Shown: positions 1-48,138 of the stretch, one piece after another
How the letters are laid out: each line of letters begins with the position of its first letter
Position numbering within the stretch: position 1 is the stretch's first letter
Assembly: GCA_002842095.1 (NCBI GenBank)
Contig: PHCB01000019.1
Location: 1 to 48,138 of the forward strand
DNA length: 48,138 bases
Source: a candidate division BRC1 bacterium HGW-BRC1-1
GTDB taxonomy: Bacteria; Sumerlaeota; Sumerlaeia; Sumerlaeales; Sumerlaeaceae
Reading direction: 5' to 3'
The notes under the pieces: generated by a model
What the model saw: only the letters and a program-made list of their open reading frames with translations
What the model was told of the DNA's origin: nothing
The model's database searches: none
Made by a program: the position numbers and the translations under genes

Positions 1-1193
1 ATGTGATAAACGCGGCTGATGAGCGTGGTACCGGAAGCCGCCAAACCAGCCACTACCAAGGCAGCACTGGCCCGCAAATCGCTCGCCATTACTGGGGCAC
101 CACTAAGGGTCGGTACACCCTCAATGGTCGCGCTGCCCGAAAACACATTGATACGCGCACCCATGCGATTCAGTTCCGGGACATGCATGAATCGATCCGT
201 ATAGATCCCCTCCCGAATGGTGCTAATCCCAGGCACCACGGACAGCAAAGCCATGAACTGCGCCTGCATATCCGTCGGAAAACCGGGGAACGGCAAAGTG
301 CTGACTGTCACCGGGCGGTAATCGCAATTAGTTCCACAGATGCGCGCGGAGTTTCCCTCCTCGGTTATCTCCACACCGATATCGCGAAGTTTCTCCATCG
401 TCGAAGCCATGTCAGCCAGAGGTGCGTTATCAATCCACACATCGCCATGGGTGATGGCGGCGGCCGTCATGAACGTTCCAGCCTCGATGCGATCCGCAAC
501 GACCGTGTGTTCCACACCCTGCAAACTACGCACTCCCTGCACAGTGATCGTGGGTGTTCCACACCCTTCGATTCGCGCACCCATCGCGGTCAGGAAGTTG
601 CCTAACTCGCAAACGTCCGGTTCCATGGCAGCGCCGAGAATCACTGTTTTCCCCTCGGCAAGGGTCGCTGCCATGAGAACATTGCATGTAGCCCCGACGC
701 TGGATCCCGCGGCACCCGAAAGGCTGAAAGTCTCGCCTGTAAGACGTTCGCAAGTTGCCACGATGTAGCCATGCTCTATGCCAAGATTGGCCCCCAGAGC
801 CTCAAAGCCCTTCAGGTGCAGATCGATGGGGCGCGGGCCGATAGCGCACCCACCCGGCAACGAAACTCTCGCTTCGCGAAGTCGCGCAAGCATAGGTCCC
901 ATCACATAAACTGACGCACGCATCTTGCGCACCATATCGTACGGCGCTTCCGTGTTGGAAAAATCCGAGGGGTCGATGGTCAGTGTGCCGTCTTTAAACT
1001 TAACCCTGGCACCCAGGGACCGGATCACATCCGCCATGGTCTGGATATCGCGCAGGTCGGGCACTCCGTGAATGGTGGAAGTGCTTTCGCCAAGTAATGC
1101 AGCGGCCATAAGTGGCAACGTGCTATTCTTCGACCCGCTGACGCGAATGCGCCCTTCCAGGCGCTGTCCGCCCTTAACCTGAATCCGATCCAT
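1..1193 (-). CDS. murA: UDP-N-acetylglucosamine 1-carboxyvinyltransferase (MurA), C-terminus cut by window edge
   Basis: MurA transfers enolpyruvate from PEP to UDP-GlcNAc, the first committed step of peptidoglycan precursor synthesis in the cytoplasm. About 397 residues are visible of the usual ~420, so only the last ~20 are missing. The catalytic lysine is seen in SGSKNS (K22). The active-site loop SLPGGCAIGPRP keeps the cysteine (C116, equivalent to E. coli C115), the residue alkylated by fosfomycin. The STLPFPGFPTDMQAQ stretch carries the conserved Asp of the family. The ATG at 1193 follows a GAGAG sequence six bases upstream. It lies 20 nt after the ridA stop, so it is probably the third gene of an ilvH-ridA-murA transcript. 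Identity is very secure. Confidence 0.97.
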   Translation of the reverse strand, partial: MDRIQVKGGQRLEGRIRVSGSKNSTLPLMAAALLGESTSTIHGVPDLRDIQTMADVIRSLGARVKFKDGTLTIDPSDFSNTEAPYDMVRKMRASVYVMGPMLARLREARVSLPGGCAIGPRPIDLHLKGFEALGANLGIEHGYIVATCERLTGETFSLSGAAGSSVGATCNVLMAATLAEGKTVILGAAMEPDVCELGNFLTAMGARIEGCGTPTITVQGVRSLQGVEHTVVADRIEAGTFMTAAAITHGDVWIDNAPLADMASTMEKLRDIGVEITEEGNSARICGTNCDYRPVTVSTLPFPGFPTDMQAQFMALLSVVPGISTIREGIYTDRFMHVPELNRMGARINVFSGSATIEGVPTLSGAPVMASDLRASAALVVAGLAASGTTLISRVYH

Positions 1194-1213
1194 GTAAAAC
1201 TCTCAGTCTGAAA

Positions 1214-1609
1214 TTAAAATGGTTTGGCTGGTGACGTTTCAATCGGTGCGCAGTGGACCGTGCATTCGATTTCCACGAGTACATCTTTGGGGAGGCGGGC
1301 CACCTCAACGGTTGAACGCGCCGGGGGCTCGAACGAAAAGTACTTGGAGTAGACTTGGTTCATGGCGCCAAAGTCTTCCATGTTCTTCAGGAAAACCGTG
1401 GTTTTTACGATCTGATAAAGGCCGCTACCGGTCGCTTCGAGAAGGCCGGCGATGTTTTTAATGACCTGTTCCGTTTGGGCTGTGATGTCAGTTCCCACCA
1501 CTTCTCCGGATTTCGGATCGAGGGGAATCTGGCCCGAAAGAAAAGCTTGCGAATACGGCCCCACGGCAGCGGGCGCTGTGGGCACATCAACGACGATGCG
1601 ATCTTTCAT
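1214..1609 (-). CDS. ridA: RidA/YjgF family enamine/imine deaminase, with an internal deletion
   Basis: RidA-family proteins are small trimeric cytoplasmic enzymes. They hydrolyse reactive enamine/imine intermediates such as 2-aminoacrylate to ketoacids, protecting PLP enzymes and branched-chain amino acid synthesis. The protein has 131 residues. It shows the GPYSQA start motif (17-22), SGQIPLDP (25-32), KTTVFLK (69-75) and PARSTVEVARLP (96-107), with the substrate-binding Arg at R98. The family norm has about seven extra residues (pattern xxxGNLV) between GPYSQA and FLSGQ, and they are absent here. R98 against the usual R105 agrees with that. The C-terminus has an extra ~10 residues. AAGGAG precedes the ATG by 8-9 nt. 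It sits 21 nt after ilvH, a sensible partner. Whether the shortened protein is active is unknown. Confidence 0.9.
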   Translation of the reverse strand: MKDRIVVDVPTAPAAVGPYSQAFLSGQIPLDPKSGEVVGTDITAQTEQVIKNIAGLLEATGSGLYQIVKTTVFLKNMEDFGAMNQVYSKYFSFEPPARSTVEVARLPKDVLVEIECTVHCAPIETSPAKPF

Positions 1610-1630
1610 GTCAGAAGCTCCTTTTAAGTT

Positions 1631-2104
1631 TCAGCCGCGAGAAATGCCAATACGGCCTGTGCGAACAAGTTCACGAATTCCAAATTTCTTACACATGCGC
1701 AGGAGAGCTTCGAGCTTTTCGCCGCTACCAACAGCTTCAATGGTCAGGCTCTCTTCCTGGACATCCACAACGCGGGCACGAAAAATGGATGCCACTTCCA
1801 GCAACTCTCCGCGATTCTTTGCGGTCACCGGAATCTTAATCAGCATCAGTTCGCGTTCCACGTGCTCCCTACCCGCCAGATCCTCGACCTGGATAACATT
1901 CACCTGTCGGTTGAGCTGCTTGAGGATTTGCGCCACCACCTGATCATCGCCATGCACAACAATGGTCATGCGCGACACAGAGGGGTCTTCAGTTTCACCC
2001 ACGGCAAGACTGTCGATATTGAAACCACGGCCGGAAAACATGCCGGAAATGTGAGATAACACGCCGAAGCGATTCTCCACCAGTACGGAAATGACGTGTT
2101 CCAT
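1631..2104 (-). CDS. ilvH: Acetolactate synthase small (regulatory) subunit
   Basis: This is the regulatory subunit of acetohydroxyacid synthase. It activates the large subunit and mediates valine feedback in branched-chain amino acid synthesis. The protein has 157 residues, normal for the family. An ACT domain fills roughly residues 1-75 (ISVLVENRFGVLSHISGMFS, then RGFNIDSLAVGETED). The C-terminal half (RELMLIKIP, then FRARVVDV and FGIRELVRTGRI) matches the second IlvH domain. I chose the ATG at 2104 because homology starts exactly at MEHVISVLVENR. An upstream in-frame ATG at 2152 would add 16 unrelated residues. AAGGAG lies ~15 nt upstream, rather far. No ilvB or ilvC is next to it, which is unusual; ridA and murA follow instead. 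Confidence 0.95.
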   Translation of the reverse strand: MEHVISVLVENRFGVLSHISGMFSGRGFNIDSLAVGETEDPSVSRMTIVVHGDDQVVAQILKQLNRQVNVIQVEDLAGREHVERELMLIKIPVTAKNRGELLEVASIFRARVVDVQEESLTIEAVGSGEKLEALLRMCKKFGIRELVRTGRIGISRG

Positions 2105-2188
2105 GGGCGCTGATTGAGACTCCTTAGAAATATGGGAACGGGACGGAAACATTAAGTCTTTACCCGTCCGGGTTAAATCAATAAAAAC

Positions 2189-4426
2189 ATGGAAATTGAC
2201 GAAACCGGCGTCAACCCGCAAACACGCCTCAATATGCATTCCCTACCATCGCGCGTCATTATCCCTATCGCTCTATTTCTCGGGATAGCTGCGATCTATT
2301 TTCCAGCGCTGGAGCCGGGGACGACTTTCTCCGGCATGGATTTCCTCAACCTGCTGCTGCCCCACATGCAGTTGGTGAAAGGTGCTTTCGCGCAGGGGCA
2401 ATTTCCGCTGTGGAACTGGTACACCTGGGGCGGTTGCCCGCTGATGGCCTCCATGCTCAGCGCCACGTTTTATCCGCTACTATGGCCATTCCTGCCATTC
2501 GATTTGGCGACCGTGCTTCCTTGGTTTGCTGCTTTCCATCTCACGTTGGCGGCGGGGGCGGCTTATCACATTGCCCGACATTTCCTGAGCCTGGACCTTG
2601 GCGCGGCATTTGTGGCTGCGTTTGTTTTTGGAGGCAGCGGTTTTTTTCTTGGTCATCTTGAACAAATAAATGTTCTGGCCTCCATGGCCTGGAGTGCGTG
2701 GTTGTTCGCGGGGTTGATCTCTCTGCCATCTTCATCCCGCCATGGGTGGATAATCCTCGCAGCATTCTCATGCGCAGTTCTGGCGGGGCACCCGCAATAT
2801 CCGGCCTTGGCGCTCCTGTTCGGAGTACCTGCCATGATGGCGGTTTCTCTGCTGTGCGGTGTCACCTATGGAAAATCCGCATGGGATATTGTCCTCGTAA
2901 CAGGGGCCGTGGGTACAGCGCTTTGCCTGTGCGCAATTCAACTGCTCCCCACTGCGGAACTTGCCGGCCTTTCGGAGCGTGTTTGGCCCTACGCCGACCG
3001 CATGAATCCCGCCTTGGATCTGCGAAACCTGGCGGCTCTTTTTAGTCCGCGATATTACAACACCCTGGCCCAGACCTCCGGGCAACCGCTGGCGTACAGC
3101 GAAGCTGGTTTATATGGCAGCATGATTGCCGCTCCTTTGGTTTTGATCGCAATTATTGCAGCGTTAATTCGTCGCTGCTTTCCAGTCCTGCTGATAGCTG
3201 GAGTCGCAATCATAGCGACACTCTTTGCGTCCGGACACCAAGGCGGAATTGCACCCATTCTCTCCGACTATCTCCCCCTGTTAAAAAGTAGTCGCGGGGC
3301 CGCCCGGGCGCTACTCATCACTGCACTATGCTACGCCGTTCTGGCTGGATATGGCTGGCACCATATCCAGAATGTAATTCTGCGGCCATTCGTTTGGAGA
3401 AATAGCCAAAAGCAACTGGCCTCGATTCTCGTCGTGGCAATTATCCTCGTCGATTTTGCATGGGTCCACTTTGCCGAGATTCGACACAGGGTAATCTCCT
3501 CCGAACTAATTGCCATGCCACTGAAAATTGACGACACTCTCGGAGGTGAACTCGACCAGGTGGGGCGCATCCATCGGTTCATGGCAAACGACAGTGATTT
3601 TTATCTCGATAGCCGGGGGGAGGCCGTTTTTCAGAGGCGCTTTCGGCTTCAACCCAACATGAACGTTTTCCTGCCCACAGCCCTTCTGGATGGCTATGAG
3701 GAGGGGCTACTCCCCCCACGCCATTACGCAAATTTTTTAAGGCGCATGAACCGCAATTTACGTAGTGATCGTCCCGACGCGGCGCTCCTTGCACTTATGG
3801 GATGCAATCGGATATTTACCGAATACCCCATCACTGACATGGGCGCGGATTGGCACCTCACGAGGCCCCCGATAAAGTTCGGCAACATCGAATACCGTAT
3901 TTGGAAAAGCGATATGCAGGGCAGCATCTTGCTGGACGCTGACAAGCTCGGGCCAGCGGCGGATTCCGATGAGGCCGATCAGGACTGGTGGGGAGACACT
4001 CTCGGAAAAACACCAGATGGATATCCGTTACGCGAGCAAACCCAGACCAATGCTGCCATTGCCCATCCGGCCGATCATCTCACAAGCACCGTCCTATCTC
4101 GAGCTCGCACCGACTCTACACACATTCGCCAACGCGACACGAACAGCATTCGTTTCAATTTGGATGGAGCCGACCCCCGCCAGTTTGTCTTTCTGCAAAG
4201 CTGGTATCCGGGGTGGAAGATTCGCACGGTTCCTTCAACGGTTGAAAGTCGTCTGATTCCCATTTCACCAGTCTTCAGCAAGGTCAATCTTCCCCCCGCA
4301 ATTTCTGAATTCTCACTGGAATACAAACCTTTCTCATTCCGTCTCGGGGCATTTCTGACTTTGCTTTCTTCAGTCGGATTGGCTATCTTTGCCTTCTTCA
4401 ATGGCAGGGGAAGAACCGGTAGGTAA
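2189..4426 (+). CDS. YfhO-like multi-pass membrane protein
   Basis: A 745-residue polytopic protein with about 12 hydrophobic segments: one near residues 20-42, a block between about 110 and 260, further segments between about 310 and 430, and a last one near 720-740. Between them, at about 430-715, is a long soluble region. The early loop with FPLWNWYTWGGCPLMASMLS and FYPLLWPFLPF matches the conserved first loop of the bacterial YfhO family. That family is GT-C-like and implicated in lipid-linked sugar modification of cell-surface polymers. The exact substrate cannot be read from sequence. An alternative start is the ATG at 2234; neither start has a clear ribosome site. It diverges from ilvH and precedes a PilZ gene by 50 nt. 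Confidence 0.75.
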   Translation: MEIDETGVNPQTRLNMHSLPSRVIIPIALFLGIAAIYFPALEPGTTFSGMDFLNLLLPHMQLVKGAFAQGQFPLWNWYTWGGCPLMASMLSATFYPLLWPFLPFDLATVLPWFAAFHLTLAAGAAYHIARHFLSLDLGAAFVAAFVFGGSGFFLGHLEQINVLASMAWSAWLFAGLISLPSSSRHGWIILAAFSCAVLAGHPQYPALALLFGVPAMMAVSLLCGVTYGKSAWDIVLVTGAVGTALCLCAIQLLPTAELAGLSERVWPYADRMNPALDLRNLAALFSPRYYNTLAQTSGQPLAYSEAGLYGSMIAAPLVLIAIIAALIRRCFPVLLIAGVAIIATLFASGHQGGIAPILSDYLPLLKSSRGAARALLITALCYAVLAGYGWHHIQNVILRPFVWRNSQKQLASILVVAIILVDFAWVHFAEIRHRVISSELIAMPLKIDDTLGGELDQVGRIHRFMANDSDFYLDSRGEAVFQRRFRLQPNMNVFLPTALLDGYEEGLLPPRHYANFLRRMNRNLRSDRPDAALLALMGCNRIFTEYPITDMGADWHLTRPPIKFGNIEYRIWKSDMQGSILLDADKLGPAADSDEADQDWWGDTLGKTPDGYPLREQTQTNAAIAHPADHLTSTVLSRARTDSTHIRQRDTNSIRFNLDGADPRQFVFLQSWYPGWKIRTVPSTVESRLIPISPVFSKVNLPPAISEFSLEYKPFSFRLGAFLTLLSSVGLAIFAFFNGRGRTGR

Positions 4427-4476
4427 CATTGATTCAGTCTTGACGCTGGTATCAGTTTGGTTTGAGTCTCACCGTT

Positions 4477-4869
4477 ATGACACACGACGAACGCCGTAAA
4501 CATGTACGCGTAACGGTCCGCATCCCAGCCACTATCGGCGTTATGGTTCCCGAAGCCACTTTTCAGCCCCGGTTGCACCAGGCGACCGTCCTTGATCTGA
4601 GCGAAAAGGGCGCGATGATTCATGCCCTTTTGAGCGAGGAAACATATCGCGAACTCCTTCAGGGCTTGCGCTATTGCAGACTTACGTTTGCGGATGAACC
4701 ACGCCTGCCATCCCGCATCATTGGTTCCGCCGTTTATTTCCAACCCATCTCACACCCGAACAAGCGTACAGAATATCGCATGGGTCTCTTCTTCGACGAG
4801 ATATCCGCATCCGACCAAGACAAGCTCAGAACATTTATCGAACGCATTGCAGCGGAAGAAACACGCTGA
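4477..4869 (+). CDS. PilZ domain protein (putative c-di-GMP receptor)
   Basis: A 130-residue protein that is essentially a single PilZ domain. The two c-di-GMP-binding signatures are visible: RxxxR as RKHVR at residues 7-11 (within DERRKHVRVTVR), and D/NxSxxG as DLSEKG at 40-45. The closing strand GLFFDEIS follows the usual pattern for this fold. With both motifs intact it should bind c-di-GMP and pass the signal to a partner, often in motility, pilus or exopolysaccharide control. The ATG at 4477 is preferred over an in-frame TTG at 4462, because MTHDERR is a typical PilZ start. It follows the YfhO-like gene by 50 nt on the same strand, so a link to surface polysaccharide is plausible but unproven. 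Confidence 0.85.
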   Translation: MTHDERRKHVRVTVRIPATIGVMVPEATFQPRLHQATVLDLSEKGAMIHALLSEETYRELLQGLRYCRLTFADEPRLPSRIIGSAVYFQPISHPNKRTEYRMGLFFDEISASDQDKLRTFIERIAAEETR

Positions 4870-4900
4870 CACATCACGTCTGGTTGTAGCTTCTCAGATG

Positions 4901-6154
4901 CTAATTTGCGCCGTTTATAATGGCCCGCGCTGTTCGCATACCCGATTCTATCGCACCATTAATCGACGCATTATCGCGGTGGTCGCCACAGACGTAAAGC
5001 TTTTCCCCAAGCCGCACCGGATGACGCGATTCGCCCAAGTCCTCCGGAAGTTGTCGGGGCAATGCATTGGGTATCCGGTACGTCCGCAGATGTTTCCAAG
5101 TGTCGACTTTAGGCGCGCTGAACCATGAAGCGAGATGTTCCCGAACACGCTCTTCCAGATTCTCGCCATCTCCCGCTTCGGAATCCAAAACCTGAACCGC
5201 TGCAAGATCCCGTCCTTTGGGGGCGTACCCCCTGGCAACACGACTGGGAAAGCAAAGATTATTGATGGGTGAAGTCTCCTCAGCATTGAGGATTAGGATC
5301 GCGTCGGAGAATGGTGCTGATGGCACGTCGAAATATACGCACCAGGCCGTTTCCCCTCCCCGATCCGATACGCTCGCATCACCGCATAACTGTGCTGCTG
5401 CGGCCATGTCGGTGGCGACTACGACGGCATCGCCCGAAACCCGGGTGCCGTCTTCCAACACCACTTCTCCCATGGCGTTAATTTGTGCCACGGGCGTATT
5501 GCAGCGTATGGCATTCGCCGGGAATCCCGCCGCCATTTGTTCTGGAATAGCACTCATTCCGCCTGCTGGCAGCGCCGTGTCGCCCTCCGCAAACATGCGA
5601 AAGATAAAGTCGAACATGTTGGAAGCTGTTGCGAGATCGCGCCGCAGGAAGACTCCGCCAAAGAACGGACGGAAGAAACGATCGATCATTGGTTCTTCGA
5701 AACCCATGGCCCGAAGTCTGTCTATGCTCGTTGTTACGGGTTCGTCACCCGTAAAGGGTTCGCGCGAAACAGCCTCGCGCCGAAGTGTATCGACACGCAT
5801 CTTATCGGCCATGCTGCCCACCGGGGCCATGGCCGCCGACAAAGCATTCATGGGTCTTCTGCGTGGGTCCAGCATGAGGTGGAACTTCTTCTCCACGCGA
5901 ATTAAAGCTCCGGGCAGGAAGTTTCCGAGATTCAACGCGCTATAATCCAACTGCTTCTTTGCCTCGGGATAAGCCGTCAACAATACCTGAAAACCTCTGT
6001 CGAGAGCAAAACCATCCACCAGATCGGTTCTCACACGCCCGCCCACTTTGTCGGAAGCTTCGAACAGGCAGACCTCAACGCCCTGCTTCAGAAGTTCTCT
6101 TCCGCAGGCCAGTCCAGCCAACCCGCCTCCCACCAGCAGAACCTTTTTAATCAT
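4901..6154 (-). CDS. FAD-dependent amine oxidase family protein (protoporphyrinogen oxidase/desaturase-like)
   Basis: A 417-residue flavoprotein of the flavin-containing amine oxidase superfamily. The N-terminal dinucleotide-binding motif is VGGGLAGLACGREL (about 8-21), with the acidic ribose ligand in FEAS (31-34) and the second FAD motif GGRVRTD (38-44). The C-terminal FAD contact is CGDHRDNASINGAIESG (about 387-403). Family members include phytoene desaturases, protoporphyrinogen oxidases and plant-like NAD(P)-binding oxidoreductases. The middle, substrate-specific part (FFRPFFGGVFL) is typical of uncharacterised bacterial members, so no substrate is assigned. It stands alone, convergent with the PilZ gene and divergent from the FG-GAP gene. 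No carotenoid or heme genes are nearby. Confidence 0.85.
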   Translation of the reverse strand: MIKKVLLVGGGLAGLACGRELLKQGVEVCLFEASDKVGGRVRTDLVDGFALDRGFQVLLTAYPEAKKQLDYSALNLGNFLPGALIRVEKKFHLMLDPRRRPMNALSAAMAPVGSMADKMRVDTLRREAVSREPFTGDEPVTTSIDRLRAMGFEEPMIDRFFRPFFGGVFLRRDLATASNMFDFIFRMFAEGDTALPAGGMSAIPEQMAAGFPANAIRCNTPVAQINAMGEVVLEDGTRVSGDAVVVATDMAAAAQLCGDASVSDRGGETAWCVYFDVPSAPFSDAILILNAEETSPINNLCFPSRVARGYAPKGRDLAAVQVLDSEAGDGENLEERVREHLASWFSAPKVDTWKHLRTYRIPNALPRQLPEDLGESRHPVRLGEKLYVCGDHRDNASINGAIESGMRTARAIINGAN

Positions 6155-6322
6155 CCGTCAACCCTTCCTGCGCGATTTCCATATCATTCACAGAGTCACA
6201 TTTTCTTACACGATTTCCCGTCTCGAGCAACTTGTAATCTTCGAAAAGCTTCGAGCTATCGACAAATAGGTGATTTCCCTTGAGACTTTACGAGGTTGTT
6301 CGTTGGTAAACTTCTAACCGAT

Positions 6323-7852
6323 ATGAGTTCAAAACTCCCCCATTCTTATCTGCGCCTGCTGCTTGTCCTGTCAGCACTGCTTTTGATTCTCTCTGCCGCG
6401 CAACCCGCGGCAGCCTTCAAATTCCTGACCATGGAAGTTCCCAAAGAGTTTTCGTCATCCGGTGCCCGCATCCACCCGGTTGATCTCATTGGCAACGAAG
6501 GCAAAGAATTACTTGTTGTTCAGGGCTCCACCGCAACGCTGCTCACTCCAGATGGATCGAAATTTAAGGAGCATCAAAAGCTTCTGATTCCGGTGCCCAC
6601 CAAGGCCAACGGAAAGACCTACTATGCATTCGCCCGTCTGGGTGATGGGACCCGTCACAGCCTGGTTCTCCTGATGCCCGAGGGGATTTTCTACTTCCCC
6701 ACCGAAAAGGATCTGATTTCAGACACTCCTGTTCCCCTTATTAAAAAGGAAATGATTCAGGGACAGGGTTCGGGCCAACAGGTTCAGCATTTTGAATTCG
6801 CCATCGACCTGAATGGCGACAAGCTCGACGATTTTCTGGTCCCCGAGCAGAACAGTTTTACGATCTACCGCCAGACTGAACCAAAACAATTCTCTCCGGT
6901 TTCACTCCCCCGCAACCCGTACGAAGTTGAGTCGTCGTTTGCCTTTCATCGGGAACTGCCTGATGATCCTGTCCGCACGGCTTCGATCAGCGGAAACATC
7001 TCAACCCGCCGAGGGGTGACCGATCTTCTCTTGTATGATGCAAATAGTGACGGCCTCCAGGATCTGGTGTACTCATCAACCCGCCCCGGACCAAACAGCC
7101 GACAGGTGGAACGGTACGAAGTTTTCCTGCAACGCAAGGGTTTCAGCTTCGATCAGAAACCGGCTCAGGTCCTGGAAGTTCCTTTTGAGACCGGAGCCGA
7201 TGTTACTTTCCGTGATGTGAACCGCGACGGCCGCCTGGATACCATCATGGTGAAGAGCAATTTCGACATCGTGAATCCCCGCACCATCATCAAGTTTTAC
7301 GTAGCGGGCAAAGATTCTTATCAACTGTTCACACGGGAAACCGACCGATTCGTAACGAAAGACCCCATCGGCCTGGTGCGGGTCGCAGACTTTAACAATG
7401 ACGGTGCGACCGATTTCGCCACGACCTTCTTCAGCTATCAGTTCGGTTCCGCCGAAGATGTGGTTGATTTTGCCCTCGGCAACAAATTGCGATTCAAACT
7501 GCAGTTTTATCTCGGTCGCGCTGCTGCGGGGTTTAACCGTTCCCCTGATTTCGAAAAAGAACTCTCCATCGCCATGAAACCCGATTCCTATAAAGGTTAT
7601 CTTCCCGTGATGATTACCGAGGATCTCAACGGTGATAAAACGATGGACCTCGTCGTGCGTCGCGAAGAGGGCCTCCTTGAGGTTTATCCATCAAAAGACG
7701 GATTGGCCTTTGAACGCAATCCCGCCGGTGAAATTGAAACTCCTGATGATGCTGTGATAACCTTCGAAGATATGGACGCAGATGGCCTTCAGGATATTAT
7801 CATTTCTTCTCCTTTGAAGGAATCTTGCAGCATTCACATCTCGCGTCCCTGA
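6323..7852 (+). CDS. Exported FG-GAP/VCBS-like repeat protein with six calcium-binding loops
   Basis: A 509-residue exported protein. A signal peptide is clear: a basic start, a Leu-rich core (LRLLLVLSALLLILSA) and an Ala-rich cleavage site near residue 31 (QPAAA). The mature part carries six DxNxDGxxD-type loops at about residues 162 (DLNGDKLDD), 239 (DANSDGLQD), 298 (DVNRDGRLD), 356 (DFNNDGATD), 434 (DLNGDKTMD) and 483 (DMDADGLQD). Such loops bind Ca2+ in FG-GAP/integrin-like beta-propellers, so a seven-bladed propeller fold is likely. Its role, perhaps surface adhesion or binding, is unknown. The ATG at 6323 is chosen over a TTG at 6296 because the signal peptide starts there. It is transcribed away from the amine oxidase gene. 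Confidence 0.85.
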   Translation: MSSKLPHSYLRLLLVLSALLLILSAAQPAAAFKFLTMEVPKEFSSSGARIHPVDLIGNEGKELLVVQGSTATLLTPDGSKFKEHQKLLIPVPTKANGKTYYAFARLGDGTRHSLVLLMPEGIFYFPTEKDLISDTPVPLIKKEMIQGQGSGQQVQHFEFAIDLNGDKLDDFLVPEQNSFTIYRQTEPKQFSPVSLPRNPYEVESSFAFHRELPDDPVRTASISGNISTRRGVTDLLLYDANSDGLQDLVYSSTRPGPNSRQVERYEVFLQRKGFSFDQKPAQVLEVPFETGADVTFRDVNRDGRLDTIMVKSNFDIVNPRTIIKFYVAGKDSYQLFTRETDRFVTKDPIGLVRVADFNNDGATDFATTFFSYQFGSAEDVVDFALGNKLRFKLQFYLGRAAAGFNRSPDFEKELSIAMKPDSYKGYLPVMITEDLNGDKTMDLVVRREEGLLEVYPSKDGLAFERNPAGEIETPDDAVITFEDMDADGLQDIIISSPLKESCSIHISRP

Positions 7853-7904
7853 TCTTTTTATTCGCAGCGTGATTCCGCTCATATTATTTGAATGAGGGAT
7901 AGCC

Positions 7905-8339
7905 ATGATTCTTCCCGACAATTTCCGCCCGTCCCGCAAACCCGATGAACTGCTGCGCGAAGTTGATGCGGCCATCAAAGTCCGCGACATCGGGCGCCTG
8001 CAAAAATGGCGCGATACCATTGAAATCCAATGGTGGGAATCCTTCCTTGTTGTGATGCTTTTCATCGCGGGTCTCGGCTTTATCATCACCATCTACAAAC
8101 TTTTGCCGGTCGAGAACCGGGTCTTGTTTTACTTCGTTTTTTTCTGGTTCTTCCTCTTCACACTCGCGTTGGTCGCCTCGGTGGAAATGCTGATCGCAAA
8201 GATAAGCGCACTGCGAGGTTTGACCCAATGGCAGGAGGAACGCATCCTGCGCCTTGAGGCGCGGCATGCCTCGGAAGGTAGAACCCGGCAAGCCTCTCAA
8301 GAAGAGGATTCCGACAGAAATTCCATCGATAATCCTTGA
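7905..8339 (+). CDS. Small membrane protein of unknown function, two transmembrane helices
   Basis: A 144-residue protein I do not recognise. A charged N-terminal segment (residues 1-42) is followed by two hydrophobic helices: about 46-67 (SFLVVMLFIAGLGFIITIY) and 73-96 (VLFYFVFFWFFLFTLALVA). Then comes a hydrophilic tail that begins as a likely amphipathic helix or coiled coil (QWQEERILRLEARHA) and ends in a disordered acidic stretch. GAGGG lies 7 nt before the ATG. It lies between the FG-GAP protein gene and ald on the same strand. Short two-helix proteins of this type often act as small adaptors in the inner membrane, but no function can be assigned. Confidence 0.75.
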   Translation: MILPDNFRPSRKPDELLREVDAAIKVRDIGRLQKWRDTIEIQWWESFLVVMLFIAGLGFIITIYKLLPVENRVLFYFVFFWFFLFTLALVASVEMLIAKISALRGLTQWQEERILRLEARHASEGRTRQASQEEDSDRNSIDNP

Positions 8340-8364
8340 AGGCTTTGATTTTACGCGATCCTGT

Positions 8365-8407
8365 CCATGCATGGGATAAACCCAATCGCTCTTGGGAAAC
8401 GAGCGAT
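8365..8407 (+). promoter_or_regulatory. Two inverted repeats in the ald leader
   Basis: Upstream of ald there is a perfect 10-bp palindrome CCATGCATGG (8365-8374). It is followed by a 7-bp perfect stem, ATCGCTC (8385-8391) with GAGCGAT (8401-8407), and a 9-nt loop. No T-run follows, so it is not a simple terminator. It may be a regulator site or leader structure controlling ald. Confidence 0.35.
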
Positions 8408-8436
8408 AAAAGCTTACACGATTCGGGAGGATCGGC

Positions 8437-9552
8437 ATGATCATCGGCGTACCAACAGAAGTTAAGAACAATGAATATCGCGTTGGCATGATACCCAGCG
8501 GCGTGAGGCAGTGTGTAAAAGCCGGCCATAAAGTTCTGGTCCAGAGCCATGCCGGAGATGGAAGTGGCATTACCAATGATGATTATTTAGCAACCGGAGC
8601 CACCCTGATCGACACCGCCGAAGAAATCTGGGCGCAGGCCGAGATGATCGTGAAGGTGAAAGAACCTGTCCCGGAGGAGTACCCCCTCGTCCGCAAAGGG
8701 CAAATCCTTTTCACCTATTTCCATTTCGCATCCTCTTTACCCCTCACCGAAGCCATGCTCGCAAGCGGATCCACTTGCATCGCCTATGAGACTATCGAAA
8801 CCGCAGATCATCGCCTTCCCCTGCTGACACCCATGAGCGAAGTAGCAGGCCGCATGAGCATTCAGGAAGGTGCCAAGTTCCTCGAGAAGCCGATGCTTGG
8901 ACGCGGAGTGCTGCTGAGCGGCGTACCCGGCGTAGAACCCGGCAAGGTTCTCGTTCTGGGTGGCGGAGTGGTGGGAGCCAACGCTGCCCGTTTGGCCGCA
9001 GGCATGGGTGCCCGGGTCATTCTGATGGATGTCTCCCTTGACCGTCTCCGTTACCTTGCCGACGTCATGCCGGCCAACGTGTTTACTGTGATGAGCAACG
9101 AGGATAACATCCGAGATCACATCGTTTTTGCTGACCTCGTGGTGGGAGCCGTTCTGGTAACCGGTGCAAGGGCACCCCATTTGGTTACTCGTGACATGCT
9201 GCCAACCATGAAAACCGGCGCTGTCATCGTCGATGTCGCCATTGATCAGGGCGGATGCGTCGAAACCTCGAGACCCACCACCCATGCCGATCCGGTGTTT
9301 GTGGTGGACGGCGTCGTCCACTACTGCGTCACGAACATGCCGGGTGCAGTTGGAAGGTCGTCCACTTACGCACTGACAAATGTCACCATGCCATACGTTC
9401 TAAAAATCGCAGGGTTGGGATTTCCGGAATGTATGCGCAACGATCAGACGCTTAAGTGCGGTGTAAATATCGTCGATGGCGAGATCACATTTCAACGCGT
9501 GGCAGAAGCCTTCGGCATGACAAACTTTGTGCCTGCGGAGAAGTTTCTTTAA
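8437..9552 (+). CDS. ald: Alanine dehydrogenase
   Basis: Catalyses NAD-dependent oxidative deamination of L-alanine to pyruvate and ammonia, and the reverse; it is a cytoplasmic hexamer. The length of 371 residues is normal. Known active-site residues are all in place: R15 (EYRVG), K75 (IVKVKEP), H96 (TYFHFAS) and D270 (VDVAIDQGG), plus the N300 region (CVTNMPGAV). The Rossmann NAD motif is GGGVVG at 175-180, with D198 binding the ribose (ILMDVS). GGGAGG lies 6-7 nt before the ATG, the strongest ribosome site in this part of the window. The upstream leader contains two inverted repeats. It can feed ammonia or pyruvate metabolism. No dedicated regulator gene is adjacent. Confidence 0.97.
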
Positions 9553-9589
9553 CAGGCTCAAAGCGACGATTATGCGCTGCGGAAGCCTG
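9553..9589 (+). terminator. Hairpin directly after ald stop codon
   Basis: CAGGCT (9553-9558) pairs with AGCCTG (9584-9589), and inside it AGCG pairs with CGCT. The hairpin starts on the base after the ald stop. It lacks a T-run, so it may be a weak attenuator between ald and the LptF/G gene. Confidence 0.35.
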
Positions 9590-9600
9590 TAAACATTTCC

Positions 9601-10806
9601 GTGTCCGCTCATCACTCCAAACCGGATCGACCGGAATCAACTACGTCCACCAATCGCCAACGCCTTCGGCAGGGATTTGTGCTACGTCCGCTGATTATAG
9701 ATCGACACATCTTTCGCGAATTCGTCCTCGCATTCTTTGCGGTAACGAGCTTCTGCGCGTTGCTGCTCTTGATTGCGTCGATCTTTGAGAAACTCGGTGG
9801 CATACTGCAAAATGATACCCCTTGGCGTCAGGCCATCGAGTATCTGTTTTCTGTTGTGCCGGGTCGATTGATTCAGGCCATCCCCATTGCTTCAATGCTC
9901 GCGGTTTTGTTCTCGTTGGGCGGACTAGCCCGCAACAACGAAATCCTTGCCATGATGACCAGTGGCATTCATCCGTTGCGAATCGCCACTCCCATCCTTT
10001 TCGGCGGCCTCATCATTGCCGGAATGACGATCGCTACCAATGAATGGATTATCCCCCCTCTGGAAACGCGAGCCAACTATCTCGAGGCTCGCTACATCGA
10101 AGGCAAGGAAGAGTCTCGAATCACGACGGAGAGAAACGTTTTTGCGCGCGGTCGAGGGAATCGATTCTATCTCATGCCCCGCTATAATGGCCGCGACAAT
10201 ATTATGGAAAAACCTTTGATCGTGGATCAGACCCCAGATTTCCAAAACATCCGACGGCGCATTGAAGGGGATCAAGCCAAGTTTTTATCGAATCATCCGG
10301 AGTCCAAAACTTCCATCTGGACCTTTAAAAACTATCGCGACTGGCAGTTCGACGAAAACAACCGACTGGTCTCGTTCGCCCAGCCTCCTGGCGAAACAAC
10401 TGTAACCCTCGAAGAAGACCTCACGATCATTCTGGGCCAGCGAAAAAATCCTGACGAAATGAATTTCAACGAACTCAGGCGCCACATTGGGATTCTTGCG
10501 GAACGAAATCAAAACGTGGAAAAATACACCACCGACTTGATCATGAAACTCTCATTTCCCCTGGGCGTCCTGATTGTCATGATCATCGGCTTCTCCTACG
10601 CTGTGCGCATTCGAGGCGGATCCATGATGCAAGCCTTCGGCATGGGTGTGTTGTGGGCGGTGGGTTATTACGCTTTGACTGCCGTCATGCGGGCCCTGGG
10701 GCACACCGGCACGCTCCCGCCCACTCTGGCCGCGGTCTTGCCGCAGATTTTGTTTTTCGTGATGACCATCCACTACCTGCGACGCAGCTTGCGCTGGTAC
10801 AACTAA
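9601..10806 (+). CDS. LptF/LptG (YjgP/YjgQ) family lipopolysaccharide export permease
   Basis: Inner-membrane permease of the Lpt machine, which extracts lipopolysaccharide and passes it to the periplasmic bridge. The 401 residues show the family plan. There are N-terminal membrane helices (from about residue 38, EFVLAFFAVTSFCALLLL), the conserved SVVPGRLIQAIPIASMLAVL segment and the NEILAMMTSGIHP coupling-helix region. A periplasmic beta-jellyroll domain spans about 150-290, and three C-terminal helices follow (PLGVLIVMIIGFSYAV onward). LptF and LptG cannot be told apart here, and the partner is not in the window. The start is GTG at 9601. A second GTG at 9679 gives a more typical short N-terminus (LRPLIIDRHIFREF) and is a serious alternative. 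Confidence 0.88.
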   Translation: MSAHHSKPDRPESTTSTNRQRLRQGFVLRPLIIDRHIFREFVLAFFAVTSFCALLLLIASIFEKLGGILQNDTPWRQAIEYLFSVVPGRLIQAIPIASMLAVLFSLGGLARNNEILAMMTSGIHPLRIATPILFGGLIIAGMTIATNEWIIPPLETRANYLEARYIEGKEESRITTERNVFARGRGNRFYLMPRYNGRDNIMEKPLIVDQTPDFQNIRRRIEGDQAKFLSNHPESKTSIWTFKNYRDWQFDENNRLVSFAQPPGETTVTLEEDLTIILGQRKNPDEMNFNELRRHIGILAERNQNVEKYTTDLIMKLSFPLGVLIVMIIGFSYAVRIRGGSMMQAFGMGVLWAVGYYALTAVMRALGHTGTLPPTLAAVLPQILFFVMTIHYLRRSLRWYN

Positions 10807-10810
10807 CCTT

Positions 10811-10841
10811 ATGGCGTGGGGTGCCCCCGCTCCCCTGCCAT
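10811..10841. terminator. GC-rich hairpin between convergent genes
   Basis: ATGGC (10811-10815) pairs with GCCAT (10837-10841), and GGGG pairs with CCCC inside. It lies between the LptF/G stop and the ABC permease stop. There is no T-run on either strand, so it is a probable but not canonical bidirectional terminator. Confidence 0.4.
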
Positions 10842-12055
10842 CAGAGTTCCTTGATGGCGGCGATCACCTGGCGCCGTGCCGCTCGACGAGCGGGCGCCCA
10901 TCCTCCCAGAACACCCATCACGAGCGAGAAGAGCATGCCCAAAAGCAAAAGTCTCGGGGTAATACTGAACCGAAATGAGAGTTCGCTGAAGGTGCTGAAG
11001 TTGGCGGTACTGGTGGCGAGTCCGTTCAAGGGATAAGACAGGGCGCAACCGAGGGCGCCACCGATCAAAGATAGCAAAACACTTTCGAAAAGAAAAGATC
11101 GCAGAATCTCACCGGGTCCGAACCCAAGAACTCGCAATGTTCCGATCTCCTTGGATCGAGAAGATACGGCCGCATACATCGTGTTCATGGCGGCGAAACA
11201 TGCCCCAATGGCCATTACCGTCGCCATGAATGTTCCGAGAATCTGAATGGGCAGCGCGGATCGCGTCTGTTCTTTGTAATACTGCACCTCGGGCTTCGCG
11301 ACCAGACTCAGCTGGGGATCCTCGGAAAGGCGCTTCGTAAGAGCGGCGCCTGCTCCCTCATCCACCACCCGCACAGTGATGGATGAGAATTGCTGGCGGT
11401 CGAAATCTCCCCCGATTTCATACACATCGGCCCATATCTCAGAATTGAATGCGGACGCCCCCGCATCAAAATGCCCGACCACCCGCCACAGACCTTTGCC
11501 GAACCGAAGACTATCCCCAACAGCGCAATTCTGATACCGGTTGGCGAGGGAACGGCTGACGATGATTTCTCGCAAACCCGGTTTAAAGGATCGACCTTCA
11601 ACAAGGCGAATCTCGGGATGAACCAGAAAACTTGTGGAGGTAATGCCTCTGATAATAACGTTCGTCGGGGCGAGATCCCCCTTTTTGGCCAGGGTCGCGA
11701 GCACCAACGTTTCAGGTGCAACAAGGGAGACAATCGAATCTGAAAAGGCAATGGGTCGAACCTCGGCCTTCGCCAAAGCCACGTCGCGATCCATCTTCAC
11801 GATTCCATCCAGATGTCGAACAATCTGGTAAGCGTTGCGCGAAACAAAGCTCGTGGTCTCCGCGGTGCTGCTCTGGCGCATCACGATCAGATTTAAGGCA
11901 ACGCCACTGGCTCCCAAGGCATCCCGAATTCCCTGGGAAAGGCTCATCGTGATGATAAACACCGCCACAACCAGCGCGATTCCACCGGCCGTCATGAAGG
12001 TGCTTACCTTGCGCCGAAACAGACTCAACACATTGTAACGCAGCGGAATGGTCAC
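10841..12055 (-). CDS. ABC transporter permease, MacB/FtsX-like
   Basis: A 404-residue permease with the MacB/FtsX layout. One N-terminal helix lies at about 20-44 (FMTAGGIALVVAVFIITMSL). A large periplasmic domain (about 45-265) follows, then three C-terminal helices at about 271-293, 321-345 and 368-388. The FtsX signature SSRSKEIGTLRVLGFGPGEI (298-317) contacts the ATPase. The ending PARRAARRQVIAAIKEL is typical. Such permeases work with a separate LolD/MacB-type ATPase in lipoprotein release, toxin or peptide export. No ATPase gene is in the neighbourhood, so the partner is elsewhere. Its start overlaps the stop of the upstream gene by 4 nt (ATGA), indicating translational coupling. Confidence 0.88.
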   Translation of the reverse strand: MTIPLRYNVLSLFRRKVSTFMTAGGIALVVAVFIITMSLSQGIRDALGASGVALNLIVMRQSSTAETTSFVSRNAYQIVRHLDGIVKMDRDVALAKAEVRPIAFSDSIVSLVAPETLVLATLAKKGDLAPTNVIIRGITSTSFLVHPEIRLVEGRSFKPGLREIIVSRSLANRYQNCAVGDSLRFGKGLWRVVGHFDAGASAFNSEIWADVYEIGGDFDRQQFSSITVRVVDEGAGAALTKRLSEDPQLSLVAKPEVQYYKEQTRSALPIQILGTFMATVMAIGACFAAMNTMYAAVSSRSKEIGTLRVLGFGPGEILRSFLFESVLLSLIGGALGCALSYPLNGLATSTANFSTFSELSFRFSITPRLLLLGMLFSLVMGVLGGWAPARRAARRQVIAAIKEL

Positions 12056-12873
12056 AACGAAGCTCGCTCAATTCTGTCGTCTGCTGGGGAGTCCAAAGCG
12101 GTCTGCCAGCATGACAGGGCAGCTTCCCGATAGCGTTTCATGAATTCCCTGGTGGCCACCGGGTCAGGCGCATGAGGATGCGATAGATTGAAGTCGAACA
12201 TAAACAACAACCACCGCCCCGCCGGCGCATGGCGTCTCCATTGCTGCATGACTCTCTTCCAGACAAGTTTGACCTGTGGGGGGACATCACCGCGGGGAAT
12301 TGCAGAGTCTGGAATAGTGGCCCTCAGCATTGCCGTTTTGGGAACGAGAGAACTGAAACCGGGCCGTAGATCTGGGGCCGATCCTTCGTCCGTATCAGCC
12401 GACTCTTCCAACAACATTTCGGCATCCAAAGCCAGATTTACTTCTGGAAACAACTCGCACCAATGTGCAGTCTTCCCCAGATTCGCGAAGATGGTCGATG
12501 GATGAACCTCAAAACGTAAATTGATGCACGCATCTTTGAACTTTGTCAGGACCGTTTGAACCAAATCCCTGGAAGCTTCTTCTTCCGCATTGGCTGCTCC
12601 CAGACGCATACATGCCACCGATGCACCGAGCATTTTGGCCTGAATCAAACACGCTTCGCTTTCGTTCAGGTCTCGCGATACGCAGCGCAATACAGGTAAC
12701 ATTCCCATGCGAGAAATCTGTAGTTTCATGTCATCAGAAACGATCTGGGCCCCCGAGTTGATCTCGTAGGCTCCAAATCCTTCTCGAGTCAGAAAATCCT
12801 GTAGATCGTCATCCCCGCTACATTCTCGGGCAGGGGCTTCAGCGCACCCGAACACAAGTTGATGGGTTGGCAT
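12052..12873 (-). CDS. Uncharacterised protein, possibly a divergent sugar-isomerase-like TIM barrel
   Basis: A 273-residue soluble protein with no signal peptide or membrane helix. The alternating strand/helix pattern is suggestive of the AP-endonuclease-2/xylose-isomerase TIM-barrel superfamily: GFGAYEINSG near residue 33, then VACMRLGAANAEEEASRDLVQTV, RFEVHPSTI and EVNLALDAEML. The usual metal-ligand motifs are not obvious, so this is only a fold guess. It is locked between two genes. Its start shares one base with the sppA stop (TAATG), and its stop overlaps the permease start by 4 nt. It is therefore co-translated with a membrane protease and an ABC permease. Function unknown. Confidence 0.7.
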   Translation of the reverse strand: MPTHQLVFGCAEAPARECSGDDDLQDFLTREGFGAYEINSGAQIVSDDMKLQISRMGMLPVLRCVSRDLNESEACLIQAKMLGASVACMRLGAANAEEEASRDLVQTVLTKFKDACINLRFEVHPSTIFANLGKTAHWCELFPEVNLALDAEMLLEESADTDEGSAPDLRPGFSSLVPKTAMLRATIPDSAIPRGDVPPQVKLVWKRVMQQWRRHAPAGRWLLFMFDFNLSHPHAPDPVATREFMKRYREAALSCWQTALDSPADDRIERASL

Positions 12874-13952
12874 TAAAGCCCCTCCGTTCTCATTTCCACA
12901 GAGGTGCCCCGGCCTCGCGAAAACTCCTGCCAGAATTGGCGGGCAGCCATGCCAAGAAGCGAAGGAATGGCAGACTCCGGCGACCTCTCAACCACGGACG
13001 GTTTCTTTCCAAGCCCGGCTCTCTCCCCCGCCTGTTCGATAGCGTCGGTCAACGTTCCGATTTTATCGATCAGCCCCAACGCCTGGGCTTGCTCTCCGGT
13101 GTAAATTCGCCCGTCTGCCATCCAGCGCAGCGCATCCTCAACAGCCGGAGACACCCCGACCTCAGCCGCCACACTGCCCGGCTTGAAGGCCTGCCATTGG
13201 AGGGTGTCGGTGCTGGCCTGGGTGGTAGCCGTTGAGAGAATATCCGCGATCCGGGTGGGATGATCAGCCATTGCCTTCTCAATTTGAGGCGCGCGCGAAC
13301 GCAAAACTTCACGCACGAACTGGCGATAAGAGTCCCTGATCAGTCCCATGAGCAGGTGACGGTCCGTCTCGCGCATTTCACGAAGGGGCGAACCGGTGTC
13401 TTTATGCTCTCCGCTCTTCAAAACGATGGGATCAATCTGCAAGCGTTGCAGGATTTGTTGTAGGTTCCAATCGAGCGCAATAACGCCGATGCTGCCGGTA
13501 ATGGTTCCCGCGTTGGCATAAATCTCATCCGCAGCCATGGCGATATAATATCCACCCGACGCAGCCGCATTGCCCATGGAGGCGATGACGATTTTCTTGT
13601 CCTCAACACGGGCCTTCAGCGCCTCGCGATAAATCTCTTCGCTGGCTGCCACCGCGCCTCCGGGGGTGTCCAGCCGAAGGATGATCGCAAGTATGAGCGG
13701 ATTGGATCGAAAGCTCCGAATGACCTTCACGGTCTGGGCACTGTCGTTAATCGGCCCCTCAATTCTCACCACACCCACGGACCGACCCAACACCGGAAAG
13801 CTGATACCCGTGGGAAAAGTGAGGAGTTGGTTCAATACAACCAACACCACCAGAACAAAGAATACGAACAGCACGAATTTAAAACAGCCTCGCCGACGGG
13901 GAGGCGGTTGAACCAGCGTAACAGTTTGAGGGAGCAGCGCAGGAGTTTCCAT
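12873..13952 (-). CDS. sppA: Signal peptide peptidase SppA-type serine protease (peptidase S49)
   Basis: Membrane-anchored S49 protease that degrades leftover signal peptides and other membrane-embedded peptides. The 359 residues are the short form, a single S49 unit rather than the E. coli double form. A transmembrane anchor spans about 25-44. The catalytic dyad is visible: S132 in GNAAASGGYYIAMAAD and K184 in KSGEHKDTGSPLREM. LRLDTPGGAV (92-101) and GTITGSIGV (149-157) are family signatures. A stretch of about 35 residues at roughly 238-273 (Thr/Ser-rich, then WQAFKPG) appears inserted before the conserved ADGRIYTGEQA segment. It is the first gene of a tightly overlapping three-gene unit. 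Confidence 0.92.
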   Translation of the reverse strand: METPALLPQTVTLVQPPPRRRGCFKFVLFVFFVLVVLVVLNQLLTFPTGISFPVLGRSVGVVRIEGPINDSAQTVKVIRSFRSNPLILAIILRLDTPGGAVAASEEIYREALKARVEDKKIVIASMGNAAASGGYYIAMAADEIYANAGTITGSIGVIALDWNLQQILQRLQIDPIVLKSGEHKDTGSPLREMRETDRHLLMGLIRDSYRQFVREVLRSRAPQIEKAMADHPTRIADILSTATTQASTDTLQWQAFKPGSVAAEVGVSPAVEDALRWMADGRIYTGEQAQALGLIDKIGTLTDAIEQAGERAGLGKKPSVVERSPESAIPSLLGMAARQFWQEFSRGRGTSVEMRTEGL

Positions 13953-14016
13953 GCGTTAATCCTGCGCCATGCCGGCAAACTCAATCAAGACCAAAGGATT
14001 CCAACAGCCCCCGATT

Positions 14017-16275
14017 CTAATGCATCGGCACGTCCGCCTCGGTGGAGGGGAAAATCGACTCCATGGAATAATAAGCTGATGCCAATTCATCCCGGGAAAA
14101 GGCCACAGGCCCGGTCGGGAAAGCGATGGTCAGCTTGTCTTCTTCAATGGTCTTGCCCAGATAGGCCAATTCCATCCGATAACGTGTACAGAGGCGCAGA
14201 AAATCTTCTTCCCTGTCCGGATGCAAGGAAACCACCACGCGGCCTGCAGCCTCGCCGAAGATCACATTACAGACGCCGGTCAGATTAGGCTCGGCCGCAT
14301 TTAATTCCAGTTCAGCTCCACAGTTCGTTGGTGACCACAGGAAGCACTCTGAAAGAGTCGCCGCAAGGCCGCCCACACCACAGTCATGGGCTGAAGAAAG
14401 AATTCCCTCACGTGCTCCCTCGACGAGTATTTCAACAAGGGCCGCCTCCTGGGCCAGATCGCATTCAGGGCAGGGGGTGTAAGCATCGCCGGTTTTCCAA
14501 TGCAAATATTCGCTCGCCCCAAGGTTGCTGTGGGAGCGCCCGAGAAGATAAACTTCCAGTCCGGCCTGAGGGAATCCGCCCTTGAGAGCCTTCGTGGGAG
14601 CGCTGATCTTTCCCACCATCCCAATGACGGGCGTTGGCCAGATGGCCCCATTCTGGTTCTCGTTATACAGCGACACGTTACCGCCGGTAACGGGGGTGTT
14701 CAGGGCGCGACATGCTTCGCCGATACCCTTCACTGCCTTCGAAAGCTGAAAGAAAATCTCGGGCTTGAGGGGACTGCCAAAATTGAGGCAATTCGTAATG
14801 GCGAGGGGACGCGCTCCCGAGCAGGCTACGTTGCGTGCTGCTTCTGCCACCGCCAGTTTACCGCCTTCGCAGGGGTCCACATAACAGTACAAGCCGTTTC
14901 CATCGGTAGTGATTGCAAGCCGATCGTCCGAGCCATGAAGCGTCAGAACTGCGGCATTATCGCCTGGTGAAGTGGTTGTCTGGGTCTGCACCATGTGATC
15001 GTATTGTTCATAGATCCATTTCTTGGAGCAGATATTGGCCGAAGCCACGAAGGCCAGCCACTCGGATTTAAGATCAACGTCGGTATCCGGACGCCAATCA
15101 TTCGCATTCGGAAGATCAGCCATGTAAGCGGGCTTCGTTGCCTCACGCTCGTACACGGGAGAATTCTCTGATATCTGATCAGCAGGAAGGTTTGCCACAA
15201 CCTCCCCGGCGTGAGAGATTTTCATCATGCCGGTGTCGTTCAGTGTGCCCAACACATGGGCTTCGAGATCCCACTTGTTGAGGATTTTCTCCACGTTCAC
15301 CAGTTGCTCCGGTGTGCAAATGGCCAGCATGCGCTCCTGAGATTCGCTCAACATAATTTCGTAGGCCGAGAGATTCTCAGCCCGCTGGGGGACGAGATCC
15401 AACGACACGTCGATACCCATGCCGCCCCTTCCGGCCATCTCTGCCGTCGAACACGTGAGGCCTGCCGCACCCATATCCTGAATGGCCACCAACACCCCGG
15501 CAGCGATCAGTTCCAATGTGGCCTCGAGAATTTTTTTCTCCACAAACGGATCGCCCACCTGGACCGCGCTTCGTTTTTCTTCGCTCTCCTCGGTCAGTTC
15601 GGTGCTCGCAAAGGTCGCTCCGTGGATTCCATCACGTCCGGTAGCGTTGCCAAAATAAACGACAAGGTTCCCTGCGCCGGAAGCGACCGCGCGTATGATC
15701 TTATCCTTTTCGATGGTGCCGATGCACATGACGTTCACCAAAGGATTGCCGTCATAACTCGGTGAGAAACAACACTCCCCACCCACGGTTGGCACACCCA
15801 CGGAATTCCCATAATCTGCGATGCCCTCCACCACACCACGAATCAGGTGGCGGGTTCGCGGGTTGGCCGGGTCCCCGAAGCGCAGAGGATCGAGCAATGC
15901 TACCGGTCGGGCACCCATCGTGAAAATATCTCGCAGAATGCCACCCACCCCCGTGGCCGCCCCTTGATAGGGCTCCAAAGCGGAAGGGTGATTATGGGAC
16001 TCCATCTTGAAGACAATCGCCAGGCGGTCATCGAAATCGACGATACCGGCGTTTTCCCCCGGCCCCTGAAGGATGTGAGGAGCTTCCGTGGGAAAGGTTT
16101 TCAGCAACGGTTTCGAGTTTTTGTACGAACAATGCTCGCTCCACATAACGGAGAAAACACCGAGTTCGGTGATGGTCGGCACACGCCCGAGGATGCTTAA
16201 CACACTCTGATATTCGTCGGGCGTCAGCCCATGCTCCGCCACAATTTCCGGGGTAATTTCGACTTGGGGTTGCAT
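14017..16275 (-). CDS. purL: Phosphoribosylformylglycinamidine synthase subunit PurL
   Basis: The ATP-dependent synthetase subunit of FGAM synthase, step four of purine synthesis. It converts FGAR and glutamine-derived ammonia to FGAM. The 752 residues are the small PurL type, which needs separate PurS and PurQ; both are encoded near 23 kb. Visible signatures are [12 protein letters not shown] (about 44-55), [22 protein letters not shown] (split around residue 95), the repeat [17 protein letters not shown] and the second-half [11 protein letters not shown] and [14 protein letters not shown]. The ATG at 16275 gives the normal family start. Two AAAACCGT direct repeats lie 24-42 nt upstream. It follows glnB on the same strand after a 151-nt spacer containing hairpins. 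Confidence 0.97.
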
Positions 16276-16298
16276 GATGGAATACGGACATTCAGATA

Positions 16299-16317
16299 AA
16301 AACCGTCTGAAAACCGT
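16299..16317 (-). promoter_or_regulatory. Direct repeat upstream of purL
   Basis: AAAACCGT occurs at 16299-16306 and again at 16310-16317, exactly 11 bp apart. That is one helical turn, 24-42 nt before the purL ATG. The spacing suits a dimeric regulator bound to one face of the DNA. No regulator is identified. Confidence 0.3.
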
Positions 16318-16327
16318 TAACGCCTCC

Positions 16328-16381
16328 TCGGGGGATGTCAGTAGATCTCGCCCCCGATACAGGCTTGGCTCCCCCGCCTGT
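16328..16381 (-). terminator. Two hairpins between glnB and purL
   Basis: TCGGGGG (16328-16334) pairs perfectly with CCCCCGA (16351-16357), and ACAGGC (16359-16364) pairs with GCCTGT (16376-16381). They lie 46-99 nt after the glnB stop. No T-run follows, so they may end glnB transcripts or stabilise the 3' end. Confidence 0.35.
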
Positions 16382-16426
16382 TCAAGTTCTTTTCACGTCG
16401 TTTGACGGCGGCTATCCCGAAATCCC

Positions 16427-16855
<429 letters not shown>

Positions 16856-16882
16856 TCAGGTCTGTCTGACAACTTGGGGGCC

Positions 16883-17776
16883 ATGAAGATTGTTCTCACC
16901 CTCTTAATCTTATGGCTGGTCGTGCCCTGCCACGCACAACAACCCCTCCTCCCGATTGAAGCGGTGAATGCCCTACGCCCTCTCGAAATATCCGATTCGA
17001 CGATTTCCAAAGAATTTGCCCTGAACATTTCCGGAATCACCCAACGTCGCGGAAAAACATATTATACCGATGAGGCAAAACCCCAGGTCCTTATTGCTGA
17101 CGGTGCCTCACCCCAGGTGATTTCGCAAAGGATGCGAGTTCGATCCGGATGGCTCGGATCGGTTGATCTCGATTACGCTTTGGATGCGGACCTTTTCTTT
17201 ACCCTCGACCTCACTGCCGATGGGTTTGAGGTCACGAAACTCAAGATAGGCCCGGGGCCCGATGGACTTTTGGAAGTTCGGTCCTCAACGAAATCGAATG
17301 TTTTGAAGAACACCGATCTCCCCAAGACGATGAAAAACGCCTCCCCTGCCGGAATCGCTGTTTCGGCCGATGGCAACAGGCTCTGGCTGCTTCTGTCTGC
17401 CAAATCAGACACATCACCCGAAGCGACCCAACTGCTCGAGTTCGAACTTCCATCGGAGAGAAACCGTGCATCTGCTCCGAGACTGCTGACATCCTTCGAA
17501 CTGTCTCTGCCTCAGTCGAACAGCCCCTCGCTCACCCCTGGTGGAATGACCGCCACCCCCCGGGGTCTTTGGGTTGTCGGATCCGCAGGCTCGACCAGCG
17601 TCCTTCTTTGGTTAGGGTTTGGGGCCGAGCAACCACGCATCGCTCTGCAAAATTTCACATCGGGCTTTTTTCCGACGGATATTATTGACGTCTCGCCAGG
17701 TCTGAATGTGGTTTGTTATGACTCTCGAAACCGCCGTTCTTACCTGTTGAGTCTGCCGCTGCTCATTCCTCAATGA
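16883..17776 (+). CDS. Exported protein of unknown function, beta-propeller-like
   Basis: A 297-residue protein with a clear signal peptide (MKIVLTLLILWLVVPCHA, cleaved before QQ). The mature part alternates short beta-rich segments such as PAGIAVSADGNRLWLLLSA, GGMTATPRGLWVVGSAG and DIIDVSPGLNVVCYDSR. The spacing is like blades of a WD/NHL-type propeller, but no family can be named. The ATG at 16883 has a G-rich site (TTGGGGG) just upstream and begins the signal peptide. The longer open frame beginning at 16640 runs antisense through glnB and is not coding. It precedes the 1020-residue exported protein by 63 nt on the same strand, so they may share a transcript and an export route. Confidence 0.75.
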   Translation: MKIVLTLLILWLVVPCHAQQPLLPIEAVNALRPLEISDSTISKEFALNISGITQRRGKTYYTDEAKPQVLIADGASPQVISQRMRVRSGWLGSVDLDYALDADLFFTLDLTADGFEVTKLKIGPGPDGLLEVRSSTKSNVLKNTDLPKTMKNASPAGIAVSADGNRLWLLLSAKSDTSPEATQLLEFELPSERNRASAPRLLTSFELSLPQSNSPSLTPGGMTATPRGLWVVGSAGSTSVLLWLGFGAEQPRIALQNFTSGFFPTDIIDVSPGLNVVCYDSRNRRSYLLSLPLLIPQ

Positions 17777-17839
17777 AGCGCAAGACCTCGTTGGTAGTAA
17801 TCAAATCAGACAATCGAAATTGAACATCTAAAGGCTGAC

Positions 17840-20800
17840 ATGAACCGGATTCTTTCCCTCCTCGTCCCCTGCTTGGCACTGGGTATGTTTGCGACCGTAC
17901 CAGCGCACGCTCAAAACATCGACCAATCCTCTCCCACGACCTCGTCTGCCGTGCAGAAAAACATCGAATTAAAAACGGCCTTCTCGCGTCCCAGCGTTCC
18001 TCTGCAGGGAACCATAAAGGCCTACAAGATTGAGGGACCTGAAAACCTGACGGGCGGCTATCTGGCCGATGGTTATCTGGGCGATCTCGTTTTGGAGAAT
18101 GACGTTCTGAAGGCAGTTATCCGTAAGCCCGATGGGCAGGCGATCAATCCGCAATTCCCCGGGAATCTGATTGATGTGGTTCATAAAAAAGCCCCCGCCG
18201 ATTCAATTGAAATGTTTCAGGTGGTTGCCGACCTCGAATCCACCGCTGTTCAAACCGTGATTGATTCGGCTGACGACCCGTTTGTAACCGACGGAACCAC
18301 CGCCAGCATCGTCATTCGGGGGCATGTCGTCCGCAACGAAACCGCCACCACCGATTCAACCCAATGGGTCAATCTCGGTGTGGATGTCGTGACCACATGG
18401 TCGCTGGCGAAAGACAGCGATCGGATTGATGTGGCCACGGCGCTGATAAATAAATCAACCGCCCCCATCGATCTCGCCCCCGGTGACGTGATGAGTTGGG
18501 GTGAGGCGGGCACATTCGTTGAGCAACTGGGTCCCATGCGAGGTGAAGCTCAGATTGCCACAAACTGGGTCGCCGGCGTGGCGGAGGACTTTTCAGCCAC
18601 ATACTACACCTCATCAACCAAGCAGATGATCGGCTACCATACACCTAAATTTTCGATCATCCGCAGTTACGATTCCCAAACCACGGCACCCCGGCCCGAC
18701 ATGTTAATTCCGCCGACCGCCGATTCGCAACCCTCGCAGCGCTCACAAACTCCCGCTCTGCAAACCCCGGTGCCCCAACCGCTCAATCCCACAAACCTGC
18801 CCGCTTCCGTTGATCCTCGTCGCAACCAGATGGCTCCTCTGCCGGTTGTCACTCCCTCAACCGCACCCGTTCCAGAAACGGAATACAGCCCACAGGCAGA
18901 TGCCGAACACCAGCCTCGCCTGGCTAAGGGCGGTGGTGATGCAGACTCCACTGCAACTCTTACCGGCGCCACGGCTGAAGAAACCACCACCTCGGCCACC
19001 GACCAGGGGCGCTTCCTGCTTGCGGCGGGCGCGACCCATATTTGGCAGCGCCATCTGGTGATTTCTGATCGGGATTTCTCCCGGGGCACGAATCAAGCGT
19101 GGGCCGACAAGCAAATCCCCACAGGAATTGTGACCGGAATCATAATGGAACAAGGAACCGAACGCCCCCTGCCCGGGGCGGAAATCCGGGTGATGGGTGG
19201 CGCTGGTTGGACGGGACAATTCGACCCGCGCCCCGTTACGCGTGTTATTTCTCGTGATGATGGCCAATACGCTCTCCGACTCCCCGTTGGGAATTATTTG
19301 ATTTCTGCCGCCATGAAGGGACGGACAGCGGTTAGTCCCATGGCTCGCGTGAGTGTGAAGCCCAACGAGCCCCCCATGGTGGCCCCGTTCCTCCTTGGGC
19401 CCCAGACCTTTGCTCTTGTCATGATCACCCACGCGGATGATCCCACCTCCACACCCATTCCCGCAAAAGTTACACTTATCCCCAAACCGGGAACGGAACC
19501 GGTCGAAGGTGGCTTCGGTCCCTCGGTGGCCAATGGCGTGAAGAACGTTTTTTACGCGTGGAGAGGCACCGCACGCATTCCCGTCACGCCCGGCCGTTAT
19601 CGCATCATTGTCAGTCGAGGCATTGAGTACGACATTTATCAGAACGACATGGATATTGTTTCGGGGTCTCACCTTGAGGTCCCGGTCGCGTTGAAAAAGG
19701 TGATCAACACCACGGGCATGATGTCTGTTGATGCGGGGGTTTTGACCTCAGCGAGTGCGGCAAGTATGGTTACGCCTCGCGACCGCATTATGATGGCGGC
19801 GTGCGAAGGGGTTTCCGTGCTTGTTTCCGGCGATTACAATATCGCCACCGATCTTCAGGCGGCGGTCGATGAAATCGGGCTGACACGATTCGTTAAGGCC
19901 TTTAAGGGCATTCGCTTTTTGGCTTCCGACGGCGATATGTCAGCGAACATATTGCTCTATCCCCTCTCAGACGACAATGCGCGCAAGGCGGAAGAGTTTG
20001 GCCGCAAGAACAAGGGTATTCCTCCCGACATTTTCCTGTCGGATTTACGCCGCGAATTTCCCGACTGCATTATCCAGATCGACAAACCCCTCGACTCCCA
20101 AATGGGCTATCTGACCAATTTCCCCTTTGATGACCGATTCCTGAAGTTTGAAGACCAGATGCCTCCGCCCGACTTCGATGCGCTGCAGATCGTGGATGGG
20201 AAACGGTTTATTATGTATCAACCAATGAACTCGCGCTATGCCCAGTTGGCCGCGAAGCGTACTGACAAATCAGGTGGCGGCGGGCCTCTTTCGCCGGTGG
20301 CCAGTTCTATCAGTTCCTTGCCCCATGGCGAGGAAGTGGGGTCTCCGAGGATGTACATGTACACTCCCCACGATACACTCCCCTCGTTCACGGCGGATGA
20401 CCTCGTGAAGAACATCCGCGCCCAAAGCTTCCTGGTAACCAACGGACCTTTCATAAAGGTGCGGGCGATGAACCCCGTGACAGGGCTTTTCGACGTCCCT
20501 CCCGGATCCGTTGTCGATCTCTCGACAACCAATGTCATGTGGCTCCAATCCCGTGTGGAGGCCGCTTCCTGGGTCGCTGTGACGGGGATCCACTTCAATC
20601 TCAATGGGCTGCCCAAGAGCCAGATCGAAGTCGCCCCGTCTCCGCAGCTCCTGCGATACCCGGTACGTGTGGCAGCGGATGCGGACAAGACGGTGATTTA
20701 TCCTGAAAGAGACACCTATTTTACATGTTTCGCTTTCAGTACCCGCCGGTCTCTCGCACCGGTGATACCCGATGCACCCGAGGCGATCGGAGGGGAAGTC

Positions 20801-20902
20801 TATCCGTTTGCGTGGACCGGTCCCATCTTCGTCGATAAGGATGGTAACGGGGTCGTGAACATCGAACCCGTCAACCTCGACGGTTCGATTCAGGCACCCT
20901 GA
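17840..20902 (+). CDS. Large exported protein with a carboxypeptidase-regulatory-like domain and a degenerate CehA/McbA-type PHP domain
   Basis: A 1020-residue exported protein. The signal peptide is residues 1-24 (LALGMFATVPAHA). A beta-rich region (about 45-280) is followed by a Pro/Thr/Ser-rich low-complexity linker (about 282-390). Next comes a carboxypeptidase-regulatory-like beta-sandwich (about 428-510, TGIVTGIIMEQGTERPLPGA). Residues ~625-880 align by eye with CehA/McbA-type PHP metallohydrolases: the EGVSVLVSGDYNIATD helix-strand, FDALQIVDGK and LVTNGPF. However the metal ligands are replaced. The usual HxH reads G633-V-L635, the DHN motif reads D665-Y666-N667, and the NHP motif reads DKP. 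It is probably a non-catalytic binding protein. It overlaps mtnA by 13 bp tail to tail. Confidence 0.75.
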   Translation: MNRILSLLVPCLALGMFATVPAHAQNIDQSSPTTSSAVQKNIELKTAFSRPSVPLQGTIKAYKIEGPENLTGGYLADGYLGDLVLENDVLKAVIRKPDGQAINPQFPGNLIDVVHKKAPADSIEMFQVVADLESTAVQTVIDSADDPFVTDGTTASIVIRGHVVRNETATTDSTQWVNLGVDVVTTWSLAKDSDRIDVATALINKSTAPIDLAPGDVMSWGEAGTFVEQLGPMRGEAQIATNWVAGVAEDFSATYYTSSTKQMIGYHTPKFSIIRSYDSQTTAPRPDMLIPPTADSQPSQRSQTPALQTPVPQPLNPTNLPASVDPRRNQMAPLPVVTPSTAPVPETEYSPQADAEHQPRLAKGGGDADSTATLTGATAEETTTSATDQGRFLLAAGATHIWQRHLVISDRDFSRGTNQAWADKQIPTGIVTGIIMEQGTERPLPGAEIRVMGGAGWTGQFDPRPVTRVISRDDGQYALRLPVGNYLISAAMKGRTAVSPMARVSVKPNEPPMVAPFLLGPQTFALVMITHADDPTSTPIPAKVTLIPKPGTEPVEGGFGPSVANGVKNVFYAWRGTARIPVTPGRYRIIVSRGIEYDIYQNDMDIVSGSHLEVPVALKKVINTTGMMSVDAGVLTSASAASMVTPRDRIMMAACEGVSVLVSGDYNIATDLQAAVDEIGLTRFVKAFKGIRFLASDGDMSANILLYPLSDDNARKAEEFGRKNKGIPPDIFLSDLRREFPDCIIQIDKPLDSQMGYLTNFPFDDRFLKFEDQMPPPDFDALQIVDGKRFIMYQPMNSRYAQLAAKRTDKSGGGGPLSPVASSISSLPHGEEVGSPRMYMYTPHDTLPSFTADDLVKNIRAQSFLVTNGPFIKVRAMNPVTGLFDVPPGSVVDLSTTNVMWLQSRVEAASWVAVTGIHFNLNGLPKSQIEVAPSPQLLRYPVRVAADADKTVIYPERDTYFTCFAFSTRRSLAPVIPDAPEAIGGEVYPFAWTGPIFVDKDGNGVVNIEPVNLDGSIQAP

Positions 20903-21942
20903 TTCATCTGCTCGAAGAGCGTGTGAAACCCCTGACCAAATGGGGGGCGAACAATGCCTTTTTCAGTGATAAAAGCCGTTACGAAGCGATGAGGCGTCAC
21001 ATCAAAGGCAGGGTTGTAAACTCTGATATTGGAAGGCGCGATGCTCTTTCCCGCGATGTGCGTCACCTCTTCGGCGGGCCGCTCCTCGATGGGTATCTGG
21101 CTACCGTTAGCCAGCGTCATATCCACCGATGAGAGGGGTGCTGCCACGTAGAAGGGAATGTTGTGTTCACGGGCCAGCACAGCTACGGTGTACGTCCCGA
21201 TCTTATTGGCGAAGTCTCCGTTGGCCGCCACGCGATCGGTTCCCACAATGACCATATCAACCTTGCCCTGAGCCATCACGACCCCGGCCATGTTGTCACA
21301 AATCAGAGTTACGCCAATGCCCGCCTGGGACAATTCCCAAGCCGTCAACCGTGCCCCCTGCAACAAGGGGCGTGTTTCATCGGCATACACTTGTATCATT
21401 TTGCGGTCGTGCTCCAACGCCCAATACACCGGGGCGAGGGCTGTGCCATATTCAGAAGCCGCCAATCCCCCCGCATTGCAGTGGGTCAAAATGCTCGATC
21501 CATCATGCAAGAGCGATGCTCCATGACGTCCGATTTCGCGACAGATTTGTGCGTCCTCGGCCAGCATTGCCTGCGCCTCTTTCAACACCGCTTCGCGCAA
21601 AGGCTTTCCGTCCGTCTCATCGCAATGCTCCGAAACAATTCGCCGCATACGATCGAGGGCCCAGAACAGGTTCACTGCGGTCGGTCTGGAAGTGGCCAGA
21701 TGATCAGCAGCTTGAAGGGCATCTCGGACCGGATCATTCGATTGGGAATCCCGCACGGCAATCCAAACACCAAATGCAGCAGCTATTCCGATGGCCGGGG
21801 CACCCCGCACCCGAAGTGCACGAATCGCCTCCCACATTTGATCGACCGATTTAATCTCAATCACCTCATATCGGCTGGGCAGAAGAGTCTGGTCGATCAG
21901 GTGAACACGGCCTTCGTCCAGATAAAGGGTTCTAACGGTCAT
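20890..21942 (-). CDS. mtnA: S-methyl-5-thioribose-1-phosphate isomerase
   Basis: Converts methylthioribose-1-phosphate to methylthioribulose-1-phosphate in methionine salvage. It belongs to the eIF2B-alpha-like fold. The 350 residues are normal. Landmarks are RVRGAPAIGIAAAFGV (about 44-59), the catalytic cysteine C155 in ILTHCNAGGLA, ADETRPLLQGARLTAWEL, CDNMAGVVM and the catalytic aspartate D236 in VGTDRVAANGD. NKIGTY follows as expected. The ATG at 21942 matches the family start. No other salvage gene (mtnK, mtnB, mtnP) is in the window, so the pathway is dispersed. A role in the related DHAP-shunt variant cannot be excluded. Confidence 0.96.
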   Translation of the reverse strand: MTVRTLYLDEGRVHLIDQTLLPSRYEVIEIKSVDQMWEAIRALRVRGAPAIGIAAAFGVWIAVRDSQSNDPVRDALQAADHLATSRPTAVNLFWALDRMRRIVSEHCDETDGKPLREAVLKEAQAMLAEDAQICREIGRHGASLLHDGSSILTHCNAGGLAASEYGTALAPVYWALEHDRKMIQVYADETRPLLQGARLTAWELSQAGIGVTLICDNMAGVVMAQGKVDMVIVGTDRVAANGDFANKIGTYTVAVLAREHNIPFYVAAPLSSVDMTLANGSQIPIEERPAEEVTHIAGKSIAPSNIRVYNPAFDVTPHRFVTAFITEKGIVRPPFGQGFHTLFEQMNQGA

Positions 21943-22066
21943 GGAATCGTGTATCTCCGAAGTTAATCATTAATCCCAAAAAAGTTGATTGAGCAGGGCA
22001 AAATCACCCCGCCGCGATCGAGACCATACGGCAAGCAATTTTGACTCTCTCCCTGCGGAATGGTTG

Positions 22067-22096
22067 TTGAATGTTCGTGTCGGTCCCGTGTATGAA
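22067..22096 (+). promoter_or_regulatory. Candidate sigma-70 promoter for tRNA-Thr and efp
   Basis: TTGAAT (22067-22072) and TATGAA (22091-22096) each match four of six consensus bases, with an 18-bp spacer. The start would fall near 22103, about a dozen bases before the tRNA. Confidence 0.4.
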
Positions 22097-22114
22097 AATC
22101 GCGAGTTTTTGAGG

Positions 22115-22190
22115 GCCCACGTAGCTCAGTTGGTAGAGCACGTCCTTGGTAAGGACGAGGTCACCAGTTCAATCCTGGTCGTGGGCTCCA
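22115..22190 (+). tRNA. tRNA-Thr (anticodon GGT)
   Basis: A complete cloverleaf can be folded by hand. The acceptor stem is GCCCACG with CGTGGGC, and the D arm is GCTC/GAGC. The anticodon stem is CGTCC/GGACG with loop TTGGTAA (anticodon GGT). A 5-nt variable loop and the T arm ACCAG-TTCAATC-CTGGT follow. The discriminator is T and the CCA end is encoded in the DNA (22188-22190). efp starts only 39 nt later on the same strand, so the tRNA is probably cut out of a joint transcript. Confidence 0.97.
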
Positions 22191-22229
22191 TTTCTATGCA
22201 ACCAACTCTGAACGGAAAAAGACACCCCC

Positions 22230-22787
22230 ATGAACGCAAACGATATTCGCAAGGGCATGATCGTCATTCACAATAACGAGCCCCACACGGTGATGGACTT
22301 CCAACACCGCACACCCGGCAACCTTCGTGCGTTCGTTCAAGTGAAACTTCGCAACCTGAAGAACGGCAACTCTTTTGAAGTTCGCTACAGTTCCACGGAA
22401 AACGTGGAGCGCGCGATGTTGCAGTGCCACGACATGGAATTTCTTTACAGTGACGACACTCTGTTCCATTTCATGAACTCTGAAAACTACGAGCAGGTGG
22501 CCATCAACGAAGAGCAACTCGGAGATTCCGCCAAGTACATGACAGAGGGCATGAGCGTTAAGATCGATTTTTATGAGGGCCAAGCCATCGCCGTCGAGCT
22601 CCCCCCCAGCATCGAACTGGAAGTCTTGGAGACCGAACCGGAAGTTAAGGGTGGAACCGCCAGCAATTCACCCAAGCCTGCAAAACTTTCCAATGGCGTC
22701 GTGATCATGGTGCCGCCATTCATCAAGCAGGGCGAGATGGTTCGCATCAATCCCCGCGAAGACAAGTACCTCGAACGGGCCAAGTAA
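22230..22787 (+). CDS. efp: Translation elongation factor P
   Basis: EF-P binds between the ribosomal P and E sites and rescues ribosomes stalled at polyproline. The 185 residues and three OB-type domains are normal. The KOW-like first domain (1-65) and the C-terminal signature GVVIMVPPFIKQGEMVRINP are clear. The modification loop reads HRTPGNLRAF. By alignment with E. coli FVKPGKGQAF, the modified Lys34 is replaced by N31, so EpmA/B-type lysylation is not possible at this site. Arg33 lies two residues on. No modification enzymes (epmA, epmB, earP) are nearby. The ATG follows the tRNA by 39 nt. A strong terminator lies 37 nt after the stop. Confidence 0.97.
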   Translation: MNANDIRKGMIVIHNNEPHTVMDFQHRTPGNLRAFVQVKLRNLKNGNSFEVRYSSTENVERAMLQCHDMEFLYSDDTLFHFMNSENYEQVAINEEQLGDSAKYMTEGMSVKIDFYEGQAIAVELPPSIELEVLETEPEVKGGTASNSPKPAKLSNGVVIMVPPFIKQGEMVRINPREDKYLERAK

Positions 22788-22823
22788 GCACTCAGCGCAA
22801 CACCCCGAAATCTCAAGAAATTT

Positions 22824-22859
22824 AGCGGCAATTCCCTCACGGGAGTTGCCGCTTTCCTT
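22824..22859. terminator. Strong intrinsic terminator shared by efp and purQ
   Basis: AGCGGCAATTCCC pairs with GGGAGTTGCCGCT (13 pairs, one of them G-T) around a TCAC loop at 22824-22853, followed by TTTCCTT. The purQ stop codon sits at its right edge, so the same stem can also end minus-strand transcripts. It is the clearest terminator of the left half. Confidence 0.85.
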
Positions 22860-23553
22860 ATGGTGTCGAAACGGTTTGTGCGCCGAGGACCGATTCCCAG
22901 AACAAGATGCCATCAGCCGATCCAAGTTCCTTGTTTATGGCGCGTTCGGGGTGTGGCATGAGGCCCAGCACATTCCCCTGCTCATTCGTAATTCCAGCGA
23001 TGGAGTTGAGTGAACCGTTGGGGTTGGCAGCGTCCGTCAGTTCGCCTTCCGGCGTGCAATAACGGAACAGAACCTGACCGCGATCTTCGATTTCCTGCAA
23101 CTTCCCTGGTTCGACGAAATAGTTCCCGGTCGCATGGGCAACCGGAATGTGCAGCACGTCCTTGGAGAAACGCGTAAACGGCGTGTCATTTCTCGTAACC
23201 TTCAGATTCGTCCATTTGCAGACGAAATGGAGTCCCCTGTTGCGCATCATGGCTCCAGGTAAAAGACCGCACTCGAGCAGAATCTGGAATCCGTTGCAGA
23301 TGCCGATGGTCAAACCACCAGCTTCAGCGTGACGTTGAACGCTCTGCATGACTGGCGAAACCTTGGCAATGGCTCCCACCCTCAGATAATCCCCATAGGA
23401 AAACCCACCCGGCAACACAACCAGATCGGTGTCCGATGGCAGCGAATCCTTATGCCAAACTTTTTCGGGTGTACGGCCGGATATCTTCTCGATGGCCAAT
23501 ACCGTATCCATCTCACAATTCGAACCGGGAAAAATGACCACGGCAGATTTCAT
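22858..23553 (-). CDS. purQ: Phosphoribosylformylglycinamidine synthase subunit PurQ (glutaminase)
   Basis: Class I glutamine amidotransferase subunit that supplies ammonia to PurL. The 231 residues are normal. The nucleophile C86 lies in GICNGFQILLECGLLPG, and the His-Glu pair H201/E203 in GLMPHPERA. Other landmarks are VIFPGSNCE at the N-terminus and GGFSYGDYLRVGAIA (49-63). A TTG at 23574 in frame is less likely; the ATG at 23553 starts homology and has AAGAG upstream. It follows purS by 36 nt and is the last gene of the purC-purS-purQ operon. It ends inside the terminator shared with efp. Confidence 0.97.
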   Translation of the reverse strand: MKSAVVIFPGSNCEMDTVLAIEKISGRTPEKVWHKDSLPSDTDLVVLPGGFSYGDYLRVGAIAKVSPVMQSVQRHAEAGGLTIGICNGFQILLECGLLPGAMMRNRGLHFVCKWTNLKVTRNDTPFTRFSKDVLHIPVAHATGNYFVEPGKLQEIEDRGQVLFRYCTPEGELTDAANPNGSLNSIAGITNEQGNVLGLMPHPERAINKELGSADGILFWESVLGAQTVSTP

Positions 23554-23589
23554 AATTTCACTCTTTCGTTCCAACGGGAAACCGGTTGG

Positions 23590-23838
23590 TTACTCGGCTT
23601 CGATCTGGATGTCGTATTTCTCGATGACCGTATTGGCCAGAAGCTGGTCGCACATTTTTACAACCTGCTCCCTCGCAGCATCAAGATCACTGCCCTCCAT
23701 GCGCAAATCGAAACATCTTCCCACACGCACCTGACGCACTTGCGGATATCCGAGAGTTTCCAACGCCCGACCCACGGCATTACCCTGGGGGTCCATCACG
23801 TCGGATTTCAGCGAGACGTTAACATGCACTTTTATCAT
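23590..23838 (-). CDS. purS: Phosphoribosylformylglycinamidine synthase subunit PurS
   Basis: Small dimeric bridge between PurQ and PurL in the three-part FGAM synthase. The 82 residues are the usual size. The pattern KVHVNVSLKSDVMDPQGNAV, then RALETLGYPQVRQVRVGR and the C-terminal strand IEKYDIQIE is diagnostic. Its start overlaps the purC stop by 4 nt, so translation is coupled. Its presence agrees with the small-type PurL at 14-16 kb. Confidence 0.95.
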   Translation of the reverse strand: MIKVHVNVSLKSDVMDPQGNAVGRALETLGYPQVRQVRVGRCFDLRMEGSDLDAAREQVVKMCDQLLANTVIEKYDIQIEAE

Positions 23839-24734
23839 ATCTGGTCATTCTCCAGTTCATCAAGGGTGCGGCCCGTAATCAGCCGGAAAATCTCGAGGTA
23901 ACGTGCCGATAAATTGCCGATTACATCGGACGGCAGTTTGGGAGCGGGGGGGGTTTTGTTCCAACCCGATGCCTCAACGTAATCGCGCAGGTATTGCTTG
24001 TCGTAACTCACCGCAGCCTTGCCCGACAAGTAAGGTTCTGCCTCCCAGAAACGCGAAGAGTCGGGCGTGAGGGCCTCGTCAATGAGGATGATTTCCCCAT
24101 CAAACATCCCGAATTCAAATTTAGTATCGCTGAGCAGGATGTCCTTGTTCAACAATTCCGCATGGGCGAAATGATACAGTTCAAGGCTGCGGGCACGGAT
24201 GAACTCCGCCGCATCGACACCGATCAATTTGACCACCTTTGCAAAGGAAATGGGCATGTCATGCCCGCTTTCCGCCTTCGTGGAGGGCGTGAAGATGGGG
24301 TGCGGCAGACGAGCGCGTCGCTCAAGCCCCGCCGGCAGGCGGACGCCGCTCACGGTTTGGTCTCGCTGGTAATCTGTCCATGCGCTGCCTTCCAGGTAGC
24401 CGCGAACCACACACTCGACAGGAAACGGTTGCGCCGCGTGACAAAGCGAACACCGTCCTGCAAGCTCCTCAGAGTGATCCGTTAACCCAAGTGCCTCGAT
24501 CGGATTGATCGATTTCAGATGGTTGGGCACCATGCTGTGAGTTTCCCTGAACCAATATGCGCCGAGTTGGTTAAGGACCTCGCCTTTGCGCGGAATCGGG
24601 TCAGGAAAAACCACATCAAAAGCGCTGAGACGATCCGTGGCGACGAGAAGGATGCCTTCAGGGGTCTCATATACATCGCGGACTTTTCCCCGCGCGATTA
24701 AACGAAAGGGAAGATTTGTTTCATAAACGGTCAT
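23835..24734 (-). CDS. purC: Phosphoribosylaminoimidazole-succinocarboxamide synthase (SAICAR synthetase)
   Basis: Joins aspartate to CAIR using ATP in purine synthesis. The 299 residues are the longer PurC class, about 60 more than the E. coli form. Signatures are ARGKVRDVYE near the N-terminus with the LLVATDRLSAFDVVF nucleotide-binding stretch. VVRGYLEGSAWTDYQ, DTKFEFGMFDGEIILIDEALTPDSSRFW and the C-terminal helix region follow. The ATG at 24734 has GAGGTGAG about 6 nt upstream; the longer open frame adds only unrelated residues. It leads the purC-purS-purQ operon and diverges from the lipoprotein gene, with an 8-bp inverted repeat in the shared region. Confidence 0.97.
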   Translation of the reverse strand: MTVYETNLPFRLIARGKVRDVYETPEGILLVATDRLSAFDVVFPDPIPRKGEVLNQLGAYWFRETHSMVPNHLKSINPIEALGLTDHSEELAGRCSLCHAAQPFPVECVVRGYLEGSAWTDYQRDQTVSGVRLPAGLERRARLPHPIFTPSTKAESGHDMPISFAKVVKLIGVDAAEFIRARSLELYHFAHAELLNKDILLSDTKFEFGMFDGEIILIDEALTPDSSRFWEAEPYLSGKAAVSYDKQYLRDYVEASGWNKTPPAPKLPSDVIGNLSARYLEIFRLITGRTLDELENDQI

Positions 24735-24786
24735 CCGGGACTCACCTCGTCGTGGATTTCGGGCGGTATGCGCTCGAACCGTGTAA

Positions 24787-24825
24787 GATTCCTGAAAGTC
24801 CAGTCGACCCATTTCAACAGGAATC
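24787..24825. promoter_or_regulatory. Inverted repeat in the purC/lipoprotein divergent region
   Basis: GATTCCTG (24787-24794) and CAGGAATC (24818-24825) form a perfect 8-bp inverted repeat with a 23-nt gap, placed 53-91 nt before the purC start. It is a candidate operator for the purine operon. It is not the E. coli PurR box. Confidence 0.3.
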
Positions 24826-24884
24826 GCTCAGGTCGCACTCTTCTTTCATTTTTCCCTTTGCCGGAGGAGACGGAGGTGTGCCAG

Positions 24885-25331
24885 ATGTCTGCTTCCATCA
24901 CTTGTCCCCTCGGAGATAACGACTTCATGATTCTCGCGCGCTGGCGCTCCCGCTCCATGCTTTTCGTCCTTCTGCCATTGTTGGCAGGCTGTGCTGGTCG
25001 AGGTTCTGAACCTATTGCTAAAGGCCCGGCGACTCCCTCGGGCCCTCGCTTAACCATCACCGTGGGAAATCGTGGACGCCAAACGGAGCGCTTTGTGGTT
25101 CGAGTGGACGATAAAAATGTTTTCGATGCCACGGTTGCACCGGGTCAGACCCGTTCGGTGGATCCTCTTCCGTTAAAAAAAGGATGGGTTAAGGTTAATA
25201 CTAAGACCGATTCTGGTATCAACCATCAGGCCATGGTTGAAGGCAACCGGGACAAATGGGTTCGCATCCTTCGCGAACCGACAAAACCCGAAGGAGTCGG
25301 GGTTCACATCACCGAATATCCTGTTCGATGA
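24885..25331 (+). CDS. Putative lipoprotein of unknown function
   Basis: A 148-residue protein with a lipobox: a basic stretch ARWRSRS, the hydrophobic core MLFVLLPL and LAGC, where Cys would be lipidated. The mature part is a small beta-rich domain (LTITVGNRGRQTERFVVRVD, then FDATVAPGQTRSVD). Its spacing is like an immunoglobulin-like periplasmic fold. GGAGG lies 8 nt before the ATG at 24885. The in-frame ATG at 24927 gives a shorter, more typical signal with Cys22 and is a real alternative. Its stop overlaps the MFS gene start by 4 nt (ATGA), so the two are coupled. The name of the family is not recognised. Confidence 0.7.
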   Translation: MSASITCPLGDNDFMILARWRSRSMLFVLLPLLAGCAGRGSEPIAKGPATPSGPRLTITVGNRGRQTERFVVRVDDKNVFDATVAPGQTRSVDPLPLKKGWVKVNTKTDSGINHQAMVEGNRDKWVRILREPTKPEGVGVHITEYPVR

Positions 25332-26620
25332 AGGGAATGGCCCCCGGTGCAACGATCCCGCCCAAGCGAGGGTTGGGTGAATATCGCACGTTCCTGAAAC
25401 AGAATGCGGATTTTCGAAATCTGTGGTACGGGCAGACCGTCAGTCTCCTTGGCGATTGGTTCGACAGCGTTGCGCTTTATGCTTTGATTCTGGATCGAAG
25501 CACCTCAAGTAGCGCGCTGGCGGGGTTGGTCATTGCACAACTTTTGCCGGGAGCTTTGGCGGCACCATTCGCGGGAGTGCTGGCAGATCGTTTCCCGCGC
25601 AAAACTCTCATGATAGCGTCCGACCTGGCACGGGCCACCCTCGTGCTTGGACTTCTTGCAGCGCCGCTACAAGGACTGCTGTGGATCGTCTACCCCATCA
25701 TGATCCTGAAGGTCGTTTGCGCTTCTGTTTTTGAACCAGCGCGCAACGCCGTTATTCCGTCCATCGTCAAGCGCGAGCGCAATGTGCTGGCGAACACCAT
25801 ATCCAGCTTCACGTGGTCGACCATGCTTGCCATGGGCGGACTGCTGGGTGGGGCGGTTTTTGCGTTGGCGGGTTACCATGTTTCAATCCTCATCGATGCG
25901 GGCAGCTTTTTGCTCTCAGCATGGTTCATCAAAAAAGTTCGGTATCAGCAACCGGCCCATGTTAAACTTCACAATCATGGCCCGTTGAAGGACCTCGTGG
26001 ATGGCTTTCGCTATCTCGCTCGTCATGGGCATGTGTTGAGCTATGCCGTTGTGAAATTTGGCCATGGATTTGTTGGGGGTACGATGGTGCTATATCCCAT
26101 CTTCGCCAAACAGGTTTTTCCCCTTGGGCGGGGAGCCGCCGTCAGCATCGGTCTTTTTATGACAGCCCGCGGCATCGGCACAGCAGTGGGTCCTATCCTG
26201 GCCCGCTATTTTGGAGGTGACAGCGGTCGCTTTCTCCGACGCTCGATAGGCCCATCCATGATGGTTAGTTCTGCCGGGTTACTGCTGTTGGGGGCTATGC
26301 CTTCCATGTGGATGGCTTTGGCCGTTGTGACATTGGGACATTTGGGCGGATCCATCGCCTGGGTTTTCAGCACAGTGCTTTTGCAACTGGCGTCACCGGA
26401 CGAATTTCGGGGGCGTGTTTTTGCAGCCGAACTGGCCCTGTTCACCCTGGCCATGGCGGTCTCGGTGTTCATCACAGGCCTGCTGGAGGATGCAGGCTGG
26501 ACCCCACGGCAACTTGCTTACTTACTCGGCCTGACAGGCCTTTTGCCCGCGATGTTCTTCTATTGGGTTATGCGACGCCCAAGCCACGAGGATGAGGAAC
26601 ATCCCGCCACGCGTGTTTAA
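25328..26620 (+). CDS. Major facilitator superfamily exporter (EntS/MFS_3-like)
   Basis: A 430-residue secondary transporter with about twelve hydrophobic segments. The first loop motif of MFS carriers is GVLADRFPRKTLM (83-95), with a preceding FRNLWYGQTVSLLGDWFDSVAL start typical of the enterobactin-exporter-like group. The second-half EFRGRVFAAELAL is the equivalent repeat motif. The ATG at 25328 overlaps the lipoprotein stop, and the upstream open frame is that gene's shadow. Substrate unknown; small-molecule export is the usual role. It ends tail to tail, with a 4-bp overlap, against the LysE-type gene. Confidence 0.87.
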   Translation: MKGMAPGATIPPKRGLGEYRTFLKQNADFRNLWYGQTVSLLGDWFDSVALYALILDRSTSSSALAGLVIAQLLPGALAAPFAGVLADRFPRKTLMIASDLARATLVLGLLAAPLQGLLWIVYPIMILKVVCASVFEPARNAVIPSIVKRERNVLANTISSFTWSTMLAMGGLLGGAVFALAGYHVSILIDAGSFLLSAWFIKKVRYQQPAHVKLHNHGPLKDLVDGFRYLARHGHVLSYAVVKFGHGFVGGTMVLYPIFAKQVFPLGRGAAVSIGLFMTARGIGTAVGPILARYFGGDSGRFLRRSIGPSMMVSSAGLLLLGAMPSMWMALAVVTLGHLGGSIAWVFSTVLLQLASPDEFRGRVFAAELALFTLAMAVSVFITGLLEDAGWTPRQLAYLLGLTGLLPAMFFYWVMRRPSHEDEEHPATRV

Positions 26621-27306
26621 TAATAGTGTATGTAGAGGCGATTAAAAGCCGTTACCAGCGAAGCGACGGCGAAAAAAAGCAACGCACCACCGGCAATGCG
26701 CTCCACCAGTACGTACATGCGTGGACTGATGTGCTTGTGGAAATAGCCGACCGTGGTTGTGGCTATAATCACCCAGGTAGTGCATGCCACCGCCACGCCC
26801 AGAGCCAGGGGTGCCACTACGTTCGGGGTGTCCTGGAAATGGTGGGCTGAACCGAGGCTGATAAAAAGCCAGTAGGCTATGGTGGAGGGGCTGAATAGCG
26901 TAAGGCTGAGACCCAAAACGTAACTACGAAGCAGACGGGGAGCGTGATTATAAACAAACGTTCCCGGCGCAGACATCCCTTCATCCAGCGGGACTGTGGA
27001 AAGTGGTGACTCAGCGGGTGGGGCTTTGTAACGCAGCGCTCGTACTCCCAGAAACCCAAGCAACGCTGCTCCGACGAGGGCCATCACCGCTTTGCCCCAT
27101 TCTGGAAGTGCCTCAAAAAACTGCCCGGCACCCCACGAACTGCCCGTCACATAGATCACATCGGCGGTAACCGCTCCCATACCAAACAGTGCGCCGAAGA
27201 TGGGTCCGCGCGAGACAGCCCGGCGGAGCACTTCGACGTTTATGGGCCCGGGAAAGGCCGCGGCACCGATGCCGACAATAATTCCGTAGAGGAAAACCTG
27301 AAGCAT
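26617..27306 (-). CDS. LysE/RhtB family amino-acid exporter-like protein
   Basis: A 229-residue membrane protein with six hydrophobic segments. The family signature PGPINVEVLRRAVSRG lies at 19-34 near the end of the first helix. GALFGMGAVTADVIYV follows, and the second half contains LRSYVLGLSLTLFSPSTIAYWLF, where LysE-family proteins usually have a FNPKAxxFW-type motif. A hydrophilic loop between helices 3 and 4 holds residues ~95-120. The family exports amino acids or derivatives. The substrate is not predictable here. It is divergent from the prepilin peptidase gene. Confidence 0.8.
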   Translation of the reverse strand: MLQVFLYGIIVGIGAAAFPGPINVEVLRRAVSRGPIFGALFGMGAVTADVIYVTGSSWGAGQFFEALPEWGKAVMALVGAALLGFLGVRALRYKAPPAESPLSTVPLDEGMSAPGTFVYNHAPRLLRSYVLGLSLTLFSPSTIAYWLFISLGSAHHFQDTPNVVAPLALGVAVACTTWVIIATTTVGYFHKHISPRMYVLVERIAGGALLFFAVASLVTAFNRLYIHYY

Positions 27307-27321
27307 AACGAGATACGATCC

Positions 27322-27364
27322 GATGGGTGGCGAAGATGAAAATCAAGCAGGAGCGACACCCATC
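27322..27364. promoter_or_regulatory. Inverted repeat between LysE-type gene and prepilin peptidase gene
   Basis: GATGGGTG (27322-27329) and CACCCATC (27357-27364) form a perfect 8-bp inverted repeat with a 27-nt gap in the 125-nt divergent region. It could be an operator, or chance. Confidence 0.25.
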
Positions 27365-27431
27365 TTGAACTAAATTGGATTTTAGCTCCGTTGGGAAAAA
27401 TGCTTTGCTTCAAGCAGGCTGCAATGCCGTG

Positions 27432-28592
27432 ATGCCGCCGATGGAATACGAACAAGACATAGCCGACCTCGGATGGTATTTCGCAAGCCTCTCCTTCATT
27501 CTCGGAGCGATAGTGGGCAGTTTCCTCAACGTCTGCATCTATCGGGTGCCGGCCAAACGCTCTATCGTGAAGCCCGGCTCACACTGCTATCAATGCGGCA
27601 GCCATGTTGCCTGGTACGACAACGTACCCATCGTGAGTTATCTGGTGCTGAGGGGCCATTGCCGCCACTGTGGCGCAGGGTTCAGCTCGCGATATATGTG
27701 GATCGAACTTCTCACGGCAATTCTCTTTCTCGTTTTCTATCTAAAATTCGGGCTGATCTGGGCGCTACCCTTTCACCTGATTGTGGTATCCCTGCTCATC
27801 TTTGGAACCTTCACCGATATTGATCACTATATCATCGCAGACAGCGTGACCCTGGGCGGGTTGGTTTTCGCCCTTGGAGCGGCAGCCTTTCTGGGTTTTC
27901 GCGGCGTGGTGGGCCAGGAGTGGCTTCTCGCTCAGGAATTATACCTGCAGACGGACCCGTTCCTCTCCCCTGCCCGAGCCCTGCCTCCCCATTGGCAGGC
28001 TTTTGCATGGTCTGTTGCGAGTGCAGGGTTGGGGTGGGGGCTGTTATGGGGAGTCGCTTTGTTAGGCCGCCTGCTCTTTCGCAAGGAGGCCATGGGTGGT
28101 GGCGACATAAAATTGTTCGCATTTTTGGGCGCTTATCTGGGCGCACTGAATTGTCTGTGGGTGCTCTTTCTGAGCGCCATGGTGGGTTCGGTATTAGGCA
28201 TCAGTTTGCTCATTGCACACCGACTTGTCGGACGTGAAGAGACCGAGATCATCGAACTGCGTCCAGAACCACCGACCGGAAATTCACCATCGGACGATAC
28301 GGAGATCACCACTACATCGGCAGAGCAAACGGAGTTCTCCCCCAAACAGGACCAAGCAGTTCCTTCAGCGTTAACGTTGAAGGTGGTTCGCAACACGGCA
28401 CAACAATTGCATCATTTCCCCTATGGGCCGTACATAGCCCTGGCAGCTCTCGTGGTGTTGTTCTTCCATCAGGAGATCAATCGCCACACACGGGAATATC
28501 TATTATTGCCACTGCAGCCAGAGGCTGTTTCGCACATCAGCCACATTGTTCCGCCGCTTAGTTCAACTCCCACGATTCTCAGAGGAGAATAA
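27432..28592 (+). CDS. Prepilin peptidase (type IV leader peptidase, PilD/GspO family) with a loop insertion
   Basis: Aspartic membrane protease that cleaves and often N-methylates prepilins for type IV pili or type II secretion. The 386 residues include an N-terminal domain with two CxxC pairs (C52/C55 in CYQC, C77/C80 in CRHC) typical of the zinc-binding methyltransferase part. The catalytic aspartates are D131 (TDIDHYIIAD) and D225 (GGGDIKLFAFLGAYLG). FILGAIVGSFLNVCIYRVP is the classic start. A hydrophilic, acidic stretch of about 55 residues (270-325) is inserted before the final helix (PYGPYIALAALVVLF). The ATG at 27432 is chosen; 27441 is also possible. A HEAT-repeat gene starts directly after the stop. 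Confidence 0.93.
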   Translation: MPPMEYEQDIADLGWYFASLSFILGAIVGSFLNVCIYRVPAKRSIVKPGSHCYQCGSHVAWYDNVPIVSYLVLRGHCRHCGAGFSSRYMWIELLTAILFLVFYLKFGLIWALPFHLIVVSLLIFGTFTDIDHYIIADSVTLGGLVFALGAAAFLGFRGVVGQEWLLAQELYLQTDPFLSPARALPPHWQAFAWSVASAGLGWGLLWGVALLGRLLFRKEAMGGGDIKLFAFLGAYLGALNCLWVLFLSAMVGSVLGISLLIAHRLVGREETEIIELRPEPPTGNSPSDDTEITTTSAEQTEFSPKQDQAVPSALTLKVVRNTAQQLHHFPYGPYIALAALVVLFFHQEINRHTREYLLLPLQPEAVSHISHIVPPLSSTPTILRGE

Positions 28593-29744
28593 ATGCTCAT
28601 ACGATTCCTGAAACTCCGTGCATCAGTTCTTCCTGCGATGTTTGCCGCATCTCTGATCGTCTTTTCGGGCGCTCCAATTCAGGGGCAACCCATGCCTGCG
28701 GCTGCGGAAAAGTTGCTACAGGACCCCGAGATAGGACAGTTGCGTGACCACGGCATTGGCTTGGATGCTCCATCGCTGATCAGACTGCTTGAGATAGGAT
28801 TGTCCGACGAAGTACGGAAATCGATGCCAGACAAGCCCTCGGAAAAATCTCAGCTCGCAGTCTATGCCATGGCACGGTTGGCATCAGCCAAGTCTGAAGC
28901 GGCACTTCCGGCTCTCCTCGGAATTGCCGCAATGAATCCTCCTGCAGGCGTTGAAAGTCTGCTGAAATATGACACAGAACAGACAAGCCCCGAAAGCCGG
29001 ACAGAATTTCGAATTCGAGCATTAAAGCTCCTGCAATTCAATGCAGTGAACGCCCTCGGTATCATTGGCGACACTGCGGCCCTGGCTGTGGTCCGCGCCG
29101 TTTTTCAGCAGGAACAACATCCTGCGGCGCGCATCCAGCATGCGATCAGTCTGGCCAGCCTTGGCGACTCCGGTGGAGTGGATTTTCTGGTACAGGTCAT
29201 CAGCGCTGAAAACCGCCGCGAAAGCGCTGCCGCAGCGCGGGCCTTTTTTATCATCACCGGCCAGGATTTCGGTTACACCGAAAATACCGCCGCAAAGAAA
29301 CGGGGTGGCATAGCGGCGGAGTACGCCAACTGGTGGCGACAAAATGCTGGTAACTTTCAAGTGGACCGCGACGCCGTGGCAAAACGCCGCTACGAGCCGA
29401 CACCCATGCCATCTTTTCAACCCCGTAACACTCGCGACCTGATCAAGCTGTCGGCATACTATTTCGACTTTAAGAACCAGTTCCGCACCTACGAAGCGCG
29501 GAGCCAGATTGCAAACGCGGGCAAGCGGCTGAACAATGATTTGTTGGAATTGATGAACGACGATTCGGAAGACATCGACGTTCGCGCCGAGGCGATGAAC
29601 TGGTACTATGAGTTCAATAAAACGGATGCCCGCAAAGCATTGCGCGGACTGCGTAAAGCGTCCGACCCGGAAATTGCAGATAAAGCAAATGCGTTGCTCG
29701 AGCAAATCGAGATCGACGAGACCAACTTCCGCGATCCGAACTGA
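28593..29744 (+). CDS. Exported HEAT-repeat-like protein
   Basis: A 383-residue exported protein. The signal peptide is visible (KLRASVLPAMFAASLIVFSG, cleavage near residue 31). The mature region is nearly all helical, with HEAT-like pairs such as ALKLLQFNAVNALGIIGDTAAL, IQHAISLASLGDSGGVDFLV and DVRAEAMNWYYEFN. Such solenoids bind partner proteins; the partner is unknown. The ATG immediately follows the prepilin peptidase stop (TAA-ATG) and has AGAGGAGA upstream, so the genes are co-translated. The O-antigen-ligase-like gene follows by 13 nt. A scaffold role in a pilus, secretion or envelope assembly is possible but only inferred from position. Confidence 0.8.
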   Translation: MLIRFLKLRASVLPAMFAASLIVFSGAPIQGQPMPAAAEKLLQDPEIGQLRDHGIGLDAPSLIRLLEIGLSDEVRKSMPDKPSEKSQLAVYAMARLASAKSEAALPALLGIAAMNPPAGVESLLKYDTEQTSPESRTEFRIRALKLLQFNAVNALGIIGDTAALAVVRAVFQQEQHPAARIQHAISLASLGDSGGVDFLVQVISAENRRESAAAARAFFIITGQDFGYTENTAAKKRGGIAAEYANWWRQNAGNFQVDRDAVAKRRYEPTPMPSFQPRNTRDLIKLSAYYFDFKNQFRTYEARSQIANAGKRLNNDLLELMNDDSEDIDVRAEAMNWYYEFNKTDARKALRGLRKASDPEIADKANALLEQIEIDETNFRDPN

Positions 29745-29757
29745 CGTCAACGAATCC

Positions 29758-31254
29758 ATGAACCAGTCCCAAGCACCTCTAAGCGACCCACCTACACGCT
29801 TCCCATTTCAAGGACGCGGCATGGCGGCCACCCTTGTGGGTCTTGCCATTCTGGTGATTGCGACAGGATATCTGTTAGCCCCCGGCTTTTTGCCTGCATC
29901 GGCCTGGGACAACCCTGTCGTTCCGTTGGCCATCCCCCTGGTAGCCACGCTCGGCGCATTTTCAGCGATGTTCCGGCCAAGGTGGGTGCTCTACGGATTC
30001 GTCTTCACAGCCATCGTAGTTCACAGCGTACTTGAGGAGCTCTATCTGCCGCTGGGATTTATGAAGCTCTACATCACCGATGCCGTGTTTGCGTTTAACA
30101 TAAGTTTCATTGGCGTTCGGCTTCTCTTTGGCATTTGGCCCTGGCAGAAGTTGCGGATAAATCGCTACGTCATGGCCTATCTTGCCTTGGGGCTTTGGGG
30201 CGTCGTGAACGGGTTGCTTCTCAAGCACAATGATTACGACGTGGTTTTCGGCGATTTTCGTCGGGCATATTTTTACTTCTCAAATTTCTTTGTGGTATTG
30301 CTTCTCTGTGATTCCTGGAAAGAAGTTCGCACCCTGCGGAATGTGGTCCTGGTGGCTTGTGCGTCTCTGACACTGAAAGCCTTTTTTCAGGCGACCTCCG
30401 GGCAGTTTTACTATCGGCGCGCCGGAGATGCCGCCCATGTGCTCAGCCAATACGAGATCATCTTCATTTCCATCATCCTGTTTTACGCACTGGCGCACTT
30501 GTTATATGCACCCACCCGCCACCGCCTGGCATGGGCGGCAACCGCCGGGGCCTCCATCGTGGCCATCATTTTAGCCAATTACCGCGCCGGATGGCTTGGA
30601 ACCATGGCGGGTCTTGGGTTCCTGTTTTTGCTCCTGCCATGGCGACGCAAAATGCGCATGGCGATGTTGGGCATTCTCGGTTTCATGTTCATATCCACGG
30701 CTGTTCTTCTCATGTGGGAACAGAAGGTGACCGAAGGCAATAGCACCGTGGGGCAGGAGTTGCTGCAAAAGGCCAACGTCAAACAGACCAGCACGGACAT
30801 CAACGTCATCTGGCGGTTTCAGTCCTATACCGCTGCCCTCGCCAAATGGCGCGAGTATCCTCTGCTTGGATCGGGATTGGGGACCTATGTCGATTTCTAT
30901 GCACCCACATCCACGGGCGGATCGATCCTTGCCGAGGGGCACAACATCCATAACTCCATGCTGTGGTTACTGATGACGCAGGGGCTGTTGGGTTTTGCGG
31001 TCATCATGACGATGCACGTGATGTTCCTGCGCATGTCGATCTCCTTTTTGCGCAGGACCCAATGGACTGAAGGGCGCATCTTCGTGACCGCAGCCACGGC
31101 CTATTACGCGGCGATGATGGTCGCTACTCTGTTCGAAAATTTCCTCGAGCACGCCACGCCCATTACCGTGTTCAGCACCATGATGGCACTGTCGATGCTA
31201 ACCATTGCCCACGAGGAATCACAGGCGTCCCGTGCGGTCATTGAGTCGCCTTAA
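29758..31254 (+). CDS. O-antigen ligase/polymerase-like membrane protein (Wzy_C type)
   Basis: A 498-residue polytopic protein with about a dozen hydrophobic segments. The Wzy_C pattern is seen in the second half: AIILANYRAGWLGTMAGLGF with the conserved Arg, a long extracytoplasmic loop with WRFQSYTAALAKWREYPLLG, then GLGTYVDFY and EGHNIHNSMLWLLMTQGLLG, where the His/Asn-rich motif is typical. Members ligate O-antigen to lipid A-core, polymerise surface glycans or glycosylate pilins. The last activity would fit the nearby prepilin peptidase gene, but that is inference. The ATG at 29758 is 13 nt after the HEAT gene. It overlaps hisC by 4 bp tail to tail. Confidence 0.83.
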   Translation: MNQSQAPLSDPPTRFPFQGRGMAATLVGLAILVIATGYLLAPGFLPASAWDNPVVPLAIPLVATLGAFSAMFRPRWVLYGFVFTAIVVHSVLEELYLPLGFMKLYITDAVFAFNISFIGVRLLFGIWPWQKLRINRYVMAYLALGLWGVVNGLLLKHNDYDVVFGDFRRAYFYFSNFFVVLLLCDSWKEVRTLRNVVLVACASLTLKAFFQATSGQFYYRRAGDAAHVLSQYEIIFISIILFYALAHLLYAPTRHRLAWAATAGASIVAIILANYRAGWLGTMAGLGFLFLLLPWRRKMRMAMLGILGFMFISTAVLLMWEQKVTEGNSTVGQELLQKANVKQTSTDINVIWRFQSYTAALAKWREYPLLGSGLGTYVDFYAPTSTGGSILAEGHNIHNSMLWLLMTQGLLGFAVIMTMHVMFLRMSISFLRRTQWTEGRIFVTAATAYYAAMMVATLFENFLEHATPITVFSTMMALSMLTIAHEESQASRAVIESP

Positions 31255-32303
31255 ACAAGCCGGTCGATTGCGGTGAGAAGTTCATTCAATTCTTCGCGGG
31301 TGCCAATGGTGATGCGAACGCCGTCACGCAGGGAGGGAGCCGAGAACCAGCGCACGAGAATCTTTTCGCGCTTCAAAGCCTGATAAAGCTCTTCTGCATT
31401 GGTGCGCCGTGCGAAAACAAAATTCCCGCGACTTTCCGGCACGACGAATCCGCGCAGACGAAGTTGGTCCGCGAGAAACTGCCTGTTCTCGACGATCACT
31501 CGTGATCGCCCGGCGTAATACGCATCTGCCCGCCAAGCGGACTCGGCGGCAACCTGACTCAGGGCGTTCAGATTGTAGGAGTCCTTGGCTTTGTTCAACT
31601 GAGCAATGATATCGCGACTGGCCAGAGCGAGGCCCACTCGCATACCGGCCAGTGAAAAGCTCTTCGAGAATGTGCGGGTGATCATAACGTTCTTGTGGCG
31701 CTTCATCACTGCGAGGGCGTTAAGAGGGGCGAAGGCGACGTAAGCCTCGTCGACGACAATGAGGCGCCGGCGGTCGTATGACGCCAATCGCTCAAGCAAC
31801 TCTTCGTCGTACTGCACGCCGAGGGGCGGGTTCGGATTGGCGAGAAAAAACACCTTCACAGGCGCCTTGATGGCCTCCTCGGGAAAGCTGTGTTCCGGCC
31901 ATGCTGTGGGAAAACTCAACACGGGTGCGCCCACCATCTCGGCCAGCGTCGAATACAAGGAGTATGTTGGCTCCAGGATGCCGACTTTTTCCTGGTCGGT
32001 TCCATCGAGGAACACCTGGAAAACCAAGCGCAAGACTTCGTCGCTACCATTTCCCGCGAACACTTGATCCGCCTGAAGCCCGCAACTCTCGGCCACGGCG
32101 GTGCGCAAGGAAAGGGCCATGGGATCTGGATATTTCTGGAGGGAACAATTCTGGATCGCATCCGTCAGCGCCTCGGTTACCTCCGGAGCGGGCGGATATG
32201 GATTTTCATTGGTGTTGAGCTTGATGAAACGCTCACCCTGGGGCTGTTCACCGGGGATGTAGGGGGCAAGAGCCTCGATCAGTGGATTTACGCGAATGGT
32301 CAT
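31251..32303 (-). CDS. hisC: Histidinol-phosphate aminotransferase (HisC family)
   Basis: PLP-dependent aminotransferase of fold type I that converts imidazole acetol-phosphate to histidinol-phosphate. Related proteins act on aromatic amino acids. The 350 residues are normal. Motifs are KLNTNENPYPP (28-38), FAGNGSDEVLRLVF (82-95), VVDEAYVAFAP (183-193) and the PLP lysine K214 in TFSKSFSLAGMRVG. The usual NPNNPTG segment reads NPNPPLG (156-162), so two normally conserved positions differ. The Asp of AYVDFA is Ala. An upstream ATG would add 11 residues; the start at 32303 matches the family. No other his gene is near, so the name is by homology only. Confidence 0.88.
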   Translation of the reverse strand: MTIRVNPLIEALAPYIPGEQPQGERFIKLNTNENPYPPAPEVTEALTDAIQNCSLQKYPDPMALSLRTAVAESCGLQADQVFAGNGSDEVLRLVFQVFLDGTDQEKVGILEPTYSLYSTLAEMVGAPVLSFPTAWPEHSFPEEAIKAPVKVFFLANPNPPLGVQYDEELLERLASYDRRRLIVVDEAYVAFAPLNALAVMKRHKNVMITRTFSKSFSLAGMRVGLALASRDIIAQLNKAKDSYNLNALSQVAAESAWRADAYYAGRSRVIVENRQFLADQLRLRGFVVPESRGNFVFARRTNAEELYQALKREKILVRWFSAPSLRDGVRITIGTREELNELLTAIDRLV

Positions 32304-32372
32304 GATGTCTCCATGCCACGCCCCCAAGTGGGACATGGCAAAAGATTTTCTTCAGAATGCGTTTCTGATTGG

Positions 32373-34718
32373 TTAGTCGTAATATCCTTCTACTCGAACC
32401 GCCGCTCCGGGCGATTTCAGCGCGGCCCGGAATGCATCGGCGAAATTATCGCGGGTTGTCGCCTCGCCATTCACCGTAAATTGCCCCACGGGTCGTGGAG
32501 CCACGATGCGCATAGTGAGAGAGCGCCCTTCTGCCAATCCTGCGGCAGGATCAAAATCGCCCTGAACAGCACTCAGTTGCAGTTCGAAGCCATCTTCGGT
32601 TTCGCGTCCCGTAACTTGCCGTTCACTCTGGCAACCAGTCCGGTAAGCGAAGGAAATGCCGTCATCTTCCACGATTCGCCCCTTGATTTCGGGGCCAACA
32701 TAGATAGTGAATTGTAACTCTTTGATCGGTTCGCCGGTGTGCATGCGAATGGGTGCCTGCGGAATAGCCGCACCCGCGCGGATGAAAATGGGCAGCGACC
32801 CGAGCGGCATTTCAGAAACGATCCAGCGTCCGCCGTCAATCCACTCCCCTGCCCGATACCATCCCCCCGCAGGGAGATAAACCAACCGACGGTCGCGCCC
32901 AGACTCCAGCACCGGAGCGACGAGAATATCGGGTCCGACCATGAACTGGTCGCTGATACGACGGGCAACGGCGTCCTCCGGAAATTCGAGAAACAATGGT
33001 CGCATGATGGGAATGCCAGATTTTTCCGCCTCCACAAATTGCGTGTAGATATACGGTAGAAGGCTCATGCGGTACGAGATCAGCGTGCGGGACAGATCCT
33101 CGCATTCTTCGCCGAAACTCCACGGCTCCTGGCGCAAGGTGTTCAAAGCAGAATGGGCGCGGCAGAAAGGCTGGAACACGCCCCACTCCATCCAGCGCGT
33201 GTACAGTTCGGCAAAACCATCGTTCTGAAAACCACCGATATCCGATCCCGCAAAAGGCACCCCGCTCACACCGAGGGAAAGCAGGTGAACGATATCGACA
33301 ATCATGGACCCGAAGCAGGAGCGATTGTCGCCTGTCCAGACAGCAGTGTGTCGCTGCATTCCGGCCCATCCCGAACGTGTGAGTACAAAGGGCCGTTCGT
33401 CAGGACGGGCTGCCAACAGACCATCGCGGGCGGCCAGCGACATGGTGTGCCCATATACATTGTGAACTTCGCGATGATTTCGGAACCCGCCCTCGTCGTG
33501 ATGGAGGGCGTCAGGCGCGTAGTCGTGCACATAAACCGTGGTTCCCCACACAGCGGGCTCGTTCATGTCGCACCAGATTCCACGCACTCCGACATCGGTG
33601 AGCGCTTTGTGTTGCTCAGCCCACCACTCGCGCACGCGGGGATTGGTGAAATCCGGATGGACAGATTCGCCCGGCCAGACATGGGACAAAACTGGCAGGC
33701 CGGTGGCATGGCGCAGAAAAACGTTTTGCTCAACGCCATCGACGTAAACTTTGTAGGTCGGGTCAACCTTCACGCCCGGGTCAACGATCGTTACTACCTG
33801 CACGCCCATCGCTGACAATTCGTCCGTGAGAGCTTTGGGATCCGGGAAGGCTTTCCCGTCCCAGGTAAACACCTTGTACGCGTCCATATAATGGATGTCG
33901 AGATGGATGACATCGAGGGGGATCTGACGTGCACGGTATTGCTTCGCAATGTCGAGAACCTCCTCGGAGTTCATGTAGGACCAACGGCTTTGCTGCATGC
34001 CCAGGGACCACATGGGCGGACGCTGGACCCGACCCGTCATGGCAGTCCAAATATGAAGAACCTCGGCGGGTGTTGCTGCGGGCATCAACCAGAGATCGAG
34101 GTCGCCCGTGGCACATTCGATGATTCCAAGGTTGGAGGAGGTGAAGGCGAGATCAAAGGTGACTTCGCCGGGGTTATTGACGAACACACCGCACGACGCG
34201 GCGCCACGCGGGGCAAGCGTGATGCCAAACGGAATACCTGTGTAGGGCAGACGCAAAGGTTGGTGGTGGGCGTCGTCCGTATTCCAACAACGATACCGGC
34301 CCGGCACACGGGGTACGTTCTCGCCGAAAGCACCCAAACCATAATATTGGCGGCCGTCCGGAATTTCGAAGGCAAGGCGGATTTTTTCTCCCGAGAAGGT
34401 GCATGAGGCCGCAGTAGCGCTGCGCATGTGTACCACGCCTTCGGCACCTTTTAGCTCGAAGGAAAAGTTGGCATGATCATTTGACGTGTTCACGCTCAAC
34501 ACCGCGCCCCCACTCGATACCTGTAGCTTTGAATCCTCTGAATTGCTGCTGGTCGCGTCCTCTCCATCAGGAATGCTTTGATTCGCATAATGAGGCCACG
34601 CATGGGGCACGGGCGATTGACTGATCTGAAGACGGAATATCCCCCCGGGTCCGGCACTGACAGCGATGCTGCCGCCAGATGCAAAAGAGTGTGCCCAGAA
34701 TGTCTTCAAGTTTTTCAT
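32373..34718 (-). CDS. Glycoside hydrolase family 31 alpha-glucosidase-like enzyme
   Basis: A 781-residue retaining glycosidase of family GH31. These act on alpha-glucosides, alpha-xylosides or related sugars. The N-terminal beta-domain ends near residue 230, and the catalytic barrel follows (about 233-560). The nucleophile is D384 in IWCDMNEPAVW and the acid/base is D464 in VWTGDNRSCFGSM. LDVIHLDIHYMDAYKVFTWD (268-287) and PFAGSDIGGF are typical substrate-site loops. C-terminal beta-domains complete the protein. There is no signal peptide, so it is probably cytoplasmic and degrades imported or storage-derived oligosaccharides. GGAAGG lies about 11 nt before the ATG. A 10-bp perfect inverted repeat lies 22-66 nt upstream. 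Confidence 0.94.
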   Translation of the reverse strand: MKNLKTFWAHSFASGGSIAVSAGPGGIFRLQISQSPVPHAWPHYANQSIPDGEDATSSNSEDSKLQVSSGGAVLSVNTSNDHANFSFELKGAEGVVHMRSATAASCTFSGEKIRLAFEIPDGRQYYGLGAFGENVPRVPGRYRCWNTDDAHHQPLRLPYTGIPFGITLAPRGAASCGVFVNNPGEVTFDLAFTSSNLGIIECATGDLDLWLMPAATPAEVLHIWTAMTGRVQRPPMWSLGMQQSRWSYMNSEEVLDIAKQYRARQIPLDVIHLDIHYMDAYKVFTWDGKAFPDPKALTDELSAMGVQVVTIVDPGVKVDPTYKVYVDGVEQNVFLRHATGLPVLSHVWPGESVHPDFTNPRVREWWAEQHKALTDVGVRGIWCDMNEPAVWGTTVYVHDYAPDALHHDEGGFRNHREVHNVYGHTMSLAARDGLLAARPDERPFVLTRSGWAGMQRHTAVWTGDNRSCFGSMIVDIVHLLSLGVSGVPFAGSDIGGFQNDGFAELYTRWMEWGVFQPFCRAHSALNTLRQEPWSFGEECEDLSRTLISYRMSLLPYIYTQFVEAEKSGIPIMRPLFLEFPEDAVARRISDQFMVGPDILVAPVLESGRDRRLVYLPAGGWYRAGEWIDGGRWIVSEMPLGSLPIFIRAGAAIPQAPIRMHTGEPIKELQFTIYVGPEIKGRIVEDDGISFAYRTGCQSERQVTGRETEDGFELQLSAVQGDFDPAAGLAEGRSLTMRIVAPRPVGQFTVNGEATTRDNFADAFRAALKSPGAAVRVEGYYD

Positions 34719-34739
34719 GAGGATCAGCCTTCCAACGAG

Positions 34740-34784
34740 ATGATTTCAGTCTTCAAGTAGGGACATTGGAGCCGCTGAAATCAT
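34740..34784 (-). promoter_or_regulatory. Perfect 10-bp inverted repeat upstream of the GH31 gene
   Basis: ATGATTTCAG (34740-34749) and CTGAAATCAT (34775-34784) are exact reverse complements with a 25-nt gap. The repeat lies in the 100-nt space between the racemase stop and the GH31 start. No T-run follows on either strand, so an operator for a sugar-responsive regulator is likelier than a terminator. Confidence 0.45.
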
Positions 34785-34818
34785 GTGCAAGAATGTTCTG
34801 AACTCTATGAAAGAATCG

Positions 34819-35514
34819 CTACAGAGCGTCCTCAACCACGCGAAGAGCCGCCAAACGAAGAGGATCAATAAAAGTCACGCTACAGCGGTCGATGAGCAAA
34901 TCATGAAGAACGGATAACTCTGTGCAGCCCAGAAGAAATGCCGAAGCACCCTGGTCGCTGAGAGCCTCGATCACAGATTTCAGAGGCGTAATCAATTCCT
35001 CCAAAGGGGTTCCCGCCTTAACTGCACGGATAACTTCCATCACAACTTTTTGATGGGAGGAGGTCGGAACGAGGATTTTTGCGGGGTCGTCAGCCAGATT
35101 AAACAGTCCCTTCTCGACGGTTCCATCAGTGGCAAGAATGGCAACATTTCCATTTTCTGCTGCGATTCGTTCCTTCGCCAAACCGACCATGTTCAGGATG
35201 GGTGTATGTACGGCTTCCTGAATTTCAGGCAAGCGAGCGTGGGCCGTGTTGCATGCCATCAGGATCAGGTCCACGTCGCATCGCTCGAGAAGATGCAGTG
35301 ATTCGATGACGGCTTGCAGATAAGAAGCGCCCCCATCCTCTGCCAATGAACGGGTTCGGTCGGGAATGTGAGGATTCGTAAAGGTCACGACGGCAATGTG
35401 ATCCTGATCGCAGCGCGCGGGTGTCTGCCTAATGATGAGTTGCTGAAGCAAAACCCCGGCCTCCGGGCCCATTCCGCCAAGAATACCCAAACGGAATTTT
35501 TTGATCTCAGGCAT
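34819..35514 (-). CDS. Aspartate/glutamate racemase family protein
   Basis: A 231-residue cofactor-independent amino acid racemase. The two catalytic cysteines are C88 in LILMACNTAH and C197 in FLLGCTELS. The start LGILGGMGPEAGVLLQQLI is the standard glycine-rich opening. The substrate could be aspartate, glutamate or another amino acid. Family members are often misnamed as murI, so no symbol is given. The ATG at 35514 lies inside the end of the upstream P1 peptidase gene (8-bp overlap), so the two are coupled. A racemase beside a D-aminopeptidase-like enzyme suggests handling of D-amino acid peptides or cell-wall fragments; that is an inference. Confidence 0.9.
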   Translation of the reverse strand: MPEIKKFRLGILGGMGPEAGVLLQQLIIRQTPARCDQDHIAVVTFTNPHIPDRTRSLAEDGGASYLQAVIESLHLLERCDVDLILMACNTAHARLPEIQEAVHTPILNMVGLAKERIAAENGNVAILATDGTVEKGLFNLADDPAKILVPTSSHQKVVMEVIRAVKAGTPLEELITPLKSVIEALSDQGASAFLLGCTELSVLHDLLIDRCSVTFIDPLRLAALRVVEDAL

Positions 35515-36568
35515 TGGCGCCAATCCTCTTTCGCAAAATCTCTACGATCTGATCCGTTGGGATTTGGGACAAAGTTGCACCATTAAAACCCGTCACCGTT
35601 TCTGCGGTGAAAAGTGCATCATATACGCTCTCTTCCACCGCTTCCACAGCCGCAAGAAAGAGGGGGTTCAATCTGTCTTCGGGAATGCATGTCCCCACAC
35701 CAGATGCCTCAGCCCCCTCAACGCCTGCCCGGTTGGTGCTGAATGCGATGGCGTAATCCCCGCTGCCATGCGCCATAATCGAACCCGTTCGAACCAGTCC
35801 CAACAGGCCACGATGGGCCAGGCGACCAAGCTGTCGTGCCGACAAGGGTGCGTCCACCGCTATCACAATCATGCACGACCCATCCCCTGCGATGGAGCGG
35901 TAATCATCAAAGCTGGTGCTGCCAAGAATCTGGCCCATAGGAACCCCCATGATGCTCAACGCTCCGCCGAAGTTGGTTTGAACCAGCGCACCCAGAGTGA
36001 ACTGACTGGCATCGACGGAAATCTTTCGCGAAGACGACCCGATCCCGCCTTTGAAATTGAAAGCCCGCGTGCCCGTGCCAGCACCCACCGCACCCAATTC
36101 AAAATCGGCAGACAAGGTTTCGAAAGCATCTGTAACATTTTCGGGCTCTATGACCATGGCATGGATATCATTGAGCAGGCCATCGTTAGTCTCCCCCACC
36201 ACAGCATTGATAGTGGAGTCCGACTTCATGGACGGTGTGACGCTCAAAACATGCTTCACCAAACCATGCAATACCGCTCCCACGGACAAGGTGTTGGTCA
36301 GCGCAATTGGAGTTTCCAGCGTTCCCAATTCCTGGATTTGAGAGATCCCCGCAAGTTTCCCAAACCCATTTCCGACAGCCACCGCAGCAGGAATTTTATT
36401 GTGGAAAAGATTCACTACGCCGGGATCAACAACCGTAACCCCTGTGCGAATCTTGTCACCCTCCCTCCGGGTACTATGTCCCACCCGAACCCCTGGAACA
36501 TCAGAAATCTTGTTCCTCTGACCGGGTTGCAAAAAGCCGGGCGAAAATCCATAATCGCGAAATCTCAT
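35507..36568 (-). CDS. P1 family peptidase (DmpA/BapA-type aminopeptidase, peptidase S58)
   Basis: A 353-residue self-processing N-terminal nucleophile-type peptidase. DmpA-like enzymes cleave N-terminal residues, including D-amino acids and beta-amino acids. The N-terminal pattern is ISDVPGVRVGHST (21-33). NGFGKLAG (67-74), VVGETNDG (123-130) and FKGGIGSSSRK (172-182) are family landmarks, then LVQTNFGG. The autocleavage site is expected at G230-S231 in AGDGSCMIVIAVDAPLS, leaving Ser as the new N-terminal nucleophile. The ATG at 36568 starts homology; an upstream start is eight codons longer. There is no signal peptide. It is coupled to the racemase gene downstream and divergent from the exported gene at 36698. 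Confidence 0.93.
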   Translation of the reverse strand: MRFRDYGFSPGFLQPGQRNKISDVPGVRVGHSTRREGDKIRTGVTVVDPGVVNLFHNKIPAAVAVGNGFGKLAGISQIQELGTLETPIALTNTLSVGAVLHGLVKHVLSVTPSMKSDSTINAVVGETNDGLLNDIHAMVIEPENVTDAFETLSADFELGAVGAGTGTRAFNFKGGIGSSSRKISVDASQFTLGALVQTNFGGALSIMGVPMGQILGSTSFDDYRSIAGDGSCMIVIAVDAPLSARQLGRLAHRGLLGLVRTGSIMAHGSGDYAIAFSTNRAGVEGAEASGVGTCIPEDRLNPLFLAAVEAVEESVYDALFTAETVTGFNGATLSQIPTDQIVEILRKRIGANA

Positions 36569-36648
36569 GGGTTGTTGAGGTCCTTTCCACATAACCGGGT
36601 TGCATTCAGCGCATGTTTAGTCGAAAAGAAAGCACAGTGTTTGCCTGA

Positions 36649-36677
36649 TTGGCAATTTACGTTTGCTTCTAAATTAT
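36649..36677 (+). promoter_or_regulatory. Candidate sigma-70 promoter
   Basis: TTGGCA (36649-36654, five of six consensus bases) and AATTAT (36672-36677, four of six) have a 17-bp spacer. Transcription would start only about 14 nt before the ATG at 36698, giving a short leader with AAAGGGA. Confidence 0.35.
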
Positions 36678-36697
36678 CCAACAAAAGGGAACTCTCC

Positions 36698-37498
36698 ATG
36701 CGCTTAATTTTCACGGTGTTGTTCGTCGCAGCCTTCGGCGGTTCACTTGCGGCAGCCACCAATCCGACTGAAAACTCCATAACCACGAGCACTGGCATCA
36801 CCACAAGCGCATCCCTTTCTCGGGCGGCAGCCAAGCAACTGCTTGTGGATGAATTTGGCGACCGATTGCTGAAGTCTCGTTACATGGAGAAAAACTGCAC
36901 TCCCACGACCTATCCCGGCTGGGAGGGGTTTCCCCTGCAACACTGCACATACGAGGTTCGGGACAAGGATGGTCTGACGAAATGCGCTGAAGTAATCATG
37001 CTTAATCCCTCCTCGGACCAACTTGCGCGGTGGATTGTGGATGCCTGTGCGAAGGTTCGGGGCGTGCTTCAACCCGATGACCTGCGACGTGTTTTTAAAC
37101 ATGTGCTCGGCCAGTCGGGTGGACAGTTCCTAGTGGCAGGAGTGGTTTACGAGGACATCATTCCAGCCGATGGCACCTACGAGTTATACGCTTTCCGAAA
37201 CGGTGTGACGGTGAAGATCGAAGGACTCGAACACCGCACGACCTCCACGTTGACAGTAGACCAGATTCAACGATCCCTGCATGGCAAAGTGGTGCACGTT
37301 TTCCGATACGGTCGCATTCAGAGCACCACGCCGGGCCAGTACAAACGAAATGGTGGAGCCCTTGAAGTTGGGACCGATGAAGCTCCCGGTCCGCTATGGC
37401 CCGATGCGATTCGACAGGCTTATCAAGCCGCCTGGGGGCAGGACCGAAACGAGCTGATGGAAGCCTGGGTGAAGGACAATCTCAAAACACCGGAGTGA
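36698..37498 (+). CDS. Exported protein of unknown function
   Basis: A 266-residue protein with a signal peptide (MRLIFTVLFVAAFGGSLAAA, cleavage near residue 20). The mature protein has a Thr/Ser-rich start and a four-Cys region: C in KNCTP, QHCTY, LTKCAEV and VDACAK, which could form two disulfides in the periplasm. A charged second half (FKHVLGQSGGQFLVAGVVYED, YELYAFRNGVTVKIEGLEH) follows. I do not recognise the family. AAAGGGA precedes the ATG by about 9 nt. A continuous open frame runs upstream to 35501, but that part is antisense to the P1 peptidase gene and does not code. It ends tail to tail with the GH18 gene, 23 nt apart. Confidence 0.75.
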   Translation: MRLIFTVLFVAAFGGSLAAATNPTENSITTSTGITTSASLSRAAAKQLLVDEFGDRLLKSRYMEKNCTPTTYPGWEGFPLQHCTYEVRDKDGLTKCAEVIMLNPSSDQLARWIVDACAKVRGVLQPDDLRRVFKHVLGQSGGQFLVAGVVYEDIIPADGTYELYAFRNGVTVKIEGLEHRTTSTLTVDQIQRSLHGKVVHVFRYGRIQSTTPGQYKRNGGALEVGTDEAPGPLWPDAIRQAYQAAWGQDRNELMEAWVKDNLKTPE

Positions 37499-37502
37499 TC
37501 CG

Positions 37503-37526
37503 ATTGATCGCTGCTATTTGATCAAT
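37503..37526. terminator. Short inverted repeat between convergent genes
   Basis: ATTGATC (37503-37509) and GATCAAT (37520-37526) form a 7-bp stem with a 10-nt loop between two converging stops. There is no T-run. Weak terminator candidate. Confidence 0.3.
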
Positions 37527-40500
37527 ACAGCTCCCATTGCGCCACTTCGGCTGGTGTGCCAGTCGCGGTAAATTCGAGGCCGTCAATCCAGTTCCCTTCG
37601 TCAGACGTCACAGTACCACCGTTGGTCTCACGGAAACCGGCAGCGAAGGCTCCGGATGTTGGTCCTCCCGCGGGGAAGGGTCCTCGAAAAATCTCGATAT
37701 TGTTGATGCTGGCAACGAGTTGATCCCCCGGAGAGGCGAACTTGTTGATGGAAAGATGAAACTCTGCCCACTGACCGGGCGTGATGGCTAATGCCGCATT
37801 GGTGGATTGGGCCAGCAGCGACGAGATCGTTGCTGACCGTCCATCGTTGGTTGCTTGCAGCAAATGCCAAACGCCGGGATGATCGGGCTGACCATCGGCC
37901 AACCCCACACCTGCGCGGTTTTCATAAACCAGCCAATAACCCGAATCAAAACCTGAATTCGCAGGGATTGCTGAGAAGAAAGTGCTGCCAGAGCGGACTG
38001 CGATTCCCAGACCCAGCGCTTGATGATTTGCCGCTGCCGTTGGAACATACACATACCCGCGCACGTGGGCGGGCATGATCGAACCCATCGATGCATCGCC
38101 AAATACACTCATCGTGCCGCCACCGCTGGTATCCACCGCACGATGCGCCTGCGTGTTTCCGGGAACCGAATTGTCGGGGCTGGCAGGCAAACCGGCCGTC
38201 ACCGGGTTTGCCGTGGTGAATGTTTGAAAGGTTCGGAAGGGTTGGGTGGGAACCGTAGCGAAACTCATAATTGCAGGCAGCGCTATTGAATCGCCATTGT
38301 GTGATCCGGGCGTGGGGGGCATGATCGAAAAATCATTTCCATTGATCCAGGTGTTGGCCCCGTCCGGATAACGGCCCATGGTATACGACTCGCCTGCAGA
38401 ATTCGTTCCGGTAGCGATATCCCCCAGCCAGCCGGGTCCGTTACCGGCCACCAACGGCTCACCGGGGCCATCGACCGTTCCCAACCCATTATAAGCTTCG
38501 TAGACGAGCGCATCGTGGATGGTTCCAGAGGGAGATTCGAACAATTGAATTGCATCGGGGGGTCCCGTTTCGAGGGTGCCGGCTGCAATAACCTGATCAA
38601 GATTGGGCACTCCGGCACTACCGACCACGTAATAGCCAAATCCGGTTCCTGTGTCGTTGGGAATTGTCCCGGAGAGAGTGATTGAGGCCGACAGACTTCC
38701 CGTTGCGCCATCCACGGCCCTGAGTATCAGGCCAGCCGGCAGGGCCCCGCTGGGTCCGTATATCTCCACGAACTGTTTGGTCGTGTCTGCATAACGGAAT
38801 TCGTTAATCACATAACGGCGGTTAGCGGGTTGCGCATCCGTGTAAGTGATCTTGTCAAAATTGATTGTACCGGTGGCCCCAGCAAACGCGGTTGTGGCTA
38901 CTTCGAACCCCGCAAAAGAGATGTCGAGCGCACCCGCTCCGCTTGTATTTATCACACCATTTCCCGTGACGTAAGCCGCCTCTGAGATGGCGTAGGGAAG
39001 GATGGGATCGTTGGCCAGATCGAACGATATTCTTTGCCAACCCGATGTGGTGAGCGTGAAAGCCGGACCCTTCTCCAACTGTTTGAGACCGTCACGGACA
39101 ACCATGCGAATGGTGGTGCCTGTATACCCCGCCGGAACGTGGATGTCCGCGAAGAACTTCGTGGTAGAATCCGTCTCAGCAATGGCGTTATTCCAATCTA
39201 CCGTGAAGGGCGTTTCGGTACCCATGAGAGGTTGATGCTTGAAGAGAAATTTGCCGGGGGCTGCATCGAAACGGAACGTGACGGCCAGCACGCGATTACT
39301 CCCGGCAGGAGCACCGGCAGGTGCCACGGCAGGGGTCCTGGAAGAAGAGGCTGCATTCACGTTCACGTCATCGGGACCATCTTCCGGATCGCGCCAGCGA
39401 ATATTGTATCCTGTGCCGGAGGCCGTTCCCAGATGTTCAAAAGTATCCACGCGGTATTCCCGCTCGCCTGGCGGAGCATAGAGTTCCTCCATGAGGCGAT
39501 AGGGGAAGTTGATGGTGCGAGTCAGCGATTGTCCGCCAGCCACGGTGTTATTGGGATCCACGCTCGTATTCGCCTTTAACCAGAGCATGCTCCAGAAGGA
39601 AGCCCCCCGCAATTGTTGCCCCGTGGATTGATCGCCGGGCCAGACATTCACCAGCCGCAATTTAGCTTCCAGGGTATTGACGTCATCGAATGTCGTCAGC
39701 GACCAGACTCCTCCACCCTCGTCCTGCTTGTACCACATTCCCTGATGATTTGCAGGGTCACTGAGGAATTTTGGGATGGGCGAATTCCGCCACATGGTAT
39801 TAAAGTTGGGATCAATCATCCCGCCGGAACCGGGACTTGAACCGGTATCACCGTATACCCCTGCAGCATCCGTCGTCCAGGTGCGCGAGTAAAAGGGCAG
39901 TGCCAGTACAAGGTGATTTGCCGACACCCCCGCCGCCATGTAGCCATCCAGATTTCGAATGATGCTGAAGGTTGAGGGCGTTCCGTAACGCCCGATCGCA
40001 GACATTCCATTTCCCGAAGCGAAATCGTATCCGCTATAGATGACGTAATCGGTGTGGTCCTGAAGGACTTGTGCATTGTAGAGGGTGGAATTCCACGTGG
40101 GATTTACATAAATGCTCAATTCCCGAGGCGGAGTGAGTGCTTTGAGCGAAACGTTCAGTTCCTGGATGAATGCCATCATGCCATCGCGGGTCGTTGAATC
40201 CCACGAAAATTCGAAGTCGAGATTGACACCATCGCAGCCTGTACTGGGATCCGACACCACGTTTGTTATGTTGGTGATGAGGGTTGCGCGGAGGCTCGGG
40301 CTTCTCATCACCGTGTCGAGAATTGTCTCATCGAAACTGGCGTTGGCCAGAACGGCTATCATTTTCACGTTATTATTTGCCACTACCCCACCCGCTTTGA
40401 ACTCAGGGTCGCGGTTTTGAAATGTGGTGGCACCACCCAGCGCACCCGCCGCATTGAAGGTGATGAAGCTCCACCCCACATGAGTGAGGGCATGCCAGCG

Positions 40501-40650
40501 GGCGCCTCTGACATCGTTTGAAGTCGGGCTTTGGAGGTAGGCGAAAACAATTTTATCGCGGTCGGGGCGGTCGGGAAGTTGAGCGAAGGAAGGATGGATC
40601 GTCGCTACACACCAAACTGCTGTCATTAACCGCACAAATATAGAATTCAT
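37522..40650 (-). CDS. Exported GH18 (chitinase-like) protein with lamin-tail and C-terminal beta domains
   Basis: A 1042-residue exported mosaic. The signal peptide is residues 1-23 (TAVWCVATIHPSFA). The GH18 barrel spans about 30-390. The active-site strand is CDGVNLDFEFSW with D140, N143, D145 and the acid E147. Asn at 143 replaces the usual middle Asp, as in YaaH/SleL-type GH18 enzymes that act on peptidoglycan-like glycans. A linker and beta-sandwich (about 420-610) follow. A lamin-tail domain comes next (about 612-785, RYVINEFRYADTTKQFVEIYG). A last beta region (about 800-1042) may bind glycans. GGAGG lies ~10 nt before the ATG at 40650; an ATG at 40677 is possible. Substrate could be chitin, GlcNAc polymers or peptidoglycan. 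Confidence 0.87.
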   Translation of the reverse strand: MNSIFVRLMTAVWCVATIHPSFAQLPDRPDRDKIVFAYLQSPTSNDVRGARWHALTHVGWSFITFNAAGALGGATTFQNRDPEFKAGGVVANNNVKMIAVLANASFDETILDTVMRSPSLRATLITNITNVVSDPSTGCDGVNLDFEFSWDSTTRDGMMAFIQELNVSLKALTPPRELSIYVNPTWNSTLYNAQVLQDHTDYVIYSGYDFASGNGMSAIGRYGTPSTFSIIRNLDGYMAAGVSANHLVLALPFYSRTWTTDAAGVYGDTGSSPGSGGMIDPNFNTMWRNSPIPKFLSDPANHQGMWYKQDEGGGVWSLTTFDDVNTLEAKLRLVNVWPGDQSTGQQLRGASFWSMLWLKANTSVDPNNTVAGGQSLTRTINFPYRLMEELYAPPGEREYRVDTFEHLGTASGTGYNIRWRDPEDGPDDVNVNAASSSRTPAVAPAGAPAGSNRVLAVTFRFDAAPGKFLFKHQPLMGTETPFTVDWNNAIAETDSTTKFFADIHVPAGYTGTTIRMVVRDGLKQLEKGPAFTLTTSGWQRISFDLANDPILPYAISEAAYVTGNGVINTSGAGALDISFAGFEVATTAFAGATGTINFDKITYTDAQPANRRYVINEFRYADTTKQFVEIYGPSGALPAGLILRAVDGATGSLSASITLSGTIPNDTGTGFGYYVVGSAGVPNLDQVIAAGTLETGPPDAIQLFESPSGTIHDALVYEAYNGLGTVDGPGEPLVAGNGPGWLGDIATGTNSAGESYTMGRYPDGANTWINGNDFSIMPPTPGSHNGDSIALPAIMSFATVPTQPFRTFQTFTTANPVTAGLPASPDNSVPGNTQAHRAVDTSGGGTMSVFGDASMGSIMPAHVRGYVYVPTAAANHQALGLGIAVRSGSTFFSAIPANSGFDSGYWLVYENRAGVGLADGQPDHPGVWHLLQATNDGRSATISSLLAQSTNAALAITPGQWAEFHLSINKFASPGDQLVASINNIEIFRGPFPAGGPTSGAFAAGFRETNGGTVTSDEGNWIDGLEFTATGTPAEVAQWELY

Positions 40651-40803
40651 GAACCTGGTGCCTCCGAACGCAGACATTGATGTCCCCCCGTAAGCTCCCC
40701 GACCAGCAGTGAACCCGCCACAGATGAAGGCGTTATGTAAAGGATAAGACGCTTCCGATGGATTGAACACGTAAAAACTACCGGACGGGGGAATCGCAAA
40801 GAG

Positions 40804-42675
40804 CTATTCTTCCTCTTGCGCAACCACACCGAGAATCATTTTCCCGTATTGACGAAGTTTTGCTTCGCCAATACCTGGTACTTGCTCGAGTTCCTCAAGC
40901 GAATGGGGGCGCTTAACGGCGATGCCCAGCAAAGCGGCATCATGGAGAACCACGTAAGCCGGCACACGCTTCTTTTTCGCAATGGCAGCGCGCATGAGTC
41001 TGAGGGCTTCAAACAGCGTCAACGTCTCGGGTGTCATATCCACTTCGGCATGGCGCTTGTGGCGGCGAATGCGCTCGCCATCTCCCTCGCTTCTGCGCCC
41101 CCTGCTGCTACTAACGGGTGCGGAGAGATAAGCCGACTTCTCGCCTCGCATAACTCGCCATCCCTCGGCTGTAATTCGCAACACGGGATAGGCATCGGTG
41201 GTTCTTTCCAGGAGCATCTGTCCAATGCACTCGTCGATCCATCCCCGGAGCAAACGGAGCGGATACTCCCCCAATAAACCGAAGGTGCTCAGGCCACAAT
41301 GGACAGGTTGCACATCCTGGGTTTGCCCTCGGAGGACTGAAATCAGGTAGCCCGCGCCATAGCCCTCTTTCAGGCGCGCCACGCAGGACAGGATTTTCTG
41401 AACGACCACGTTGCCATCGGGCAGAACAGACGAGACCATGTCACCCGAGCAGACGTCGCAATTGCCGCAGGACTCTTTCCTCCAGGTCTGGCCGAAATAC
41501 TCGACGAGGGTCTGGTGCCTGCATCGAATGGTTGAAGCGAACCGGGCCATCTCGTTCAATTTGAAGAGTCGAGCAGCACGTTCCTCATCTGGAGTGTCTT
41601 CGTTATTCTCAATCAGGCGGCGTCGCATCATGACATCGGCGGCCGAGTACAGCAGCACACATTCGGCGGGCAAACCGTCTCGCCCCGCCCTTCCGGTTTC
41701 CTGCTGATAGTGTTCGATGGACCCCGGCAAACCGGCGTGAATGACAAATCGTACATTGGAGCGATCGATGCCCATGCCGAAGGCAACAGTCGCAACCACA
41801 GCGTCGAGTTCTTCGTTGGAAAAAGCCTGCTGCACTTCGCGACGAACCTCATGATCCAAACCCGCATGGTACGCGGCAGCCCGAAAACCGCGGCTTGTCA
41901 GGTGAGAGGCAACGGATTCGGTATCCTTGCGTGAGATGCAGTACACGATTCCGGACTTTCCAGCGTGCGCTTTCAAGACCTCTTCAACCTGCGCATTGCG
42001 GTCAGAGCGCCGTTCTACGCGATAGTGCAAATTCGGGCGATCGAAATCGCCGATGATGATGGCCGGATCATGCAATGCGAGTTGGTCGATGACGTCTCGC
42101 CGCACCTGCTCCCCTGCCGTGGCAGTCAGGGCGCACATGGGAGTGTCGGGGAAACGTTCTCGAACCGTGCGAAGCATCCGGTACTCGGGGCGGAAATCAT
42201 GTCCCCACTGACTTATGCAATGAGCCTCATCCACCGCAAAAAATACGGGCGGGTTCGATTCCAGAAACCCAAGAAACCCCGACATCACGAGCCGCTCGGG
42301 AGCGATGTATAAAAGTTTCAGTCGACCGGCACGCCAATCTCTCATCACGTTACCCGCTTCCTCCGCGGAGAGAGAGCTGTTCAAGAAAGCGGCTGAGATA
42401 CCAACCTGGCGAAGCGCGACCACCTGATCTTGCATGAGGGAAATAAGCGGGGATACCACCACGGCTTTTCCCGTGCAGACTGCAGGAAGCTGATAACACA
42501 TCGATTTCCCGCCGCCGGTGGGCAGGACCACGAGAGCATCGCGGCCGGTGCAGTTCGCGCGAATCGCCTCAAGCTGATTGGGCAAAAATTGATCATAACC
42601 CCAAAAACGCTTCAAAGCCAGAAGCATGGGTTGGTCAGCAGTCGTAGCAGGGGGTCTAATCAAGTCACTCATCAT
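40804..42675 (-). CDS. recQ: ATP-dependent DNA helicase RecQ
   Basis: 3'-5' DNA helicase of recombination and repair. The 623 residues contain all usual parts. The Walker A is PTGGGKSMCYQLPA (K57), the Walker B is DEAH (149-152, FAVDEAHCISQWGHDFRPEY) and motif VI is QETGRAGRDG. The zinc site has Cys in IRCRHQTL and SCGNCDVC, followed by a winged-helix (RQC) region. A C-terminal HRDC domain spans about 545-620 (LFEALRLMRAAIAKKKRVPAYVVLHDAALLGIA). A basic stretch (SRGRRSEGDGERIRRHKRHAE) links RQC and HRDC. The second ATG at 42672 is equally possible as start. It lies alone between the GH18 gene and the transporter gene. Confidence 0.97.
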   Translation of the reverse strand: MMSDLIRPPATTADQPMLLALKRFWGYDQFLPNQLEAIRANCTGRDALVVLPTGGGKSMCYQLPAVCTGKAVVVSPLISLMQDQVVALRQVGISAAFLNSSLSAEEAGNVMRDWRAGRLKLLYIAPERLVMSGFLGFLESNPPVFFAVDEAHCISQWGHDFRPEYRMLRTVRERFPDTPMCALTATAGEQVRRDVIDQLALHDPAIIIGDFDRPNLHYRVERRSDRNAQVEEVLKAHAGKSGIVYCISRKDTESVASHLTSRGFRAAAYHAGLDHEVRREVQQAFSNEELDAVVATVAFGMGIDRSNVRFVIHAGLPGSIEHYQQETGRAGRDGLPAECVLLYSAADVMMRRRLIENNEDTPDEERAARLFKLNEMARFASTIRCRHQTLVEYFGQTWRKESCGNCDVCSGDMVSSVLPDGNVVVQKILSCVARLKEGYGAGYLISVLRGQTQDVQPVHCGLSTFGLLGEYPLRLLRGWIDECIGQMLLERTTDAYPVLRITAEGWRVMRGEKSAYLSAPVSSSRGRRSEGDGERIRRHKRHAEVDMTPETLTLFEALRLMRAAIAKKKRVPAYVVLHDAALLGIAVKRPHSLEELEQVPGIGEAKLRQYGKMILGVVAQEEE

Positions 42676-42730
42676 GGCACTTAAACAACAGCGTGGGCGG
42701 TCCGGTACAGGTCAAACCCAATTAACCGAG

Positions 42731-43933
42731 CTATGCCGTCGCGGACAGAGACTTCGCAATAGCCACCGCGCATTGACGAGAATCCAACCGCCACGCTATA
42801 AGCGCACCAGTGACAGCAACCGCCACAGCAATCATCAGCGCCGGGACAAAGCTGTTAGTGGCGTCGAAAACCATGCCGCCCACCACAGGGCCGAGAATTC
42901 CTGACAAACCATATAGAAGGAAGATCAACGGATATACCGATGCGAATTGCTCGACGCCAAAGCGTTCTGAAATTTGCGCGGCATAAACGACGAAACAGGC
43001 ACCGAAACCGAATCCGCAGATAAGGGAACCGATCAAGAAAGACGCGGCACCGCCGTTGGATACCGCATTTAGTGTAATCGCTCCTGCCAGGACCAGCAGG
43101 GATGCCGGAATGCAGAGTTTGCCCCAGCGATCAACCATGCCGCCCCAGATAATACGACCAGTTCCATTCCCGACAGCAAAGAGACTGATGGCTAACATGG
43201 CGAATTCAGGAGCGACATTTGCAGCCAGACCTATCTCGCGCAAGTTTCCGATTACCATCAGGCCGGCAAAGGTGCCGCTGAACATCCCCACAGCCGGAGC
43301 AGCGAAAGCGCGCGAGCGCAGAATCTGGCTCAGGTTTTTGGGGAAACTTTTGCCATGGTTATCCGTACTGGAGGGATGGCGCGGCATGACGAGTATGAGC
43401 GAAGCCGGCACGACCAGAAGAGTGATCAACAACCCGACCCAGCGGAAGATATGCATGGTCGGAACTCCTGCCGCCTGAAGCGATCCAATCAGCCATGAAA
43501 GCCCGATTCCCCCGCCTCCGAAACCGCATACTGTCAGGCCTGTAATGAGTCCTCTGTGATGAGGAAACCAACGCAAGCAAACTGCGATGGGGCAAACATA
43601 AGCCAGGCCGATACCGATTCCTCCCACAACACCGACTCCCAGAAGAAGAGATATAAACGATCCGCTTCCGAAGGATGCGAGCAGGTAACCCAGCCCAAGG
43701 GTCAGTCCGCCTGTTCCGGCAATCCATCGAGGAGAAATTCGACCCAGCCAACGTCCGGCGGGAACCATCGCGATGGTAAACACCGCGATAGTTACGCCGA
43801 AAACCGTTTGGCATTGAGCCGACGTCAGACCGAATTCCTCACGCAACGCCGGAACGAACGCGCTCCAGGCGTACACGCCTCCCAGACAGAACGAGATGAG
43901 AATTGAACTGAGAAGGATGAGGATACGATGCAA
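42731..43933 (-). CDS. MFS transporter, OFA (oxalate/formate antiporter-like) family
   Basis: A 400-residue carrier with twelve hydrophobic segments. The N-terminal SFCLGGVYAWSAFVPALREEFGLT and the following TVFGVTIAVFTIAMVPAGRW are typical of the OFA family, whose known members exchange oxalate and formate or other small carboxylates. FRWVGLLITLLVVPASLILVMPRHP marks the central loop. MVDRWGKLCIPASLL is the second-half loop motif. Substrate is inferred only from family. The start lies 4 nt after the stop of the P-loop protein gene, so the two are one operon and probably work together. Confidence 0.83.
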   Translation of the reverse strand: MHRILILLSSILISFCLGGVYAWSAFVPALREEFGLTSAQCQTVFGVTIAVFTIAMVPAGRWLGRISPRWIAGTGGLTLGLGYLLASFGSGSFISLLLGVGVVGGIGIGLAYVCPIAVCLRWFPHHRGLITGLTVCGFGGGGIGLSWLIGSLQAAGVPTMHIFRWVGLLITLLVVPASLILVMPRHPSSTDNHGKSFPKNLSQILRSRAFAAPAVGMFSGTFAGLMVIGNLREIGLAANVAPEFAMLAISLFAVGNGTGRIIWGGMVDRWGKLCIPASLLVLAGAITLNAVSNGGAASFLIGSLICGFGFGACFVVYAAQISERFGVEQFASVYPLIFLLYGLSGILGPVVGGMVFDATNSFVPALMIAVAVAVTGALIAWRLDSRQCAVAIAKSLSATA

Positions 43934-43937
43934 CCGG

Positions 43938-45830
43938 TCACTCCGAGGGAAGAATGTCAGCGTATTCCTCCACAGATGCTCCGTTCAGGCACATCTCAAT
44001 GATGCGCCGACCGAGCGGGTCAAGATCCGGTTCTTGCAGATATGGGCTGAGTTCTTCTTTGAAGAACGCCGTCAGGAGGGCTGCCCCGGCGTCGTATCCG
44101 TCTGTACCCACTTCGCGTTGCTTCTCAACTTCCAGAAGCCACTGGGCGATCTGAGATCCTTCGATGAGCATGGACGCCATGGCGAAACCCAAAAGAGGGC
44201 AGCGTGATGGCGTAATCTGATCGGGCCGGAAACGGGCTCCGCCACGGCGGGCAAGGTACTCCCGGGCAATCCACTGCGGCATAAACCCTACCTTCCATGC
44301 GCCAATGTGTTGATTGGGCGAGAGGGTGAAGCGTGTGCGGGGATTATCCACAATCTGGCGCAGAAGGAGATTTGCCTGGTCAACCTTGCGACCCGTCGAG
44401 AAGGGCCAGTAACTACCCACGCCTTCACTGGAGAGCCCTTTGGATTCGGTGATGCTCGGGTTGGAATCTCCACGGGGCGAGACCAACCGCCACAACCATC
44501 CAAGCGAACGAGGCAGATAATGCATCATGCCAACAATTCCATAGGATGGATTGTCGCGCGTGCAGACCGGCGTGCGGACACCAAAGCTGCGCACATCTAC
44601 CTCAACAGGACCATCAACAACATTGGGTACGTGACCACGAGGCAGAACAACACGAGGATTCGGGCATGATTTTCCGGGGGCGTCTTGAACGTGTTCCCAC
44701 ATAAGGCAAGTTGCATTGGGCACGCCTTCAATGTTGAGGAAGAGAATCGGTTCGGGGGGATGTACGCAGAGAGCTTCGTAATTGGGGTCCACTCCGTAAT
44801 GGTCGATGTGGTTCACGCGAAGGAACCAGGCCTGCTCGGCATCGGTCACAACGAGCTTGCCGTTATTGCCCTGATCATGAGGCAGACAAAGAGCCATGTC
44901 GTCGGTTACGGGGCGCAACTCGCATCCCTGGTTCAGAGTGAGAAGTCTTTTTTCACGAGAAATTACATTCTCACCAATCAGCAGACGTCCGTCCCTTTCA
45001 CGATGAGGGTATTCGAGCATCTCGCTCTTGCCGCTGCCACTGGCACCTTCGTGCATGATGGTGAGAATGTTGTCATACGGGGTGACAACCTGCACGGTGC
45101 TCCCGTGGGCGGTGAGCCAACCTTCGCTTTCGCCGATGGCTAATAAGACGCCATAAACACCCTTCTTGGCGCTGGGACCGGGATACAGGTTTAACGAGAA
45201 CAACTCGTGCATCTCTTCGCGGCGATTGTGGACGACAATCTGACGCCCTTCGGCATGGGTATGGCGGAAGGGAGGGGCCACAAAGATGATTGCCCGAGGA
45301 GAGAAACCATCCGGAATTTCATCGCCGGGAACCATGCCTTGCAGGTCGGCCAGAGCGCCTGCAAAAAAGCCGGCATTGGCGGGAGCAATCAACAGTGCGT
45401 CATAACCGGGGTCCATGTTGCCGGCGCAGAACGCGAGAACGATCAGTTCCTGCTTGGACAACCAGGCGAGAATCTCTTCACGCAGCGGGTCGAACTCGGT
45501 TTTGAAACGGTCGTGAAAGCGTTCCTTGTCTGATGGGCTATCGTCGGCGATGAGCATGCAATCCGGGTCGCGCCGACGCATATATTTGTCCGGGTAATTA
45601 ACGGCCAGACCATTACGACACTTCACCACTTCTGCCTCAACAACCCGACCTTTTCCGGGAACGTCATAAGCAACTTCAAAAGTGGTGGCATCGGGACCGC
45701 CCATGGCCAACTCGAACAATTCTGCGCGACTGTGGGGCATGTGGACTTTGGGAGAGGCTTTTAAAACTGCTGCGACCTCTTTGGGTAATTTTACGTTTGA
45801 TGCAAAGCCTACGCTTAGATTCGTGGTCAT
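43938..45830 (-). CDS. Uncharacterised P-loop protein, PEPCK/HprK-like (probable DUF4914 family)
   Basis: A 630-residue soluble protein that I tentatively place in the DUF4914 family; no member has a known function that I am aware of. The clearest motif is a Walker A, EGASGSGKSEM (about 261-271, with G262, K268 and S269), flanked by hydrophobic strands (NILTIMH before it). The GxSGxGKSE form resembles HPr kinase/phosphorylase and PEP carboxykinase rather than ordinary ATPases. An acidic pair D310/D311 in PVTDDMALCLP could be the metal site. Further conserved-looking stretches are FLNIEGVPNATCLMWEHV and HIGAWKVGFMPQWIAREYLARRG (split). It is followed after 4 nt by an OFA-type carrier. A terminator hairpin lies 39-92 nt before its start. 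Confidence 0.72.
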   Translation of the reverse strand: MTTNLSVGFASNVKLPKEVAAVLKASPKVHMPHSRAELFELAMGGPDATTFEVAYDVPGKGRVVEAEVVKCRNGLAVNYPDKYMRRRDPDCMLIADDSPSDKERFHDRFKTEFDPLREEILAWLSKQELIVLAFCAGNMDPGYDALLIAPANAGFFAGALADLQGMVPGDEIPDGFSPRAIIFVAPPFRHTHAEGRQIVVHNRREEMHELFSLNLYPGPSAKKGVYGVLLAIGESEGWLTAHGSTVQVVTPYDNILTIMHEGASGSGKSEMLEYPHRERDGRLLIGENVISREKRLLTLNQGCELRPVTDDMALCLPHDQGNNGKLVVTDAEQAWFLRVNHIDHYGVDPNYEALCVHPPEPILFLNIEGVPNATCLMWEHVQDAPGKSCPNPRVVLPRGHVPNVVDGPVEVDVRSFGVRTPVCTRDNPSYGIVGMMHYLPRSLGWLWRLVSPRGDSNPSITESKGLSSEGVGSYWPFSTGRKVDQANLLLRQIVDNPRTRFTLSPNQHIGAWKVGFMPQWIAREYLARRGGARFRPDQITPSRCPLLGFAMASMLIEGSQIAQWLLEVEKQREVGTDGYDAGAALLTAFFKEELSPYLQEPDLDPLGRRIIEMCLNGASVEEYADILPSE

Positions 45831-45868
45831 TTTTTCAGCCTGTGTACTAAGTTATTTTGAAAGTCTTT

Positions 45869-45922
45869 AAAACAAAAAGGCCGGAATTCCAATTCCTTCG
45901 TGGGGATCGGATTTCCGGCCTT
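45869..45922 (-). terminator. Intrinsic terminator downstream of the 48-codon gene
   Basis: On the minus strand a perfect 10-bp stem (AAGGCCGGAA at 45922-45913, TTCCGGCCTT at 45886-45877) with a structured 26-nt loop is followed by TTTTTGTTTT. It begins five bases after the small gene's stop and lies in front of the P-loop protein gene. It may also work as an attenuator of that gene. Confidence 0.8.
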
Positions 45923-45927
45923 CTTCG

Positions 45928-46074
45928 TCACCCGACCATAAAATCAAGATCGTGAGGCGTTGCCTGCTCGGCTTCATAATCATCTCTCAGGCGATGGGAT
46001 AAACTCTCCGGAGCTGAAGAATTTAACTCATCGAAACCGCCCTCGGCGAAAGCCGCCTGCGGAATCTCTCCCAT
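45928..46074 (-). CDS. Small acidic protein, 48 residues, unknown
   Basis: An open frame of 48 codons starting with ATG (46074-46072), with an in-frame TAA 18 nt upstream. It ends at TGA only five bases before a strong intrinsic terminator. The product begins MGEIPQAAFAEGGFDEL and ends PHDLDFMVG. It has 11 Asp/Glu against 2 Arg and no Lys, Cys or Trp, so it is very acidic. It has a likely short helix (PESLSHRLRDDYEAEQ). There is no signal peptide or membrane segment. No good Shine-Dalgarno site is seen, which lowers confidence, though many genes in this window also lack one. It could be a free small protein or a leader peptide acting on the following terminator and the P-loop gene. I know of no homologue. 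Confidence 0.6.
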   Translation of the reverse strand: MGEIPQAAFAEGGFDELNSSAPESLSHRLRDDYEAEQATPHDLDFMVG

Positions 46075-46134
46075 GAGACTTGTTGGCTTTTACCGGACTC
46101 TTCTATCGGGATTCACGCTCTTAAAAAAACGACT

Positions 46135-46161
46135 AAAAAAATGTAAAAGCGATCTTCCGCT
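46135..46161 (-). terminator. Weak terminator candidate after the DUF2294 gene
   Basis: On the minus strand AGCG-GAAGAT-CGCT is followed by TTTTACATTTTTT. The stem has only four pairs, so it is a weak call. It lies 19 nt after the DUF2294 stop. Confidence 0.3.
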
Positions 46162-46179
46162 CTGTTTCTCAACAGAACC

Positions 46180-46563
46180 TCAAATGGTTTCTTCCACCAC
46201 CGGTGCACCATCTAATGTGAAAACAATGATGCGTTCGCCGGTGCGGATGCTGATGTCAGTGTGAAGGCTGACGACTCGCCTCCCCGTGATGGAATTCACG
46301 ATTTCTTCGAGGAGAGGACGGCCTCGTTCCAACAATTCGATGCGCACCTGCTTGATGAGGTCGCTGCTGCGGGTGCCGGCGCTGTCTTTCGCAAGGTGTT
46401 TTTCGGCGGGAGTCAGCACGCCTCGCAGACGCACAAGCAAGAGATCGCCGATGAGATGTGTGCGTGCATCCTCGGGGCCGCGCCCCATGTAATCCTTCTC
46501 AAATTTAACGATGGCGTCGCTGATCTCGGATTCGATCTGACCGTTGGTTTTTCTGTTCGTCAT
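46180..46563 (-). CDS. DUF2294 family protein
   Basis: A 127-residue soluble protein matching the DUF2294 pattern. FEKDYMGRGPEDARTHLIGD (21-40) has the conserved GRGP, GVLTPAEKHLA (48-58) follows, then RPLLEEIVNSITG and the end HTDISIRTGERIIVFTLD (101-118). The family is widespread and poorly characterised; some members have been linked to sodium- or membrane-associated stress responses, which I cannot confirm. The ATG at 46563 starts homology, and the longer frame adds about 42 unrelated residues. It is divergent from the 311-residue protein gene and upstream of the 48-codon gene, all at the end of an uncharacterised cluster. Confidence 0.82.
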   Translation of the reverse strand: MTNRKTNGQIESEISDAIVKFEKDYMGRGPEDARTHLIGDLLLVRLRGVLTPAEKHLAKDSAGTRSSDLIKQVRIELLERGRPLLEEIVNSITGRRVVSLHTDISIRTGERIIVFTLDGAPVVEETI

Positions 46564-46681
46564 TGTTCGCTTATAGAACTCGGTGAGATTCGAGGATGCA
46601 AGAACGGCATTTACCCAATCCATGAATGCTTGACTTTCTCCTGACCGGAGGCCTGCGTGCTGGGTCACTGGAGAATTGTAT

Positions 46682-47617
46682 ATGAACATTCCGCACTATT
46701 GGGCCCGAGCCGAAATGGAAGGCCGAAACCGTCAGGGTGACGTATTGCCCTTCATCGCCTGGGGATCCTCTGACCAGAGTGACAGTGATGCACGACGCCA
46801 AGCACAACATAACGTGGAACAATTGGTCGCGCGGTACCAGTCGGGAGATAAGTTTCCCGACCGCGGGCAGTATTACGGGGGCGATCGGCCATTGCGGGAA
46901 GAAATTTTGCAGGAGTTCTCTCCGGGGGACAATCCCGACTCGGCGATTGTGACGCGGAATTCTTATGGGTGTTCGGTGCTTAATGCAGCCCGTTTGATGT
47001 TCATCGACATCGACCTTCCTTCATTAGCAACAGATGCCACCCTGGGCGATGCGATGGGCATGCTGGCAAGGTTCGGGCGGAAGCTCTTCGGAGGAGGTTC
47101 CAAGGAATCTGACAGACCAACCACTGAGAATAGTGAGCAAGGCATGTCTCACCGGGAATTGGCTGTTATCGAAAAAGCACGGCAATGGACAAACCTCCAT
47201 GCAAACTGGGGTTTCCGCGTCTACCGTACTGCGGGTGGGTTGAGGCTGCTTGCCATCCACGACTTCTTCGACCCTCAAGGGTCAGCCGCCGCAGAGGTCA
47301 TGAACACTCTGGGGGCTGACCCCATGTACATGCGCTTGTGTCGTTCACAAAATTGTTTTCGTGCACGGCTGACTCCGAAGCCGTGGCGGGTAGGTGTTCA
47401 ATCGGCCTTTTTTCGACATCCATGGAAGGGAACGAGTAACGAGGGCGCGGCTCGTGATTGGCTCAGACAATACGAATATGCGTGTCAACAAGCACAGACC
47501 TGCCAGCACTTGGCCAATATTGGAAGAGACAAGGTTGCCCAGGAATTGGAAACGCTGGTCACATTTCACGATGAAGCCACAGGTGCTGTTAACACGACAC
47601 TTCGAAAACTCGCCTGA
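46682..47617 (+). CDS. Conserved protein of unknown function with a DxD motif
   Basis: A 311-residue soluble protein. I recognise the overall pattern as that of a conserved but uncharacterised bacterial protein: MNIPHYWARAE at the start, DRPLREEIL (68-76), VTRNSYGCSVLNAARLMFID (90-109) and VYRTAGGLRLLAIHDFFDP (180-198), followed by LGADPMYMRLCRSQNCFRAR (210-229) and LTPKPWR (230-236). The strand ending in D109-I-D111 followed by YRTAGGLRLLAIH recalls the hhDhD and glycine/His motifs of archaeo-eukaryotic primases, but this is only a resemblance. A variable Gly/Ser/Glu-rich insert lies at about 130-155. The ATG at 46682 is preferred to the TTG at 46676. Carbamate kinase follows 11 nt downstream. 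Confidence 0.75.
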   Translation: MNIPHYWARAEMEGRNRQGDVLPFIAWGSSDQSDSDARRQAQHNVEQLVARYQSGDKFPDRGQYYGGDRPLREEILQEFSPGDNPDSAIVTRNSYGCSVLNAARLMFIDIDLPSLATDATLGDAMGMLARFGRKLFGGGSKESDRPTTENSEQGMSHRELAVIEKARQWTNLHANWGFRVYRTAGGLRLLAIHDFFDPQGSAAAEVMNTLGADPMYMRLCRSQNCFRARLTPKPWRVGVQSAFFRHPWKGTSNEGAARDWLRQYEYACQQAQTCQHLANIGRDKVAQELETLVTFHDEATGAVNTTLRKLA

Positions 47618-47628
47618 GCAGAAAAGAC

Positions 47629-48138
47629 ATGGGAGAAAATCTCGGTTTGAGAATATCCGCCCGCCCTCCGATAGTTGTCGCTCTCGGTGGAAATGCTATT
47701 TCCCGAGTTGGAGAAGAGGGCAACATTGCGCAGCAATTTGCCCATTCCATGGAAACGGCCTCGTGCATTGCTGAACTGGTGGAACAAGGATACCATCCGG
47801 TCATAACGCACGGGAACGGTCCGCAGATCGGCAACATCCTGCGACGTGTTGAGCTTTCGGTGAACGAAGTCTATCCGCTGCCGCTGCATGTTTGCGTGGC
47901 GGATAGTCAGGCGGGCATGGGTTATATGATCACCCAATGTTTGAGCAATGCAATGCGCTCCCGGGGTATTGCACGCCAGGCGGCGACGCTCATTACACGG
48001 GTCGTGGTGGACCCCGATGACCCCGCAATGTTTCGGCCGACCAAACCCATCGGTAGGTTCATCCCTCAGCCTCAGGCAGAAATTTTTGAAGAGCGATATG
48101 GATGGCACATGCGCGACTTTGGAACCCAAGGCAAACGC
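47629..48138 (+). CDS. arcC: Carbamate kinase, C-terminus cut by window edge
   Basis: Transfers phosphate from carbamoyl phosphate to ADP, yielding ATP, ammonia and CO2; it is the last step of arginine deiminase, agmatine or allantoin catabolism. The first 170 residues are visible of about 310. VVALGGNAISRVGEEG (16-31) and VITHGNGPQIGNILRR (58-73) are the diagnostic nucleotide/substrate motifs. The conserved MGYMITQCLSNAM segment with VVVDPDDPAMFRPTKPIG follows. The ATG at 47629 comes 11 nt after the previous gene. No arcA or arcB is visible on this side; they could lie beyond the edge. Its place beside an anion carrier and an unknown kinase-like protein hints at a catabolic unit. Confidence 0.95.
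   Translation, partial: MGENLGLRISARPPIVVALGGNAISRVGEEGNIAQQFAHSMETASCIAELVEQGYHPVITHGNGPQIGNILRRVELSVNEVYPLPLHVCVADSQAGMGYMITQCLSNAMRSRGIARQAATLITRVVVDPDDPAMFRPTKPIGRFIPQPQAEIFEERYGWHMRDFGTQGKR

Follow-up and report, generated by a model that had tools for sequence, protein, structure and literature searches.

Genes and signals at the locus

The window, by which we mean the whole analysed stretch of 48,138 nucleotides, is a complete contig from an uncultured Sumerlaeota bacterium. It carries on its minus strand the gene order MpsC, a gap of 349 bases, DUF4914 and an MFS transporter. The gap extends from the MpsC stop at 46180 to the DUF4914 start at 45830 and contains the following elements, listed together with the flanking genes in the direction of transcription:

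46180..46689, minus strand: MpsC family gene, upstream of the 48-codon frame and on the same strand (PF10057, E 3.2e-37)
46140..46178, minus strand: weak hairpins and a T-tract, a possible weak MpsC terminator (-11.1 kcal/mol, z -0.77)
45928..46074, minus strand: orphan frame of 48 codons, ATG to TGA, reading MGEIPQAAFAEGGFDELNSSAPESLSHRLRDDYEAEQATPHDLDFMVG followed by the stop; no SD motif, no homologues
45870..45923, minus strand: strong intrinsic terminator with a 10-bp outer stem, an inner stem and the U-tract TTTTTGTTTT; folding energy -31.9 kcal/mol
43938..45830, minus strand: DUF4914 gene, downstream of the frame, with a P-loop motif (PF16260, E 0)
42731..43933, minus strand: MFS transporter gene, following DUF4914 at a spacing of 4 bases (PF07690, E 3.6e-35)

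The pair of a P-loop protein and a transporter that the original prediction had placed downstream was confirmed by the Pfam matches to DUF4914, which holds the P-loop motif, and MFS. The gap had also been described as the only one above 300 bases in the window. This is roughly right: mechanical gene calling leaves five such gaps, and the other four hold genes or longer frames, namely a P-II gene in 16276-16639, a HEAT-repeat gene in 28593-29607 and longer overlapping frames across 769-1213 and 24813-25255.

The MpsC gene was detected in only four other genomes of the phylum and in none of the seven other genomes of the same family. It shares 66% identity with a counterpart in a genome of another family (G016), and this combination suggests horizontal transfer or repeated loss. 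Since none of the four belongs to the same family, a syntenic comparison starting from MpsC could not be drawn. At 46676-47617 lies a gene for a 313-residue protein of an uncharacterised family, which gave no Pfam, NCBIfam or PHROG match and has relatives in eight other Sumerlaeota genomes at 33-44% identity.

The terminator and the transcript it may close

The firm element of the locus is its minus-strand Rho-independent terminator, a strong signal that is real and ordinary. The arms of its outer stem, AAGGCCGGAA and TTCCGGCCTT, pair over 10 bp and enclose the inner stem, and the U-tract follows directly after the stem as CC-TTTTTGTTTT. The sequence thus offers the stable G+C-rich hairpin with a U-tract right behind it by which Rho-independent terminators are recognized. 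The folding energy of -31.9 kcal/mol compares with a mean of -14.4 kcal/mol for shuffled sequences (z -5.95), bearing out the terminator with a 10-bp stem and a T-run that had been predicted five bases past the stop codon of the frame. A simple terminator scan missed this hairpin; the scan permits only loops of 3-8 bases directly within one unbroken stem.

The hairpins directly behind MpsC being weak (z -0.77), it may well be the strong one that effectively terminates this gene. Transcription arriving from the MpsC side would end there, about 39 bases before the DUF4914 start codon, and the DUF4914 and MFS genes would be insulated from it. With a terminator in front of them, these two genes would need a promoter of their own, presumably in or just past the hairpin.

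A strong terminator within a gap of 349 bases could also mark the end of a small non-coding RNA. We regard this as improbable, since the body of such an RNA folds no better than its shuffles (z -0.82) and Rfam, at gathering as well as permissive thresholds, returned only microRNA-like matches to the hairpin, which did not rise above chance.

Coding signals and conservation of the 48-codon frame

The features read from the frame in the original prediction were confirmed by the sequence: it runs from ATG to TGA over 48 codons, an in-frame TAA precedes its start by five codons, five bases separate its stop from the hairpin, and its product contains 11 D/E and 2 K/R residues. We compared this arrangement with dinucleotide shuffles of the gap. 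An ATG frame of at least 48 codons on any strand arises in 15% of the shuffles, and the proportion falls to 0.95% if the frame is to lie on the same strand and end within 12 bases of the terminator. When ATG, GTG and TTG are all allowed as starts, 3.8% of the shuffles contain a same-strand frame next to the terminator.

The rarity of this coincidence, about 1% by shuffles, speaks for a functional, lineage-specific and acidic small protein whose gene has a terminator of its own; this product would be helical and partly disordered, 48 residues long and translated without a strong SD motif. The composition of the frame points in the same direction. Compared with 727 intergenic frames of 40-99 codons taken from 1.2 Mb of the same genome, its amino-acid composition is protein-like, with a score of 0.97 that is reached by 1.5% of the intergenic frames and by 0.3% of wrong-frame frames; its codon model score of 0.88 is reached by 4% of intergenic frames. 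By both models jointly it ranks about 20th of the 727, in a region where true genes and spurious-looking frames are mixed. PurS was confirmed among the top-ranked frames, which also include the ribosomal proteins L23 and L29, presumed true genes that we recognised by eye. In the same 1.2 Mb, 17 intergenic frames have a terminator-like hairpin no more than 15 bases from their end, and only two of them exceed 0.85 on both models: the orphan frame and a conserved membrane protein of 48 residues. The third-best (L203, 52 codons, TTG start) scores 0.81 and 0.80, and the others are lower. Single-sequence AlphaFold predicts helices at residues 14-19, 25-37 and 40-43 of the product.

Against a small protein stands the choice of synonymous codons, which is neutral. 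The synonymous codon score of the frame is -0.16 compared with a mean of +0.17 for real gene segments, placing it at the 3rd percentile, and its synonymous codons fit a null model of local base composition (P 0.31); genome-like codon choice, judged on the synonymous part only, was therefore not found. GC3 minus GC2 amounts to +0.06 compared with +0.22 in the genes of this genome. No SD motif precedes the frame, which is also true of most long genes here, the motif being present in 27% of ATG-started long frames over a background of 11%. A promoter-like (sigma-70-like) site was not detected between 45000 and 47000. The structural model has a mean pLDDT of only 65 and a pTM of 0.28, and is too weak for a fold search.

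Relatives of the frame, whose absence the original prediction had named as grounds for refutation, did not turn up in 39 further Sumerlaeota genomes (seven of the same family, none congeneric), nor among GTDB r220 contigs in an 8-mer-seeded search that is sensitive to close relatives only. The IMG/VR, plasmid and phage collections gave none either, and the same holds for PDB, Pfam, NCBIfam and PHROGs, Pfam remaining empty even at E 10. This result argues against a gene. Searching 41 genomes with the DNA of the gap yielded only chance matches of 16-45 bases, many of them stacked near codons 5-16, where the sequence is GC-rich. The conserved 48-residue membrane protein, taken as a positive control, was recovered by the genome search used for the orphan product in five of the seven same-family genomes (E ≤ 3.3e-9), so that a family-conserved gene of 48 residues would probably have been seen, which lends some weight to the orphan status of the frame. 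As the search set contains no congeneric genome, a gene restricted to the genus would escape it.

The control gene (L120:10481-10627; G000:C4:10481-10624) encodes a single-pass membrane protein. It has the same length as the orphan frame, and its terminator lies similarly close, six bases past the stop; in contrast to the acidic orphan product without relatives, however, its product is hydrophobic and conserved in the family.

The original prediction had taken the layout of frame and terminator as that of a complete mini-gene. The layout holds, but the status of a gene is not established, relatives being absent from the collections searched. Since no relatives, start signals or syntenic counterpart were found, and since the codons are neutral, we read the frame as more probably a non-gene: the terminator probably closes the transcript from the MpsC side, and in the transcribed spacer before it the frame would be non-functional, a product of chance or a coding stretch that has decayed or is very young. 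The functional small protein described above is a reading we hold to be possible but on balance doubtful. Its narrower form, a recently born, genus-restricted acidic protein of no known family in Sumerlaeota that possesses its own terminator, is rather unlikely in our view. The locus as a whole is most likely ordinary. These weights express our judgement and not a computed posterior.

Non-conserved intergenic small ORFs described in bacteria resemble the orphan frame in having about 50 codons, no clear SD motif, a weak GC3-over-GC2 skew and no visible purifying selection; their translation was measured, whereas the orphan frame is known here from sequence alone (PMC9094748). Most of the short translated frames newly detected in Mycobacterium tuberculosis show no sign of purifying selection (PMC9094748), so that detected translation alone would not prove function. 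Little hangs on the frame; if translated, it would add another small orphan protein to those of an uncultured phylum.

One form of the preferred reading, a non-functional frame in the spacer, is that it represents the last part of a longer gene that has decayed but retained its original terminator. A protein-like composition together with relaxed codon choice would fit such a remnant, as would the most promising of its weak matches, 25 residues (DELNSSAPESLSHRLRDDYEAE) resembling the C-terminal lid found in MoxR ATPases (PF17863); at 6.8 bits it lies above every scored shuffle. The match was chosen post hoc from 41 genomes, however, and is not significant (E 0.7-0.9); Pfam gave no match for the product, to PF17863 or otherwise, even at the permissive threshold, and the own genome offers a single chance DNA match of 25 bases to the gap. 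We therefore consider decay from a longer gene unlikely. The MoxR genes of the same genome sit on other contigs. A specific MoxR/AAA_lid_2 remnant was rejected as a post hoc candidate with no significant profile match, whose two supporting hits are not independent, both belonging to family f6.

The region upstream of DUF4914

The order of frame, terminator and, 39 bases on, a structural gene is also that of a leader peptide and attenuator governing DUF4914 and MFS, as had been proposed. We consider this very improbable, because alternative pairings are weak and the frame lacks a run of regulatory codons. The best competing pairings of the hairpin arms reach -11.2 to -13.5 kcal/mol compared with -27.8 kcal/mol for the terminator, the 5' arm stays largely unpaired until the 3' arm is made, and no mutually exclusive antiterminator was found at the hairpin. 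The absence of both a competing hairpin and a codon run contradicts the leader peptide.

The DUF4914 gene also occurs in one of the same-family genomes (G001). A terminator lies within 60 bases upstream in 9 of 90 DUF4914 loci compared with 4.7% of control genes, and these terminators share neither a position nor a leader frame; a conserved attenuator upstream of DUF4914 is thus unsupported. No small ORF like the orphan frame was found upstream of DUF4914 in about 90 loci of relatives, and the relatives read directly showed no counterpart of the gap. The suggestion that the product is an interaction partner of the DUF4914 and MFS proteins gained no support, a similar frame near DUF4914 not being found elsewhere.

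Two of the loci, both from Omnitrophota (L035 and L045), have in common a terminator-like stem, GCCAACAT...ATGTTGGCTTTT, located 20-40 bases before the DUF4914 start, which may be a small leader element conserved in that Omnitrophota group.
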